Origin: Azospirillum sp. TSH58
GTDB taxonomy: Bacteria; Pseudomonadota; Alphaproteobacteria; Azospirillales; Azospirillaceae
Assembly: GCF_003119115.1 (NCBI RefSeq)
Contig: NZ_CP022364.1
Location: 1,750,001-1,814,000, forward strand
Length of the DNA: 64,000 nt
Reading direction: 5' to 3'
Shown here: positions 1 through 64,000 of the stretch, piece after piece
Position numbering within the stretch: position 1 is the stretch's first letter
How the letters are laid out: each line of letters opens with the position of its first letter
The notes under the pieces: model-generated
Database searches by the model: none
What the model was told of the DNA's origin: nothing
Seen by the model: only the letters and a program-made list of their open reading frames with translations
Made by a program: the position numbers and the translations under genes

Positions 1-408
1 AACCTCGTCAGCAACGCGATCAAGTACACGCGCGAGAACACCGACGTGACGGTCGCCGTGTCGCTCGCCGACGGCATGGCGGTCGGGGTGTCCGGCCCGG
101 CGGGCCGCGGCGGGCGGGGGATGCCGATGGTCGCCGTCGCCGTGCGCGACCAGGGGGAGGGCATCGCCCGCACCCATCTGCCGCGCCTGACCGAGCGCTT
201 CTACCGCGTCGACGCCGCCCGCTCGCGCGCCATGGGCGGCACCGGGCTGGGGCTGGCCATCGTCAAGCACATCGTGAACCGCCACCGCGGCCGCCTGACC
301 ATCGAAAGCGCGGTGGGGGTGGGCAGCACCTTCACGGTCTATCTGCCGGCGTCGTCGGAGGAGTCGGGAGAGGGCCGCGCCGCGGAGCCCGCGCGGCGCC
401 AAGCCTAG
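1..408 (+). CDS. phoR: Phosphate regulon sensor histidine kinase PhoR, C-terminal end (partial)
   Basis: Only the last 135 codons are present; the frame is open to the first base of the window. The visible part is the ATP-binding domain of a histidine kinase: an N-box (NLVSNAIKYT, the first ten residues), a G1 box (DQGEGIA), an F-box (RFYRVDAARSR) and a G2 box (GGTGLGLAIVKHI). The protein would autophosphorylate and pass the phosphate to PhoB when phosphate is scarce. The assignment to PhoR rests on its position directly ahead of pstSCAB-phoU-phoB in the same direction; the kinase sequence alone would not separate it from other HPK1-type kinases. Confidence 0.85.
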   Translation, partial: NLVSNAIKYTRENTDVTVAVSLADGMAVGVSGPAGRGGRGMPMVAVAVRDQGEGIARTHLPRLTERFYRVDAARSRAMGGTGLGLAIVKHIVNRHRGRLTIESAVGVGSTFTVYLPASSEESGEGRAAEPARRQA

Positions 409-449
409 AGGTTGCGGGCGCCCCCATCCGGCGTGACCGAAAGTGGGCG

Positions 450-478
450 CAGTCACGAAACTGTCATAAAAGCGTAAT
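450..478 (+). promoter_or_regulatory. Tandem Pho box upstream of pstS
   Basis: Three 7-base units with 4-base spacers lie at 450-456 (CAGTCAC), 461-467 (CTGTCAT) and 472-478 (GCGTAAT), giving the 11-bp period of PhoB sites. The second unit matches the known half-site CTGTCAT exactly, the first is close and the third is weak. The site lies about 125 bp before the pstS start, where PhoB would replace a -35 element; a possible -10 lies near 495-502. It implies that PhoB, encoded at the end of this cluster, activates pst transcription. Confidence 0.8.
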
Positions 479-601
479 CAGCGCGTCGCGGACCCCGACT
501 AGTGTCCGCCCCGCAAGCCGCCCGCCCCTGGGGGAAGCGGCACGGGGTTGAACCATCGCGTTCCCCGGCAAAGGGGCAACCGGACCATCGGAGGGATCAC
601 C

Positions 602-1645
602 GTGAATTCCAAGAAGCTCGCCGTCACCGCCGCCGCGGTCGTCGCCATGACCGCCGCCTTCGCGGGTGCTGCGAACGCCCAGTCGCGCGACCAGATCCGC
701 GCCGTCGGCTCCTCAACCGTGTTCCCGTTCACCACGGCGGTTGCCGAGGCCTTCGGCAAGGGCGGCAAGTTCAAGACCCCGGTCGTCGAGTCGACCGGCA
801 CCGGCGGCGGCCTGAAGCTGTTCTGCGCGGGCGTCGGCCCGCAGCACCCGGACGTGGCGAACGCCTCGCGCCGCATCAAGAAGTCCGAGGTCGAGCAGTG
901 CGCCGCCAACGGCGTCGCCCAGATCACCGAGCTGAAGATCGGCTACGACGGCATCGCGCTCGCCTACTCCAAGCAGGCCCCGCACACCGACCTGACCACC
1001 CAGATCCTGTGGAAGGCCCTGGCCAAGGACGTGCCGGTGGACGGCAAGATGGTCGCCAACCCCTACAAGAAGTGGTCGGACATCGACCCGAAGCTCCCGA
1101 ACAAGGAGATCGAGGTCCTCGGCCCGCCCCCGACGTCCGGCACCCGCGACAGCTTCAACGAGCTGGTGATGCTCGAAGGCTGCAAGAAGGTCGCCGAGGT
1201 GAAGACCATCGTCGCCGACGAGAAGGCCCGTGAAAAGGCCTGCATGACCATCCGCGAGGACGGCGGCTACGTCGAGGCCGGCGAGAACGACAACCTGATC
1301 GTCCAGAAGCTGACCGCCAACCCCGACGCCTTCGGCGTGTTCGGCTACAGCTTCTACGACCAGAACCGCGACAAGCTGCAGACCGCCAAGATGGACGGCG
1401 TCGAACTGTCGCCGGAAGCGGTCCAGGCCGGCAAGTACGAGCTGTCGCGCCCGCTGTACATCTACATCAAGAACGCCCATGCCGGCGTCATCCCCGGCAT
1501 CCGCGAGCTGGTCGCCGAGTTCACCTCGGAGCGCGCGATGGGCGAGGACGGCTACCTGTCCGACAAGGGTCTGATCTCCCTGCCGAAGGCGGAGCGCGAC
1601 GCCGCCCGCACCTCGGCGACCAACCTGACCCCGCTCCAGCTCTGA
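602..1645 (+). CDS. pstS: Phosphate ABC transporter, periplasmic phosphate-binding protein PstS
   Basis: A 347-residue secreted phosphate-binding protein that delivers phosphate to PstCA. I place the start at the GTG at 602, 6 bases after a GGAGGG ribosome site, rather than at the upstream ATG at 548: this gives a clean signal peptide (basic NSKK, hydrophobic core, cleavage after ANA-Q). The mature part begins with the phosphate-binding motif VGSSTVFPF, followed by ESTGTGGGLKLFC, the SRRI segment and SGTRDSF. This subfamily (SphX-like) differs from E. coli PstS. It is preceded by a Pho box and separated from pstC by 92 bases that contain a stem-loop. Confidence 0.95.
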   Translation: MNSKKLAVTAAAVVAMTAAFAGAANAQSRDQIRAVGSSTVFPFTTAVAEAFGKGGKFKTPVVESTGTGGGLKLFCAGVGPQHPDVANASRRIKKSEVEQCAANGVAQITELKIGYDGIALAYSKQAPHTDLTTQILWKALAKDVPVDGKMVANPYKKWSDIDPKLPNKEIEVLGPPPTSGTRDSFNELVMLEGCKKVAEVKTIVADEKAREKACMTIREDGGYVEAGENDNLIVQKLTANPDAFGVFGYSFYDQNRDKLQTAKMDGVELSPEAVQAGKYELSRPLYIYIKNAHAGVIPGIRELVAEFTSERAMGEDGYLSDKGLISLPKAERDAARTSATNLTPLQL

Positions 1646-1658
1646 CCGGCTGACGGAG

Positions 1659-1686
1659 CCGGCGGCTCTCCCCGGAGGGCCGCCGG
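1659..1686 (+). terminator. Stem-loop between pstS and pstC (attenuator-like)
   Basis: An inverted repeat 13 bases after the pstS stop has arms 1659-1671 and 1674-1686. The outer 8 bp are perfect (CCGGCGGC/GCCGCCGG) and the inner part pairs except for a tight loop. A weak run of T (TTTCCCGTTT) follows. Such hairpins in pst operons are thought to raise pstS mRNA over the membrane and ATPase genes by partial termination or by protecting the 3' end; that role is inferred here. Confidence 0.6.
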
Positions 1687-1737
1687 TTTCCCGTTTGTGC
1701 CAGGAGCCAACTCTCAGCCCATTTCCGGCGGTTTCGC

Positions 1738-3120
1738 ATGCAGCTCACGGTACTGCTCATCATTCTGGCCCTGCTCACAGTGATCGGTTACCAGATGGGC
1801 CGGTCGCGTGCCGTCGCCTCCGTCGGCGGCCGCATCGTCGAGCTTCATTCGGTGCCGTCCTACCACGGCTTCTACGTCGCCCTCTGGGCGGGGCTTCCGG
1901 CCCTGCTGCTCTTCGCCTTCTGGGGGGCGTCGGAAGGCTGGCTGGTCATGCAGATGGTCCTGTCCGGCCTGCCGGACCGGCTGGTCAACGGCGACGCCCA
2001 GTCGCTCGGCCTGCTGCGCGCCGACATCCTGAACCTCGCCCACGGCGTCGCCACGGGCCGCGAGCCCGACCCGGAGGTGGTCGCGGCGGCGGAGCGTTAC
2101 CTGCGGCTGCACGCGCTCGGCGACTGGAGCCTTCTGGTCATCGGCTGCTGCATCGCCATCGGCGGCCTGCTCTACGCCCGCGGCCGGATCGACCCCGACC
2201 TGCGCGCCCGCAACCGGGTGGAGCGCACGGTCAACATCGCGCTGGTCATCTGCTCGCTGGTCGCCATCCTGACCACCATCGGCATCGTGCTGTCGCTTCT
2301 GTTCGAGGCGATCCGCTTCTTCGCGGTGGTCAACCCGCTGGACTTCCTGTTCGGGACGCATTGGAGCCCGCAGATGGCCATGCGCGCCGACCAGGTGGGC
2401 TCCAGCGGCTCCTTCGGCGCGATCCCGCTGTTCGCCGGCACGCTGCTGATCACCGGCATCGCCATGGCGGTGGCGGTTCCGGTCGGGCTGATGGCGGCCA
2501 TCTTCATGTCGGAATACGCCAGTCCGGGCCTGCGCACCTGGCTGAAGCCGATCCTGGAGGTGCTGGCCGGCATCCCGACCGTGGTCTACGGCTTCTTCGC
2601 CGCCCTGACCATGGCGCCCTTCGTCCGCGACGTGGGCAACAGCCTGGGGCTGAGCGTCAGCTCCGAATCGGCGCTGGCCGCCGGCTTCGTGATGGGCGTG
2701 ATGATCATCCCCTTCGTCAGCTCGCTGTCGGACGACGTCATCAACGCGGTGCCGCAGAGCTTGCGCGACGGCTCCTACGGGCTGGGCGCCACCAAGTCGG
2801 AGACGATCCGGCTGGTCGTGCTGCCCGCCGCCCTGCCGGGCATCGTCGCCGCCGTCATGCTGGCGGTCAGCCGCGCCATCGGCGAGACGATGATCGTCAC
2901 CATGGCCGCCGGCCTCACCGCCAACCTGACCGCCAACCCGCTGGACGCGGTGACCACGGTGACGACGCAGATCGCCACGCTGCTGGTCGGCGACCAGGAG
3001 TTCGACAGCCCCAAGACGCTGTCGGCCTTCGGGCTGGGCCTCGTCCTGTTCGTCGTGACCCTCACCCTCAACATGGTCGCCCTCCGGGTGGTCCAGAAGT
3101 ATCGAGAGAAATATGACTGA
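1738..3120 (+). CDS. pstC: Phosphate ABC transporter permease PstC (extended N-terminus)
   Basis: A 460-residue inner-membrane permease of the PstSCAB importer. The C-terminal half (from about residue 200) is the usual MetI-like permease domain, with the EAA-loop region around DGSYGLGATKSETIRLVVLPAALPG. E. coli PstC has about 320 residues; the extra N-terminal 150 residues hold two to three further hydrophobic segments and a soluble loop, as in other extended alphaproteobacterial PstC proteins. The gene overlaps pstA by 8 bases, which suggests translational coupling. The ribosome site before ATG 1738 is weak. Confidence 0.93.
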   Translation: MQLTVLLIILALLTVIGYQMGRSRAVASVGGRIVELHSVPSYHGFYVALWAGLPALLLFAFWGASEGWLVMQMVLSGLPDRLVNGDAQSLGLLRADILNLAHGVATGREPDPEVVAAAERYLRLHALGDWSLLVIGCCIAIGGLLYARGRIDPDLRARNRVERTVNIALVICSLVAILTTIGIVLSLLFEAIRFFAVVNPLDFLFGTHWSPQMAMRADQVGSSGSFGAIPLFAGTLLITGIAMAVAVPVGLMAAIFMSEYASPGLRTWLKPILEVLAGIPTVVYGFFAALTMAPFVRDVGNSLGLSVSSESALAAGFVMGVMIIPFVSSLSDDVINAVPQSLRDGSYGLGATKSETIRLVVLPAALPGIVAAVMLAVSRAIGETMIVTMAAGLTANLTANPLDAVTTVTTQIATLLVGDQEFDSPKTLSAFGLGLVLFVVTLTLNMVALRVVQKYREKYD

Positions 3121-4411
3121 CCTCGTGGAACAGGATACGCGGGCCATGTCGGTCGCCGTCACCAAGTCGCGCTACCAGAGCGAGGAGTTCTCCGCCCGCC
3201 TGCGCCGCCGCTACGCCGCGGAGCGCCGGTTCCGGATCGCCGGGATGCTCGCCGTCGGGATCGCCTCGCTGATGCTGGTGGTTCTGCTCGGCTCCATCGT
3301 CAGCAAGGGCTACACCGCCTTCTGGCAGGCGCAGATCCGGCTGGAGGTGACGCTGGACAAGCAGCAGGTCGAGGAGCGGAACTACACCGCCATCGTCCGG
3401 CAGGCGCTCTACGCCCAGGTCCCCGCGGCCACCGACCGCGCCACCCGCCGCTCGCTGAACGACCTGCTGTCCTCCGGCGCGCCGTACGAGCTGGAGGCGA
3501 TGGTCAACGCCAACCCCTCCATCGTCGGCACCACGCAGACGGTCTGGGTCCGCGCCGACGACGAGATCGACCAGTTCATGAAGGGCTTCATCCGGCGCGA
3601 CGTGCCGGAGAGCGAGCGCCGGCTGAACGATGTCAAGATCGCCGCCATCGACGCGCTGGTCGCCAACGGGTCGATCCGCAGCACCTTCAACACCACCCTG
3701 TTCACCGCCGGCGACAGCCGCGAGCCGGAACAGGCGGGCATCCTGGGGGCCGTCGTCGGCTCCGCCCTGACGCTGGTGGTGACCATGCTGCTGTCGGTGC
3801 CCATCGGCATCGCCGCCGCGGTCTATCTGGAGGAGTTCGCGCCGAAGAACCGCTGGACCGACCTGATCGAGGTCAACATCAACAACCTCGCCGCGGTGCC
3901 GTCGATCATCTTCGGCCTGCTCGGCCTGGCGGTGTTCCTCGGCTTCTTCGGGCTGCCGCGCTCCGCCCCGCTGGTCGGCGGTCTGGTGATGGCCCTGATG
4001 ACCCTGCCGGTCATCATCATCGCCTCCCGCGTCGCCCTGAAGGCAGTGCCGCCGTCGATCCGCGAGGCCGCGCTGGGCGTCGGCGCCTCGCCGCTGCAGA
4101 CGGTGACGCACCATGTCCTGCCGCTGGCCCTGCCGGGCATCCTGACCGGCACCATCATCGGCATGGCCCGCGCGCTGGGCGAGACGGCGCCGCTGCTGAT
4201 GATCGGCATGGTCGCCTTCATCGTGGACATCCCCGGCGGCCTGACCGACAGCGCCACGGCCATCCCGGTGCAGATCTACATGTGGGCGGACAGCCCCGAG
4301 CGGGCCTTCACGGAGCGCACCTCCGCGGCGATCCTGATCCTGCTCGCCTTCCTCATCCTGATGAACGGCCTGGCCGTCTTCCTGCGCAAGAAATTCGAGA
4401 GGCGTTGGTAA
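3113..4411 (+). CDS. pstA: Phosphate ABC transporter permease PstA
   Basis: A 432-residue permease that pairs with PstC. After a short cytoplasmic start there is one membrane segment (about residues 40-65), a long soluble insertion (about 70-200, resembling the DUF3333 region found in long PstA proteins), then the MetI-like permease domain with its EAA loop ([26 protein letters not shown]). E. coli PstA is about 296 residues, so this is the long form. It starts inside the end of pstC and is followed 4 bases later by pstB. Confidence 0.93.
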
Positions 4412-4415
4412 CCCC

Positions 4416-5234
4416 ATGAGCGTCCAGACCCACATCCCGGCTACGGCCATGGCTTCGCGTCCCGCCGCCGGCATCCACGGCACCAAGATGGTCGCCCGCG
4501 ACGTCAAGGTGTTCTACGGGGCCAAGCAGGCGCTCAAGGGCATCAACCTGGAGATCCAGGAAAACCGCGTGATGGCCCTGATCGGCCCGTCCGGCTGCGG
4601 CAAGTCGACGTTCCTGCGCTGCCTGAACCGCATGAACGACACCATCGAGAACTGCCGCGTCGAGGGGCTGATCGCGCTCGACGGCGAGGACGTCTACGGC
4701 AAGAACATCGACGCCGTGCAGCTCCGCGCCCGCGTCGGCATGGTCTTCCAGAAGCCGAACCCCTTCCCGAAGTCGATCTACGACAACATCGCCTACGGCC
4801 CGCGCATCCACGGCATCGCCAGCCACCGCGACGAGATGGACGAGATCGTCCAGACCTCGCTGCAGCGCGCCGGCCTGTGGAACGAGGTGAAGGACCGCCT
4901 GCGCGAGCCGGGCACCGGCCTGTCCGGCGGCCAGCAGCAGCGCCTGTGCATCGCCCGCGCCATCGCCGTCAGCCCCGAGGTGATCCTGATGGACGAGCCC
5001 TGCTCGGCGCTCGACCCCATCGCGACGGCCCACATCGAGGAGCTGATCGACGAGCTGCGCGAGAACTACACGATCGTCATCGTCACCCACAACATGCAGC
5101 AGGCGGCCCGCGTCTCCCAGAAGACCGCCTTCTTCCACCTGGGCGACATGGTGGAGTGCGACGACACCGAGGAAATCTTCACCAACCCGCGGGACGAGCG
5201 CACCCAGGGCTACATCACCGGCCGCTACGGCTGA
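4416..5234 (+). CDS. pstB: Phosphate ABC transporter ATP-binding protein PstB
   Basis: The 272-residue ATPase that powers phosphate uptake through PstCA. Walker A is GPSGCGKST (residues 57-65), the family Q-loop reads VFQKPNPFP, the signature is LSGGQQQR (about 168-175), Walker B is VILMDEP (about 188-194) and the H-loop is [11 protein letters not shown]. The sequence [15 protein letters not shown] is typical of PstB. It sits 4 bases after pstA and 73 bases before phoU. Together with PhoU it is expected to report phosphate status to PhoR. Confidence 0.96.
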
Positions 5235-5307
5235 TCGCCGGCGTCTGATCCCCGGCATCTGACCCTCGGCATCGCCGCTCCTCCTCCATCAGCGAAGGAC
5301 GTGAAGC

Positions 5308-6108
5308 ATGAGCACCGAACACATCGTGCGCTCCTTCGCGCACGAACTTGAGCGCCTGTCCAACCTGATCACCCAGATGGGCGGCGTCGCCGAAGCGCAG
5401 GTGGACGCCGCCGTGAAGGCGGTGGCCCGCCGCGACGTCGCGCTGGCCGCCCAGGTCATGCAGGCGGACCGGCGCATCGACGCCTACGAGCGCGACATCG
5501 ACGCCGAGGCCGTGCGCCTGCTCGCCCTGCGCCAGCCGCTGGCCCAGGACCTGCGCGAGATCGTGTCGGCGCTGAAGATCGCGTCGGACCTGGAGCGGAT
5601 CGGCGACTACGCCTCCAACATCGCCAAGCGCTCGCTGGCGCTGGCCCAGGTGCCGGTGGTGCGCCCGGCGGTGGCCATCCCGCGCATGGGGCGGCTGGTC
5701 GAGTCGATCATGAAGGACGTGCTGGACGCCTACATCGAGCGCGACGTCCAGCGCGCCATCGCCGCCTGGGAGCGCGACGAGGAGCTGGATGACCTCTACA
5801 CCAGCCTGTTCCGCGAGGTCCTGACCTACATGATGGAGGACCCGCGCAACATCACGCCCTGCACCCACCTGCTGTTCATGGCGAAGAACCTGGAGCGGAT
5901 CGGCGACCACGCCACCAACATCGCCGAGACCATCCATTATCTGGTGGTCGGGACGACGCTGCGCGCCGCGCGTCCGAAGAACGACGGCAGCAGCTTCGCC
6001 GTGGTCGAGCCGGACGGTTCGGTCATGGATGCGGCCACGGAGGCTGTGGAACGGGGATTGCCGCGGGACGGCGGCCCGGATAACGATGGAGCGGGACATG
6101 CCGCGTGA
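5308..6108 (+). CDS. phoU: Phosphate signalling regulator PhoU
   Basis: A 266-residue cytoplasmic protein made of two PhoU helical repeats. Both repeats carry the metal-binding E/DxxxD-type motif (SDLERIGDYASNIAK at about 93-107 and KNLERIGDHATNIAE at about 193-207). PhoU links the PstSCAB transporter to PhoR and dampens the Pho response when phosphate is plentiful. A ribosome site (AAGGACG) precedes ATG 5308. The last 35 residues extend beyond the usual family end and look disordered. The 3' end runs to within 31 bases of the phoB start. Confidence 0.95.
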   Translation: MSTEHIVRSFAHELERLSNLITQMGGVAEAQVDAAVKAVARRDVALAAQVMQADRRIDAYERDIDAEAVRLLALRQPLAQDLREIVSALKIASDLERIGDYASNIAKRSLALAQVPVVRPAVAIPRMGRLVESIMKDVLDAYIERDVQRAIAAWERDEELDDLYTSLFREVLTYMMEDPRNITPCTHLLFMAKNLERIGDHATNIAETIHYLVVGTTLRAARPKNDGSSFAVVEPDGSVMDAATEAVERGLPRDGGPDNDGAGHAA

Positions 6109-6139
6109 CGGCGAGACGCGCAGTGGGAGCGGGACAAGC

Positions 6140-6844
6140 ATGAATTCGGCGCTGAAGCCGCTCGTCCTCATCGTCGAGGACGAAGCCGACATCGTGACGC
6201 TGCTGAAGTACAATCTGGAGAAGGAAGGCTTCCGCGTGAACGCCGCCACCGACGGCGAGGAAGCCCTTCTGCTGGCCGGCGAGCAGACGCCGAACATCGT
6301 CCTGCTCGACTGGATGCTGCCGCTGATGTCGGGGCTGGAGGTCTGCCGCCAGATGCGCCGCAACAGCAAGATGCGCGACATCCCGATCATCATGCTGACC
6401 GCCCGCGGCGAGGAGGCGGACCGCGTGCGCGGCCTGAATTCCGGTGCCGACGACTACATCACCAAGCCCTTCTCCCCGACCGAGCTGGTCGCCCGCATGC
6501 GCGCCGTCCTGCGCCGCTCGGCCCCCGGCATGACCGACGAGACGCTGCAGTTCGCCGACGTGACCATGGATCTGGCCGCCCACCGGGTGCGCCGGAACGG
6601 CCGTGACGTGCATCTGGGGCCGACCGAATTCCGCCTGCTGCGCCATTTCATGCAGCATCCCGGCCGCGTCTTCTCGCGCGAGCAGCTTCTCGACGTGGTG
6701 TGGGGCCACGACGTCTATGTCGAGCCGCGCACCGTGGACGTGCACATCCGCCGCCTGCGCAAGGCGATGAACGAGGAGACGGAGATGGACCTGATCCGCA
6801 CCGTCCGTTCAGCGGGCTACGCGCTGGACAGCAAGTCCATCTGA
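6140..6844 (+). CDS. phoB: Phosphate regulon response regulator PhoB
   Basis: A 234-residue OmpR-family regulator. An N-terminal receiver (VLIVEDEAD acidic pocket, phospho-acceptor Asp in VLLDWMLP, Lys in ITKPFSP) is followed by a winged-helix DNA-binding domain (RVFSREQLLDVVWG, VDVHIRRLRKAM). I choose ATG 6140 because a GGAGCGGG ribosome site lies just upstream and the protein then begins shortly before the receiver, close to the 229 residues of E. coli PhoB; starts at 6029, 6086 or 6098 would overlap phoU. It should bind the Pho box at 450-478. Confidence 0.93.
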   Translation: MNSALKPLVLIVEDEADIVTLLKYNLEKEGFRVNAATDGEEALLLAGEQTPNIVLLDWMLPLMSGLEVCRQMRRNSKMRDIPIIMLTARGEEADRVRGLNSGADDYITKPFSPTELVARMRAVLRRSAPGMTDETLQFADVTMDLAAHRVRRNGRDVHLGPTEFRLLRHFMQHPGRVFSREQLLDVVWGHDVYVEPRTVDVHIRRLRKAMNEETEMDLIRTVRSAGYALDSKSI

Positions 6845-6876
6845 CCGTTTTCCGGCGGAAATCGGCGCAAACCGTG

Positions 6877-6975
6877 CCCCCACCCTAACCCTCCCCCGCT
6901 GCGCAGGGGAGGGGACTGCCGCCGTTTCGCGCCCATCTCCCTCCCCTGCGCAGCGGGGGAGGGCCGGGGTGGGGG
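6877..6975. repeat. Palindromic intergenic repeat, copy 1
   Basis: About 99 bases form a nested inverted repeat: CCCCCACCC...AACCCTCCCCCGCTGCGCAGGGGAGGG on the left is mirrored by CCCTCCCCTGCGCAG and GGGGGAGGG...GGGTGGGGG on the right, around a 22-base centre. The same motif occurs at about 28218, 30385, 34860 and 43254. It lies between the convergent phoB and the minus-strand genes that follow, so it may also stop transcription from both sides. Confidence 0.85.
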
Positions 6976-6993
6976 CCCACGTGCCGGAGCTGT

Positions 6994-7260
6994 TCACCCC
7001 TCCAGCAGCCCCACCGCCTCCCGCAGTATGTCCACCTTCGGGCCGAAGCGCTTCGCCCGGTCGCTGTCTTCGATGAAGCCGATCATCACGCGCAGGGCGT
7101 GCGCCACCCGCGGGGCGAGATCGGGGTGCGCCGTCACGTGCTGCGCCAGATGGGCCAGCGCGTCCCGGTAGGGGTGGCCTTCGAAACCCTCCGCGGCGAT
7201 CGCCTCGAAGCGGTTCGCGTATTCGATCACCAGGCTGTGGTCGTCGGTCATCGCGCTCAC
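6994..7260 (-). CDS. Small protein of unknown function next to the DsrE-like gene
   Basis: An 88-residue acidic protein, predicted to be all helical, with no motif I recognise. It contains two histidines near HPYRDALAHLAQHV and a conserved-looking end, FGPKVDILREAVGLLEG. It begins with GTG at 7260 overlapping the stop of the DsrE-like gene by three bases (GTGA), so the two are very probably translated together. The reading frame has the codon bias of its neighbours, which supports a real gene. The function is unknown; the context suggests a partner of the DsrE-like protein. Confidence 0.7.
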   Translation of the reverse strand: MSAMTDDHSLVIEYANRFEAIAAEGFEGHPYRDALAHLAQHVTAHPDLAPRVAHALRVMIGFIEDSDRAKRFGPKVDILREAVGLLEG

Positions 7261-7694
7261 ACGAACAGGATCGCGCCGGTCTTCGGCGCGTCGTTCAGGA
7301 AGGTGACGACTCCGCCGGTCTTCACCGGCACGTCGGGGCGCATCGGCACCCCGGCGGGCAGGCCGAGCGCGCGCAGCCCCATCTCGCAGGCCATGACCGT
7401 GACCTTGAGCATCACGCAGGCCTCCAGAAGCTCTTCGAACCCGGCCAATCCGTTGGCGGTGAAAAAGGCGTCGCGCTCCGCCGGAGAACCGCCGTCGTCG
7501 GCGGGGTCCAGCCGGTGCCAGCCCGGCGCGCCGTCCGCGTCTGCGGCGAGCAGCGTGTTCAGCGCCCGGCCGGTAAAGAACAGGGTGACCTTGCGGTTGG
7601 TCGCCGCCGCCGCGCTGGCCATCACCAGGGCGTAGTGAACCCGGTCGAAGCCGCCCGCGAACAGGACGATGGACAGGGACTCGGGACCTTCCAT
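7257..7694 (-). CDS. DsrE/DsrF-like family protein
   Basis: A 145-residue protein with the single alpha/beta fold of the DsrE/TusD family: SLSIVLFAGGFDRVHYALVMASAAAA near the start, RKVTLFFTGRALNTL, and a cysteine in TVMACEMGLRALGL (about residue 102) where family members hold a sulfur-carrying cysteine. Relatives act in sulfur relay or as small peroxiredoxin-like proteins; which applies here cannot be seen. It lies 25 bases after moeB, which activates a sulfur-carrier protein, so a link to sulfur transfer is a reasonable inference only. Confidence 0.8.
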   Translation of the reverse strand: MEGPESLSIVLFAGGFDRVHYALVMASAAAATNRKVTLFFTGRALNTLLAADADGAPGWHRLDPADDGGSPAERDAFFTANGLAGFEELLEACVMLKVTVMACEMGLRALGLPAGVPMRPDVPVKTGGVVTFLNDAPKTGAILFV

Positions 7695-7719
7695 GGTTCA
7701 GGGCTCTCCGAGGCGCCGC

Positions 7720-8508
7720 TCAATGGGCGGACAGGTCGTGGATGGTCGGGTGGGCGCCGCACAGCGGGCAGTCCGGGTCGCGCCGCACCGTGATGCGCTG
7801 GAACGAGGCGTGCAGCGTGTCCAGCATCATCAGGCTGCCCGATAGGCCCTCGCCGATGCCCATGATCTCCTTCAGCACCTCGGTCGTCTGGAGCGAACCG
7901 ACGAAGCCGGCCAGCGCCCCCAGCACGCCGCCCTCGGAGCAGGACGGCACCAGACCGCGCGGCGGCGGTTCCGGGAACAGGCAGCGGTAGCAGGGGTGCG
8001 GGTCGCCGAGATGGGCCTTGAAGGTGGACACCTGCCCGTCGAAGCGCAGGATCGCCGCCGACACCAGCGTCTTCTTCGCGAAGTAGCAGGCGTCGTTCAG
8101 CAGGAAACGCGTGGCGAAATTGTCCGACCCGTCGGCGACGATGTCGTAGCGCCCGATCAGGTCCAGCGCGTTGTCCCGGGTCAGCCGCGCCTTGTGCACC
8201 TCCACCGCCACGTCGGGGTTCAGCGCGCGGATGCGGGCGGCGGCGCTCTCCACCTTCGGGACGCCGAGCGACGATTCGTCGTGGATCACCTGCCGCTGCA
8301 GGTTGGACAGGTCCACCGTGTCGTCGTCGATGACGCCGATCGTGCCCACCCCCGCCGCGGCGAGGTAGAGCAGCAGCGGCGCGCCCAGCCCGCCGGCCCC
8401 GACGACCAGGACGCGGGCGCGCAGAAGCGCCTCCTGCCCGACGCCGCCGACCTCCGGCAGGATGATGTGGCGGGAATAGCGGTGAAGCTGGGTGTCGGTG
8501 AAATCCAT
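7720..8508 (-). CDS. moeB: Molybdopterin-synthase adenylyltransferase MoeB (ThiF/HesA family)
   Basis: A 262-residue E1-like enzyme that adenylates the C-terminus of a sulfur-carrier protein (MoaD, possibly ThiS). The ATP-binding loop is GAGGLGAPLLLYLA (about residues 37-50), followed by DDDTVDLSNLQRQ and the DGSDNFATRFLLNDAC segment. Two CxxC pairs (CYRC at about 173 and CPLC near the end) form the structural zinc site. No rhodanese domain follows, so it is the short MoeB form. The start MDFTDTQLHRYSRHIILPE is typical for the family. Confidence 0.9.
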   Translation of the reverse strand: MDFTDTQLHRYSRHIILPEVGGVGQEALLRARVLVVGAGGLGAPLLLYLAAAGVGTIGVIDDDTVDLSNLQRQVIHDESSLGVPKVESAAARIRALNPDVAVEVHKARLTRDNALDLIGRYDIVADGSDNFATRFLLNDACYFAKKTLVSAAILRFDGQVSTFKAHLGDPHPCYRCLFPEPPPRGLVPSCSEGGVLGALAGFVGSLQTTEVLKEIMGIGEGLSGSLMMLDTLHASFQRITVRRDPDCPLCGAHPTIHDLSAH

Positions 8509-8582
8509 GATCCGCAGAATAGCGCGGAACGCCCCGTGCCGCGCAAGTCCCCTCGCTCAGGACCTCGCCGCGGCGGGCGGCG

Positions 8583-9392
8583 TCAGGCGAGCAGGCTCAT
8601 CTTGTAGGGGGTGGTCTTCGCCTTGCTGGACGACTTGTTCGCGTCCTCCGCCGCCCACTGCTTCAGCCGGGCCTCGCGCTCCCGCATGATCTTGTCGAAC
8701 GGGCGTTCCTCGGTCGATTCGGGCGCCTTGGCGACCTTCTGGATGAAGTTCAGCTGGTAGGGGATCTCGCCGATCACGTTCTTCGGCGGGACGATCACCA
8801 GCTCGTACTGGCCGGGCTCGATCTTGAAGCTGGGCTTCTTCAGCATGTCCTCGCCCGACTTCGTCGGGTCCATCGTGTCGCCGGAGGCCACGACCTTGCC
8901 CTCCTTGCTCATGACGGCCCAGCGCGTGTAGGGCAGGGACATGTTGCCGACGAACTCGCCGCCCTGGGCGACGGTCAGCGAATGCTTCTGGACGCCGCTG
9001 TCGTTGCCGACGACGGCGCGGGCGATGCCCTTCATCTGGGCGCCGTTCCCCACCATCATGACGCTCTGGCGTTCGGTGATGTCCAGCGTGTACTCGCGCT
9101 CGTTCACCCCGCGCACGGCCTGGGAGATGACCGCGGTGTAGGTGCCGGGGCCGAGCTTCGCGCTGGTCTGCGCCGCCTCGTTCTTCGCCTTCGCCTCGGC
9201 GACGACCTTGTTGTTCTGGTCGACGATCTTGATGTTGGTGTTGATGTCGGCGATCTTGAAATTGAATTCGCCGGTCTTCGACACCGTGAACTGGCGGTAG
9301 TCGGTGGACGCGAGGTTGGAGTCCAATTCGTTGGTGATGCCGCGGAACTGGAACCAGTTCATCGTCGAGGCATTCGGAATCGCGACGCCCAT
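8583..9392 (-). CDS. Unknown protein with a predicted beta-sandwich region
   Basis: A 269-residue protein with no signal peptide or membrane segment. Residues 30-105 (QFTVSKTGEFNFKIADINTN, GPGTYTAVISQ) have the alternating pattern of a beta-sandwich such as the pre-peptidase C-terminal fold, and a second similar stretch (GGEFVGNMSLPYTRW, GQYELVIVPP) follows. The C-terminus is charged and lysine-rich. It is less GC-rich in amino-acid choice (many N, K, T) than its neighbours. The gene ends 75 bases before moeB starts; I do not recognise the family. Confidence 0.6.
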   Translation of the reverse strand: MGVAIPNASTMNWFQFRGITNELDSNLASTDYRQFTVSKTGEFNFKIADINTNIKIVDQNNKVVAEAKAKNEAAQTSAKLGPGTYTAVISQAVRGVNEREYTLDITERQSVMMVGNGAQMKGIARAVVGNDSGVQKHSLTVAQGGEFVGNMSLPYTRWAVMSKEGKVVASGDTMDPTKSGEDMLKKPSFKIEPGQYELVIVPPKNVIGEIPYQLNFIQKVAKAPESTEERPFDKIMREREARLKQWAAEDANKSSSKAKTTPYKMSLLA

Positions 9393-9657
9393 GGTGGCCT
9401 CCCCCGCTGGTCCTGTGCCGTCAGCTCCGCATCGTCGGGCGGCCGCGCCGCAAGCCGGGCCGTCGCCTGAAACGGCGGAGCCGCGCCGGCTGAAACTCCC
9501 GGCGCCGACAGGTTAGATTACTAAAATCCAATCTTTTTGTCAAAGCGCCGACCGGTGCGATCGTCGCGCAAAAAGACCGGACGGATCCCACTCTACAGCA
9601 GGATGCGCGACGGCGCAATATTCGCCGCCCGGTTGCGCAAGAAAGTGCGCCGGACAT
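9393..9657. other. Intergenic region upstream of the beta-sandwich protein gene
   Basis: About 265 bases without a convincing gene. An AT-rich patch near 9511-9543 (GATTACTAAAATCCAATC and a T-run) contrasts with its surroundings and probably holds the promoter of the minus-strand gene ending at 8583. Nothing else is recognised. Confidence 0.5.
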
Positions 9658-9692
9658 CCCTCTCCCACACCCGTGACGAATGTGGGAGAGGG
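9658..9692 (-). terminator. Perfect 12-bp hairpin at the end of cysK
   Basis: CCCTCTCCCACA (9658-9669) and TGTGGGAGAGGG (9681-9692) are perfect complements around an 11-base loop. The hairpin starts 10 bases after the cysK stop on the minus strand. No strong T-run follows, so it may terminate or protect the 3' end. Confidence 0.65.
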
Positions 9693-9701
9693 GAGGCCGG
9701 T

Positions 9702-10661
<960 letters not shown>

Positions 10662-10695
10662 TTTTCACTCCTCCGGTATGTGGTATTTTCCCACT

Positions 10696-10714
10696 TTCTA
10701 CAGCATGTGTAGAA
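10696..10714 (-). promoter_or_regulatory. Palindromic operator candidate upstream of cysK
   Basis: TTCTACAGCATGTGTAGAA is a perfect 7-bp inverted repeat with a 5-base centre. It lies 35 bases before the cysK start and touches the predicted -10 element, in the only gap between the Rrf2-type regulator gene and cysK. The position and symmetry fit a binding site for the dimeric regulator encoded just upstream; the binding is inferred. Confidence 0.6.
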
Positions 10715-10740
10715 TTTAACCGTTTTCCGGGTGGGATCAA
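10713..10740 (-). promoter_or_regulatory. Possible sigma-70 promoter for cysK
   Basis: On the minus strand TTGATC (10740-10735) and TAAATT (10718-10713) are 16 bases apart and resemble -35 and -10 elements. The -35 overlaps the stop codon of the upstream regulator gene and the -10 overlaps the palindrome by two bases, so a bound regulator would block it. Confidence 0.4.
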
Positions 10741-11192
10741 ATCGTAAAATCGATGCGGTCTTCGGTCTCGCTCTCCACGCCGGCGGTGCGGGCGCGCAGG
10801 CAGAGATCCTCGATGGTGATGTCGTCGAGCTTCTTCATGCATTCCTCCTGAAGCTCGTTCCACAGCGGGCGGACCACCTTGTGCCCCAGGATGGAGCCGG
10901 CCGGCTCCTCGATGGGGTCGGTCGCGGTCTCCATGGAGCGGACGACCTTCACGATCTCGCCCAGCGTGATCCGCCGGCGCTCGCGGGCCAGCCGGTAGCC
11001 GCCGCGCGGCCCGCGCACGCCGGCAAGGACGCCGTCGCGGACGAGCTGCTGAAGGACCTGCTCCAGATAGCGCTTGGGGATGCCCTGGCGGCGGGTGATC
11101 TCGCCGGACTGCACGGGTTCGGTGCCGGCGTTGTAGGCGATGTCCAGCACCGCCTCGATCGCGAACATCAGCTTCTTGGAAATGCGGAGCAT
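10737..11192 (-). CDS. Rrf2-family transcriptional regulator (CymR/IscR-like)
   Basis: A 151-residue winged-helix protein of the Rrf2 family: RISKKLMFAIEAVLDIAYN opening, helix-turn-helix QSGEITRRQGIPKRYLEQVLQQLVRDGVL and the wing GVRGPRGGYRLAR. The three clustered cysteines that hold the Fe-S cluster in IscR (around residues 92-106) are absent; that stretch reads ETATDPIEEPAGSI. It therefore looks more like CymR, the cysteine regulator, and its place directly before cysK supports this. Its ATG shares one base with the dut stop codon. Confidence 0.85.
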   Translation of the reverse strand: MLRISKKLMFAIEAVLDIAYNAGTEPVQSGEITRRQGIPKRYLEQVLQQLVRDGVLAGVRGPRGGYRLARERRRITLGEIVKVVRSMETATDPIEEPAGSILGHKVVRPLWNELQEECMKKLDDITIEDLCLRARTAGVESETEDRIDFTI

Positions 11193-11686
11193 CAGTGCGA
11201 CTCCTGCGCGGGGGAGGACGTGGCGAACTGGCCGGTGGAGCCGAAGCCCCCGGTGCCGCGGGCGCTGTCGGGCAGGGCGGCCGACTCGGCCCAGGCGGCG
11301 CGCTCGTAGCGGGCGATCACCAGCTGGGCGATGCGCTGCCCGCGCTCCACCGTGAAGGGCTGGTCGCCGTGGTTGATCAGGATCACCCCGACCTCGCCGC
11401 GGTAATCGGCGTCGATGGTGCCCGGGCTGTTCAGCACCGTGACCCCGTGCTTCAGCGCCAGGCCGGAGCGCGGCCGCACCTGCGCCTCGTACCCGTCGGG
11501 CAGGGCGAAGGCGACGCCCGTGGGGATCAGCGCGCGGCGGCCCGGCTCCAGGACGACCGGCTCGGCCAGCGCGGCCAGCAGGTCCATGCCCGCCGCGTGT
11601 TCCGTCGCGTAGGCCGGCAGGTCCAGCCCCGCGGCGTGGGCGAGCCGGACGATGGGAACGGGAATGGCGGATGCCGTTGCGCTCAC
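11192..11686 (-). CDS. dut: Deoxyuridine 5'-triphosphate nucleotidohydrolase (dUTPase)
   Basis: A 164-residue trimeric dUTPase that hydrolyses dUTP to dUMP and keeps uracil out of DNA. The family motifs are in order: [48 protein letters not shown] and the C-terminal arm GTGGFGSTG. The start is the GTG at 11686, which overlaps the coaBC stop codon (GTGA) and follows a GGAGA ribosome site; longer readings of the frame run through coaBC in another frame and are not meaningful. The coaBC-dut pairing is common in proteobacteria. Confidence 0.94.
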
Positions 11687-12939
11687 GGAATGGTCTCCTG
11701 GGGGGCGGGGGTGGGGGGCGGGTTGAAATGCCGGGCGATGGCCTCGGCCAGGCGGGCGGCCACGGCGTCCTTGCCCATGGTGGGCCAGTCCTCCGTGCCG
11801 TCGGCGCGGATCAGATGGACGGTGTTGTCGGCCCCGCCGAAGGTCGTGGTGCCAGGCGACACGTCGTTGGCGACGATCCAGTCGCAGCCCTTGCGCGCGC
11901 GCTTGGCGGTCGCGTAGTCCACCACGTTGCCGGTCTCCGCGGCGAAGCCGACGACCAGCGCCGGGCGGCGCGGTCCGGGCTGGGACAGGGTCGCCAGGAT
12001 GTCGGGATTCTCGGTCAGGGTCAGGCTCGGCGGGCCGCCGCCGTCCTTCTTCAGCTTGCGGTCCGATTCGCCGGCCACGCGCCAGTCGGCGACGGCGGCG
12101 GCGCAGACCGCGATGTCGGCGGGCAGGGCCGACTCGCAGGCCGCCAGCATCTCCCGCGCCGTCTCGATGGGGCGCACGGTGCAGCCAAGCGGTTCGGGCA
12201 GGCCGGTCGGGCCGGTGACCAGCGTCACCTCGGCGCCCAGCCGCCGCAACGCCGCGGCGATGGCGTGGCCCTGCTTGCCGGAGGAACGGTTGGCGATGAA
12301 GCGCACCGGGTCGATGGGCTCCACCGTCGGGCCGCTGGTGACCAGGGCGCGCTTGCCGGCCAGCGGCCTGGGCGCGTCCAGCTCCTCGAAATGGGTGGCG
12401 ATGGCCTGGACGATCTCCATCGGCTCGGCCATGCGCCCGAACCCGTACTCGCCGCAGGCCATCTCGCCCTTGTTCGGGCCGACCCGGCGGACGCCGCGCT
12501 TCTCCAGGAGCGCGAGGTTGTCGCGGGTCGCCGGATGCTCCCACATGCGGACGTTCATCGCCGGGGCGACGAGCACCGGCTTGTCGGTGGCCAGCAGCAC
12601 GGTGGCGGCCAGGTCGTCGGCCATGCCGGCGGCCATGCGGGCCAGCAGGTTGGCGGTGGCCGGGGCGACGACCAGCAGGTCGGCGTCGCGCGACAGCTGG
12701 ATGTGCCCCATCTCCGATTCGTCGGTCAGGGACCACAAATCCTGGTAGACGGTGTCCTCGGTCAGCGCCTGCACGGACAGGGGGGTGACGAACTGCGCCC
12801 CCGCCCGGGTCAGGACCGCGCGCACGCGCACGCCCCGCTCCTTCAGGCGGCGGATCAGCTCCAGGCTCTTGTAGGCCGCGATGCCGCCCGCGATGACGAG
12901 CAGGATGCGCTTGCCGGACAGCACGGATGTTTCGGCCAC
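11683..12939 (-). CDS. coaBC: Phosphopantothenoylcysteine decarboxylase / phosphopantothenate-cysteine ligase CoaBC
   Basis: A bifunctional coenzyme A biosynthesis enzyme of 418 residues. The N-terminal flavoprotein (CoaC) half has [19 protein letters not shown], the active-site His in GHIQLSR and the [13 protein letters not shown] motif; the C-terminal CoaB half has [26 protein letters not shown] and the FAAETG motif. I use the GTG at 12939 (AAGGAG 12 bases upstream), which fits the family length; in-frame ATGs further upstream add about 23 residues of unlikely sequence. First gene of the cluster leading to cysK. Confidence 0.93.
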
Positions 12940-13065
12940 GGGGGTCCGCCGCTCCTTGCTATGGATTGTGTGGGCGATGGATTTTGTAGAATTCAGATAT
13001 TCCATCATGGCGTCCAGTACAAGCGTCCTTCGCTCATCCTCACAGCAAATCCGGTGTGAAATGCA

Positions 13066-13096
13066 CATCCATGGCCGGGGTGTGAAACCATGGATG
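13066..13096. repeat. 9-bp perfect inverted repeat between divergent genes
   Basis: CATCCATGG (13066-13074) and CCATGGATG (13088-13096) flank a 13-base centre in the 295-base gap between coaBC and the sigma-54 activator. It could be an operator or a hairpin in either leader. No other clear element was recognised in this gap apart from AT-rich stretches near 12985-13000 and 13165-13185. Confidence 0.5.
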
Positions 13097-13234
13097 GGAT
13101 ATTTCGTTGCGCGGCCGCATTCCAGGTCTTTCGCCCACGGCCCGTCATCGCGTAGAGTGGATTTTTAAGGATTTGCTGATAACCAGTGCAATCCGACCAC
13201 TCCGCCGTGATTTTCTTTCGAATCCATACGGTCC

Positions 13235-14671
<1,437 letters not shown>

Positions 14672-15040
14672 ATCCCGGCCGCCCCGGGAATTCCATACCC
14701 CGTTCCCGCCCGCCCGCCGCTGGTCCTGCCGAAGCATAGGCTTCGTGTGCGTTCAATTCACGCAAGACCATCGAAAGTCTTGCCGTGCCGGGACCTGCCG
14801 CCATCGGCTTATTTCCAAATGACCGGTTTGGCCACATTGGGCATATGCCGTGAAGCCGCCTTGCCGGTACCGGTGCCATCCGGCTAGCCTCCCCTCGCGT
14901 TGCTTTGCTTGCGCTTCCGCGTGGCGCCACAGCGGACCGCCGCACATGACCGCCGCACAGCCCATTGTCCTTCGCCGGCCCCTTGCGCCCCGCGGCGCGG
15001 ACCGGCGGCGGCCCCCGACCGAGGAGCAGGAGTTCGCCTT
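14672..15040 (+). other. Intergenic region with hairpins and leader of the cold-shock gene
   Basis: 369 bases without a convincing gene. CGAAGC/GCTTCG (14730-14745) is a small hairpin that could end the upstream regulator transcript. A second hairpin, GCAAGAC/GTCTTGC (14762-14783), follows. The rest would contain the promoter and untranslated leader of the cold-shock gene; long structured leaders are common in that family but no known thermosensor was identified. Confidence 0.45.
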
Positions 15041-15250
15041 ATGACCACCGGCACCGTCAAATGGTTCAACACCACCAAGGGATATGGCTTCATCGCGCCG
15101 GAGGCTGGCGCCAAGGACGTGTTCGTGCACATCACGGCCGTGCAGAAGTCGGGTCTTCACGCCTTGTCCGAGGGCCAGCGCGTCCAGTTCGAGGTCGCGC
15201 GCGGCAACAACGGCAAGGACGCCGCGGTCAACATCAGCGTCATGGAGTGA
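15041..15250 (+). CDS. Cold-shock domain protein (CspA family)
   Basis: A 69-residue single cold-shock domain that binds single-stranded RNA and DNA. RNP1 is KGYGFIAP (residues 13-20) and RNP2 is DVFVHITAV (residues 26-34); VKWFNTTKGYGFI is the family signature. The start at ATG 15041 follows GAGGAG; an upstream in-frame ATG at 14900 would add an unrelated arginine- and proline-rich stretch. It ends 8 bases before the stop of the convergent hybrid kinase. Confidence 0.94.
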   Translation: MTTGTVKWFNTTKGYGFIAPEAGAKDVFVHITAVQKSGLHALSEGQRVQFEVARGNNGKDAAVNISVME

Positions 15251-15257
15251 AGCGGCG

Positions 15258-18200
15258 TCATGACGTGACATAGCCGCGGAGCCGGTAGGCCTCCACGGCT
15301 TCCCGGGTCAGGCGGGGGATGTCGCGGCACAGCGACGTCACCTCGCTCACCGCGTTGCTCCGGCAGGCCAGCTCCAGCGCCCGGGCGGCCGCCGACAAGT
15401 CGCGGGCGCCGAAGGTCCCGGCGGTGCTCTTCAGCGTGTGGGCCTCCTTCGCCAGTCCGGCGAGATCGGCCGGGCCCCCCTCCGCCGCTTCCGCCCCGCC
15501 GCGGGCGATTCTCTCGGCCCGCTCCAGCGTCTCCTCCACGAACTGCCGGATGACGTCGGCCAGAAGCTCCGCGTCGAGATCCTGGGCGAGTTGCTGCAGC
15601 ACCTCCATGTCCAGCACGTCCATGCCCAGAGCGTCCATGCCCAGAACGTCCATGCCCAGAACGTCCATGTCCAGAACGCCCGCCGCGGTCTGGGCGGGGC
15701 TGTCCAAAGACGCTGCGGGCGCGGCGGTCTCCAACGGGGCGGCCTCCAACGGGGCGGCCTCCAGCCAGCGGGCGACGGTTTCCAGCAGATGCGGGCGGTC
15801 GATCGGCTTGGCGACATGCCCGTTCATCCCGGCGGCTAGACAGCGCTCGCGGTCGCTGTCCATGGCGTCGGCGGTCATCGCGATGATCGGCACGGTGCCG
15901 GCCGGCGCCGGCAGGGCGCGCAGCCGGTGGGTGGCGGTCAGCCCGTCCATCTCCGGCATGGCGAGGTCCATCAGGACCAGCCCGTAGGGCGACGGGCCGG
16001 ACGCCGCGGCCTCCACCGCCTCCAGCGCTTCCCGCCCGTTGTTGGCGATGTCGACCCGATGGCCGGCACCGCGCAGCAGCAGGGCGGCGACCATCTGGTT
16101 GGTCGGACTGTCCTCGACCAGGAGAATCCGCCGGCCCGTTCCGGCGGGGGGCGGAACGGCCGCGCCGTGCGGACGCGGCTCCGCGGTGGGCGGTGCCTCC
16201 ACCAAGCTCCGCCCGGTCACGGCGGCGAGCAGGCGGGAGGGCCGGGCCGGCTTCGTCACCGTGGCGTCGGCGCCGTTGCCATCCCCGCCCACGGTCCGGT
16301 GCGGCAGGGTGAGACGGACGATCCGCCCGACGCCCCGCGCGCGCAGCCGGTCGGGCAGCGAGCCGGCGACCGGGGTCTCCACGCTGCCGATCACCGCGGC
16401 ATCGGCGGCGGGCAGGGTGCCGGCGTCCAACCCCGCCACCATCGCCACCACGTCCGGCGCGCTGACCGTGGCCCCCCAGGAGCGGAGCTGTTCGGCCAGG
16501 GCCCGCCAGGCGACGGGGTTGGATTCCAGAAGAAGGACCGTCTGCCCGGCCAGAGGCGGCGGCTCCGCGCCGGCGGTCCGCAGCGTTCCGGGCTCCAGCG
16601 GCAGGGTGAACCAGAAGCGGCTGCCCTGGCCGGCGGCGCTGTCGAAACCGATGCTTCCGCCCATCATCTCCACCAGCCGCTTGGAAATCGCCAGCCCCAG
16701 CCCGGCGCCGTCGTGGCGGCGCGACAGGCGGGGATGCACCTGGGAGAATTCGGTGAAGAGGTCGGCCTGGGCGTCCTGTGGAATGCCGATGCCGGTGTCG
16801 GTCACCTCGAAGCGCAGGCGCGGCGGCGCCTGGCCGTCGCCGTCCTGGTCCGACACCACCGCCGACAGGGTGACGGCGACACCGCCGCGGTCGGTGAACT
16901 TGACGGCGTTGCCGACTAGGTTCAGCAGGACCTGCCGCACCCGGCCCGAGTCGCCGCGCAGCGCCGCGGGCAGGCCGCCGGGGATGCAGACGGCCAGCTC
17001 GATCCCCTTGGCGAAGGCGCGGGCGGCCTGAAGCTCGGCCACGCTCTCCACCACCTCGGCGGGCGAGAAGCGGCCCGACTCCAGGGTCAGCTTCCCGGCC
17101 TCCATCTTGGAGATGTCCAGGATATCGTTGAGCATGGACAGAAGCGCCTCCGCCGACTCGCGGGCGGTGTGGGCGTAGGTGCGCTGCTCCTCCCCCAGCG
17201 GGCCGTCCAGCAGCAGCCCCAGCATGCCCAGGACGCCGTTCATCGGGGTGCGGATCTCGTGGCTGATGGTGCGCAGGAATTCCGACTTGGCGCGGCTCGC
17301 CAGCTCCGCCTGCTCCTTGGCGAGGCGGAGCTGCGCCTCGGTGCGGCGGTGGGCGGTGATGTCGCGGAAGGACACCATCGCCATCGTCCGCCCGCGGTAG
17401 GGCACGTAGCGGGTCTCCCCCTGCACCGTCAGCCGTTCGCCGTTGCGGCGCAGGCAGACGGTCTCGAAGGGAGTTTCGTCGCGGGCGCGGATGCGCAGCC
17501 AGGTGAGTTCGCGGTCCTCCGGCGCCATCATCGCGGTGACGGACTGCCCCGTCAGCTCGTCCGGCGCGTAGCCCAGGATGGCGGCGGCGGCCCGGTTTGC
17601 ATCGGCGATGATTCCCTGATCATGCACCAGGATGCCGTCCATGGCGGCGTCCGACAGTTTGCGGAAGCGGTCCTCGCTCTCGCGCAGCGCCCGCTCCGTC
17701 CGGCGGTGGTCGGTGATGTCCGTGTAGGTCATCAGGACCGAGCGGTCGGGCAGGAAGCTGGCGGTGATCTCCAGCACCCGGCCGTCGGGGCGCGTGCGCT
17801 CGATGCGGCTGACGCCCTCGGGGCGCAGGTAGGCCAGGTGGCGGGCGACGATCTCCGCCGTATCGCCGGGGCCGAACTCGCCGCGCTCGGCCATGAAGCG
17901 CAGGAAGCCGGCCATGCTCAGGCCGGGATGGAGCGCGTCGTCCGGCAGGTCGAGCATCTCCCGCAGGCGCCGGTTGCAGGTCAGGAAATGGCCGTCGGCG
18001 CTCCACACCACGAGGCCCTGCGACATGGCGCTGAAGGTGGCCTCCAGCAGGTCGGACTTGTAGGCCAGCTCCTGCTCGCGCCGTTTCAGCTCGCTGATGT
18101 CGGTGCGCAGCCCGACATAGCCGCCGTCGCTGGTCCGCCGCTCCTCGATCTTGAACCAGCGCCCGTCGCCGATCCGCGTCACCTGCGGGCCTTGCGGGTT

Positions 18201-18689
18201 GCGGTGCCGCTCCATCTGACGCTCGATCCAGCGGTCGATGTCGCCGGTGCCGCAGTCGGGATAATGGCCGGCCTCCGCGCCGCGGCGGATCAGCGACTCG
18301 AAGGTGATGCCGGGCTCCAGCGGACCCAGCGGGGCGTAGATCTCGCGGAAGCGGGCGTTGCACTGGACCAGCCGGTCGTCGGCGTCGAACAGCGCGAAGC
18401 CCTCGTTGACGACCTCGATGGCCTCGGACAGGCGGCGGTGGGCGTCGGCCGCGCGGCTGTCGGCGGCGCGGGCCTCCGCCTGGGCGCGCCGGGTGGCCTC
18501 CCGCTCGCGCAGCACCGCCAGACCCATCACCGCGCCGGCCAGCCCGATCCCGAAGAAGGGCCAGATCAGCTCGTCGGTCCCATGCTCCACAAGATGCTGC
18601 AGCGTGTGCAGCGCGCTCGCCATCAGAAGAAGGAGCGCGACCAGGGTGAGCCAGCTCCAACGGCGCAGCCGGCGGTGGGGGAACGGCAT
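15258..18689 (-). CDS. Hybrid sensor histidine kinase with PAS, receiver and Hpt domains
   Basis: A 1,143-residue membrane kinase. Two hydrophobic segments (about 13-30 and 40-60) are followed by a coiled coil, three PAS-like regions (about 85-450), HisKA (phospho-His in [14 protein letters not shown]), HATPase ([31 protein letters not shown]), a degenerate receiver-like region ([14 protein letters not shown]), a full receiver ([12 protein letters not shown], Asp in [13 protein letters not shown]) and a C-terminal Hpt domain (phospho-His in [15 protein letters not shown]). The layout fits BarA/ArcB-type phosphorelays. I start at ATG 18689 (GGAG 7 bases upstream); an upstream TTG adds 19 residues. 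The target regulator is not identified. Confidence 0.9.
15598..15672. repeat. Five tandem 15-bp units inside the hybrid kinase gene
   Basis: Five consecutive units close to AGAACGTCCATGCCC encode a repeated pentapeptide (VLGMD with small changes) between the receiver and the Hpt domain. A second short repeat (units of AACGGGGCGGCCTCC, near 15732-15765, encoding LEAAP) lies next to it. The copies are nearly identical, so copy number may vary between strains. Confidence 0.85.
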
Positions 18690-18720
18690 TCGACGCTCCG
18701 CATGGGACGAGGCGGAAACG

Positions 18721-19707
18721 TTACGGCTTTTGCGCCTCCGGAGCAATGAATCCGGGGGCGGCGCGCAGCCGGCCGGCGGCGCGGCGCCGGCCCAGCAGGC
18801 CGTGGCGCGGCCCGAACAGGACGGCCAGCGCCAGGATCAGCCCGGACGCCACCGCGATCATCCCCGCGGCGTTCAGCGAGTGGGAGGCCCCGAGCAGCAT
18901 CGGCCCGAAGGCGGCGACGCCATAGCCGGCCAGCGCCGCCAGAACCCCCAGCGCGACGCTGAGCAGTATCTGCGCGGCCAGCCGGTCGGTCAGCAGGCGC
19001 GCCGCGGCGGGCGGGGCGATCAGCATGGCGATGACCAGGATGGAGCCGACCGCCTCGAACGCCGCGATGGCGGTGGCGGCGACCAGAAGCACCACCCCGT
19101 AATGGAACAGCCCCGCCGGGATGCCCAGCGTGGAGGCCAGCGCCGGGTCGAAGGTGGTGATCTTCAGCTCCTTGTAGAACAGCCCGACCAGGGCGACGCA
19201 GAGCGCGAAGACCGCGGCGAGCGTCAGCACCTCCCGCGGCAGGGCGGCCCACACCGCCGGGTCGGCGAGCGACGCCCAGCCCTTGGGGGCCAGCCAGAGG
19301 ATCGTCTCCAGCTGGCCGTAGAGCACGCAGTCGGCGTCCAGATCGACGCCCCCGGCGGACGCCTGCTCGATCATCACCACACCGGCGGCGAACATCACGG
19401 TGAAGACGACGCCCATGGCGGCGCCGGATTCCAGCCGGCCCAGCCGCCGCACCGCCTCGATCAGCAGGCCGGCCAGCGCCGCCGCGGCCAGCGCGCCGAG
19501 CATCATCGGCAGCGTCTCCCGCGTGCCGGCGACCAGGAAGCCGCCGACGATGCCGGGCAGGATGGCGTGGCTGACCGCGTCGCCCATCATCCCCTGGCGC
19601 CGCAGGACCAGGAAATTGCCGACCAGCGCGCAGGCGGCGCAGGCCAGCACCGCGGCGAGCAGGGCGGGGGCGTCGATCTGCAGGAATTCCTGGACGTCGG
19701 GCATCAT
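18721..19707 (-). CDS. Metal ABC transporter permease (ZnuB/TroD family), second permease
   Basis: A 328-residue membrane protein of the ABC-3 family that imports manganese, zinc or iron. It has about eight to nine hydrophobic segments and the family pattern NFLVLRRQGMMGDAVSHAILPG. The start ATG 19707 overlaps the stop of the preceding permease by 4 bases; the frame is open further upstream but that part overlaps the other permease. The C-terminus is only slightly extended, with no extra domain. It works with the permease, ATPase and binding protein encoded upstream. Confidence 0.9.
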   Translation of the reverse strand: MMPDVQEFLQIDAPALLAAVLACAACALVGNFLVLRRQGMMGDAVSHAILPGIVGGFLVAGTRETLPMMLGALAAAALAGLLIEAVRRLGRLESGAAMGVVFTVMFAAGVVMIEQASAGGVDLDADCVLYGQLETILWLAPKGWASLADPAVWAALPREVLTLAAVFALCVALVGLFYKELKITTFDPALASTLGIPAGLFHYGVVLLVAATAIAAFEAVGSILVIAMLIAPPAAARLLTDRLAAQILLSVALGVLAALAGYGVAAFGPMLLGASHSLNAAGMIAVASGLILALAVLFGPRHGLLGRRRAAGRLRAAPGFIAPEAQKP

Positions 19708-20909
19708 GACGGGGCGCTCCGCTCCTCCAGCAGCCGGACCATGTCGCCGGGCAGGACCGAGTCGATGGGGTCCACGCCCCAATTGGCGTGGGCGGGCAGC
19801 AGGGCCGGATAGTCGGCCAGGAAACGCTCCCACAGCCGGCGGTCGCGCGCCGCCGCGCGGGCGGCGGTCTGTCCGGCGGGGGTCAGGGCGCCGTCATGGG
19901 CGTAACCGCGCAGGCGCAGCCAGAGCGCCGGGGCGCCCGCCACCGGCCGGCCGTCCAGAAGGTCGGTCAGGGCGCGCCGCTCCGCGAAGGTCAGGCGCAG
20001 CCGCCCCTGGCGCAGCGCGGCGGCGACCAGCCCGCGCGCCGGGGCGAACAGGAAGCTGAGCAGGAAGAAGCCCCCGGCGACCAGGACGATCACCGCCCCC
20101 GCCGGCAGCTTGGGCAGCAGGGCCGACAGGGTGGCGCCGAGCCAGCCGGACAGCGCGCCGATCACCGCGGCGGCGACGGTCAGGGCGGGCAGCCGGTCGG
20201 TCCAGAAGCGGGCGGCGGCGGGCGGGATGATGAGAAGCGCCACCACCAGGATCAGCCCCACCGTCTGGAGCCCGATCACCGTCACCAGCGTCGCCAGCCC
20301 CATCAGCGCGAGGTCGAGCGCCCCCACCGGCCAGCCCTGCACGGCGGCGAAGCCGGGGTCGAAGGCCAGCACCCGCAATTCCTTGAACAGCAGGGCGATG
20401 GCCAGCGCCGCCCCGGCGGCCAGCAGGCCGATGGCGATGGCCTCGCCCTGGGCCATGGCGGCGGTCTGGCCCAGGATGAAGGTCTTGAGACCGGCCTGCC
20501 CGCCCAGCTCCAGATTCTGGATGACGCTGAGCAGCACGACGCCCAGCCCGAAGAAGACCGACAGCACCGCGCCGATCGCCGAATCCTCGGTCAGCCGGGT
20601 GAAGCGGGACAGGACCTGCACCGTCAGCAGCCCGACCACCCCGCTGGCCACCGCCCCGGCCAGCAGCAGCGGCAGCGAGCGCTCGGGCAGGCCGAGCGCC
20701 GCCCCGACGAGGTAGGCGATGGCGATGCCGGGCAGGGTGGCGTGGCTCAGCGCGTCGCTGACCAGGGCGCGGCGGCGCAGCAGCAGGAAGGTGCCGACCG
20801 TCCCGCCGGCCAACCCCAGCGCGGCGGTCCCGGCGACCACCACGGCGCTGTTGAAGCCGGACTGGAAGGTCAGGACGCGCAACGCCTCCTCGAACAGGGA
20901 GTCGGTCAT
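19704..20909 (-). CDS. Metal ABC transporter permease with a DtxR-like C-terminal tail
   Basis: A 401-residue protein. Residues 1 to about 299 are an ABC-3 permease (TFLLLRRRALVSDALSHATLPG, IIPPAAARFWTDRL). The last 100 residues are soluble and resemble the winged helix and dimerisation start of DtxR/MntR regulators: RLTFAERRALTDLL, LRLRGYAHDGALTPAGQTAA, then DRRLWERFLADYPALLPAHANW. Similar tails exist in some Tro/Mnt permeases. The start is ATG 20909, overlapping the ATPase gene by 4 bases. The tail could sense cytoplasmic metal; this is inference. Confidence 0.88.
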   Translation of the reverse strand: MTDSLFEEALRVLTFQSGFNSAVVVAGTAALGLAGGTVGTFLLLRRRALVSDALSHATLPGIAIAYLVGAALGLPERSLPLLLAGAVASGVVGLLTVQVLSRFTRLTEDSAIGAVLSVFFGLGVVLLSVIQNLELGGQAGLKTFILGQTAAMAQGEAIAIGLLAAGAALAIALLFKELRVLAFDPGFAAVQGWPVGALDLALMGLATLVTVIGLQTVGLILVVALLIIPPAAARFWTDRLPALTVAAAVIGALSGWLGATLSALLPKLPAGAVIVLVAGGFFLLSFLFAPARGLVAAALRQGRLRLTFAERRALTDLLDGRPVAGAPALWLRLRGYAHDGALTPAGQTAARAAARDRRLWERFLADYPALLPAHANWGVDPIDSVLPGDMVRLLEERSAPS

Positions 20910-21724
20910 GACGCCTCCGCCCCCAATGCCCCCAATGCCGCGGGGGCCGGCATGGGCCGTCCGCCGTAGGTCCGGGACAGCAGATCGGGCGTCATCACCC
21001 GCGCGACCGGCCCCTGGGCGACCACGCGAGTGTTGAGCAGCAGGGCGTGGTCGAAATAGTCGCTGACCGTCTGGAGGTCGTGGTGGACGCAGATCACCGT
21101 CCGCCCGGCGGCGTCGAGGTCGCGCAGCACCTGGAGCACCGCGCGCTCCGTCGCGGCGTCCACCCCGGCGAAGGGCTCGTCCATGAAGTAGAGCTGCGCC
21201 TCCTGCGCCAGCGCGCGGGCCAGGAAGACGCGCTGCTGCTGCCCGCCGGACAGCTGGCCGATCTGGCGCTTGGCGAAGTCGGCCATGCCCACCCGCTCCA
21301 GCGCGTGCAGCGCCGCCTCCTTGTGGGCGCGGGTGACCGGGCGGAACCAGCCGATCTTCCCGTAGCGGCCCATCGCCACCACGTCGAGCGCCGAGACGGG
21401 GAAGTCCCAGTCCACGCTTTCCCGCTGCGGCACATAGCCGATCAGGCGGCGCTGCCTGGCGATCGGGCGCCCGAACACCTCGACCGTTCCCGACACGCGC
21501 GGGACCAGCCCGAGGCACGCCTTGATGAGGGTCGATTTGCCCGCGCCGTTCGGCCCGACCACGGCGATCAGCCCGCCCGGCGGGGCGGCGTAGTCGACGT
21601 TCCACAGCACCGGCCGGCGGTGGTAGGCGACGGTCAGGCCGCGGATCTCCAGGGGCGGCGGCCCGATGGGCGAGGCCTCCTCGGGGGCGGTGCGGCTGCC
21701 GGGGGTGCGCCAGAGATACTGCAT
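20906..21724 (-). CDS. Metal ABC transporter ATP-binding protein
   Basis: A 272-residue ATPase of the manganese/zinc/iron importer. Walker A is GPNGAGKST, the signature is LSGGQQQR, Walker B is AQLYFMDEPFAGVD and the H-loop is VICVHHDLQTVSDYFD. The FAGVDAATERAVL segment is typical of Mnt/Tro/Znu ATPases. It overlaps the next permease gene by 4 bases and follows the binding-protein gene by 22 bases. Confidence 0.92.
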   Translation of the reverse strand: MQYLWRTPGSRTAPEEASPIGPPPLEIRGLTVAYHRRPVLWNVDYAAPPGGLIAVVGPNGAGKSTLIKACLGLVPRVSGTVEVFGRPIARQRRLIGYVPQRESVDWDFPVSALDVVAMGRYGKIGWFRPVTRAHKEAALHALERVGMADFAKRQIGQLSGGQQQRVFLARALAQEAQLYFMDEPFAGVDAATERAVLQVLRDLDAAGRTVICVHHDLQTVSDYFDHALLLNTRVVAQGPVARVMTPDLLSRTYGGRPMPAPAALGALGAEAS

Positions 21725-21746
21725 GGTCCGTTCCTCCTCCGCCGCG

Positions 21747-22766
21747 TCAGCGCTGCGCCAGGGCGAGCTTGCCCTGGAAGCCGTCGGCCGGCGCCTCGCC
21801 GCCCAGCGCGCGGGCGATGGTCGTCACATTGTGGTCGATCATGCCGATGTAGGTGCCTTCATAGCTGCCCGGCGCGCCCATGGCGTCGGAGAACAGGGCG
21901 CCGCCCAGCGTCACGCGGTGGCCGCGCGCCCCCGCCCCTTCGACCAGGGCGCGGACGTTGCGGTCGGACACGCTGGTTTCCGGGAAGACCGCCGGCACGC
22001 CGCGGTCGGCGAGCAGCGCGGCCAATTCCTCGATGATCCGCAGCCCGGCTTCGGATTCGGTGCTGATCCCCTGGATGCCGCGCACCTCGATCCCATAGGC
22101 GCGGCCCAGATAGTTGAAGGCGTCGTGGGCGGTCACCAGCATTCGGGCCTTGTCGGGGATGGAGGACAGGATGCGCCGGGCGTACGCGTCGAGGCGGGAC
22201 AGTTCCGCCCCGTACGCGTCGGCGTTGCGGGCGTACGTCTCGGCGCCCGCGGGGTCGAGGCGGGACAGCCCGTCGCGGATGGACGGCAGGGTGCCGGCCC
22301 AGATGCCCACATCCATCCAGATGTGCGGGTCGTGGGCGCCCTCGAACTCCGGCGGGCTGAGCAGCCGCTCCTTGGGCACGGCGTCGCCCAGCGCCACGAC
22401 CGGCTTGCCGGACTCGCGCAGCCGGTCGAAGGCGGCGGTCATCTTGCCTTCCAGATGCAGGCCGCTGATGAACACCGCGTCGGCCCGCAGCAGCTTCACC
22501 GTGTCGGAGCGGGTGGGCTTGAACAGGTGCGGATCGACGCCTTCGCCCATCAGCGCCTCCACCTCCGCCCGGTCGCCGGCCACCGCCCGCACGAGGTCGG
22601 CGACCATGCCGGTGGTGGCGACGATCTTCGGGCGCTCGCCTTGCGGCCGTTCACCCTCGGCCATCGCGCCTCCCGGAAGGAGGAGAGCGGCGGCCAAGCC
22701 GATGACGGCGATAAACTTTGTCAGGCTCTTCGTCGCGACGGTTTTTGAACATATGTTCATATTCAT
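21747..22766 (-). CDS. Metal ABC transporter substrate-binding protein (TroA/MntA-like)
   Basis: A 339-residue periplasmic protein of cluster A-I with a signal peptide (hydrophobic core FIAVIGLAAALLLPG, cleavage after AMA). Metal ligands expected for this family are visible: His in DPHLFKPT, His in HDPHIWMD, Glu in FPETSVSDRN and Asp in TYIGMIDHN. The Glu and the lack of a His-rich loop favour manganese or iron over zinc. The start is uncertain: ATG 22766, ATG 22760 and TTG 22778 are all in frame. A perfect palindrome lies across the first codons. First gene of the transporter operon. Confidence 0.88.
   Translation of the reverse strand: MNMNICSKTVATKSLTKFIAVIGLAAALLLPGGAMAEGERPQGERPKIVATTGMVADLVRAVAGDRAEVEALMGEGVDPHLFKPTRSDTVKLLRADAVFISGLHLEGKMTAAFDRLRESGKPVVALGDAVPKERLLSPPEFEGAHDPHIWMDVGIWAGTLPSIRDGLSRLDPAGAETYARNADAYGAELSRLDAYARRILSSIPDKARMLVTAHDAFNYLGRAYGIEVRGIQGISTESEAGLRIIEELAALLADRGVPAVFPETSVSDRNVRALVEGAGARGHRVTLGGALFSDAMGAPGSYEGTYIGMIDHNVTTIARALGGEAPADGFQGKLALAQR
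22746..22759 (-). promoter_or_regulatory. 14-bp palindrome at the start of the metal transporter operon
   Basis: TGAACATATGTTCA is perfectly symmetric and AT-rich in a GC-rich background. It covers the first codons of the binding-protein gene. A related motif, GAATATATGAAC, lies at 22840-22851 in the divergent promoter region. Both may be sites for a metal-responsive repressor such as the Fur-family protein encoded at 25334-25768; this is inferred. Confidence 0.5.
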
Positions 22767-22928
22767 TGATCCCGACAAAGATCGGCAAGGTTAGGGCGGG
22801 CGGACCAAGTAAACGGGGCGGAGTGCATTTGCGTTCCAAGAATATATGAACCGCCGCACCGGCCTTGCAAGGCGGCTCGTGACGATCCGTGTCTTACCGA
22901 ACGGAGTGGAGTGCGCTACAGTGGCGGG

Positions 22929-23672
22929 ATGATCGTGCTCTTTACGGATTTCGGGTTGTCCGGCCCCTACACCGGGCAGATGAAGGCGGTGCTGGCGCGG
23001 ATGGCGCCGGGCCTGCCGGTCATCGACCTGTTCGCCGACGCCCCCGCCTTCGACCCGCAGCTGTCGGCCTATCTTCTGGCCGCCTACGCTCCGGAATTCC
23101 CGGCGGACAGCGTCTTCCTCTGCGTGGTGGACCCCGGCGTCGGGACCGACCGCCGCCCGCTGGTGGTGGAGGCCGACGGGCGCCGCTTCGTCGGGCCGGA
23201 CAACGGCCTGTTCGAGCTGCTGCGGCGCCGCGCCGGGTCGGTGCGGGCCTGGACCATCGGCTGGCGGCCCGAGCGGCTGTCGGCCAGCTTCCACGGGCGG
23301 GACCTGTTCGCCCCGGTGGCGGCCAGCCTCGCCATGGGGAACCCGGTCGCGCTGGAGCCCGTCGCCCCGTCCAGCCTCGCGCGGCCCGACTGGCCGGACG
23401 ATCTGGCGCGGATCGTCTATGTGGACGTCTACGGCAACGCCATGACCGGCCTGCGCGCCGACCGGCTGCCGGAGGACGCGGTGCTGCGGGCCGGCGGCCG
23501 CACGGTGCGCCGGGGCCGGACCTTCGCCGACGTCCCGGTGGGGGAGGCGCTGTGGTACGCGAACTCCAGCGGTCTGGCGGAGATCGCCGTCAACCAGGGA
23601 CGCGCCGACCGCGACGTTGGGCGCGGCTTGGGCGGGCTTGCGGTGGGGATGCCGGTCGAACTGGTCCTATAG
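22929..23672 (+). CDS. SAM hydroxide adenosyltransferase (DUF62 family)
   Basis: A 247-residue enzyme of the fluorinase/chlorinase fold that in most bacteria splits S-adenosylmethionine to adenosine and methionine using water. Family motifs: IVLFTDFGLSGPY at the start, DPGVGTDRRPL, GPDNGLFE, FHGRDLFAPVAA and the C-terminal WYANSSGLAEIAVN. I start at ATG 22929, where family members usually begin; a GTG at 22911 with a closer ribosome site (GGAG) is also possible and would add six residues. It is divergent from the metal transporter and overlaps the convergent receiver gene by six bases. Confidence 0.88.
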   Translation: MIVLFTDFGLSGPYTGQMKAVLARMAPGLPVIDLFADAPAFDPQLSAYLLAAYAPEFPADSVFLCVVDPGVGTDRRPLVVEADGRRFVGPDNGLFELLRRRAGSVRAWTIGWRPERLSASFHGRDLFAPVAASLAMGNPVALEPVAPSSLARPDWPDDLARIVYVDVYGNAMTGLRADRLPEDAVLRAGGRTVRRGRTFADVPVGEALWYANSSGLAEIAVNQGRADRDVGRGLGGLAVGMPVELVL

Positions 23673-24065
23673 CCCGTCCAGGCAGCGGTCGAGCAGCGCC
23701 AGATCCACCGGGCGGGTCAGCACGGTGACCGGGCTGTTGCCCGGCTCAGCGTCCAACTGGTCGTCCGGCGCGCCGGCGGTCAGGATGATCCGGGTGTGCG
23801 GGTAGAGCATGCAGGCCAGCGCCGCGGCCCGGTCCCCCTCGTCCTCCGGCCGGCGGCGGCGCAGCAGGGCGACGGCGGGACCCTCCGCCCCGATGAGGCC
23901 GAGCGCCTCGAAGCCGCCGGACACCGTGGACACGGTGAAGCCGCGTTCGGCCAGATGGCGGGCCAGCGCGTCCCGCTGGCCGGGGTCGTCGTCGGCGACG
24001 ACGGCGCGGCGGCCCCCCTGGCCGGGCGGGCGGATGTCGGCGTCGATGGAAAAGCCGGCCGTCAT
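23667..24065 (-). CDS. Degenerate response-regulator receiver protein
   Basis: A 132-residue single receiver-like domain with no output domain. The acidic pocket is kept (AVVADDDPGQRD), but the strand that should carry the phospho-acceptor Asp reads AVALLRRRRPEDE and the conserved Lys is Arg in VTVLTRPVDL. Phosphorylation at the normal site therefore looks impossible, and the protein may act through binding only. It ends inside the last six bases of the convergent SAM hydrolase gene. Confidence 0.65.
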   Translation of the reverse strand: MTAGFSIDADIRPPGQGGRRAVVADDDPGQRDALARHLAERGFTVSTVSGGFEALGLIGAEGPAVALLRRRRPEDEGDRAAALACMLYPHTRIILTAGAPDDQLDAEPGNSPVTVLTRPVDLALLDRCLDGL

Positions 24066-24161
24066 GGGGATGTCACCACGGGCTTCCCTTGAACCTGAAG
24101 GGCTTCTTTACGCCACGCGGGCCGCGGTTGCAAATCCCCGTGGTCGGCACCCGTCGCCCGA

Positions 24162-24860
24162 TCAGCGGATCTTGACGACGGTGGCGCGGTCGACGATGGA
24201 CAGCATCGGCAGGTCGCTGGGCCGGTTGCCGTAGCCCCAGGTCTCGCCGAAGGGGCCGTTGGCGGCGATCCAGCCGCGCACCCGCTCCAGCTTGTCCAGC
24301 CGGACGCAGTTGCCGGTGCACAGCCGTCCGGTCAGGGTGTCGTTCTCCACCTCCATCCCGGTGGCGAGCAGGTCGTCGACGTTCAACCCGCGCAGCAGGG
24401 CCGGCATGTAGATGTCGAGCGCTCCGGTCGCGACCACCACCCGGCGCCCCTCGCGCCGGTGCATCTTCAGCGTCTCGACCAGCGGGGCGTGCCAGCGGAT
24501 GCGATGGACCAGCCGTTCCGCGGCGGCCAGCGCGTCGGCCACCGGGACGCCGCGCAGCGTCCGGCGCAGCAGGATGGTCTTGACCGACCCCGGAAAATCC
24601 ACCCCCGGCCCGCGCCCGCGCGCGTGGCGGTGCAGGCCGGAGCGCAGGGCGTCCAGGAAGGCCAGCCGGGCGCGGTTGCGCCCGATGACCTCGCCGATGA
24701 ACATCAGCAGGCTGTCGCCGTGGATCAGCGTCCCGTCGAAGTCGAAGAAGGCCACCCCCGGCGCGATGGAGGCCAGAGGACCGACGCCATGTGTGACGGG
24801 GCCCCCGGTGGAAGGGCCGGAGGCGACGGCGTCGGGAACGGGAGTGGCGCTGGTCTGCAT
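24162..24860 (-). CDS. HAD-superfamily phosphatase, subfamily IB (SerB-like)
   Basis: A 232-residue hydrolase. Motif I is FFDFDGTLIHGDS (nucleophile and acid Asp), motif II is VVATGALDIYMP, and the late acidic motif is GYGNRPSDLPML, where family members have GDSxxD; here Asn replaces the first Asp. Between them is the helical cap typical of subfamily IB. Related proteins act on phosphoserine or phospholipid head groups; the substrate cannot be told here. It appears to be a single-gene unit. Confidence 0.8.
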   Translation of the reverse strand: MQTSATPVPDAVASGPSTGGPVTHGVGPLASIAPGVAFFDFDGTLIHGDSLLMFIGEVIGRNRARLAFLDALRSGLHRHARGRGPGVDFPGSVKTILLRRTLRGVPVADALAAAERLVHRIRWHAPLVETLKMHRREGRRVVVATGALDIYMPALLRGLNVDDLLATGMEVENDTLTGRLCTGNCVRLDKLERVRGWIAANGPFGETWGYGNRPSDLPMLSIVDRATVVKIR

Positions 24861-24928
24861 GCGCCCTTATCCGGCGGAACGCGCCGCGTCACAAGTCAAA
24901 TGCGTTGTGGTGGGCCGTCCGCCGCAGC

Positions 24929-25171
24929 TTAGTGCAGCGACGGGCTGGGGGAATCGTCCGAATCCTCCGCCTTGATCAGCAGCTCGCCCGCGGCGATCTC
25001 TCCGGCGCATTCCTCCAGCCCCGCCTTGACGGCGATCAGGAGGTTGATGATCTCGCCGTTGTCCTGCTCCAGGATGCGCAGGCGCTCCTCCAGCTTGTCC
25101 AGACGGCGGGTGACGCTGTCGGTCAGACGGTCGAGGCGGGCGAGAACCGGGTCGTTGTTCGTGTCGTCCAT
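24929..25171 (-). CDS. Small coiled-coil protein of unknown function
   Basis: An 80-residue acidic protein with heptads in LARLDRLTDSVTRRLDKLEERLRILEQ (about residues 9-35), predicted to form a coiled coil, followed by a helical stretch with one cysteine and a serine/aspartate-rich end. No known domain was recognised. Codon use matches neighbouring genes. Confidence 0.6.
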   Translation of the reverse strand: MDDTNNDPVLARLDRLTDSVTRRLDKLEERLRILEQDNGEIINLLIAVKAGLEECAGEIAAGELLIKAEDSDDSPSPSLH

Positions 25172-25333
25172 GGCGGCGGTTGGTCCGTCGATGATTCGTG
25201 TGCGTTCCTGAAGCTAGGACCACGCATCGCCTCTGGACAGACCCGCGCCCGGCGCAACCCGCAATTGATGGGATTATCGTCCGGATGGTGCCCGGAGAGT
25301 CCCAAAGGACTCAACGCCGGGCACGCCCGGGCG

Positions 25334-25768
25334 TTACTCCCCCTCCGATGTGGTGGTGCGGCGGCGCAACGGAACACCATACAACTCGAGCCTATGGCCG
25401 AGCAGTTCATAGCCCAATTCGCGGGCTATGACTTCCTTCAGCCGTTCGAGATCTTCATTCTGGAACTCCACCACCTTTCCGGATTCGAGATCGATCAGGT
25501 GATGATGGTGCTCCGACCCGGCTTCCTCGTAGCGGGCGCGGCCGTCGCCGAAGTCGAGCCGGTCGATGACGTTCGCGTCCTCGAACAGGCGCATCGTCCG
25601 GTAGACGGTGGCGATGGAGATGCGCGGGTCGATGGTGGATGCCCGGCGGTGAACCTCTTCCACGTCGGGGTGGTCGGCGGCCTCCGACAGCACGCGCGAG
25701 ATCACCCGGCGCTGGTCGGTCATCTTCAGCCCTTTCTCGATGCAGAGCTGTTCGAGGCGCGAAGGCAT
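25334..25768 (-). CDS. Fur-family metalloregulator
   Basis: A 144-residue protein with the Fur layout: winged helix (GLKMTDQRRVISRVL, HPDVEEVHRRASTIDPRISIATVYRTMRLFEDANVI) and a C-terminal dimerisation domain with the metal-binding HHHH cluster (HHHHLIDLESGKVVEF, about residues 88-103). The CxxC zinc pairs of E. coli Fur are missing, as in alphaproteobacterial Fur/Mur and Irr. It may sense iron or manganese, and the Mnt-type transporter about 3 kb away is a plausible target. The 160 bases before it and 205 after it hold no clear gene. Confidence 0.88.
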   Translation of the reverse strand: MPSRLEQLCIEKGLKMTDQRRVISRVLSEAADHPDVEEVHRRASTIDPRISIATVYRTMRLFEDANVIDRLDFGDGRARYEEAGSEHHHHLIDLESGKVVEFQNEDLERLKEVIARELGYELLGHRLELYGVPLRRRTTTSEGE

Positions 25769-25974
25769 GGAAGTCCCCTTGTTGTCGTCTCACTGGCGCG
25801 CGCGGTCCGGCCCCTGTGGATTGGCCCCTGTGGATTGGCCCCCGTGGCCCAGGCCGCGCGTTGGCCGCCGTCCCTCCCCGGCACGGCCACCCGAATGCCC
25901 GAGCACCATACTGTGATTCGGAACCATTCACAAACGCCGACGTTTGGTGTCGGCTTACGGAAAGGGCGCGCGCC

Positions 25975-26916
25975 ATGATGACCCTGGACATCCACCACAC
26001 CACCACCTACCGCTACGCCAACCCGGTGACCTTCGGCGACCATCGCCTGATGTTCCGGCCCCGCGACAGCCACGATCTGCGGCTGATCGAGACGGGTCTG
26101 GTGATCAGCCCGCCGCCGGCCTCCGTCCGCTGGCTCCACGACGTCTTCGGCAACTCCATCGCGGTGGCGAGCTTCGACCAGCCGGCGACGGAGCTGCGCT
26201 TCGAAAGCCACATCCGGGTCGATCACTTCCCGATGGGCGAGCTGGAATTCCCGATCGAGGAGTACGCGCGTTCCTACCCCTTCAGCTATTCCGCGGAGGA
26301 GGTGCCGGATCTGGCGCTGACCACCCAGCGGCACTATCCGGACCCCGAGCATCGGGTGGACGAGTGGGCGCGGCAGTTCGTGACGCTGGGCGAGGGCGGG
26401 CCGCCCGACACGCAGGACATGCTGGTGTCGATGACCCGGGCCATCAAGGAGACCTTCACCTACCAGGCCCGCGACCTGGAAGGCACCCAGAGCCCGGTGG
26501 ACACCCTGGCGTCGAACAGCGGCTCCTGCCGCGACTTCGCGCTTTTGATGATGGAGGCGGTGCGCTCGCTCGGCTTCGCGGCGCGCTTCGTGTCCGGCTA
26601 CCTCTATGATCCCGCGCGGGATGGGCAGGACGGGGCGATGACCGGCGGCGGGGCGACCCACGCCTGGGTGGAGATCTACCTGCCGGGCTGCGGCTGGGTG
26701 GAGTTCGACCCGACCAACGGCATCATCGGCGGCAAGAACCTGATCCGCGTCGCCGTCGCCCGCGACCCGTCGCAGGCGGTGCCGCTCGGCGGCTCCTGGA
26801 CCGGGTCGCCCTCGGATTTCCTCGGCATGACGGTGGACGTGCAGGTCACGGCGACCGGCGGGACGGGCGGAAACGGCGCCGCGAAAACCCCGATGCCGGC
26901 GGCCGGCGCCGCCTGA
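25975..26916 (+). CDS. Transglutaminase-like family protein
   Basis: A 313-residue protein with an N-terminal beta region (DIHHTTTYRYANPVTFGDHRL, typical of bacterial transglutaminase-like proteins) and a transglutaminase core. The catalytic triad is visible: Cys in SNSGSCRDFALLMM, His in ATHAWVEIYLPG and Asp in WVEFDPTNG. There is no signal peptide, so it is probably cytoplasmic; family members are often proteases or peptide-linking enzymes. I start at ATG 25975 (AAAGGG upstream); the frame is open further upstream across a region that looks non-coding. Confidence 0.87.
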   Translation: MMTLDIHHTTTYRYANPVTFGDHRLMFRPRDSHDLRLIETGLVISPPPASVRWLHDVFGNSIAVASFDQPATELRFESHIRVDHFPMGELEFPIEEYARSYPFSYSAEEVPDLALTTQRHYPDPEHRVDEWARQFVTLGEGGPPDTQDMLVSMTRAIKETFTYQARDLEGTQSPVDTLASNSGSCRDFALLMMEAVRSLGFAARFVSGYLYDPARDGQDGAMTGGGATHAWVEIYLPGCGWVEFDPTNGIIGGKNLIRVAVARDPSQAVPLGGSWTGSPSDFLGMTVDVQVTATGGTGGNGAAKTPMPAAGAA

Positions 26917-26950
26917 TACGGCAACCAATTGCAAACGAACGTCTGGCAGA

Positions 26951-28213
26951 ATGGAGGGTCCGGGGCCGTTCCGGTTCCGGACCGACCGACCCATTCGACA
27001 GACGAGGCTGCGTCACCCCGTGCTCGATCCCGATCCGACCAGTCCCGCCCCCGGCGGCACGCCGGAAACGGAGGCCGCTCCCGTCCTGACGGCGGCCCTG
27101 CTGGCCGTCCGTGAGCCGTCCATCGGGCCGGACGCGCCCTGCCGCGCCCTGCGGGACCGGCTGACCGCCCAGCCCGGCCTGCCGGCGCTCGCCGTGACCG
27201 CGGAGGACGGGCGCGTCCTGGGGCTGGTGGACCGTCTGGCGCTGGCGGGGCTGGCCGACCCGGAGGCGCCGGCGCGGATGGCGATGGACCGGGACGCGCT
27301 GCTGGTCGAGGCGGACCTTCCGCTGTGCGAGGTCGCGCGGCGGATCATGCAGGACAAGCCCGGCGCGCTGGCCTCCGGCTTCGTCGTGCTGGAGAAGGGG
27401 CGGTACCTCGGCATCGGGTCGGGGGTGGCCCTGCTGGCGCGGACGGACGAGCAGATCATCCAGCGGACCCGCCAGCTCGACGAGGCCCGCCGCGCCGCGG
27501 AGCGCGCCAACCGGGCCAAGACCGCCTTCTTCGCCTGCATGAGCCATGAGATCCGCACCCCGCTGAACGCCATGATGGGCTTCGCCGAACTGCTGGAGCA
27601 GGAGGTTCTGGGGCCGATCGCCAACCCGCTCTACCGCGACTACGCCCGCGACATCGCGGAAAGCGGCCGCTATCTGATGGACCTCATCAATGACCTGCTC
27701 GACCTGTCGAAGGCCGAGGCCGGGCGGCTGGAGCTGACCGAGGCCCTGGTGGACGTGCCGCGCGTCGCCGTGGGCAGCGTCCGCCTGCTGTCCGACCGCG
27801 CCGGGCGGGCCGGCGTCGGCATCGACACGGCCCTGCCGCCCGACCTGCCGCCGCTGCGCGCCGACGAGCGCAAGCTGCGGCAGATGCTGCTGAACCTGCT
27901 GTCCAACGCGGTGAAATTCACGCCGCCCGACGGGGTGGTCACTCTGAACGGCCGCGTGGCGGCGGACGGGAGCCTGTGCCTGTCGGTGCACGACACCGGC
28001 ATCGGCATGACCGCCGACGAGCTGGAAAAAGCGCTGGAGCCCTGGGGACAGATCGACAGCGCGCTGGGCCGCAACCACATCGGCACCGGCCTCGGCCTGC
28101 CTTTGACCAAGCGGCTGGTGGAGCTGCACGGGGGGAGGCTGGACATCGACACCGCCCCCGACCGCGGCACCACCATGACGCTGGTCTTCCCGGCGGAGCG
28201 GGTGGGCGGGTAG
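26951..28213 (+). CDS. Sensor histidine kinase with CBS-like N-terminal region
   Basis: A cytoplasmic kinase of up to 420 residues with no membrane segments. Residues 45-165 resemble a pair of CBS-type repeats (ALAVTAEDGRVLGLVDR, GFVVLEKGRYLGIG). A short coiled coil leads into HisKA (phospho-His in FFACMSHEIRTPLN) and HATPase (NLLSNAVKFTPPDG, HDTGIGM, GTGLGLPLTKRLVELHGG). No receiver is fused. The start is uncertain: ATG 26951 has a poor ribosome site, and GTG 27020 is an alternative. Partner regulator unknown. Confidence 0.85.
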   Translation: MEGPGPFRFRTDRPIRQTRLRHPVLDPDPTSPAPGGTPETEAAPVLTAALLAVREPSIGPDAPCRALRDRLTAQPGLPALAVTAEDGRVLGLVDRLALAGLADPEAPARMAMDRDALLVEADLPLCEVARRIMQDKPGALASGFVVLEKGRYLGIGSGVALLARTDEQIIQRTRQLDEARRAAERANRAKTAFFACMSHEIRTPLNAMMGFAELLEQEVLGPIANPLYRDYARDIAESGRYLMDLINDLLDLSKAEAGRLELTEALVDVPRVAVGSVRLLSDRAGRAGVGIDTALPPDLPPLRADERKLRQMLLNLLSNAVKFTPPDGVVTLNGRVAADGSLCLSVHDTGIGMTADELEKALEPWGQIDSALGRNHIGTGLGLPLTKRLVELHGGRLDIDTAPDRGTTMTLVFPAERVGG

Positions 28214-28217
28214 CCTT

Positions 28218-28318
28218 GCCCCCACCCCGGCCCTCCCCCGCTCTTGGCGGACCGTAGGTCCGCCTGCCGCGTCAGCACAAACCTTTGGTTTGTGCGAGAG
28301 CTTCGCAGGGGAGGGGGC
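28218..28318. repeat. Palindromic intergenic repeat, copy 2, with two inserted hairpins
   Basis: The outer arms match copy 1 (GCCCCCACCC...CCCTCCCCCGCT and GCAGGGGAGGGGGC). The centre holds two further hairpins: GCGGACC/GGTCCGC (28247-28263) and GCACAAACC/GGTTTGTGC (28275-28295). It lies between the convergent kinase and htpG genes and probably ends both transcripts. Confidence 0.8.
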
Positions 28319-28329
28319 AACGGGAAGCC

Positions 28330-30219
28330 TTACGCCAGCCCCTTCTCCATCGCGCTCGCCAGACGGCGGGCGAAGGCGGCGGGGTCGGGCAGGGCTTCGC
28401 CTTCCACGATGCGCGCCTGGTCGAGCAGCAGCCACGCCGCGTCGTCCAGCGAGGTCGCGGCACCGCTCGCCTTGGCGCGCTCGGCGAGGCGCTTGATCAG
28501 CGGGTGGGCGGGGTTGACCTCCAGGATGCGCTTGGCCGCCGGGGCGTCCATGCCGAGCTGCTTGTGCTGTTTCAGCAGGCGTTCCAGATGCATGTCCATG
28601 TCGTTCTCGTCGGCGACGAGGCAGACGGCGCTGTCAGTCAGGCGCTCGGATGGGCGGACGTCCTTCACCGCGTCCTGGAGCGTCAGCTTGAGAAGCGCCA
28701 GCAGGTCGGTCAGCTCACCCTCGGAGGCCTTCTCCTCGGCGGGCTTGTCCTCGCCGCCCTGGATCTTGCCGAGATCGGCGCCGCCGCGGGTCACCGACTT
28801 GAAGGGCTTGTCCTGGAAGCTGCCGACCGACGGCACCCAGAACTCGTCCACCGGGTCGGTCAGCAGAAGCACCTCGACGCCCTTGGCCTTGAAGCCTTCG
28901 AGCTGCGGGCTGCGCTTCAGCGTCTCGATGTCGTCGCCGCTGATCGTGAAGATGGCCTCCTGGCCCTCCTTCATGCGGCCCAGATACTCCTCCAGCGAGA
29001 CCAGGCCGTCACCGGCGGTGCTGCGGAAGCGCATCAGCTTCAGCAGATCGTCCCGGTGCTCGTAGTCGTCGTAGAGGCCTTCCTTGAGGACGGCGCCGAA
29101 GTTTTCCCAGAAGGTCGCGTATTCCTCCGCCTTCTCGGTGTCGCGGGCCTTCTTGCCCAGCTCCGACAGGACGCGGCGGGTGATGCCGGCGCGGATCTTG
29201 GCCAGCATCGGGTTGTGCTGGAGCATCTCGCGGCTGATGTTCAGCGGCAGGTCCTCGCTGTCCACCACGCCGCGCAGGAAGCGCAGGTAGGGCGGCAGCA
29301 GACCTTCCGCCGAATCGGTGATGAAGACGCGCTTGACGTACAGCTTCACCCGGTGGGCGCGCTTGGGGTCGAACAGGTCGAACGGCTTGGAGGACGGCAC
29401 GAACAGCAGGTTGGTGTATTCGATGGCGCCTTCGGCCCGCCAGTGCAGGGTCAGCCACGGATCGTCGAAGGCGTGCCCGACGTGGTGGTAGAACTCCGTG
29501 TACTGCTCCGCCGTGATCTCGTTCTTGGAGCGCATCCACAGGGCCGACGCGCTGTTCAGCGACTTGGCGTCCTCGCCCTCGCCGAAGAGGATCGGGATGG
29601 CGATGTGGTCGGAATACTTGCGGACGATGGCGGAGAGGCGGTGTTCCTCCAGATACTCGTCGTCGCCCTCGCGCAGGTGCAGCCGGATCTGGGTGCCGCG
29701 CGGCAGGTCGGCGACGTCGGAGATAGTGAACTCGCCCTTGCCGTCCGACAGCCAGCGCCAGCCCTGCGTCTCCCCGGCCTTGCGGGTCAGCACCTCCACC
29801 CGGTCGGCGACCATGAAGGCGGAGTAGAATCCGACGCCGAACTGGCCGATCAGGTTGACGTCCTTCTTGGCGTCGCCGTCCTTGGCGCTTTCCTTCAGGT
29901 TGCGCATGAAGGCGGCGGTGCCGGAGCGCGCGATGGTGCCGAGGTTCTCGACCAGATCCTCGCGGTTCATGCCGATGCCGTTGTCGGCCACGGTGAGGGT
30001 CCGCGCCTCCTTGTCCACGATCAGCCGGACCTTCAGGTTCGGGTCGTCGGCGGACAGTTCGGGCTGCGTCAGCGCGGCGTAGCGCAGCCGGTCGCAGGCG
30101 TCGGAGGCGTTGGAGACCAGCTCGCGCAGGAAGACTTCCTTCTCGCTGTAGAGCGAGTGCGCGACGATGTCGAGCAGGCGGCTGACCTCGGCCTGGAAGC
30201 TGAGCCGTTCCTCGGTCAT
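28330..30219 (-). CDS. htpG: Molecular chaperone HtpG (Hsp90)
   Basis: A 629-residue Hsp90 homologue. The N-terminal ATPase domain has the GHKL motifs FLRELVSNASDACDRLR, DNGIGMNREDLVENLGTIARSGT and GQFGVGFYSAFMVAD; the middle domain contains LPLNISREMLQ and the C-terminal dimerisation domain ends without the eukaryotic MEEVD. The start at ATG 30219 follows AAGGA; the frame upstream runs through a repeat and is not coding. A sigma-32-like promoter lies about 75-105 bases upstream, which fits control by the RpoH encoded at 42352. Confidence 0.97.
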   Translation of the reverse strand: MTEERLSFQAEVSRLLDIVAHSLYSEKEVFLRELVSNASDACDRLRYAALTQPELSADDPNLKVRLIVDKEARTLTVADNGIGMNREDLVENLGTIARSGTAAFMRNLKESAKDGDAKKDVNLIGQFGVGFYSAFMVADRVEVLTRKAGETQGWRWLSDGKGEFTISDVADLPRGTQIRLHLREGDDEYLEEHRLSAIVRKYSDHIAIPILFGEGEDAKSLNSASALWMRSKNEITAEQYTEFYHHVGHAFDDPWLTLHWRAEGAIEYTNLLFVPSSKPFDLFDPKRAHRVKLYVKRVFITDSAEGLLPPYLRFLRGVVDSEDLPLNISREMLQHNPMLAKIRAGITRRVLSELGKKARDTEKAEEYATFWENFGAVLKEGLYDDYEHRDDLLKLMRFRSTAGDGLVSLEEYLGRMKEGQEAIFTISGDDIETLKRSPQLEGFKAKGVEVLLLTDPVDEFWVPSVGSFQDKPFKSVTRGGADLGKIQGGEDKPAEEKASEGELTDLLALLKLTLQDAVKDVRPSERLTDSAVCLVADENDMDMHLERLLKQHKQLGMDAPAAKRILEVNPAHPLIKRLAERAKASGAATSLDDAAWLLLDQARIVEGEALPDPAAFARRLASAMEKGLA

Positions 30220-30293
30220 GGTGTCATCCTTGATCGTTCTTGTTGGTGGTGGGCTTGTTGATGGGCTTGCCGATGGGTCCGAAGGACGGCGCA

Positions 30294-30323
30294 GATATGT
30301 GCGAGCGCACCGCCCCATGCAAG
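30294..30323 (-). promoter_or_regulatory. Possible heat-shock (sigma-32) promoter for htpG
   Basis: On the minus strand CTTGCA (30323-30318) and CATATC (30299-30294) are 18 bases apart. They resemble the alphaproteobacterial RpoH promoter pattern (CTTG, then CyTATnT), although the spacing is slightly long. The position fits the htpG start at 30219. Confidence 0.35.
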
Positions 30324-30384
30324 AGCGATCGGCTGGCGTTGTGCGGGAGTTTCGCAACCGGAGTGGTGGGTTGAGGGAAGTATT

Positions 30385-30494
30385 GCCCCCTCCCTGACCC
30401 TCCCCCGCTGCGCAGGGGAGGGGACTGGAATTCCCTCCCCTGCGCAGCGGGGGAGGGAAGGGGCCCGCGGCGAAGCCGTGGGAAGGGTGGGGGC
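30385..30494. repeat. Palindromic intergenic repeat, copy 3
   Basis: Same structure as copy 1, with a short centre (ACTGGAATT) and a right-hand extension (AAGGGGCCCGCGGCGAAGC). The extension is shared with copy 4 but absent from copies 1 and 2. It lies 16 bases beyond the stop of the exported unknown protein gene and upstream of htpG on the same strand. Confidence 0.85.
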
Positions 30495-30510
30495 GACCCG
30501 CCCCCAAGCC

Positions 30511-32145
30511 TCAGCGCTTCTTGCCCTGGATCGGCTCCGGCTCCGGCGCCGGCTGGCCCATGCCCATCATCGCGCTCATGTCCGCCCCGTTCAGCAGGAG
30601 CTGGCCGGTCTCGGTCACGTCGATCTTGTAGCTGCGCACATCGTTGCCGGCCTCGTCCTTGGACGCCTGCCCGAAGGCCTGGAGCATGGCGATCACGCCC
30701 AGCGCGTTCTGGGTGCTCTCGTCGGCCTTCTTGCCCGGCTTGGGCTGCATCGCCTTGGTGGCGGCGTCCAGACCGCGCAGCAGCACGGTGCTGCTGCCCA
30801 CCGCGCCGAAGGCGGAGTTGGCGGCCATGCGCATGGCGCCGGTCATGGTGCCGGAGGCCGCCGGGGTGTTCACCACGAAGCGGTCGATGCGCAGCTCCGT
30901 CCCGACCTCCGCCATGGCGCCCATCAGCCGGTTGCCGATGGCGGCCACCGCCGCCTCGTCGGTCCCGTCGTCCGGCAGGGCGGCTTCCTCCTCGCCCTCG
31001 CCGTCTTCCTCGTCCTCCTCGCCCGCGGCCGCCTGGGATTCGGCCAGCGTGGCGAGGTCGGCGAAGGCCCGCCACAGCGAGGCGGTCGGCAGCTTCGCGG
31101 TGCTGATCTGGATGTCCAGCTTGTCCGGCATGAAGGCCTTCGGCGCCACCTCCGGCTCCAGCGTCAGGCCGCTGGACTCGATCCCGAAGGTGGTGGAGGC
31201 CATCGGCTTGTCCAGGTCCTCGGCGCTGCCGCGCAGGACGAGCTGGCCGAGGGCGAGGCGGGTGCCGTCCTCCGGATTCAGGGCGGTCAGGCCGGACAGG
31301 CGGACGCGCCAGCTGGCGCCGCCCATCAGGTTCTGCATCAGGGGGATCAGCTCGGCCGCCGGGGGCTGGGTGCCGGCCAGGGCGTGGGCCTGGGTCAGCC
31401 GCTGCATGGCGTCGGCGCGGGCGAGGTCGACGCGGGTGTAGGTGCCCTCCATCGTCAGGCCGCCGAGGTTCAGCACCTCCTTCTTCGTCTCGTCGAGGAA
31501 GCGCAGGTTGCTGACGGACAGGGCGCCGGGGCCGCTCCACAGCGGGGTGCCGGCGGCGGCGGTGCCGTCCGGCTTCAGCTCCCCGGCGACGGTGATCGCG
31601 CCGACGGTCAGGGCGCTGTCGTCCTTCTTGCCCTTCTTGTCCTTGCGGTCGCTGGTGACCGACAGGTCGCCAAGCTCCGCGTCCATGGACAGCGCCGTCT
31701 CGTAGGTGCCGGACCACAGGGCGCTGATGCGCTGGCGGCCCAGCTTGACGGTGGCCGACGGCTTGCCGTTGTCCAGGATGGCGACGCGGTCGGGCAGGGT
31801 GGCGGTGACGGCGTGGGTGTTGCCATCCTGCGGCGTCACCGTCAGGTGGATGGTGCCGATGTTGGCGGTGGTGCCGTCGTCCGACACCGCGGTCAGGGCG
31901 GGCAGAGCCACCTCGTAATGGTCGCCCGCGGGGGTCGCCACCGGCTCGCCGGTCCAGCGCAGCTCGGTCGCGTCCTCCGCGCCCTTGGGGAACCAGCGGG
32001 CCAGCCCGTCCTTCAGCGCGGCGGCGAGCGCCTTGGCCCCGTCCTCGGTCACCGGGGGGGCCTCCGCGCGGGCGGCGGCGGGCGGCAGCGCCAGGGTTGC
32101 GAGCATCAGCGCGGCGGCGAGCGGACGGGCGGGAATACGGCGCAT
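30511..32145 (-). CDS. Exported protein of unknown function
   Basis: A 544-residue protein with a signal peptide (RIPARPLAAALMLATLALP, cleavage near ARA-E) and no further membrane segment, so probably periplasmic. Most of it reads as repeated beta-strand segments, somewhat like the DUF945/YdgA group, but I cannot assign it firmly. A very acidic low-complexity stretch (GEEDEEDGEGEEEA) falls near residues 375-390, and the end is rich in P and E. I start at ATG 32145 (AAGGG upstream). It is divergent from the helicase gene. Confidence 0.75.
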   Translation of the reverse strand: MRRIPARPLAAALMLATLALPPAAARAEAPPVTEDGAKALAAALKDGLARWFPKGAEDATELRWTGEPVATPAGDHYEVALPALTAVSDDGTTANIGTIHLTVTPQDGNTHAVTATLPDRVAILDNGKPSATVKLGRQRISALWSGTYETALSMDAELGDLSVTSDRKDKKGKKDDSALTVGAITVAGELKPDGTAAAGTPLWSGPGALSVSNLRFLDETKKEVLNLGGLTMEGTYTRVDLARADAMQRLTQAHALAGTQPPAAELIPLMQNLMGGASWRVRLSGLTALNPEDGTRLALGQLVLRGSAEDLDKPMASTTFGIESSGLTLEPEVAPKAFMPDKLDIQISTAKLPTASLWRAFADLATLAESQAAAGEEDEEDGEGEEEAALPDDGTDEAAVAAIGNRLMGAMAEVGTELRIDRFVVNTPAASGTMTGAMRMAANSAFGAVGSSTVLLRGLDAATKAMQPKPGKKADESTQNALGVIAMLQAFGQASKDEAGNDVRSYKIDVTETGQLLLNGADMSAMMGMGQPAPEPEPIQGKKR

Positions 32146-32317
32146 GAGGAATCCCTTAGGGTGGAGCGCGCCAGGGTAGACGGGATAACCGGCGCGCGTC
32201 CATCGGCCCGAGGTTTTATACCATTCCCGGAAGAGTGCGGCCCCGGATGGTCCTTGCAGCACGGCACGGCCGCCCTGACGCTTGCATTGCCGGTCCCCAG
32301 GCCCAAAACTTACGCTT

Positions 32318-34831
32318 ATGACCTCTGTCCTTTCTTCGTCCGGGGGCGGTCTGGGTGCGGGTGGCCGGGTGGTCGCCGTGCTGGGGCCGACCAACACCGG
32401 GAAAACCCATCTCGCCATCGAGCGCATGCTCGGCCACCGGACGGGGATGATCGGCTTTCCGCTGCGCCTGCTGGCCCGCGAGAACTACGACCGCATCGTG
32501 TCGATCAAGGGCAGGAACGCCGTGGCCCTGGTGACGGGGGAGGAGAAGATCCTGCCGCCCAGCCCGTCCTACTGGGTGTGCACGGTGGAATCGATGCCGC
32601 TCGACCGGGCGGTGGACTTCCTGGCGGTGGACGAGGTGCAGCTCTGCGCCGACCCGGAGCGCGGGCACATCTTCACCGACCGGCTGCTCAACGCGCGCGG
32701 GCTGGTGGAGACGATGTTCCTCGGCTCCGACACGGTGCAGCCGCTGATCCGTCGGCTGGTGCCGCGGGCCGAGTTCATCAGCCGCCCGCGCTTCTCGCAG
32801 CTGACCTACGCCGGCTACCGCAAGCTGACGCGCCTGCCGCCGCGCTCCTGCGTCGTCGCCTTCTCGGCGACCGATGTCTACGCGCTGGCCGAGATGATCC
32901 GGCGCCAGCGCGGCGGCACGGCGGTGGTGCTGGGGGCGCTCAGCCCGCGCACCCGCAACGCGCAGGTCGGGCTCTATCAGGCGGGAGAGGTGGACTATCT
33001 GGTGGCGACCGACGCCATCGGCATGGGGCTGAACATGGACGTCGACCATGTGGCCTTCGCCCGCATCGTGAAGTTCGACGGCTTCGCCCCGCGCCGCCTG
33101 CGCGCGCCGGAGGTGGCGCAGATCGCCGGGCGCGCCGGGCGTCACATGCGCGACGGCACCTTCGGCACCACCGACGAGGTGGGGGAGCTGGAGGCCGACG
33201 TGGTCGACCGCGTCGAGAACCACCAGTTCGAGACGATCAAGACGCTGATGTGGCGCAACAGCAAGCTGCGCTTCGACACGCCGGGCTTCCTGCTGAAATC
33301 GCTGGAGGAGCGCCCGCCGATCCCGGAGCTGCTGCGCGCCCGCGACGCCGACGACCATCTGGCGCTCCAGGCGCTGGTCCGCGACCATGAGGTGATGGAC
33401 CTCGCCAAGGGCCGCGACAACGTGCGCCTGCTCTGGGAGGTCTGCCAGGTCCCCGATTTCCGCAAGGTGCTGTCGGACGCCCACACCCGGCTGCTCGGGC
33501 AGATCTTCCGGCAGCTGCGCACCGGCATCGGGCGGCTGGACGAGGATTGGGCGGCCAGGCAGATTGCCCGGCTGGACCGCACCGAGGGCGACATCGACGC
33601 GCTGGTCGCCCGCATCGCCCACATCCGCACCTGGACCTACATCTCCAACCGGCCGAGCTGGCTGACCGACCCGGTGCACTGGCAGGCGCGCACCCGCGCC
33701 ATCGAGGACAAGCTGTCCGACGCCCTGCACGAGCGGCTGACGCAGCGCTTCATCGACCGCCGCTCGGCCACGCTGGTCCGCACGCTGAAGGACGGGCGGG
33801 ACCTGATCGGCGGCGTCCGTGCCGACGGCGAGGTGGTGGTGGAGGGGCACCCGGTGGGCCGGCTGGAGGGCTTCCGCTTCGTCCCCGACGCCCCGGAGCG
33901 GTCGGAGGAGGCCAAGTCCCTGCTGACCGCCGCCCGCCGCGCGCTGCGCGAGGAGGTGGCGTCCCGCCTGCGCGCCTTCGAGCAGGAACCGGACGACGTG
34001 TTCGCCCTCGGCCCGGACGGGGTGCTGACGGCGGACGGGTTGCCGGTGGCCCGGCTCGGCCCCGGCCCGTCGGTGCTGACCCCGGCGGTCCTGCCCTTCG
34101 ACGAGGGGCTGCTCGACCAGGGGCAGCTCGACCGCGTGCGCGTCCGGCTGGAGCGCTGGGTGAAGGACCGCATCGCCGCCCGGCTGCGCCCCCTGCTGGC
34201 GCTGCGCGACGCGGCCGATCTCACCGGCGCCGCGCGCGGGCTGGCCTTCCAGCTCGTCGAGAACATGGGGGCGATGCCCCGCGCGCCGGTCGCCCCGCTG
34301 GTCGAAGGGCTGGAGAAGGCCGACCGCAAGGCGCTGTCCCGCCACGGGGTACGGCTCGGCGTCTCGCACCTCTACCTGACGGCGCTCGCCAAGCCGGGAG
34401 CGGTGGAGCTGCGCGGGCTGCTGTGGGCGGTGAAGCACCGTCTGCCCCTGCCCGTGCCGATCCCGCCGCCGGGCCGCGTCTCGGTGGAGGCGGCGGGCGC
34501 GCCGCCCGCCTTCTGGGACGCCATCGGCTACCCGGCGGCGGGACCGCGGGCGCTGCGGGTGGACATGCTCGACCGGCTGGAGACCGAGCTGCTGACCGCC
34601 GCCAAGGAGGGCCGGGCGGTGGCCGAGCCGGCGCTGGCCCAGATGATCGGCGCCAAGCCGGACGAGCTGGGCGCGGTGATGAAGGGGCTTGGCTACACCC
34701 GCTCGGTGGCGGAGGATGGGGCGGTCTCCTGGCGCCGCCGCCGCAACCCGCGCCACAAGCCCCGCCGCGAGACCCCGGTCAACGCCGACCACCCCTTCGC
34801 CAAGCTGCGCCAGCTTTCGGGAATTGGATGA
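32318..34831 (+). CDS. Suv3-like DExH-box RNA helicase
   Basis: An 837-residue superfamily 2 helicase related to mitochondrial Suv3 (SUPV3L1). Walker A is GPTNTGKTH (residues 24-32), the DExH motif reads DEVQ (about 104-107), motif III is FSATD, and motifs V and VI are ATDAIGMGLNMD and QIAGRAGRHMRDGTFG. The long C-terminal part (residues 400-837) is typical of the alphaproteobacterial form. Suv3 acts with an exoribonuclease in RNA decay; that partner is not in this window. The ATG at 32318 has no strong ribosome site. Confidence 0.88.
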   Translation: MTSVLSSSGGGLGAGGRVVAVLGPTNTGKTHLAIERMLGHRTGMIGFPLRLLARENYDRIVSIKGRNAVALVTGEEKILPPSPSYWVCTVESMPLDRAVDFLAVDEVQLCADPERGHIFTDRLLNARGLVETMFLGSDTVQPLIRRLVPRAEFISRPRFSQLTYAGYRKLTRLPPRSCVVAFSATDVYALAEMIRRQRGGTAVVLGALSPRTRNAQVGLYQAGEVDYLVATDAIGMGLNMDVDHVAFARIVKFDGFAPRRLRAPEVAQIAGRAGRHMRDGTFGTTDEVGELEADVVDRVENHQFETIKTLMWRNSKLRFDTPGFLLKSLEERPPIPELLRARDADDHLALQALVRDHEVMDLAKGRDNVRLLWEVCQVPDFRKVLSDAHTRLLGQIFRQLRTGIGRLDEDWAARQIARLDRTEGDIDALVARIAHIRTWTYISNRPSWLTDPVHWQARTRAIEDKLSDALHERLTQRFIDRRSATLVRTLKDGRDLIGGVRADGEVVVEGHPVGRLEGFRFVPDAPERSEEAKSLLTAARRALREEVASRLRAFEQEPDDVFALGPDGVLTADGLPVARLGPGPSVLTPAVLPFDEGLLDQGQLDRVRVRLERWVKDRIAARLRPLLALRDAADLTGAARGLAFQLVENMGAMPRAPVAPLVEGLEKADRKALSRHGVRLGVSHLYLTALAKPGAVELRGLLWAVKHRLPLPVPIPPPGRVSVEAAGAPPAFWDAIGYPAAGPRALRVDMLDRLETELLTAAKEGRAVAEPALAQMIGAKPDELGAVMKGLGYTRSVAEDGAVSWRRRRNPRHKPRRETPVNADHPFAKLRQLSGIG

Positions 34832-34859
34832 GAAACGTGATTTTTCTGGTCACGATTGC

Positions 34860-34965
34860 CCACACCCTGACCCTCCCCCGCTGGGCGGGGGAGGGGATAA
34901 CTCCCTCCCCTGCGAAGCGGGGGAGGGAAGGGGCCCGCGGCGCCAGCCGTGGGAAGGGTGGGGGC
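34860..34965. repeat. Palindromic intergenic repeat, copy 4
   Basis: Arms match copies 1 and 3 (ACCCTGACCCTCCCCCGC, CCCTCCCCTGCGAAG, AGGGGCCCGCGGCGCC). Its right end reaches to within 6 bases of the S4-protein start codon, so its GGGTGGGGGC arm supplies the only purine-rich stretch before that ATG. Confidence 0.85.
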
Positions 34966-34970
34966 ACCGC

Positions 34971-35408
34971 ATGACCGACCTCGACGACAACGACAACTTC
35001 TCCGACTCCGGCTCCGACCCCACCCCGGCGGGCCGGCTGCGGATCGACAAGTGGCTGTGGTTCGCGCGCTTCTTCAAGACGCGCAGCCTCGCGGCGAAGC
35101 TGTGCAACGGCGGCGGCGTGCGGGTGTCCGGAACGCTGGTCGGCAAGGCGCACTACGCGGTGAAGCCCGGCGACGTGCTGACCTTCGCGCAGGGGCGGCA
35201 CATCCGCGTGATCAAGGTGATCGCGCTCGGCAGCCGGCGCGGCCCGGCGCCGGAGGCGCAGGCCCTCTACGAGGATCTCGCCCCGCCGGTGCGGGAGGAG
35301 GCGATCCAGGACCCCTACCGCGCGCCGCCGGCCCCGCGGGAGCCCGGCGCCGGGCGTCCGACCAAGCGCGACCGCCGGGCGCTCGACCAGCTCTACGGAG
35401 AGGAGTAA
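34971..35408 (+). CDS. S4-domain RNA-binding protein (Hsp15/HslR-like)
   Basis: A 145-residue protein with an N-terminal S4 RNA-binding domain (LRIDKWLWFARFFKTRSLAAKLCNGG, KPGDVLTFAQG) and a basic tail (RPTKRDRRALDQL), as in the heat-shock protein Hsp15 that rescues stalled 50S subunits with bound nascent chain. It follows the helicase gene in the same direction. I start at ATG 34971; the frame is open through the preceding repeat, which is not coding. Its ribosome site is part of that repeat. Confidence 0.87.
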   Translation: MTDLDDNDNFSDSGSDPTPAGRLRIDKWLWFARFFKTRSLAAKLCNGGGVRVSGTLVGKAHYAVKPGDVLTFAQGRHIRVIKVIALGSRRGPAPEAQALYEDLAPPVREEAIQDPYRAPPAPREPGAGRPTKRDRRALDQLYGEE

Positions 35409-35530
35409 GCCGGAACAGCCGGGAAAAGCGGCGGTGAAGCGCGGGCGGGGCCATTGCCATTCAGGGGCCGCAACCTCATCTGCGCAAAATAATCCCGCAA
35501 CGGCCGACTTTTTCGGAGCCCGCCGCCCCC

Positions 35531-36262
35531 ATGCTCGAACTGTTCTCCGACCCGCAGGTCTGGGCCAGCCTCCTGACGCTCACCGCGCTGGAGATCGTGC
35601 TCGGCATCGACAACATCATCTTCATTTCGATCATGGCGGCCAAGCTGCCGGTCCACCAGCAGCAGAAGGCCCGGCAGTTGGGTCTGGCGCTGGCGCTGAT
35701 CATGCGGCTTCTGCTGCTCGCCTCCATCTCCTGGGTGGCGACCCTGACGGAACCGCTGATCACCGTGCTCGGCATGGGCTTCTCGGGCCGCGACCTGATC
35801 CTGCTCGGCGGCGGCCTGTTCCTGCTGGCCAAGGGCACCATCGAGATCCACAACACGGTGGAAGGCCACGAGGAGGGCAGCGCCGCCCCCAAGCTCGCCA
35901 GCTTCGGCGCGGTCGTCGGGCAGATCATCGTGCTGGACATCGTCTTCTCGCTGGACAGCGTGATCACCGCGGTCGGCATGTCCAACGACCTGCCGGTGAT
36001 GGTCACCGCCGTCGTCATCGCCATGGCGGTGATGCTGTTCGCCGCCCGCCCGGTGGGCGATTTCGTGAACCGCCACGTCACCGTGAAGATGCTGGCCCTG
36101 TCCTTCCTGCTGCTGGTCGGCGTGGCGCTGATCGCCGACGGCTTCGGCTTCCACATCCCGAAGGGCTACCTGTACTTCGCCATCGCCTTCTCGACGCTGG
36201 TCGAGGCGCTGAACCTGATGGCCGCCGCCCGCCGCAAACGGAAGAAGGCCGAAGCGCACTGA
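35531..36262 (+). CDS. TerC-family integral membrane protein
   Basis: A 243-residue membrane protein with seven likely hydrophobic segments. Family motifs are ALEIVLGIDNIIFISI (residues 17-32) and VVGQIIVLDIVFSLDSVITAVGM (about 128-150), with conserved Asp residues inside membrane segments. TerC proteins are linked to tellurite resistance and, in several bacteria, to manganese export or metal loading of secreted proteins. The 120-base leader was checked for a manganese riboswitch without success. A strong terminator follows. Confidence 0.9.
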   Translation: MLELFSDPQVWASLLTLTALEIVLGIDNIIFISIMAAKLPVHQQQKARQLGLALALIMRLLLLASISWVATLTEPLITVLGMGFSGRDLILLGGGLFLLAKGTIEIHNTVEGHEEGSAAPKLASFGAVVGQIIVLDIVFSLDSVITAVGMSNDLPVMVTAVVIAMAVMLFAARPVGDFVNRHVTVKMLALSFLLLVGVALIADGFGFHIPKGYLYFAIAFSTLVEALNLMAAARRKRKKAEAH

Positions 36263-36292
36263 CGCTCCGGCCTTCCCGAACGGGTCTTCCGA

Positions 36293-36320
36293 CGGGCCGC
36301 CCCTTCGCGGGGGCGGCCCG
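36293..36320. terminator. Bidirectional terminator between terC-like and CBS genes
   Basis: CGGGCCGCCCC (36293-36303) and GGGGCGGCCCG (36310-36320) are perfect complements around TTCGCG. The hairpin lies between two convergent genes, 31 bases from one stop codon and 15 from the other. T-runs are weak on both sides. Confidence 0.7.
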
Positions 36321-36335
36321 TTCGCATTCCGGGGA

Positions 36336-36764
36336 TCAGGTCCGCATCAGACCGTCGCGGAACTCCACCTCCTCCACCAGATGCTCGTAGGCGAGCTTGA
36401 ACAGGTCGCGGATCGAGACGATGCCGACCGCGCGCTTGCCCTGGGTGATCGGCAGGTGGCGGTAGTGCTTCGACTGCATCAGGGTCAGCGCGTCGATGGC
36501 GTCCGCGTCCGGCGGCAGGGTGTCCGGGTTGCGGGTCATGATCGCCGACACCTCGGTCTCGAAGGCGTCGATCTGGGTGGAGAGCACCTTGTTGTTCAGG
36601 TCGCGCTCGGTGACGATGCCGACGAGGTCGCCGTGGTTCACCACCAGGACGGCGCCGATGTTCTTCTCCGCCATCAGCTTCGACACGGTCAGGACGGAGG
36701 TGTCCTCCGTCACCAGGATGAGTTCCTGCGACTTCACCACGTCCGGAACCAGCTTCCGCTTCAT
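36336..36764 (-). CDS. CBS-domain protein
   Basis: A 142-residue protein made of two CBS motifs (residues about 12-60 and 75-130): TVSKLMAEKNIGAVLVV-NHGDLVGIVTERDL and DALTLMQSKHYRHLPI-GKRAVGIVSIRDL. Such stand-alone pairs bind adenine nucleotides and act as energy sensors or as partners of other proteins. I start at ATG 36764, 5 bases after GGGGG; ATG 36767 is equally in frame but too close to that site. Convergent with the TerC-family gene. Confidence 0.88.
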   Translation of the reverse strand: MKRKLVPDVVKSQELILVTEDTSVLTVSKLMAEKNIGAVLVVNHGDLVGIVTERDLNNKVLSTQIDAFETEVSAIMTRNPDTLPPDADAIDALTLMQSKHYRHLPITQGKRAVGIVSIRDLFKLAYEHLVEEVEFRDGLMRT

Positions 36765-36898
36765 CATTTCCCCCAATTTGTAATTTGTTTACAAACTCAA
36801 GCGCTGCAGGGAAACAATAGCAAATCTCGCGGGTGCGAAACTGCGGCAGAAGACCGCACCTCGGGCGAGGTGGTCCGGATTGGGGATCGGGCGGAACG

Positions 36899-37513
36899 TC
36901 AGCGGCGACGCAGGACGACGGTCAGGTTGTTGGCGGGCATCTCCACCAGCTCGTCCAGGGTGAAGCCGATTGCGGCGCCCTCCACCGCGTCCAGGTCGCG
37001 CACGCCCCAGGCGGGGTTGCGGGCCTTCAGGTCGGCGTCGAAGGCGGCGTTGCTGGGCGCGCTGTGCCGCCCGCCGCGCGTGAAGGGGCCGTAGAGCAGC
37101 AGCGGCCCGCCCGCCGGCAGCAGGCGGGCGGCCCCGGCGAACAGGCCGAGCGCCGCATCCCACGGGGCGATGTGGATCATGTTGATGCAGACCACCGCGT
37201 CGGCGTTGCGGACCGGCCAGTCGGCGGCTGCGGCGTCGAGGTCCAGCGGGTCGCGCAGGTTGGCCAGCGCCGCCGCGGCGGCCCAGGAACGGACGCTGTC
37301 GCGCAGGCCCGGGTCGGGGTCGCTCGGCTGCCACGTCACGCCGGGCAGCGCCGCGGCGAAGGCGGCGGCGTGCTGGCCGGTGCCGCTCGCGACCTCCAGA
37401 ACCAGCCCGCGGGGCGGCAGGACGCGGCGCAGCACCTCCAGGATGGGGGCGCGGTTGCGTTCCGTCGCGGGGGCGTGGCGGCGGGAGTCCTCGGGGTGCA
37501 GCGGATCGAACAT
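36899..37513 (-). CDS. DUF938-family SAM-dependent methyltransferase
   Basis: A 204-residue protein. It opens with HAPATERNRAPILEVLRRVLP, typical of DUF938, and has a Rossmann SAM-binding loop (VLEVASGTGQHAAAFA, residues 38-53), an acidic loop (QPSDPDP) and VVCINMIHIAPWDA (about 108-121). The substrate is unknown. It lies 9 bases after the stop of the MFS gene on the same strand, so the two are probably co-transcribed. Confidence 0.87.
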   Translation of the reverse strand: MFDPLHPEDSRRHAPATERNRAPILEVLRRVLPPRGLVLEVASGTGQHAAAFAAALPGVTWQPSDPDPGLRDSVRSWAAAAALANLRDPLDLDAAAADWPVRNADAVVCINMIHIAPWDAALGLFAGAARLLPAGGPLLLYGPFTRGGRHSAPSNAAFDADLKARNPAWGVRDLDAVEGAAIGFTLDELVEMPANNLTVVLRRR

Positions 37514-37522
37514 GGCGGCAGG

Positions 37523-38710
37523 CTACCCGCGCCCGGCGCCCAGGGCAACCGTGGCGGGGCCGGAACGTCCGGCCATCCAGGCTCCGGCGGCGAGGAGAAG
37601 CGCGCCGGCCAGCACCGCGGCCGCCGCCCCCAGCAGGGCGGAATCGAAGCTGCCGGTGCGCGCCACCACCAGCCCCGCCGGCACCGGCCCGATGATCTGC
37701 CCCAGCCCGTAGACGGCGGTCAGCGCGCCGATGACGCGGGCCGACGCCTCGCCCGACAAGTGGCGCCCCAGCGTGAAGGACAGGGTGACGATGCCGACGA
37801 AGGTCCCGCCGAACAGCACGGCCGACAGCAGGGCCGCCGCCGGGGAGCCGGTGATGGGCAGCAGGATGCCGACGGCCTGTACGACGTGGGCGAGGATCAG
37901 CGCCCGCCAGAGGCCGAACCGCCGTCCCGCCGCCGCCCAGACGATGCCGGACGGCATGGCGGCCAGACCGGTGACCATCCAGGCCGCGGCGCCGAGCTGC
38001 GCCGTCTCCGGCATCGTCTTCAGGATGGCGACCAGGAAGGTGCCGGTGACGATGTAGCCGGCCCCCTCCAGGAAATAGGCCAGAGTCAGCAGGATCATCG
38101 GCGCGGAGGGCGGGCCGGAGGGTCGGGCGGCGGGTCGGGCGGCGGCGTGGCGGGTCTCGTGCGGCGGGTCGCTCACCCACAGCCAGGACAGGGTGCCGAA
38201 GCCCAGGCAGGCCAAGCCCAGCCACAGCCAGTCGCCGCGCCAGCCCAGCCGGTCGCCCATCACGGCGACGAACAGGCCGCTCGACGCGATGCCGAGGCCG
38301 ACGCCGGTGTAGAGCCAGCCGGTCCAGGACTCCCGCCCGGCGCGGGCCAGCGCGTCCAGCGTCATGGCGATGCCCAGGATGAACAGGCCGGCGCTGGCCA
38401 GCCCGGAGACGAAGCGCAGCACGGCCCAGGCCGCCATGCCCTCGGTGAAGCCCATGCCGGCGGTGGAGGTGACGCTGGCGATCAGCGCGGTGCGGAAGAC
38501 GGCGGTGCGCGCCGCGCCCTGCGGCACCAGACCGGCGCCCAGCGCCCCCAGGAAATAGCCGAGGTAGTTCAGCGAGGCGAGCAGTCCGGCGGCGTCGGTG
38601 CCCAGCCCGGTGGCCGCCTGCATCGCCGGCAGGATCGGCGTGAAGGCGAAGCGCCCCACCCCCATGGAGATGACCAGCACCAGCACGCCGCCGATCAGCA
38701 CCCGGACCAT
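37523..38710 (-). CDS. MFS transporter, YbfB/YjiJ family
   Basis: A 395-residue inner-membrane protein with about twelve hydrophobic segments. The start VLVISMGVGRFAFTPILPAM and SLNYLGYFLGALGAG are typical of the YbfB/YjiJ group (DUF1228) of major facilitator proteins. The substrate is unknown. It is divergent from a LysR-type regulator gene at 38844, the usual arrangement for a regulated transporter, and is followed closely by the DUF938 gene. Confidence 0.88.
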   Translation of the reverse strand: MVRVLIGGVLVLVISMGVGRFAFTPILPAMQAATGLGTDAAGLLASLNYLGYFLGALGAGLVPQGAARTAVFRTALIASVTSTAGMGFTEGMAAWAVLRFVSGLASAGLFILGIAMTLDALARAGRESWTGWLYTGVGLGIASSGLFVAVMGDRLGWRGDWLWLGLACLGFGTLSWLWVSDPPHETRHAAARPAARPSGPPSAPMILLTLAYFLEGAGYIVTGTFLVAILKTMPETAQLGAAAWMVTGLAAMPSGIVWAAAGRRFGLWRALILAHVVQAVGILLPITGSPAAALLSAVLFGGTFVGIVTLSFTLGRHLSGEASARVIGALTAVYGLGQIIGPVPAGLVVARTGSFDSALLGAAAAVLAGALLLAAGAWMAGRSGPATVALGAGRG

Positions 38711-38843
38711 GGCTTCCTCCCGCAGGGTCGTGTTTTTCGTGTGCGCCCATCCTCGCGCGGTGGAACCCTCATTTCTAATGATTTGTTTCGATGCTATGCT
38801 TCACTGTGAGTGATGGGAGATGTCCGGATCGGGGAGGGGGGCG

Positions 38844-39767
38844 ATGGACCTCGCGGGCCTGCGGGTGGTGAAGGCGGTGGCGGACACCGGCAGCGTCAGC
38901 CGGGCGGCGGAGACGCTGAACTGCGTCCAGTCCAACGTGACGGCGCGGCTGAAGCGGCTGGAGGAGGATCTCGGCGTGCCGCTGTTCCTGCGGCTCAGCC
39001 GGGGCATGGCGCCGACGCCGGCCGGGCGGGTGCTGGCCGACTACGCCGACCGCGTGCTGCGCCTCGTCGCCCAGGCGCGCGACGCGGTGGCCGACGCGGC
39101 GGGGCGGGGCGGGCGGCTGTCCGTCGGCACCATGGAGACGACCGCCGCCGTGCGGCTGCCGCCGATCCTCGCCCGCTTCCACGCGGAGAACCCGGACGTC
39201 GATCTGACCATCGTCCCCGGCCCCACCGAAACCATGCTGGGGGAGGTGCTGGCCGGACGCATCGACGGCGCCTTCGTCTCGGGAGCCGTGGAGCATCCGG
39301 AACTGGTCAGCCAGCCCGTCTTCGAGGAGGAGCTGGTGCTGGTCGAACCGGCCAGCGGCATCACCAGCGAGTCGGGGCGGAACACCCTGCTGGCCTTCCG
39401 GCGCGGCTGCGCCTACCGCGCGCGGGCGGAGACGGCGATGCGCGAGGCCGGGCGGGTCCCCTACCGGGTGATGGAGTTCGGAGCGCTGGAGGCCATCCTG
39501 GGCTGCGTCGGCGCCGGCATGGGCGTCACCGTCCTGCCCCGCGTCGTGGTGGAGCGGGAGCCCTGGCGCGGCCTGTTCACCGCCCGTCCGCTGCCGCCGG
39601 AACTGGCGCGCATGCCCACCCGTTTCGTCCGGCGGGTGGATTCCATGGAGACGGTGGCGCTGCGCACCTTCCTGGAGGCGGTCGCGGAGGGGAATATGGA
39701 GGGTGGGGCTGCGTCGCATGCGCCCACACAACCGGCGGGGTTGATCCCGTCTCGGGCGGCGTGCTAG
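38844..39767 (+). CDS. LysR-type transcriptional regulator, divergent from the MFS gene
   Basis: A 307-residue regulator. The N-terminal winged helix (LRVVKAVADTGSVSRAAETLNCVQSNVTARLKRLEEDLG, broken here only in the spelling of the family norm) is followed by a substrate-binding domain of the periplasmic-protein fold. ATG 38844 follows GGGGAGGGGG; an ATG at 38820 is also in frame but less well placed. It probably controls the divergent transporter gene through the 133-base intergenic region, which is AT-rich near 38771-38800. The effector is unknown. Confidence 0.9.
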   Translation: MDLAGLRVVKAVADTGSVSRAAETLNCVQSNVTARLKRLEEDLGVPLFLRLSRGMAPTPAGRVLADYADRVLRLVAQARDAVADAAGRGGRLSVGTMETTAAVRLPPILARFHAENPDVDLTIVPGPTETMLGEVLAGRIDGAFVSGAVEHPELVSQPVFEEELVLVEPASGITSESGRNTLLAFRRGCAYRARAETAMREAGRVPYRVMEFGALEAILGCVGAGMGVTVLPRVVVEREPWRGLFTARPLPPELARMPTRFVRRVDSMETVALRTFLEAVAEGNMEGGAASHAPTQPAGLIPSRAAC

Positions 39768-39911
39768 GCAAGCGCCGCGGTCGGGCCATGGTCCTTTCAT
39801 GACCTCAGCCGCGCCCACGCGCGAGCACGTCAGTCGAAGCGTCCATCGAAGCGACTCGAACCCCGGCGCGTGAACACCGCCGGAACTGGCGAGAACAGCG
39901 GAGAACGAATC

Positions 39912-40244
39912 ATGCCCTACGTCGTGACGGAAGACTGCATCAAGTGCAAGTACACCGATTGCGTCGAGGTCTGCCCCGTGGACTGTTTCTACGAGGGCGA
40001 GAACATGCTGGTCATCCACCCGGATGAATGCATCGACTGCGGCGTGTGCGAGCCGGAATGCCCGGCCGAGGCCATCGTGCCGGACACCGACGGCCGCGCG
40101 GAGAAGTGGATGGAGCTGAACCGCGACTACGCGGCGCAGTGGCCCAACCTGACCCGCAAGAAGGACGCGCTGCCCGACGCCGACGCCATGAAGGGCGTGG
40201 ACGGCAAGTTCGACAAGTTCTTCTCCCCGAAGGCCGGCGGCTGA
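39912..40244 (+). CDS. fdxA: Seven-iron ferredoxin FdxA
   Basis: A 110-residue ferredoxin of the Azotobacter FdI type. Cysteines 9, 17 and 50 fit the [3Fe-4S] cluster and cysteines 21, 40, 43 and 46 fit the [4Fe-4S] cluster. The C-terminal half carries the family segment [18 protein letters not shown]. It carries electrons at low potential in the cytoplasm. The ATG at 39912 follows GGAG by 9 bases. A hairpin follows the stop codon and carD comes next. Confidence 0.95.
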
Positions 40245-40266
40245 GCGGAGTCGGGACTATTGCTGC

Positions 40267-40291
40267 GCATGGCGTTGTTTTGCCGCCATGC
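40267..40291 (+). terminator. Hairpin after fdxA
   Basis: GCATGGCG (40267-40274) and CGCCATGC (40284-40291) pair perfectly around TTGTTTTGC, 22 bases after the fdxA stop. No T-run follows on the plus strand, so termination strength is doubtful. Confidence 0.5.
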
Positions 40292-40355
40292 AAAAACGAC
40301 AGGTCGGCCATCGGCGGGCAACGTCAGAATCCGGACGGCTGCCCGCGCGTAGCCT

Positions 40356-40384
40356 TTGTAACCCGGCCGTAACATCGCTATAAT
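40356..40384 (+). promoter_or_regulatory. Sigma-70 promoter for carD
   Basis: TTGTAA (40356-40361), a 17-base spacer and a perfect TATAAT (40379-40384) form the best promoter match in the window. Transcription would begin near 40391 and give a leader of about 170 bases before carD. The rest of this 319-base gap holds no gene I can support. Confidence 0.75.
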
Positions 40385-40563
40385 ACGCGCCCGGAGCCGG
40401 CCTCAGCGTCATTGCCGGATTTCCCATCGACCAAGGGCTCAGTGCAACAGTGCGCGGCGTGGAGGACCCCATCCCCACGGTGTGTCGTTGTCACCGGGCC
40501 TTTTTCGCCCCCTCCACCGGGGCGGCAAAATGGCGCGATCGCGAGAAGTGAGAGCCAACCCAA

Positions 40564-41064
40564 ATGTCGAACAAGCTTGACTTCGAGGCCGGTGACTTCG
40601 TCGTCTACCCGGCCCATGGCGTCGGTCGGGTCGAGGGAATCGAGACCCACAGCATCGCTGGCATGGATGTTCAGCTCTACGCGATCACGTTCGAAAAAGA
40701 GCGCATGACGCTCAAGGTTCCGGTCGGCAAGGCCAAGGCCGCCGGCCTGCGCCGCCTCAGCACGAAGGACCGCATCAAGGTCGCCCTGGAGACGCTGCAG
40801 GGCCGCTCGCGCGTCCGCCGCACGATGTGGAGCCGCCGCGCCCAGGAGTATGAGGCCAAGATCAACTCGGGCGACCCGGTGGCCATCGCGGAGGTCGTGC
40901 GCGACCTGTACCGCGGCGCCGACCAGTCCGACCAGTCCTACAGCGAGCGCCAGATCTATCAGGCCGCCCTGGAGCGTCTGGCCCGCGAGCTGGCCGCCGT
41001 CGAGAAGATCGACGAGACCAAGGCCACCGAGCGGCTGGAGCTGGTCCTCAAGAAGGCCGCCTGA
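40564..41064 (+). CDS. carD: CarD/CdnL-family RNA polymerase-binding regulator
   Basis: A 166-residue protein with an N-terminal RNA polymerase interaction domain (FEAGDFVVYPAHGVGRVEGIE, residues 7-27, Tudor-like) and a C-terminal helical DNA-binding domain (RRTMWSRRAQEYEAKINSGDP, VRDLYR). CarD/CdnL stabilises open promoter complexes, notably at ribosomal RNA and growth promoters in alphaproteobacteria. It has a strong promoter of its own. The ribosome site (GTGAGAG) is moderate. Confidence 0.94.
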   Translation: MSNKLDFEAGDFVVYPAHGVGRVEGIETHSIAGMDVQLYAITFEKERMTLKVPVGKAKAAGLRRLSTKDRIKVALETLQGRSRVRRTMWSRRAQEYEAKINSGDPVAIAEVVRDLYRGADQSDQSYSERQIYQAALERLARELAAVEKIDETKATERLELVLKKAA

Positions 41065-41247
41065 TCCCGGTTCGGCGTCCTTTCCCACGGCGGGGACGGG
41101 AACCGGTTCCAGAATGTGATGTTGACGATGAAGGCGCGGCGCTTTGGCCGCGCCTTTGTCTTAAGTTTTCGTCTTTCGCCGGGCCTGCGCGGCGCCTACA
41201 CTCCCGCCCCCGGCCTTCGCGTGGCCGGTCCGTGACCGCTGGATGGG

Positions 41248-42078
41248 GTGAGCGTCTCCGGCATGTCTGAAGCGCAGAAATTCATCGATCTCCGGAACCC
41301 GCGGCGCATCTGGGCCGTCGGCTCGATCCACGCGCAGACGGACCATCTCCACGCCGTGCACGAGGTGATCGCGGCGCGCTTCCTGCCCGGCGACCGGCTC
41401 GTCTATCTCGGCAACATGGTCGGCTGGGGCGAGCGGGTGCTGGAGACGGTGGACGCCCTGCTGGCCTTCCGCACCTGGCTGCTGAGCTGGCGGGGCATGG
41501 AGGCCGGCGACATCGTCTATCTGCGCGGCGCGCAGGAGGAGATGTGGCACAAGCTGCTCCAGCTCCAGTTCGCGCCCGATCCGCAGCAGGTGCTCGACTG
41601 GATGACCCGCCATGGCGCGGGGGCCACGCTGGCCGCCTATGGCGGCACGGTGGAGCAGGGCATGGCGGCGGCCCGCGGCGGCACCATGACGCTCGGCCGC
41701 TGGACCCAGGGGCTGCGTCAGGCGATGCACGCGCATCCCGGTCACGAAAATGTGTTCAACACCCTGCGCCGCGCCGCCTACTGCACCGGCCCGGAGCAGG
41801 GGCAGGGCGGCGTGCTGCTGGTCAGCGCCGGCGTGGACATCCGCCGCCCGCTCAACCACCAGGGCGACGCCTTCTGGTGGGGGGCGCCCGGTTTCGCCCA
41901 GATGTCAGAGCCTTACGGCGGTTTTGCCCGCGTCGTGCGGGGCTACGACCCGGCCCGCAAGGGCGTCGCCGTAACCGACCGCGTGGCCACTCTCGATGGC
42001 AATTGCGGGTTGGGTGGGCACCTCGTCTGTGGATGCCTGTCGCCTTCGGGTGAGATCCTGGACCTGTTCCAGGTCTGA
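41248..42078 (+). CDS. Metallophosphatase-like protein with degenerate metal-binding motifs
   Basis: A 276-residue protein with the layout of PP1-type serine/threonine phosphatases, but the motifs have changed: GDxHG reads GSIHAQ (residues 25-30), GDxVDRG reads GNMVGWG (55-61), RGNHE reads RGAQEE (93-98) and VHAGVDP reads VSAGVDI (near 194). One His and one Asn of the usual ligands remain. It is probably inactive as a phosphatase or has a different activity. The start could be GTG 41248 (GGA upstream) or ATG 41263. It lies between carD and rpoH on the same strand. Confidence 0.75.
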   Translation: MSVSGMSEAQKFIDLRNPRRIWAVGSIHAQTDHLHAVHEVIAARFLPGDRLVYLGNMVGWGERVLETVDALLAFRTWLLSWRGMEAGDIVYLRGAQEEMWHKLLQLQFAPDPQQVLDWMTRHGAGATLAAYGGTVEQGMAAARGGTMTLGRWTQGLRQAMHAHPGHENVFNTLRRAAYCTGPEQGQGGVLLVSAGVDIRRPLNHQGDAFWWGAPGFAQMSEPYGGFARVVRGYDPARKGVAVTDRVATLDGNCGLGGHLVCGCLSPSGEILDLFQV

Positions 42079-42351
42079 CCCATCTCCCTTTTTCCTACCC
42101 GTCCTACCCATTCCTTCGGCCTCCGCCACCGAATCCCTTCCGGTGCGGATGATCCGAAACGTCTTGTGCTGCGTATGACGTGCAACAGGGCGAGGGGAAA
42201 GGCTGTTGTCCCAACCGTCGGCACCCCATGGCGAACCGGCCGTGATGAACCGACGGATCATTGGACCTGAGGGGGCCTGTCCCTTCGGACTCCGCAGCAC
42301 AGGGCACGAGCAGCCTGAAACGCGGCCGCCCAGACGGGAAGGAAGGGACGT

Positions 42352-43254
42352 ATGGCTTACATCGACGATCCCGAGACTCAGCGCGCGAATCTGAGTTTCA
42401 TCAAGGCCTCCATGCGTGAGCCTCTGCTGACGCGCGACCACGAATTCGATCTGGCCCGCAAATGGCGCGAGGGCGGCGACGAACGGGCCCTTCACGAGCT
42501 GGTCCGCGCCTACACCCGGCTGGTGGTGGCGACCGCCGCGCGCTTCCGCAACTACGGCCTCCCCATGGGCGACCTCGTGCAGGAAGGCAATGTCGGGCTG
42601 ATGCAGGCGGCCAGCCGGTTCGAGCCGGACCGCGAGGTGCGCTTTTCCACCTACGCGGCCTGGTGGATCCGCTCGGCCATGCAGGACTACATCCTGCGCA
42701 ACTGGTCTATCGTCCGCACCGGCACCACCGCCGCGCAGAAGTCGCTGTTCTTCAACCTGCGCCGCCTGCGCGCCCGCATCGAAAGCCTCAACCAGGGCGG
42801 CACCGGTTCCGGCAACAGCCTGACCAAGGAAGGGCGGGAGTGGATCGCCGGCGAACTCCAGGTCGACGTGACCGAGGTGGAGGCGATGGAGATGCGCCTG
42901 TCCGCCTCCGACCAGTCGCTGAACTCCCCGGTCGCCGACGGCTCCGACGAGGACTGGCAGGACTTTCTGGCCGACCAGCGCCCCTCGCCGGAGGAGGTGG
43001 TGATCGGCATGCGCGACAGCCGCACCCGCTCGCAATGGCTGGCCGAGGCGCTGGGCGAACTCAGCCCGCGCGAACGCACGATCATCCAGGAGCGCCGCCT
43101 GCGCGAGGAGGGCGCCACCCTGGAGGAGCTGGGCCGCGAGCTGGGGGTGAGCAAGGAGCGGGTGCGCCAGCTCGAACACCGCGCCCTGCTGAAGCTGCGC
43201 CAGTCGATGCTGAAGCGGGTGGAGGGGTTCGGGGATCTGCTGGCGGACGCGTAG
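42352..43254 (+). CDS. rpoH: Heat-shock sigma factor RpoH (sigma-32)
   Basis: A 300-residue group-3 sigma factor. Region 2 has DLVQEGNVGLMQAASRF and RFSTYAAWWIRSAMQDYI; the RpoH box is QKSLFFNLRRLRARI (about residues 129-143); region 4 ends with TLEELGRELGVSKERVRQLEHRAL. It directs RNA polymerase to heat-shock promoters such as that of htpG. ATG 42352 follows AAGGAAGGGA. The 273-base region before it contains no clear gene. The stop codon abuts copy 5 of the palindromic repeat. Confidence 0.96.
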   Translation: MAYIDDPETQRANLSFIKASMREPLLTRDHEFDLARKWREGGDERALHELVRAYTRLVVATAARFRNYGLPMGDLVQEGNVGLMQAASRFEPDREVRFSTYAAWWIRSAMQDYILRNWSIVRTGTTAAQKSLFFNLRRLRARIESLNQGGTGSGNSLTKEGREWIAGELQVDVTEVEAMEMRLSASDQSLNSPVADGSDEDWQDFLADQRPSPEEVVIGMRDSRTRSQWLAEALGELSPRERTIIQERRLREEGATLEELGRELGVSKERVRQLEHRALLKLRQSMLKRVEGFGDLLADA

Positions 43255-43377
43255 CCGACCGCTTGCCCCCACCCCGGCCCTCCCCCGCTGTCGCAGGGGA
43301 GGGAGTTATCCGCGACGTGGCGGCAGTTCCCTCCCCCGCCCAGCGGGGGAGGGTTAGGGTGGGGGCAAGCGGTCGGC
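43254..43377. repeat. Palindromic intergenic repeat, copy 5, with 21-bp terminal arms
   Basis: The arms 43254-43274 and 43357-43377 are perfect complements over 21 bp, and the inner parts (CCCTCCCCCGCTG and CAGCGGGGGAGGG) pair as well. The element fills the space between the convergent rpoH and adenylate cyclase genes; the stop codons of both abut or overlap its ends. It is well placed to act as a two-way terminator. Confidence 0.9.
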
Positions 43378-45360
43378 CTACGCCTTCTCTTCCTCCCGAA
43401 CCGCTCCGGCGCCATCCCCTCCGCCTTTCTCTCCCTCGCCGTCCAGGGTGACCCGCCACACCTCGGTCGTGCCGGTGCGGCCGCGGAGCGTGCGGTCGCC
43501 GACGCAGTCCAGCGGAGCGGCGCCGTCGCCCTGGAAGGCGGTGGCGGCGCTGGACAGGACGATGACCTCCTCGTCCCCCTGCAGGGCGGAGGCCAGCTCC
43601 TCGATGCGGGCGGCGACGTTCACCGTGTCGCCGACGATGGTGTAGTTGATCCGGCTCTCGGACCCGATGTTGCCCACCACGACCGGCCCGGAATGCAGGC
43701 CGATCCGCACGCGGATCGGCGGAAGCCCCTCCGCCGCGCGGCGGCGGTTGCCCGCGCGCACGGCGCGGGTGATGGCGTGGGCGGCGCGCAGCGCGCGGGC
43801 GGCGTGGTCCGGCTGCTCCTCCGGCGCGCCCCAGAAGGCCATGATGGCGTCGCCGATGAACTTGTCCACCGTGCCGCCCTCCGCCTCGATGCAGTTGGCG
43901 AGCAGGGTGAAATGCTCGTTCAACAGGGCGGCGGTGTCGGCGGCCCCCATATGCTCGGCCATGCGGGAGAAGCCGCGGATGTCGGTGAACATCACCGTCA
44001 CCTCCCGCTCCTCCGACTGGAAGCTGGTCAGGCCGCCGCGGCGGTGCATCAGCCGCAGCACCAGCGCCTTGGGCACATAGGTCTCGAACCAGCGCAGCCC
44101 GGCGACCATGGCGTTGAAGGCGCTGTTGGCGCGGGCCAGCTCGCGCAGGCGCGAATCGGGCAGCTCGGAAATATCGCGGAACTCGAAGGTCCGGACACGG
44201 TCGGCGGCCTCGGCCAGACGGGCCACCTGGGTGCTGATGCGCCGTCCGACGATCAGCGCCACCGCCACCGAGATCAGCAGGATGCCCAGCCCGGCGAGGC
44301 CGGTGGTGTAGAGGCGGCGGACCTCCGCGCTGGCCTCGTTGGCGCGGAAGCTGATGCCGATGGTCCAGTCCTGCTGGCCGTAGCCGGCCATGCTGCGCAT
44401 CAGGAACAGGTAATCCTCGTCCAGCACGTTGACGATCCGGCCCTCCACCCGCTTCTTCAGGGCGTCCACCGGCTGGCCGGTCTGCCACAGCGCCGCCAGC
44501 GCCGGATCGGCCACCTGGTCGATGCGCGGCAGGGGCGGGCCGTCGGTCTTGGCGGAGAAGTCGAACTTCATGCCGGCCAGCGACGGGTGGGCCAGCACAT
44601 GCTGCCGGTCGAACAGGACGAAGGCGTTCAGCCCCTGCTCCACATAGAGCGTGGACAGGAAGCGCGACAGGTCGCCCAGCGACACGCCGACGACCACCTG
44701 CCCCAGATAGACGCCGTTGCGCCGCACCGGCTGGAACAGGGTGACGAAGCTGGTCCCCGCCTCCTTCGACCACAGGGGGTCGGCCCAGACGGCGGTGGTG
44801 CGGTCGGCGCCGTTGCGCAGTTCGGGCGCCAGCTCCGGCTCGTGGTGCAGGTCTTCCCGCCCGATGTGGAGCTGGTTGCCCAGGCGGTCGGCGCGCAGGC
44901 CGGTGCGGTCGGGGTGGAAGAAGGCGATGCCCGTGACGTCCGGCGCCCCGGCCAGCGCGCCGCGCAGCGTGTCCTGGAGCGAGCGCGAATCGGCGGGGTC
45001 CAGCTCCCCCCGCTCCATCAGTCCGGCCACGAAACGGGCCATGTCCCGCGCGGGGTTGAGCTGGTTGCGGATGCGCACCTCCACCCCCGACAAGGCGAGG
45101 TCGGCGCGGTCGTTCAACAGGGTGAAGGTGTTCCGGCTGGCGCTGACGAGGCCGAGCACCAGCACGCTCGCCACCGCCAGCAGCATCAGCGACCCGAAGC
45201 CCGCCACCAGCACCGCCGCGATGGGCAGGCGCAGGCGCGGACGGCCCAGCGCGGGCGGGCGCGTCCGGCGCGGACCACCCTTCTTGCGCACGGCCTCCTT
45301 CAGTCCGGAGACGCGCAAGCCGGTTCGCGGAAAACGCCGTTTGGTGGGGTGGTCAGCCAT
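43378..45360 (-). CDS. Membrane-bound adenylate/guanylate cyclase (class III)
   Basis: A 660-residue protein: short basic cytoplasmic start, a membrane segment (about 47-70), a large periplasmic sensor region (to about 310, Cache-like), a second membrane segment (about 320-340), a HAMP-like linker and a C-terminal cyclase domain. The first metal Asp is in VMFTDIRGFSRM, the second in KFIGDAIMAFWGAP, and NYTIVGDTVNVAARI is the transition-state region. The lysine in KFIGD favours ATP as substrate. The ATG at 45360 follows a weak ribosome site; a longer start at 45429 is less likely. Confidence 0.9.
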   Translation of the reverse strand: MADHPTKRRFPRTGLRVSGLKEAVRKKGGPRRTRPPALGRPRLRLPIAAVLVAGFGSLMLLAVASVLVLGLVSASRNTFTLLNDRADLALSGVEVRIRNQLNPARDMARFVAGLMERGELDPADSRSLQDTLRGALAGAPDVTGIAFFHPDRTGLRADRLGNQLHIGREDLHHEPELAPELRNGADRTTAVWADPLWSKEAGTSFVTLFQPVRRNGVYLGQVVVGVSLGDLSRFLSTLYVEQGLNAFVLFDRQHVLAHPSLAGMKFDFSAKTDGPPLPRIDQVADPALAALWQTGQPVDALKKRVEGRIVNVLDEDYLFLMRSMAGYGQQDWTIGISFRANEASAEVRRLYTTGLAGLGILLISVAVALIVGRRISTQVARLAEAADRVRTFEFRDISELPDSRLRELARANSAFNAMVAGLRWFETYVPKALVLRLMHRRGGLTSFQSEEREVTVMFTDIRGFSRMAEHMGAADTAALLNEHFTLLANCIEAEGGTVDKFIGDAIMAFWGAPEEQPDHAARALRAAHAITRAVRAGNRRRAAEGLPPIRVRIGLHSGPVVVGNIGSESRINYTIVGDTVNVAARIEELASALQGDEEVIVLSSAATAFQGDGAAPLDCVGDRTLRGRTGTTEVWRVTLDGEGEKGGGDGAGAVREEEKA

Positions 45361-45451
45361 GGCGCGGAGCCTACAGGACGCACGCGGCCATCGGCAATCG
45401 GCCATCGCGCCGCGTCCTGTAACGGTCACCCGCTCACCGTTCGGGACTTTG

Positions 45452-46903
45452 TCAGCCGGTGATGATCTTCACCGGACGTCCGGGCTGGATCGGTGTGCCC
45501 GGCGGCAGATCGTTGATGATCCGGAACAACTCCTCCGCGTAGGGCTCCCGCGGCATCTGGCGGACGAAGCTCTCCACGCTGTCGCCGGGGCGGGCGGTCT
45601 GCACGCGGATGCGCCTGGGCTGGTAGGAGGCGGCCTCCTGTTGGGTCAGCCGGCGGAAGCTGATGGCGGTCTGGCGGAAGTCGGAGTCGAAGCGCGACAG
45701 CGCGCCGCCGGGGGCCAGGAAGGTGAAGCGGTAGAGCGTGCCGGAGTCGGCGCGGATGGCGACCAGCCGCACGTCCACCGCCCCGGCGTCGGTCTTGCCC
45801 TGGGTCAGCGCGGTGGCCGCCGGCATGCCGTTGACGGTGAAGGATTGCAGGTCCCGCAACGGCGCCCCCTGCGCCCAGGTGCCGCTCAGATAGGCGGCGG
45901 GGTCGCGCACGCCCGGCGCCTTGCCGCCGTCGAAGACGGCCCCATCAAAAACAAGGGCGCCGCCGTTGGGACCCTTGGCGATCACCTGCTCCGCCCCGTT
46001 GAGCAGGCTGAAGCCCTGCGGCACGTCGAAGGCGATGCCCAGCTGCGGGTGGGCGAAGGTCCGGCCGCGGACGAAGCCGTTCTCCGGGCTGTCGCCGTAG
46101 ATCACCCCGTCCATCGCCGCCATGTAGGGGGCGACGGGCCGCGCCCCGCGGGGCAGCTCGCGGGCGATGGCCGCCGCCTCGTCGACGCGCGACGCGGTCT
46201 GCGGGTGGGTGGCGAAGAAGTCGAAGCCGCCCTCTCCCGCACCCTTGCCGGAGCGCAGGCCGGTATACTGGGTGTCGCGGCGCATGGTCTCCAGGAAGGT
46301 CGCCATGGCGAAGGGGTCGTATCCGGCGCGGTGCAGATACTCGATGCCCAGCCGGTCGGCCTCCGTCTCCTGGCCGCGGGAGTAGCGGGCGAGCAGGGCG
46401 GTGCCGCCGATGTTGGCGATCTGCGCCAGCTCCGGGCTGCCCAGCACGAGGCCGATCCCGGCGGCGAGCAGCCCGGCGATGGTCTGGTTGGTCTGCCGCT
46501 CCTGGCCATGGTGGGCGATGACGTGGCCGATCTCGTGCCCCAGCACGCTCGCCACCTCCGCCTCGTCCTTGGCGAGCGCCAGCAGGCCGCGGGTGATGTA
46601 GACGTAGCCGCCGGGCAGGGCGAAGGCGTTGACCACGTCGCTGTCCAGCACGGTGAAGGTCCAGGGGCCGGAGCGGTCGGTCTGGGCGGCCAGCCGGTTG
46701 CCGATGCCGGTGATGTAGGCCTGCAGCCGCTGGTCGGGGTAGGCCCCGCCATACTGGGCGAGGATCTTGGGATGCTCCTGCGCGCCGATCGACTCCTCGC
46801 TGCCGCCGAGGAGCTGGGCGCTGGCCGGGGCACAGGCCGAAGTGAGCAGCAGGACCGCCAGCGCCGCGGCGGCGATCCGGCGCAGCGGGGATGATGACTG
46901 CAT
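45452..46903 (-). CDS. M48-family metalloprotease lipoprotein
   Basis: A 483-residue protein with a lipoprotein signal (AAAALAVLLLTSAC, lipobox LTSAC). The zinc site is LGHEIGHVIAHH with the third ligand in QETEADRLGIEYL, as in BepA/YfgC and LoiP. The C-terminal 60 residues resemble a LysM-like region (RPGDSVESFVRQM, PIQPGRPVKII). It probably acts at the inner face of the outer membrane in protein quality control. ATG 46903 follows GAGGGG; this ribosome site lies at the edge of a palindromic repeat. Confidence 0.9.
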   Translation of the reverse strand: MQSSSPLRRIAAAALAVLLLTSACAPASAQLLGGSEESIGAQEHPKILAQYGGAYPDQRLQAYITGIGNRLAAQTDRSGPWTFTVLDSDVVNAFALPGGYVYITRGLLALAKDEAEVASVLGHEIGHVIAHHGQERQTNQTIAGLLAAGIGLVLGSPELAQIANIGGTALLARYSRGQETEADRLGIEYLHRAGYDPFAMATFLETMRRDTQYTGLRSGKGAGEGGFDFFATHPQTASRVDEAAAIARELPRGARPVAPYMAAMDGVIYGDSPENGFVRGRTFAHPQLGIAFDVPQGFSLLNGAEQVIAKGPNGGALVFDGAVFDGGKAPGVRDPAAYLSGTWAQGAPLRDLQSFTVNGMPAATALTQGKTDAGAVDVRLVAIRADSGTLYRFTFLAPGGALSRFDSDFRQTAISFRRLTQQEAASYQPRRIRVQTARPGDSVESFVRQMPREPYAEELFRIINDLPPGTPIQPGRPVKIITG

Positions 46904-46910
46904 TCGCGAT

Positions 46911-47028
46911 CCCCTCTCCCCCCTGGGGAGAGGGTCAGGGTGAGGGGCGCGCGCTTGTGCCGGACCTCCCGCCACGCGCACCCCCCTCACCGGCCCTCCG
47001 GGCCACCCTCTCCCCAGGGGGAAGAGGA
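46911..47028. repeat. Palindromic intergenic repeat of a second type
   Basis: CCCCTCTCCCCCCTGGGGAGAGGG-type sequence followed by TCAGGGTGAGGGG on the left is mirrored by CCCCCTCACCGGCCCTCCGGGCCACCCTCTCCCCAGGGGG on the right. The core differs from copies 1-5 but the overall plan (a stem of two blocks with a variable centre) is the same. It lies 7 bases before the M48 protease start codon on the minus strand. Confidence 0.75.
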
Positions 47029-47167
47029 TTGGATCGGCCGGTTGCCTTGGCGGAGACAGGGAGGACGGCTTGCGTTCGGGCGTCGGTTCGGGCGTCATGA
47101 GTCGTCATATCGGAAGGGGGCTCGCAGAGATCAAACTCCCCATCCGCTCCGCCTGTTCCACCGCTCC

Positions 47168-48022
47168 ATGCCCACACCCGCCATGCCGCGCCGCATTCCT
47201 TCGCTGATGCTGTCCGCCCTGCTGCTGATGGCGAACACCGCCGGGCCGCCGGAGCTGCGCGTCGCCGCGGTGACCGACGGCGCGACTCTGCTGCTGGAGG
47301 ACGGGCGCAGCCTGCGTCTGGCCGGCATCGAGCCCGCCGCACCACCCATGGGGGCGGAGCCGGGCGATCCCTGGCCTCTGGCCGAGGCGGCGCGGCAGGC
47401 GCTGGCGGAGCTGGCCGTCGGGCAGCGCCTGACGGTGCGGGGGGAGGCGCGAACCGACCGGCACGGGCGGCTGCTGGCCCAGCTGGTGCGCGGCGACGGG
47501 CTGTGGCTCCAGGGGGAACTGCTGACGCGCGGCCTCGCCCGCGTGCACACCCGGCCCGACGCCCGCGCCCTGGCCGGCGAGATGCTGGCGGCGGAGGCCG
47601 GGGCGCGGGCGGCCGGGCGCGGCATCTGGCGGACCCGCGCCTACGCCGTGCGACCCGCCGACCCGGACGCGCTGCGCCGGGACCGCGACAGCTTCCAGAT
47701 CGTCGAGGGGCGGGTGCTGCGGGTGAGCAAGGCGGGCGGCGACGCCTATCTGGATTTCGGCGAGGACTGGCGGACCGACGTCACGGTGCACATCGGGCGC
47801 ACCGCGTTGCGCGCGTTCGTGGCCGCCGGCATCGACCCGCTGTCCTACGAGGGGCGGGTCGTCCGGGTGCGCGGCTGGGTGGGCCTGCGCGCCGGCCCGC
47901 TGATCGAGGCGACCCATCCCGAACAGATCGAGCGGCTGGACGGGGCGGCATCGCCCGCCCGCGCCGCACGAGACAATTCGTCCCCGCCGCCGGAGCCTTC
48001 CGACGACGAGGACGAGGAGTGA
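47168..48022 (+). CDS. Secreted thermonuclease-like (SNase/OB-fold) protein
   Basis: A 284-residue protein with a signal peptide or membrane anchor (SLMLSALLLMANTAG). Residues 30-150 resemble a staphylococcal-nuclease domain (VTDGATLLLEDGRSLRLAGIEP, ARTDRHGRLLAQLV, LLTRGLARVHTRPD), but the catalytic D/E after RLAGI is in a changed context (EPAAPP). A second OB-like part (GRVLRVSKAGGDAYLDFGEDW, to about 255) follows, then a proline/aspartate-rich end. Nuclease activity is uncertain. The start is ATG 47168, with ATG 47183 as an alternative; neither has a strong ribosome site. Confidence 0.75.
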   Translation: MPTPAMPRRIPSLMLSALLLMANTAGPPELRVAAVTDGATLLLEDGRSLRLAGIEPAAPPMGAEPGDPWPLAEAARQALAELAVGQRLTVRGEARTDRHGRLLAQLVRGDGLWLQGELLTRGLARVHTRPDARALAGEMLAAEAGARAAGRGIWRTRAYAVRPADPDALRRDRDSFQIVEGRVLRVSKAGGDAYLDFGEDWRTDVTVHIGRTALRAFVAAGIDPLSYEGRVVRVRGWVGLRAGPLIEATHPEQIERLDGAASPARAARDNSSPPPEPSDDEDEE

Positions 48023-48153
48023 GCCAGTGGCGGAGGCCGGGCCGGCGCCCTACACTCGCTTGAAGGACCGGCATCGGGAATGATTGGGCCGGATTCCTTG
48101 GATCGGCTACTCTGGGGGCCGCAAGACCCGGCCCGGACTGACAGGACCTCTTC

Positions 48154-49104
48154 ATGCCCCGCAGCGAGCTTTTCCCGCCCATCGACCCCTACCAGACCGG
48201 CTTCCTGCCCGTGGACGAGATCCACACCCTTTATTGGGAGCAGTCGGGCAACCCGCGCGGCGTGCCGGTGCTGTTCCTGCATGGCGGGCCGGGGGCGGGC
48301 GCCTCGCCGACGCACCGGCGCTTCTTCGATCCCGGCCATTACCGCATCGTCGTGATGGACCAGCGCGGGGCGGGCCGCTCCACCCCGCTGGGCGAGGTCC
48401 GGCGCAACACGACCGAGCTGCTGGTGGAGGACGCCGAACGGCTGCGCCGCCATCTCGGGATCGAGCGCTGGCTGCTGTTCGGCGGAAGCTGGGGATCGAC
48501 GCTGGCGCTGGCCTACGGACAGACCCACCCGGAACGCTGCCTGGGGCTGATCCTGCGCGGCATCTTCCTGATGCGCAAAGCGGAGATCGACTGGTTCCTC
48601 TACTCCATGCGCACGATCTTCCCGGAGGCCTGGGCCACCTTCGCCGCCCACATCCCGCAGGAGGAGCGCGGCGACCTGCTGGAAGCCTACTGGCGGCGGC
48701 TCAACGCGCCGGACGCGGCGACCCGCATGGCGGCGGCGCGGGTGTGGAGCATGTATGAGGGTTCCTGCTCCTCGCTGCTGCCCTCGCCGGAGCTGATCGC
48801 GACGAGCGCGGAGGACACCCACGCGCTGGGCCTCGCCCGCATCGAGGCGCACTACTTCCGCTCCAACCGCTTCACCCCGGAGGACAGGCTGCTGCGCGAC
48901 GTGCACCGCATCCGGCACCTGCCGGGGGCGATCGTCCAGGGCCGCTACGACATCGTGTGCCCGATCGCCAGCGCCGACGAGCTGCGCCGCGCCTGGCCGG
49001 AAGCCGATTACCGCGTGGTGCCCGACGCCGGCCATTCCGCCATGGAACCGGGCATCCGCGCCGCCCTGGTCCAGGCGACGGAGCGCTTCAAGGAATACCG
49101 GTAG
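48154..49104 (+). CDS. pip: Proline iminopeptidase
   Basis: A 316-residue alpha/beta hydrolase that removes N-terminal proline from peptides. Family motifs: HGGPGAGASPTHRRFFDP (oxyanion region), MDQRGAGRSTP, nucleophile Ser in FGGSWGSTLALAYGQTHP, acid Asp in QGRYDIVCP and His in DAGHSAMEP. Length and motifs fit peptidase family S33. It is probably cytoplasmic. The stop codon lies inside a 14-bp tandem repeat. Confidence 0.94.
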   Translation: MPRSELFPPIDPYQTGFLPVDEIHTLYWEQSGNPRGVPVLFLHGGPGAGASPTHRRFFDPGHYRIVVMDQRGAGRSTPLGEVRRNTTELLVEDAERLRRHLGIERWLLFGGSWGSTLALAYGQTHPERCLGLILRGIFLMRKAEIDWFLYSMRTIFPEAWATFAAHIPQEERGDLLEAYWRRLNAPDAATRMAAARVWSMYEGSCSSLLPSPELIATSAEDTHALGLARIEAHYFRSNRFTPEDRLLRDVHRIRHLPGAIVQGRYDIVCPIASADELRRAWPEADYRVVPDAGHSAMEPGIRAALVQATERFKEYR

Positions 49105-49137
49105 GGGAGTACCGGTAGGGGAGTACCGGTAGGGGAG
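49096..49137. repeat. Three perfect 14-bp tandem repeats at the end of pip
   Basis: Three identical units of TACCGGTAGGGGAG lie head to tail. The first contains the last codons and the stop codon (TAG) of pip, so every unit carries an in-frame or shifted TAG. The repeat looks like a recent slippage product. Confidence 0.9.
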
Positions 49138-49301
49138 AGGCGGCCGCGCCGGGCCGCCTCATACCTCTCCCGCGATCGCTCCCCCTTGCGTTGCGGCGTG
49201 GCCGCGCGTATAACCCTGCGCTCCAACGGGCGGCGAGGCCGGGTCCGAGACCCAGGGCATGCCCAACCGTCAGTCGGGAACATCCAACGCAAGGATTGAA
49301 A

Positions 49302-49502
49302 ATGCCCAAGCTGAAGACGAAGAGCGGCGCCAAGAAGCGCTTCAAGGTGACCGCGTCCGGTAAGGTGCGCGCCCAGGCGGCCTTCAAGCGCCACTGCCTG
49401 GAGCAGAAGAGCCCGAAGATGAAGCGCAACGCGCGCGGCATGATGACCCTGGCCGAGCCGGACCAGAAGATCGTGCTGAAGAACTGGCTGCGCAACGCTT
49501 GA
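49302..49502 (+). CDS. rpmI: 50S ribosomal protein L35
   Basis: A 66-residue basic protein with the family start [21 protein letters not shown] and the [10 protein letters not shown] segment. ATG 49302 follows AAGGA. It lies 21 bases before rplT. infC, usually upstream, is not in this window; the 164 bases before rpmI hold no other gene and should contain its promoter. Confidence 0.97.
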
Positions 49503-49523
49503 TATCGTAAGGGAATCTGAACC

Positions 49524-49895
49524 ATGGCTCGTGTTAAGCGCGGCGTCACCACGCACGCCCGTCACCGCAAGATCCTGAAGCTCGCCAAGGGCTACCGGGG
49601 TCGCAACTCCAAGAACTTCCGCATCGCGATTGAGAAGGTCGAAAAGGCCCTTCAATACGCGTATCGCGACCGCCGCAACAAGAAGCGCGATTTCCGCGGC
49701 CTGTGGATCCAGCGCATCAACGCCGGTGTGCGCCAGTACGGCCTGACCTACTCGCGCTTCATCAACGGCATCAAGCTGGCCGGCATCGAGATCGACCGCA
49801 AGGTCCTGTCGGATCTGGCCGCCCGTGAGCCGGAGGCCTTCAAGGCCATCGTCGATCAGGCCCAGGCCGCTCTCGCCTCCAAGGCCGCCGCCTAA
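49524..49895 (+). CDS. rplT: 50S ribosomal protein L20
   Basis: A 123-residue ribosomal protein: [26 protein letters not shown] at the N-terminus (rRNA-binding), [25 protein letters not shown] in the globular part. In several bacteria L20 represses its own operon; a binding site was not identified here. It is followed by a good terminator and then pheST. Confidence 0.97.
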
Positions 49896-49944
49896 AGGGT
49901 TCGCCGCGAAAGCGGAAACCCCGGTCCGGCGCCGGACACGAAAG

Positions 49945-49983
49945 AAGGGAGCCGTGCCTCTGGGCCGGCTCCCTTTTTCTTTA
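49945..49983 (+). terminator. Rho-independent terminator after rplT
   Basis: AAGGGAGCCG (49945-49954) pairs with CGGCTCCCTT (49966-49975), followed by TTTCTTT. It lies 50 bases after the rplT stop and 35 before pheS, so read-through here could set pheST expression. Confidence 0.85.
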
Positions 49984-50017
49984 CGCTCGCACTTCCTTAT
50001 GGCTCGCGGGAAATGAC

Positions 50018-51085
50018 ATGCTCGATGCGCTGAAAGACGAACTCCTGTCGCAGGTCAACGCCGCTGGCGACCTCGCGGCCCTCGAAGAGGTGCGGGTCAC
50101 CGCGCTCGGCAAGAAGGGGCGCATCACCGGCTTCATGAAGGAGCTGGGCGGCCTGTCGCCCGACGAACGGCGCGAGCGCGGCCAGCAGCTCAACGCGCTG
50201 AAGGACGAGATCGCCGCGGCCATCGACGGCCGCAAGGCCGACCTCGCCCGCGCCCATCTGGAGGCCCGCCTCCAGGCCGAGCGCATCGACGTCACCCTGC
50301 CGGTCCGTCCGGAGACCGAGGGGCGCATCCACCCGATCAGCCAGACCATCGACGAGATGGTGGCGATCTTCGCCGAGATGGGCTTCAGCGTCGCCGAGGG
50401 GCCGGACGTCGAGGACGACTTCCACAACTTCACCGCCCTGAACTTCCCGCCGGGCCACCCCGCCCGCGACATGCACGACACCTTCTATCTGCCGGACGCC
50501 GGGGACAAGAAGATGCTGCTGCGCACCCACACCAGCCCGGTGCAGGTCCGCACCATGCTGAACAAGAAGCCGCCGATCCGCATCATCGCGCCGGGCCGCA
50601 CCTACCGGTCCGACTACGACATGACCCACACCCCGATGTTCCACCAGATCGAGGGGCTGGTCATCGACGAGGCGACCCACATGGGGCACCTGAAGGGCTG
50701 CCTGATCGAGTTCTGCCGCGCCTTCTTCGACGTGGACGACCTGCCGCTGCGCTTCCGCCCCAGCTTCTTCCCCTTCACCGAACCGTCGGCGGAGGTGGAC
50801 ATCGGCTGCTCCCGCAAGGGCGGCGAGCTGAAGCTCGGCAACTACGGCGACTGGCTGGAGATCCTGGGCTGCGGCATGGTGCACCCCAACGTGCTGGAGG
50901 CCTGCGGCATCGACAGCACCAGGTACCAGGGCTTCGCCTTCGGCATGGGGATCGAGCGCGTGGCGATGCTGAAATACGGCATCCCCGACCTGCGCACCTT
51001 CTTCGAAGCCGACCTCCGCTGGCTGAAGCATTACGGCTTCGTGCCGCTCGACGTTCCCAGCATGGCCCAGGGCCTGACGCGCTAA
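50018..51085 (+). CDS. pheS: Phenylalanine-tRNA ligase alpha subunit
   Basis: A 355-residue class II aminoacyl-tRNA synthetase subunit. The N-terminal 90 residues form the tRNA-binding coiled coil; the catalytic domain carries motif 1 ([23 protein letters not shown]), motif 2 ([21 protein letters not shown]) and motif 3 ([17 protein letters not shown]). With PheT it forms the alpha2-beta2 enzyme. ATG 50018 has only a weak ribosome site (GCGGGAAATG). pheT starts 13 bases after its end. Confidence 0.97.
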
Positions 51086-51098
51086 AGGAGCCGGACCC

Positions 51099-53495
51099 AT
51101 GAAGTTCACGCTGTCCTGGCTGAAGGACCATCTGGAGACCGACGCCACGCTCGACCAGATCGTGGAGAAGCTGACCGCCCTCGGCCTGGAGGTCGAAGGG
51201 GTGGAGGACCGCTCGAAGGAGCTGAAGCCCTTCCGCGTCGCCCACGTCGTCTCCGCCGAGAAGCACCCGGACGCCGACAAGCTGCGCGTCCTGGTCGTCG
51301 ACACCGGCACCGAGAAGCTCCAGGTCGTCTGCGGCGCGCCCAACGCGCGGGCCGGCCTGAAGGGCGTCTTCGCGCCGGAGGGGGCCTACATCCCCGGCTC
51401 CGACATCACGCTGAAGAAGGGCGTCATCCGCGGCGTCGAGTCGAACGGCATGATGTGCTCCGAGCGCGAGCTGAAGCTGTCGGAGGAGCACAACGGCATC
51501 ATCGAGCTGCCCGAGGACGCGCCGGTCGGCGTCGCCTACGCCGAGTATGCGGGGCTGGGCGACCCGGTCATCGACATCAGCCTGACGCCCGACCGCGCCG
51601 ATTGCGCCGGGGTGCGCGGCATCGCCCGCGACCTCGCCGCCGCCGGTCTCGGCACGCTGAAGCCGCTGGCCGCCGAGCCGGTCAAGGGCGCCTTCGCCAG
51701 CCCGTTCGGCGTGACCATCGAGGCGCCCGACGCCTGCCCGATGTATGTCGGCCGCTATTTCCGCGGCGTGAAGAACGGCCCGTCGCCCAAGTGGCTGCAC
51801 GACAAGCTGGTCGCCATCGGCCTGCGCCCGATCTCCGCGCTGGTGGACATCACCAACTTCATCACCTTCGACCTGTCGCGCCCGCTGCACGCCTTCGACG
51901 CCGACAAGGTCAAGGGCGGCATCGTCGTCCGCATGGCCCGCGAGGGCGAGACGCTGGCGGCGCTGAACGGCAAGGAATACACGCTCGACCCGAGCATGAC
52001 GGTCATCGCCGACCATGAACGGGCCGAGGCGCTGGGCGGCATCATCGGCGGCGAGGCATCGGGCTGCACCGAGACGACGGTCAACGTCTTCCTGGAGGCG
52101 GCGATCTTCGACACCGTGCGCACGGCGCAGACGGGCCGCAAGCTCGGCATCGAGTCGGACGCCCGCTACCGGCTGGAGCGCGGCGTCGATCCGGCGGCGG
52201 TCGTGTCGGGGATGGAGCGGGCCACCCGCCTGATCCTGGAGATCTGCGGCGGCGAGGCCTCCGACCTCGTGATCGCCGGCGAGGAGCCGCAGTGGCGCCG
52301 CACCCTGACGCTGCGTCCGGGCCGCGTCGCCGCCCTGGGCGGCGTCAACGTGCCGCGCGACGAGCAGACCCGCATCCTGATCGACCTCGGCTGCGAGATC
52401 GTCGGCGAGGAGGTGGACGGCACGCTGCGCGTCGTCCCCCCCTCCTGGCGCGCCGACATCCACGGCGAGGCCGATCTGGTCGAGGAGGTGCTGCGCATCC
52501 ACGGCTTCGACGCCATCCCGGCCACCCCGCTGCCGCGCGACAGCGTGCTGACCCGCCCGGCCCTGACCACCAAGCAGCGCCGCGTCGGGCTGACCAAGCG
52601 CACGCTGGCCGTCCGCGGCCTGTCGGAGGCCGTCACCTGGTCCTTCATGGCCGGTCCGGTGGCCGAGCTGTTCGGCGGCGTCGGCGAGGGGCTGACGCTG
52701 GTCAACCCGATCAGCGCCGACCTGGACGTGATGCGCCCGTCGATCCTCGGCAACCTGATCCAGGCCGCCGGGCGCAACGCCGACCGCGGCTACGCCGACG
52801 TCGGCCTGTTCGAGGTCGGCCCGGCCTTCCGCAAGCCGTCGCCGGACGGGCAGGACATCGTGGCCGCCGGCATCCGCGCCGGCAACGCCGTGCCGCGCCA
52901 TTGGGCGGAGAAGGCCCGCGGCGTCGACGCCTATGACGCCAAGGCCGATGCGCTGGCCGTGCTGGAGGCCGCCGGCGCGCCGGTGACCAACCTGCAGGTC
53001 ACCACCGACGCGCCGGGCTGGTACCATCCGGGCCGCTCGGGCGTGCTGCGCCTCGGCCCGACGGTGATGGCCCGCTTCGGCGAGATCCACCCGACCGTTC
53101 TCGGCACGCTGGGCGTGAAGGGGCCGGTGGTCGGCTTCGAGGTGTTCCTCGACGCCATCCCGCTGCCCAAGAAGAAGGGCGGCACGGCGCGTCCGCTGGT
53201 CCAGCTCTCGCCCTTCCAGCCGCTGGAGCGTGACTTCGCCTTCGTCGTCGGCAAGGACGTGGAGGCCGACAAGCTGATCCGCGCCGCCAAGGGCGCCGAC
53301 AAGGCGCTGGTCAAGGACGTGACCGTCTTCGACGTCTACCAGGGCGCGAACCTGGAGGAGGGCAAGAAGTCCGTCGCCCTCTCCGTCACGCTCCAGCCGA
53401 CCGAGCGGACCCTGACCGAGCCGGAGATCGAGGCCATCGGCCAGAAGATCGTCGCCGCGGTCGCCAAGGCCACGGGCGGCAGCCTGCGCAGCTGA
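51099..53495 (+). CDS. pheT: Phenylalanine-tRNA ligase beta subunit
   Basis: A 798-residue subunit. In order: tRNA-binding EMAP-like domain (about 39-150; KLRVLVVDTG, VCGAPNARAGL), B3/B4 editing domain (about 210-380), B5 domain (about 400-475), the class II-like core without catalytic motifs (to about 690) and the C-terminal ferredoxin-like anticodon-binding domain (SPFQPLERDFAFVV, LEEGKKSVALSVTLQPTERTLTE). The editing domain removes wrongly attached tyrosine. ATG 51099 follows AAGGAG. A terminator lies 60 bases after the stop. Confidence 0.97.
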   Translation: MKFTLSWLKDHLETDATLDQIVEKLTALGLEVEGVEDRSKELKPFRVAHVVSAEKHPDADKLRVLVVDTGTEKLQVVCGAPNARAGLKGVFAPEGAYIPGSDITLKKGVIRGVESNGMMCSERELKLSEEHNGIIELPEDAPVGVAYAEYAGLGDPVIDISLTPDRADCAGVRGIARDLAAAGLGTLKPLAAEPVKGAFASPFGVTIEAPDACPMYVGRYFRGVKNGPSPKWLHDKLVAIGLRPISALVDITNFITFDLSRPLHAFDADKVKGGIVVRMAREGETLAALNGKEYTLDPSMTVIADHERAEALGGIIGGEASGCTETTVNVFLEAAIFDTVRTAQTGRKLGIESDARYRLERGVDPAAVVSGMERATRLILEICGGEASDLVIAGEEPQWRRTLTLRPGRVAALGGVNVPRDEQTRILIDLGCEIVGEEVDGTLRVVPPSWRADIHGEADLVEEVLRIHGFDAIPATPLPRDSVLTRPALTTKQRRVGLTKRTLAVRGLSEAVTWSFMAGPVAELFGGVGEGLTLVNPISADLDVMRPSILGNLIQAAGRNADRGYADVGLFEVGPAFRKPSPDGQDIVAAGIRAGNAVPRHWAEKARGVDAYDAKADALAVLEAAGAPVTNLQVTTDAPGWYHPGRSGVLRLGPTVMARFGEIHPTVLGTLGVKGPVVGFEVFLDAIPLPKKKGGTARPLVQLSPFQPLERDFAFVVGKDVEADKLIRAAKGADKALVKDVTVFDVYQGANLEEGKKSVALSVTLQPTERTLTEPEIEAIGQKIVAAVAKATGGSLRS

Positions 53496-53555
53496 CGTCG
53501 GCGCATCCAAAGGCTGCGGATCCGGAAAAGGATTCAATTTCGTAAGACAAAGTTC

Positions 53556-53590
53556 GGGCCTCCGCCGCAAGGCGGGGGCCCTTTGTTTTT
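53556..53590 (+). terminator. Rho-independent terminator after pheT
   Basis: GGGCCTCCGCC (53556-53566) pairs with GGCGGGGGCCC (53571-53581) with one T-G wobble and a GCAA tetraloop, followed by TTTGTTTTT. The outer ACAAAG/CTTTGT can extend the stem. Confidence 0.9.
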
Positions 53591-54007
53591 CGATGTCCAG
53601 ATGGAACGGCTTCCGATCTGGACAGTTCAAAGGATTGTTCCGGCCCCGACATGTCTGGATTCGCGGGACACGCTGCGGCCCGTTGTTTGGAATGCAGCCC
53701 GGCATGGCATCCGAGCGTGCTTCATATGCGCTTTTTCAGAGTTGAATAGAGTTTGTCCATCAGATAAAGCGAATGAACATAGGTTTGCAAAGCATGCGTC
53801 CGTATTGACGCGATGTTGCGCATCGCGGTCTATAAATTTCAAAAATGGAATGTTTTCTTTCTGCGATACATGGCAGCGATTTCAAAAAGTTTGTTGCGCT
53901 GATATTTCGACTTTTTTAATATTTTTCATTCTTTTTTGAAGCGGACATGTTGGAAACGGCGCGGGGGTGCTCTGGCCCCGCCGCCCTCAGACCGGGTGAA
54001 GAATCCG
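53591..54007. other. AT-rich island without a recognised gene
   Basis: About 417 bases whose second half (about 53715-53945) is strikingly AT-rich, with T-runs and TATAAATTTC, unlike the rest of the window. One 118-codon frame (53583-53939) is open but its start overlaps the pheT terminator, its codon use is unlike neighbours and I do not believe it. A possible TTGACG (about 53804) and TATAAA (about 53830) are spaced too far apart for a good promoter. It may hold the promoter of the receiver gene, a small RNA or a remnant of foreign DNA. Confidence 0.6.
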
Positions 54008-54517
54008 ATGGTGAGCTTAACGAACGACGACGGCAAAACCGCTCCCGTCCTCGTCATGAACGGGGATGCCGGTGGTGGTCCGGCGGGCGGCGACGGCGCG
54101 TTCCGCGACGAGGCCGGTGACGGGGGGACGCCGGGAGAGGCCAGCCGGCTGGTCATCGTGGTGGACGACGACCGGTCGATCGTGGAAGGGCTGGCGCTGC
54201 TTCTGGAGGCTTGGGGGTACGACGTTCTGACCGCCCTGTCGCTGGACGAACTGGCGCAGCGGCTGCCCCAGGCGCCGGATCGTCCGGGGCTGGTCCTGGC
54301 CGATCACTTCCTCCCGGCGGGGGGCACGGGCGCCCAGGCGGTGGAGATGGTGCGCGCCCATGTCGGCGCCCCGGTGCCCGCCCTGATCCTGACCGGCGAC
54401 ACGATGCCGGAACGTCAGGCCGAAGCCGCCGCCCTGGGCTGCCGGCTGCTGCACAAGCCGGTGCAGATCGGTCCGCTGAAGGACATGGTCGACACGCTGA
54501 TGAGCGGCGCCGGCTGA
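54008..54517 (+). CDS. Single-domain response regulator
   Basis: A 169-residue protein: 45 residues of glycine/aspartate-rich leader, then a complete receiver (about 47-165) with the acidic pocket VVDDDRSIVE, phospho-acceptor Asp in VLADHFLPAGG, Thr in LILTGDT and Lys in LLHKPVQ. No output domain follows. I start at ATG 54008 (GGTGAAG upstream); a TTG at 53936 is less likely. It is convergent with an HD-GYP regulator 28 bases away. Such receivers often serve a hybrid kinase. Confidence 0.8.
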   Translation: MVSLTNDDGKTAPVLVMNGDAGGGPAGGDGAFRDEAGDGGTPGEASRLVIVVDDDRSIVEGLALLLEAWGYDVLTALSLDELAQRLPQAPDRPGLVLADHFLPAGGTGAQAVEMVRAHVGAPVPALILTGDTMPERQAEAAALGCRLLHKPVQIGPLKDMVDTLMSGAG

Positions 54518-54545
54518 TCCAGCGTCCGCCCCGAGGCCGCTGGCG

Positions 54546-56132
54546 TCACTCCCGACGCAGGCTGGCGGACACCGCCAGGAAGGCGTCCACCACCAGAGGA
54601 TCGAACCGGCTGCCCGACAGGCGCCGGATCTCGGCCACCGCCACGTCATGGTCCAGCGCCTTGCGGTAGGGGCGGTCCCGGGTCATGGCGTCGAAGCTGT
54701 CGGCCACCGCGACGATGCGGGCGCTCAGCGGGATGGCATCGCCCCGCAGGCGGTCGGGATAGCCGGTGCCGTCCCAGTTCTCATGATGCGACCGGGCGAT
54801 CTCCGCCCCCAGATGCAGATGGGTCCGTCCGTCGGAGCGCCGGCTGGCGCGGTCCAGAAGGTCCCAGCCCGTGGTGGTGTGGGCCTGCATGACGGCCCGC
54901 TCCTCCGGGGTCAGCGGTCCGGTCTTGCCGAGGATGGCGGGGTCCAGCGTGGCGTTGCCGACGTCGTGGAGGATGGCGGCCAGACCGACCGACTCCAGGA
55001 ACACCGTGTCGAGAACCGACGGATAGCGCCCCTCCTCGGCCAGCCGGCGGGCGATCCGGTCGGTCACCAGGGCGATGCGCGGGCCGCTTTCGGCCTCCAC
55101 GCTCGGATGACCGGCGCGCTCCGCCAGGTCGGCCATGGCGATGACCGTGTGCTCCTGGCTGCGCCGGAGCTGCTCGTACAGGTGCAGATTGTCGAAGCCG
55201 ACCGAGATCTTGCGGCAGAACACCTCGATCAGGTTGCGGTCGAGGTCCGACAGCGGCCGGTCGGAACTCAGATAGACCACATTCTCGCGGTCGTTCGGCG
55301 TGCGGATGTAGAGCGTGCAATGGTCCGCGGCGTAACGGTTGCTGCGCGACTCCAGACAGCGCTTCACCTCCGCCAGGACGGCGGGCTCGACATGGTTGGC
55401 CGCCGGCTCGTCGATCAGCGTCTCGAACCGGCCGGACCCGGCCAGCACATACAGCCCGTCCGCCGCGCCGCTGATGACCGGGCCGCGCTGCACGCACAGG
55501 ATGGCGTCCGGCCCGACGCCCAGGATGCCCGAAAGCTGCGTCAGCACGCCCGCGGCGAACAGCTTCATGGAGCGCGCCTGGAACAGCGACGACGACGCCT
55601 CGATGATCTTCTCCAGCCCGCGCCGGTTCATCTCGATCGCCATGATGTCCTCGTAGGAGCGCAGGGCGGCGACCGTGGTGGTGAACAGCTGCTGGGCGGT
55701 GAGCTGCGTCTTGGCCTTGTAGTCGTTGATGTCGTAGTCGAGGATCACCGCGCGCTCCGGCGCCTGGCCGGGCTGGCCGGTGCGCAGGATGATGCGGACG
55801 TGGCGGTTCTTCAGCTCCTCGCGGATGTGGTGGACGAGCTGCAGCCCGGCGTCGTCGGTCTCCATCACCACGTCCAGCAGGATGATGGCGATGTCCTCCT
55901 CCCGCTCCAGGATCGTCCGCGCCTCCGCGGCGGAATAGGCGGAGATGAACTGGGCGGAGCGGCCCTTGTAGGCGAAATCGGCCAGAACGAGCTTGGTGAT
56001 GGAGTGCACCTCCGGCTCGTCGTCCACGATCATCATCTTCCACCGGTTCCCGGTGGCCGGCGACCCGGTTTCGCCGTTGCCGTCGCCGTCCTGGTCGTCC
56101 AGAAAGAGGAACTCGTCGTCGGAGTCGGTCAT
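54546..56132 (-). CDS. Response regulator with DUF3369 and HD-GYP domains
   Basis: A 528-residue regulator: receiver (about 30-150; MMIVDDEPEV, Asp in AIILLDVVMETDD), DUF3369 (about 165-320, a sensor-like domain) and a C-terminal HD-GYP domain (about 335-525). The HD motif reads AILHDVGN (the consensus has HDIGK) and the second motif HHENWDGTGYPDRL is intact, so cyclic-di-GMP phosphodiesterase activity is plausible. I start at ATG 56132 (MTDSDDEF); the longer TTG start at 56168 adds a proline-rich stretch. Confidence 0.9.
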   Translation of the reverse strand: MTDSDDEFLFLDDQDGDGNGETGSPATGNRWKMMIVDDEPEVHSITKLVLADFAYKGRSAQFISAYSAAEARTILEREEDIAIILLDVVMETDDAGLQLVHHIREELKNRHVRIILRTGQPGQAPERAVILDYDINDYKAKTQLTAQQLFTTTVAALRSYEDIMAIEMNRRGLEKIIEASSSLFQARSMKLFAAGVLTQLSGILGVGPDAILCVQRGPVISGAADGLYVLAGSGRFETLIDEPAANHVEPAVLAEVKRCLESRSNRYAADHCTLYIRTPNDRENVVYLSSDRPLSDLDRNLIEVFCRKISVGFDNLHLYEQLRRSQEHTVIAMADLAERAGHPSVEAESGPRIALVTDRIARRLAEEGRYPSVLDTVFLESVGLAAILHDVGNATLDPAILGKTGPLTPEERAVMQAHTTTGWDLLDRASRRSDGRTHLHLGAEIARSHHENWDGTGYPDRLRGDAIPLSARIVAVADSFDAMTRDRPYRKALDHDVAVAEIRRLSGSRFDPLVVDAFLAVSASLRRE

Positions 56133-56288
56133 GGGCAGGGCCTGGGGCGGAGCGGGCGGGGGTAACAAAGATTAACACGGCACGGCCGTGCCCGCCTACC
56201 GCCACGATCGATGCATTTTCGACGAGAAAGCCCAACAATTTACAGAGATCGCCGGGGTCCTTCCGCTTGGCGGAAGGCGGTGCGGGGA

Positions 56289-57278
56289 TCAGAAGGTCTC
56301 CAGCTCGATCACCCAGCAGTCCATGGAGCGCTGCGCCAGCGCACCGCAGACATTGTCCACCTGCGTCCGGGTGAAGGGGCCGACGCCCATCTGGTAGGTG
56401 GTGCGGGCGCCGCGGAAGACCGGCCAGACCATCGGCGGCAGGTCGCGGTAGGCCGTCCCCGGGCCGTAGGTGAACTCCTGCCACGCCCGCAGCCCCTCGG
56501 CGTGGCTGACATACTCGCCGAGGCGCGCGGCGAACAGCGCCCCCGGCTCGATCGGCGGCATGCCCGGCAGCGGGTAGGGGGCGACCACCCCGATCAGCCC
56601 GTCCGCCGTGGCGACCGCCCGCGTCCGGCCGGGCATGCCCAGCGTCACCCGGCCGTTCGCGGAGTCGATCAGGCTGACCACGTCGCCCTTGCGCAGGGTG
56701 AAGCTGCGCCGCTTCTTGTTGTCGAGGATTTCGGTCGCCTTGATGGCGTCGGCGGCGACGACATAGCCCTGGGCCGGCACCTGGGCGGCGATCTCCCAGG
56801 CGCTGCGCGGCACCACGGCGGCGCTGCGGTGGATGACCGGCGGCTTGCCGGTCGAGGGGGGCGATCCGCCGGCGTTGGCCCCGGCAGCGGTGGCCCCCAT
56901 GGCGGCGGTGATGGAGCGCGACACCATCAGCGCCGGGTCCAGCGAGTCGGAGGGGACATAGCCGATGGGCTGGCCGCCGATGGCGACCTCCGTCCAGCTG
57001 GTGCCGCGCGGCGTGCCGAGCGCGTTCAGCGCCTTGCCGCGCGGCAGGGTCTGGATGATCCGGGCGTCGGCGTTGGGGCCGATGCGCACCTCGATGTCGC
57101 GGTTGAGGACGACCTCGCCGGTCAGCGGCGCGCCGATGGCGACGGGGCTCTGCGCCAGGGCGCCGTCCGGGGCGAACCACATCGTCGCCGCGGCCAGGAT
57201 CAGCCGCAGCGCCAGGGCGCGGAGGGCGGTGGTGGAACGCGTGCGCACGGCGGTGGACCCCGATGGAGGAGCGCCCAT
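56289..57278 (-). CDS. Exported SH3-domain protein with SPOR-like C-terminus
   Basis: A 329-residue protein with a signal peptide (hydrophobic core ALRLILAAATMWFAP, cleavage near ALA-Q). Residues 55-110 form a bacterial SH3-type region (EVVLNRDIEVRIGPNADARII, GYVPSDSL), a second one may lie near 175-215, and the end (YQMGVGPFTRTQVDNVCGALAQRSMDCWVIEL) resembles a SPOR peptidoglycan-binding repeat. It probably binds the cell wall in the periplasm. I do not recognise a named family. Confidence 0.75.
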   Translation of the reverse strand: MGAPPSGSTAVRTRSTTALRALALRLILAAATMWFAPDGALAQSPVAIGAPLTGEVVLNRDIEVRIGPNADARIIQTLPRGKALNALGTPRGTSWTEVAIGGQPIGYVPSDSLDPALMVSRSITAAMGATAAGANAGGSPPSTGKPPVIHRSAAVVPRSAWEIAAQVPAQGYVVAADAIKATEILDNKKRRSFTLRKGDVVSLIDSANGRVTLGMPGRTRAVATADGLIGVVAPYPLPGMPPIEPGALFAARLGEYVSHAEGLRAWQEFTYGPGTAYRDLPPMVWPVFRGARTTYQMGVGPFTRTQVDNVCGALAQRSMDCWVIELETF

Positions 57279-57381
57279 TCTGCATCGGTCCGGCCCGCCG
57301 GGGCAACCCGGCGCGCGCGCGCCGGCGCGGATGTCACGAAACGGCCGTTACGGAACGGTTGTCACGGAACGGCAGGGCCGG

Positions 57382-58290
57382 TCAGGCCGCGCGATCGCCA
57401 CCCTGGCCCCCGTCCCGGCCGCCGCCCACCAGATCGTGGATCGCCTCGGCCAGCAGGCGGACCGGCTTGGCGGCCATGCCGGGGGCACGGTGCAGCGCGA
57501 TGTCAATGTCCGGCAGGTCGGGGAAGCCGTCCGCCGCGGTCAGCCGGCGCAGGCTGGGCGGGACCGTGCACTCCTCCATGGCGGTGACCCCCAGCCCGCC
57601 CAGCACGGCGCCGTGCACCGCCACCACGCTCTTGCTGATGAAGGCGACGCGCCAGCCGCGCCCGATTCCCTCCAGTGCCGCCACGGCGAGGTCGCGCACC
57701 ACGCAGCCCTTGGGGAACAGGGCCAGCGGCAGCGGGTCCTCGCGCTCGATGGGGGTGGCGCCGGGCGCGGTGGAGCGCGGCGGGGCGACCCACGCCACCG
57801 GTTCCCGCCGGACCAGCTCGCCGCTGCGGCTGTCGGGGTGGCGGGTGACGAGCGCGAGGTCGTAGCGGCCCTTGTCGATCTCCGCCACCAGATCGGGGCT
57901 GTTGTCGCAGATCACCTCCACCGGCACGTCGGGATAGGCGGCGGCGAAGCGGGCCAGCACGCCGGGCAGCAGCATGGTGGCGTAGTCGTCCGGCGTGCCG
58001 ATGCGCACGCTGGCCACCGTGGCGGGCCGGCGCATCAGGGCCAGAACCTCGTCGTTCAGGGTCAGCATCCGCCGCGCGTAGGTCAGCAGAAGCTCGCCTT
58101 CCCGGGTCAGGTGGACGCTCTTGGTGTCGCGCTGGAAGACGCGGGTGCCCACCACATCCTCCAACCGGCGGACCTGCTGGCTGACGGCGGCCTGGGTGCG
58201 GCCCAGCGTGTCGCCGGCACGGGTGAAGCTGCGCGCGTCGGCGACGGCGACGAAGGCGCGCAGAAGGTCGGTGTCGAGGTTGGCCGGCAT
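57382..58290 (-). CDS. LysR-type transcriptional regulator
   Basis: A 302-residue regulator with an N-terminal winged helix (LLRAFVAVADARSFTRAGDTL, QAAVSQQVRRLEDVVG) and an effector-binding domain (ASVRIGTPDDYATMLLPGVLARFAAAYP). The start is ATG 58290; GTG 58296 is also in frame. A short ORF lies divergently at 58436. The target genes are unknown. Confidence 0.9.
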   Translation of the reverse strand: MPANLDTDLLRAFVAVADARSFTRAGDTLGRTQAAVSQQVRRLEDVVGTRVFQRDTKSVHLTREGELLLTYARRMLTLNDEVLALMRRPATVASVRIGTPDDYATMLLPGVLARFAAAYPDVPVEVICDNSPDLVAEIDKGRYDLALVTRHPDSRSGELVRREPVAWVAPPRSTAPGATPIEREDPLPLALFPKGCVVRDLAVAALEGIGRGWRVAFISKSVVAVHGAVLGGLGVTAMEECTVPPSLRRLTAADGFPDLPDIDIALHRAPGMAAKPVRLLAEAIHDLVGGGRDGGQGGDRAA

Positions 58291-58435
58291 GGTCACGCAT
58301 TCAAGCAGAGAGGGCGCGCGGGTTCAACGCGCGGAAGGACCATCACGATCTGTAATGAACCTCATAAAACCTATTCGTTTCCAAGATTTTCCACGCGGGC
58401 GCAGGGTGCCCTCCAACGCGACGGAGGGAATGGCG

Positions 58436-58594
58436 ATGGGCGTGTTCGAGGCGATGACGACGGTGGTGCTGGAGGCCGGACGGCTGGACCGCAGGGAGGA
58501 GCGCCGCCCGGCGGCGGTGACGCCGCCGCGGCGCTTCCGTCTGCCCCGGATGCCGGCGCTGCCGGTGCTGCTGCTGACGATCCTGGCGGCGTGA
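58436..58594 (+). CDS. Possible small membrane-tail protein, divergent from the LysR gene
   Basis: A 52-residue frame. A strong GGAGGG (58423-58428) precedes the ATG at 58436 by 7 bases; an ATG at 58430 is too close. It has a charged middle (RLDRREERR), a basic linker and a hydrophobic C-terminus (PALPVLLLTILAA) that could insert in the membrane. An AT-rich promoter-like stretch (58352-58392) lies between it and the LysR gene. Small divergent genes next to LysR regulators are common, but homology is unknown. Confidence 0.4.
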   Translation: MGVFEAMTTVVLEAGRLDRREERRPAAVTPPRRFRLPRMPALPVLLLTILAA

Positions 58595-58602
58595 GCGCCG
58601 GG

Positions 58603-59385
58603 TCAGGTGGCGGGCGCGCCATCGGCGGGCTTGTCCGCCGGGGCCTCGGCGGCCGGCGCCGGCTCGGCAGCCGGTGCCGCGGGCGGCGTGAGGCGGATGG
58701 GCGCCGGCCCGGCGCTGTCGGGAGCCGAGGCCGCCGGAGCTTCCACAGGGGTCTCCACAGGGGGCTCCACTGGGGTCTCCAAGGGGGTGGTTTCCGCCGG
58801 GGTGGGGGCGGGAAGCTCCTTCGCCTCGATGGCCTCGGCGGGCTTGGCCTCGCTTTTGGGGTTTTCCTTGGCCGCTTCCTTCACCGCGTCCTTCGCGGCG
58901 GGGGCGGGCTCCGGGTCCGTGGAATAGTCCGCGACGATGCGGGCCTGGCTGCCGGCGATGACCAGCACCTTCTGCCCGATCTCGATGGGCTTCTCTTCCC
59001 GCTGGGTGACCGACAGAAGCTCGCCGTCCGGCTTGCGGACGATGTATTCCCAGCCCGTGGTGTCGCCGGTCACATGCTCGATCGAGGTGCCGATCAGCCC
59101 GCCGATGGCGGTGCCGCCGACCGCGCCCAGCGCCGAATTGATGCCGAAGGTGCCGGACTGCGAGCCGAGCACGCCGCCCGCGGCCCCGCCGGTGACGGCG
59201 CCGACGGTGCCGCTGGTGCTGATCTTGACCTGACGGAATCCGATGACGACCGCCCGCTCCACCTTGTTCGCCTGCTGGGTCGCGGTGGCGGCGTAGGTGT
59301 TGGGGGAGTAGTTCGGGGTGCAGCCTGCGAGAATGCCGACGACCAGGGCGGCGGCGGGCAGGCCAAACATGACAGTGCGCGTCAC
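58603..59385 (-). CDS. Glycine-zipper outer-membrane lipoprotein (SlyB-like)
   Basis: A 260-residue lipoprotein: signal with lipobox LAGC (cysteine 22), then a SlyB/Pal-type region with glycine-zipper segments (VGAVTGGAAGGVLGSQ, LGAVGGTAIGGLIG, about 63-105) and YIVRKPDGELLSVTQ. SlyB normally ends near residue 155; here about 100 residues of Pro/Glu/Ala-rich repeats follow (ETPVEPPVETPVEAP). The tail may span periplasm or bind peptidoglycan. The start GTG at 59385 is uncertain; ATG 59370 is an alternative. Confidence 0.85.
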   Translation of the reverse strand: MTRTVMFGLPAAALVVGILAGCTPNYSPNTYAATATQQANKVERAVVIGFRQVKISTSGTVGAVTGGAAGGVLGSQSGTFGINSALGAVGGTAIGGLIGTSIEHVTGDTTGWEYIVRKPDGELLSVTQREEKPIEIGQKVLVIAGSQARIVADYSTDPEPAPAAKDAVKEAAKENPKSEAKPAEAIEAKELPAPTPAETTPLETPVEPPVETPVEAPAASAPDSAGPAPIRLTPPAAPAAEPAPAAEAPADKPADGAPAT

Positions 59386-59475
59386 AGGACATCATCCGTT
59401 TGGAAGCCTGTCCGGGTGATAGGCGATTCCGCGCGGCGAGTCATTCGACTTTTTGTGGGCTCCGGGATGCGTGGA

Positions 59476-59509
59476 CAAAAAGAAAGCGGGTCTTTCCGGA
59501 CCCGCTTTC
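59476..59509 (-). terminator. Rho-independent terminator of lepA
   Basis: GAAAGCGGGTC (59482-59492) and GACCCGCTTTC (59499-59509) pair perfectly around six bases. On the minus strand the stem is followed by TTTTTG (59481-59476). It lies 25 bases after the lepA stop. Confidence 0.9.
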
Positions 59510-59534
59510 CATCACACGGCCGTGCCGCCGGGGC

Positions 59535-61337
<1,803 letters not shown>

Positions 61338-61614
61338 CGGTGCCCGGAGCCCTGGTTTGGGGCGGAACATAGGGCGGACGGACGATGCGCGCAATGGAGA
61401 AGGGTGACGGCCCGGCTTCGGCCGACGTCGGTCGCGGCTTGCGGCGCGGCTCCTCTCGCGCCCCTTCCCATGGTCCGCCGCGCGACAACCATGCCGCGCG
61501 CCGGCCGTGGGCGGTGCCGCCCGGGGCACGGTGCGGCGTCCGGCCTTTTCCCTTTACCGTCCCGCGCCGGCCATGGACTATGGCGGCGCGAAGCGCCGCC
61601 TTGGGAGGTCATTC

Positions 61615-62931
61615 ATGAAATGCGCGGTGATCATCCCGGTGGGGCCGGGGCACGATGGGTTGTCCGAGGAAGCGGCAGCCTCCGTCGAGGCGGCGTTCCG
61701 GGCCGACCAAGGACCCTTTTCGGACGTGATGATCCTGCGCATCCCCGACCCGGACGGTGCGATCGGCCGTTCGCGGTGCCGGAATTTCGGCGTCGAGCAC
61801 GCCATCCAGCACGACGCGGAGTGGGTCTTCTTCCTGGACGCCGACGATCTGATGGATCGGAACTGTTTTGCGGCGGTCCGCGACCGTGTTGCGGACTTCG
61901 ACGCCGTGTTCGGGATGATCGCCGAGCAGTGGTTCGGGTCGGACGCCGTGGCGTTGCGCGAAAGGCAGGTGGGGGCGACCACCCTTCTGAGCGACATCCT
62001 CCTGAACGACCCGTATCTGACGCTGCAGATGGGGCATTTTGTCCGCGCGCGCGTGGCGCGATCCATCCCGTTCGACGAGGCCATGGATACCGGCGAGGAC
62101 TTCAAATACTACCTGGAGCTCTGGCGGACGCACCGATGCTGCAAGATCGGGCAGCCGCTCTTCATCAACCGGCGCGGCGCCCACTCCACCGGGCCGCGCT
62201 CGGCCGACGGCGGCGGGTGGCGCCAGGCCGTGACGCGGGTGTTCGGCGCGTTCTTCCGGAACCACCCCATCGTGATCAACTTCGTGGTGTCCGGGGTGAA
62301 GGTCGGCTTCGCCATCGCCAACCCGTTCGACATGATCCACCGCAATTACCTGCGCCGCGTGTTCTTCGAGCAGGAGGAGCTGGACTATCTGCGGGGTCTC
62401 GTGCCCGCCGGATCGTCGATCCTGGAGATCGGCGCCAATGTCGGGAACCACGTCGTCTATTACGGCCTGTTCATGGCGCCGCGCCGCATCATCGCGGTCG
62501 AGCCCAACCCGGCGGCCCTGCATTTCCTGAAGAAGAACGTGGAAATCAACCGGCTCGACCCGGCGACGGTCACCGTCCTGGAGTGCGGCGTCGGGGAGCG
62601 TGCCGGCTCCTTCGACCTGTGCATCGCCGATGAGGCCAACCTGGGGGCGGCACGCCTCGTCCCGGCGGAGGGCGGGCGCGTCGCCGTCCACCCCATCGAC
62701 GATCTCGTCCAGGAGCGCGTCGACTTCATCAAGATCAACGCCGAGGGCATGGAGATGGACGCGCTGTCCGGCGCCCGGAACACGATCGCCCTCCACCGGC
62801 CCATCCTGTTCATCGAGGTCGGGAACGCCAACAGGAACGCCTTTTTCGATTGGGCCGGACGGAACGGTTACCGCATCGCCAAGGAATTCCCGTGCGCCGA
62901 CGCCTCGAACTGCGCGGCCGTGCCGGTGTGA
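61615..62931 (+). CDS. Glycosyltransferase family 2 / FkbM methyltransferase fusion
   Basis: A 438-residue protein of two enzymes. Residues 1 to about 210 are a GT-A glycosyltransferase (CAVIIPVGPGHDG, DxD-type FFLDADDLMD, and EDFKYYLELWRTH). Residues 250-438 are an FkbM methyltransferase (ILEIGANVGNHVVYYG SAM loop, VEPNPAALHFLKKN, FIKINAEGMEMDALSGA). GGGAGG precedes ATG 61615. The pairing suggests addition and methylation of a sugar, for example in capsule or lipopolysaccharide. It lies next to a nucleotide-sugar dehydrogenase gene. Confidence 0.85.
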   Translation: MKCAVIIPVGPGHDGLSEEAAASVEAAFRADQGPFSDVMILRIPDPDGAIGRSRCRNFGVEHAIQHDAEWVFFLDADDLMDRNCFAAVRDRVADFDAVFGMIAEQWFGSDAVALRERQVGATTLLSDILLNDPYLTLQMGHFVRARVARSIPFDEAMDTGEDFKYYLELWRTHRCCKIGQPLFINRRGAHSTGPRSADGGGWRQAVTRVFGAFFRNHPIVINFVVSGVKVGFAIANPFDMIHRNYLRRVFFEQEELDYLRGLVPAGSSILEIGANVGNHVVYYGLFMAPRRIIAVEPNPAALHFLKKNVEINRLDPATVTVLECGVGERAGSFDLCIADEANLGAARLVPAEGGRVAVHPIDDLVQERVDFIKINAEGMEMDALSGARNTIALHRPILFIEVGNANRNAFFDWAGRNGYRIAKEFPCADASNCAAVPV

Positions 62932-62989
62932 AGCCGCCCGGCCGGGGGCGGGGCGGCCTCGCATCGCCGGCGCGGCCGCCGGACGGGGA

Positions 62990-64000
62990 TCACGGGATGT
63001 CCGGCCCGACTCCCACCGGGATGACGCGGACGCCGTCCTGATCGGTTGGGATGTAGCGCCAGGGATCAAGGACCACCGAGCCCGCCGGAAAGCGCAGACT
63101 GGCAAAGACGCTGTGCTTCGCCCCGATCAGGTAGGTGGCGACGGGCAACTCGTCCTCGACGAGAGGAGCGGAGTCCATGTGGGGGTCGATCAAGGTGACC
63201 GGAACGCCCCGCTCCTCCAGGATTGCGCGCAACAGCAGGGCCGGGCTGCCCGTGGCCATGTCGCAGTCGGACTTGAACGCCCAGCCCAGGATCACCTTGG
63301 GCGGCTCATGGGCGCACATCAGGTCGGCAAGCCATTCGGTTTGCTTCTCGCGCGACCTCATGACGGCGTCGAAAGTGTCGAAGCTGAGATCCAGCTCGCG
63401 CGCCAGCCAGGACATGGCGATGTTGTCGCGGGGGTGGCATCCGCCGCCGTCGCCCATGCCGCCCCTCAGGTAGCTTGGGCTGATCAGCCGCCGGGACGCC
63501 AACGCCAGACAGTCCGTCACCGCGTCCACGTCGGTCCCCGGCAACTTGTGGCACACCTCCATCATCGTGTTGGCGAAGGCGATCTTCATGCCGATGAAGG
63601 TGTTGTAGGACACCTTGATCAGTTCGGCGTTCTCGAGGGCGGTGGCGTAGAACGGAGCGTCCGTGATGGTGCGGTAGAACGTTTCGGCGAGCGAGGCGGC
63701 TTCGCGATCGTGGCGGCCGAAGAGAACGAACTCCGGTTGGAGAAAGTCGCGCATGGTCGTGCCCATGGCGATGAAGAACGGATTGTAGCAGAGCTTGATG
63801 CGGGGCGTCAGGACGGGCAGGACATGGCGGCGGATGGTCCCCGGCAGGACGGTGGAGATGATGACGACCACCGTGTCGCGCGACGCCACCCGCGCCACGT
63901 CGCGGCAGGCGGCCACCAGATGCTCGTAGTGGAAATCGGTCCGGCTGTCGGGAAGGCGCGTGATCCCTTCGTACAGGGGATCGTGGGGGGTCTGAACCGC
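62990..64000 (-). CDS. UDP-glucose/GDP-mannose dehydrogenase family protein, C-terminal part (partial)
   Basis: 336 residues are present and the frame is open to the end of the window, so the N-terminal NAD-binding start lies outside. Visible: VQTPHDPLYEG, STVLPGTI (part of the first domain), the dehydrogenase core with Lys in AELIKVSYNTFIGMKIAFANT, catalytic Cys in GGMGDGGGCHPRDN, and the UDP-binding C-terminal domain (GWAFKSDCDMATGSPALLL, TLIDPHM). It oxidises a nucleotide sugar to a uronic acid for surface polysaccharide. Convergent with the GT2-FkbM gene. Confidence 0.88.
   Translation of the reverse strand, partial: AVQTPHDPLYEGITRLPDSRTDFHYEHLVAACRDVARVASRDTVVVIISTVLPGTIRRHVLPVLTPRIKLCYNPFFIAMGTTMRDFLQPEFVLFGRHDREAASLAETFYRTITDAPFYATALENAELIKVSYNTFIGMKIAFANTMMEVCHKLPGTDVDAVTDCLALASRRLISPSYLRGGMGDGGGCHPRDNIAMSWLARELDLSFDTFDAVMRSREKQTEWLADLMCAHEPPKVILGWAFKSDCDMATGSPALLLRAILEERGVPVTLIDPHMDSAPLVEDELPVATYLIGAKHSVFASLRFPAGSVVLDPWRYIPTDQDGVRVIPVGVGPDIP

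Follow-up and report, generated by a model that had tools for sequence, protein, structure and literature searches.

Between the genes for a CarD-type regulator and an RpoH-type sigma factor, Azospirillum sp. TSH58 carries an open frame whose product resembles a PP1-type metallophosphatase with rewritten metal-binding motifs. This raises the question of whether the protein is decaying, has been turned to a different chemistry, or has been kept as something other than an enzyme. Pseudoenzymes are discussed mostly in eukaryotes, and no paper on the Azospirillum gene was recognized in the open-licence literature. The window analyzed here is the whole 64,000-nucleotide stretch of contig NZ_CP022364.1 in which the gene lies.

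The Gene and Its Surroundings

The features around the gene are as follows.

39912..40244, + strand: fdxA-type ferredoxin, in the conserved block (Pfam Fer4 and DUF3470)
40564..41064, + strand: carD, CdnL-type RNA polymerase-binding regulator, upstream of the gene (Pfam CarD_C 2.3e-25, CarD_TRCF_RID 2.4e-15)
41127..41160, + strand: terminator-like hairpin downstream of carD and ahead of the gene (stem of 14 pairs, T-rich tail; consensus scan)
41263..42078, + strand: probable pseudo-metallophosphatase gene, 271 aa plus stop (fold model, structure matches, family alignment)
42352..43254, + strand: RpoH-type sigma factor, downstream of the gene (Pfam Sigma70 regions 2, 3, and 4)

The frame is open from 41248 to 42078 on the + strand, and its stop codon occupies 42076-42078. 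The first-pass annotation had begun the gene at 41248, where a GTG could serve as the start codon; the open frame stands, and the ATG at 41263 is preferred as the start because its Met is the first residue of the family alignment. The corresponding locus of A. brasilense BR 11650 encodes a protein with 100% identity (rounded) to the window protein. The placement of the gene between carD and rpoH was read correctly, as the neighbors are CarD and a sigma-70-type factor by Pfam; we take rpoH to be the usual name for the latter. The hairpin scan found two hairpins, the shorter of them nested in 41127..41160, where shuffled sequences gave a mean of 0.6 (sd 0.9), and a consensus scan detected no promoter-like site between carD and the gene. 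The hairpin suggests that the two genes would be on separate transcripts in the window. carD and the family gene share a reading frame at 64 of 164 same-strand loci (39%, with many near-copies), where one third is expected.

Further downstream lies a large frame at 43378-45429 (- strand), which we take to resemble a membrane-bound adenylate/guanylate cyclase. The frame after it, at 45452-47098 (- strand), contains an HExxH motif (HEIGH) and may encode an M48 peptidase. An M48 peptidase frame (L086:3799-5634, - strand) is found just downstream of the family gene in L086, so the shared neighborhood may be wider.

Fold of the Encoded Protein

Sequence models place the protein poorly. A Pfam scan of the window protein gave no family at E ≤ 1, Metallophos (PF00149) included, and when 55 family members were scanned at E ≤ 0.1, PF00149 matched three (best E 0.0011) and PF14582 matched ten (best E 0.0029). 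The NCBIfam scan of the window protein gave two protein phosphatase models at E ≤ 1, with E about 0.02 and far below cut-off; the ApaH equivalog model was not among them. No NCBIfam model was matched at E ≤ 0.001 by the window protein or by two other members.

Structure prediction gave a firmer answer. The alignment used for modelling comprised the window protein and 54 of the 72 loci from the contig scan (55 members), and the AlphaFold2 model of the window protein was confident (pLDDT 94.5, pTM 0.93). Compared with solved structures, the model matched 2qjc (Z 20.9 over 195 residues, rmsd 2.5), Rhizobiales-like phosphatase 2 (5vjv, Z 20.8), the PnkP phosphatase domain (4j6o, Z 20.7), lambda phosphatase (1g5b, Z 18.9), and ApaH (9ojd, Z 17.5). 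These PPP/ApaH-type matches span nearly the whole protein. The best Foldseek E value was 5.7e-10, TM-scores were moderate at about 0.5-0.6, and the calcineurin-like phosphoesterase fold was recognized from the model and the structure matches (TM-score 0.55 at E 5.7e-10). The profile of the 55 members also picks up 2qjc by sequence (E 1.2e-6). By its predicted structure, the window protein is a PPP/ApaH-type metallophosphatase in fold. The Foldseek and Z-score matches, together with the profile match to 2qjc, rule out a chance resemblance of motifs. They also show that the motifs had been read in the right register, with the order and spacing of PP1-type markers.

Loss of Metal and Catalytic Residues

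Five motif positions of the active enzymes can be located in the frame.

41320..41334, + strand: GSIHA, residues 20-24, at the GDxHG position; metal Asp replaced by Ser, His retained
41410..41430, + strand: GNMVGWG, residues 50-56, at the GDxVDRG position; bridging Asp replaced by Asn, second Asp by Gly, Arg by Trp
41524..41541, + strand: RGAQEE, residues 88-93, at the RGNHE position; metal Asn and catalytic His replaced
41821..41838, + strand: VSAGVD, residues 187-192, at the VHAGVDP position; metal His replaced by Ser in the window protein
41938..41946, + strand: RGY, residues 226-228, at the position of the last metal His; His replaced by Tyr

The first four had been described in the first-pass annotation and are present in the sequence as read. 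The fifth, which bears the last metal His, is altered as well and goes beyond that description. Seven positions (D21, H23, D51, N90, H91, H188, and H228) were scored for retention of the metal-binding and catalytic residues. The window protein retains one of the seven, H23; it lacks the ligand set of active PPP/ApaH enzymes (Asp, His, Asp, Asn, His, His) and has Q91 where GNHE has its catalytic His.

The same positions were counted across the family in 159 distinct aligned sequences, obtained from 177 pooled loci after identical ones were dropped; 29 of the 159 belong to the genus of the window, and loci L001-L030 share organisms in part with those from L031 onward. The first metal Asp, D21, occurs in none of the 159 (one row is gapped at this position). 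The bridging Asp at position 51 is kept in three and replaced by Asn in 154. At position 54, the second Asp is never found and Gly is present in 158. Position 91 is Gln in 151 sequences and the catalytic His in one. These new residues are nearly fixed. Three other positions vary: the metal Asn, N90, remains in five sequences, position 188 is His in 62, Ser in 47, and Asn in 38, and position 228 is Tyr in 75, Phe in 59, and His in five. R226 is found in 152 sequences. Counted over the seven positions, 18 sequences retain no residue, 79 retain one, 57 two, three retain three, and two retain four, so that at most two are kept in 154 of 159 and no member keeps more than four. The earlier statement that most metal ligands are replaced is accurate with the word most, not all, since all 159 sequences have E92 of GNHE and 134 have H23.

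In active enzymes, the phosphate is gripped by the two metals and by Asn, Arg, and His side chains. These groups are mostly lost from the family, the Arg of GDxVDRG (R55) being present in 46 of 159 sequences. The remaining residues do not favor phosphoprotein binding, which had been suggested as a possible role.

Family Spread and Active-Type Relatives

Family loci were gathered by a contig scan with six query peptide patterns, two of them with changed motifs; the set leans toward changed motifs. A whole-genome profile search was free of peptide patterns, yet its profile was built from the pattern-scan loci. Of 387 alphaproteobacterial genomes, 145 carry the family by this search; they belong to 55 family-level groups, and there is a clear gap between the family (E 1.6e-54 or better) and the best other protein (7e-21). 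In a search of 397 genomes from the phylum, of which 34, all Alphaproteobacteria, were displayed, 14 match at E ≤ 1e-30, and these too are all Alphaproteobacteria.

The five best-scoring non-family relatives (L115-L119) retain all seven metal and catalytic residues and pass the Pfam Metallophos cut-off. Their NCBIfam matches, to the models for PnkP, PrpE, ApaH, and protein-serine/threonine phosphatase, fall short of the cut-off, and no single model stands out. A tree was built by quick search from these five proteins, the window, and 101 family loci (under 68% identity). Rooted on the five, it separates them from the family by a branch with SH-aLRT 100; 47 of its 104 inner branches are open. 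Orthologues with the normal GDxHG/GDxVDRG/GNHE motifs, which would speak against the reading of a lost metal site, were not found in the 387 alphaproteobacterial genomes, where the five best-scoring of the non-family phosphatases were examined. The replacements noted in the window protein recur in relatives, among the 159 distinct family sequences. From these distributions, the metal center appears to have been lost once, before the family spread, and the altered form then kept.

Three members depart from this pattern. D51, H23, and H188 occur together in L083 (Thalassobaculum fulvum), L085 (Rhodospirillaceae MAG M30B52), and L086 (strain BAL199), two of which also have H228; D21, N90, and H91 are absent from all three. 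In the tree, L083 with its D51 pairs with L071, which bears N51, and for this reason D51 is likelier a reversal than the ancestral state. Given how often H23 and H188 persist in the family, and the presence of all three residues in these proteins, a single bound metal could still be held by these few exceptions.

These observations bear on the alternative that the cleft is still catalytic, as a single-metal or metal-free enzyme working through residues such as Q91, E92, E93, H161, and R226. Several former catalytic-loop positions carry nearly invariant residues, and H23, E92, H161, Q200, and D245 are common to the family and its active-type relatives. The three exceptions with D51, H23, and H188 can be read in the same way, but the D51 on which they depend looks like a reversal. 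The absence of the first metal Asp and the scarcity of the catalytic His (one of 159), N90, and the last His (five of 159 each) also argue against retained chemistry, and we judge a re-tooled enzyme unlikely.

Selective Constraint

Decay of a duplicate gene would be another account of the missing residues. Most metal and catalytic residues are gone, and a stop codon interrupts the frame in one of the 145 genomes (G328). Against this, dN/dS was 0.05-0.15 in six comparisons with close relatives (proteins 96-99% identical), the replacements are nearly fixed, and the full-length fold is preserved. Two genomes as small as 1.2 and 1.6 Mb (G387 and G175) also keep the gene, which in them closely follows carD (L108, L109). 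The dN/dS values and the fixation of the replacements show that the gene is not decaying, and we give practically no credence to a pseudogene or to chance resemblance. Purifying selection is weaker than on the neighboring genes, for which four comparisons each gave dN/dS of 0 (carD) and 0.02-0.08 (rpoH).

Constraint is also seen at the former active site. In 119 representatives, the mean entropy of the former active-site loops is 1.12, against 1.92 elsewhere (permutation p 0.00015), which is weak evidence for a ligand because active-site loops are often conserved for their structural glycines. Five residues (W17, W147, G160, W205, and R226) reach at least 95% conservation in the same representatives and occur in none of the five active-type relatives. 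The idea of a kept, non-catalytic role, first put forward from the window alone, draws good computational support from the recurrence of the replacements in 159 sequences, from the low dN/dS, and from the conserved loops.

The fdxA-carD-rpoH Neighborhood

Genes around the family were surveyed at loci with enough flanking sequence. At 143 of 156 loci (116 of 127 outside the genus of the window), carD precedes the gene on the same strand by no more than 1 kb, and fdxA is found upstream at 100 of 118 (98 of 116 outside the genus). An RpoH-type sigma gene follows on the same strand at 68 of 149 loci, and at 42 of 120 outside the genus. At 13 of the 156 loci no carD turned up within this distance, two of them having it at 1.2-1.4 kb; L002 and L026 have no carD in 1.2-1.5 kb upstream, and the upstream genes of nine loci without carD nearby are varied. 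Apart from rpoH, no constant downstream gene was seen: among ten downstream frames, five were matched by Pfam, all differently, and five were unmatched.

Thirty chosen genomes that lack the family were inspected in the same way. fdxA is near carD in 24 of the 30, and an RpoH-type gene follows carD in ten. No phosphatase-like frame, such as that of an active phosphatase, was present at carD in these 30 genomes within the short 1.5 kb flanks searched. fdxA-carD-rpoH is thus an old, conserved alphaproteobacterial block, and in a large part of the class the gene stands behind carD within it. Since the order also occurs without the gene, the closeness of these genes may be a matter of inherited order. 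The location points to a single old origin in place and is not in itself proof of work with CarD or RpoH.

If the protein were a dedicated partner of CarD, it would bind CarD directly, for example to control its binding to RNA polymerase or its turnover. The frequency of carD within 1 kb upstream, also outside the genus, is what such a pairing predicts. The carD-to-family stretch was therefore read through as one chain in the window and 27 other loci (28 paired rows, 577 columns) and modelled with AlphaFold2. The resulting pTM of 0.57, with a low-confidence linker, is about the 0.5-0.55 estimated for a chain with no interface, and offers neither support nor disproof. The 24 family-negative genomes with fdxA and carD together and the 13 loci without carD within 1 kb (among them the two with carD at 1.2-1.4 kb) weigh against this role, which we regard as very doubtful.

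A separate observation concerns the end of CarD. The window CarD (40564-41064) ends in KKAA, and an AA tail is present in 128 of 146 CarD frames that accompany the family, versus 19 of 30 that do not; the rows are related. A CdnL tail ending in AA suffices for degradation in starvation in Caulobacter, according to the sections consulted of one study (PMC11034885). A carD neighbor of the present kind was not found in the passages on CdnL that were available from the literature.

The neighborhood also invites a sensor model, in which an inactive ApaH-like protein would sense Ap4A or a related nucleotide by binding but not cleaving it, and would signal to transcription control. The closest solved relatives include diadenosine tetraphosphatases (2qjc, 9t9n), the former active-site loops are conserved, and the neighbors are CarD and often an RpoH-type sigma factor. 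Ancestry from ApaH is unspecific, however, as the ApaH, PrpE, Ser/Thr phosphatase, and PnkP models are all below cut-off for L115-L119. We consider a nucleotide or alarmone sensor improbable, though slightly less doubtful than a dedicated CarD partner.

Discussion

The predicted fold, the loss of ligands, the conservation, and the gene neighborhood converge on one explanation. The gene probably encodes an old alphaproteobacterial pseudo-metallophosphatase, a non-enzyme that would act as a rigid binder through its former active-site face. It has the marks of a pseudophosphatase: a phosphatase fold, catalytic residues that are mostly absent, and conservation among orthologues. The protein is presumably not catalytic, judging from the residues it has lost, and binding through the former active-site face is suggested by motif positions and by analogy.

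We propose that, before the spread of the family, a phosphatase of the PPP/ApaH fold lost its catalytic histidine along with its two-metal center, and that the inactive protein would then have been retained as a non-enzyme. Its former active-site face may hold a partner protein or a small ligand by means of the newly fixed N51, G54, Q91, and R226 and the inherited E92. The mode of action would be that of a rigid binding protein, much as VPS29 employs an inactive phosphatase fold as a scaffold. The place of the gene between carD and rpoH is consistent with a role, perhaps, in growth-rate or stress control of transcription; a link to the function of CarD or RpoH themselves is a guess. The weaker constraint than on carD and rpoH, the block order shared with genomes that lack the family, and the terminator-like hairpin that separates the gene from carD in the window count against this explanation. 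A bolder proposal, that the dead active site binds a nucleotide alarmone or a partner from the transcription machinery and so adds a new layer of control at fdxA-carD-rpoH, has a minor chance of being correct.

If the pseudo-metallophosphatase reading holds, 55 family-level groups have kept a bacterial metallophosphatase fold without its metal center, in most cases close to an RNA polymerase regulator. This would make it a tractable gene for learning what dead phosphatases do in bacteria, and possibly an overlooked partner in CarD/RpoH control.

The family is best understood beside known systems. It resembles the PPP/ApaH-type enzymes (2qjc, ApaH, the PnkP phosphatase domain, and lambda phosphatase) in fold and in how the motif loops are ordered and spaced, and it shares G118, Y126, H161, Q200, W206, and D245 with the five active-type alphaproteobacterial relatives. 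Unlike these enzymes, it has other residues in place of the catalytic His and of most metal ligands. Pseudophosphatases as such are already known, among them those of the PPP family in kinetoplastids. Eukaryotic DNA polymerase B-subunits are inactive phosphoesterases that have lost the metal ligands and kept the fold as a structural subunit, and they are stable parts of known polymerase complexes. To our knowledge, the kinetoplastid pseudophosphatases have no gene neighborhood of the present kind. In the sections consulted of the study describing them (PMC2175518), they are, like the present family, PPP sequences retained with catalytic substitutions in lineage-specific groups; they differ in being eukaryotic and in falling into PP2A or kinetoplastid-specific PPP clusters. 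VPS29, as described in the excerpts consulted of PMC3101248, likewise keeps a metallophosphatase fold without phosphatase activity and uses it as a scaffold, a likeness drawn from that description and not from sequence or structure. It differs in being a eukaryotic retromer subunit with other partners.
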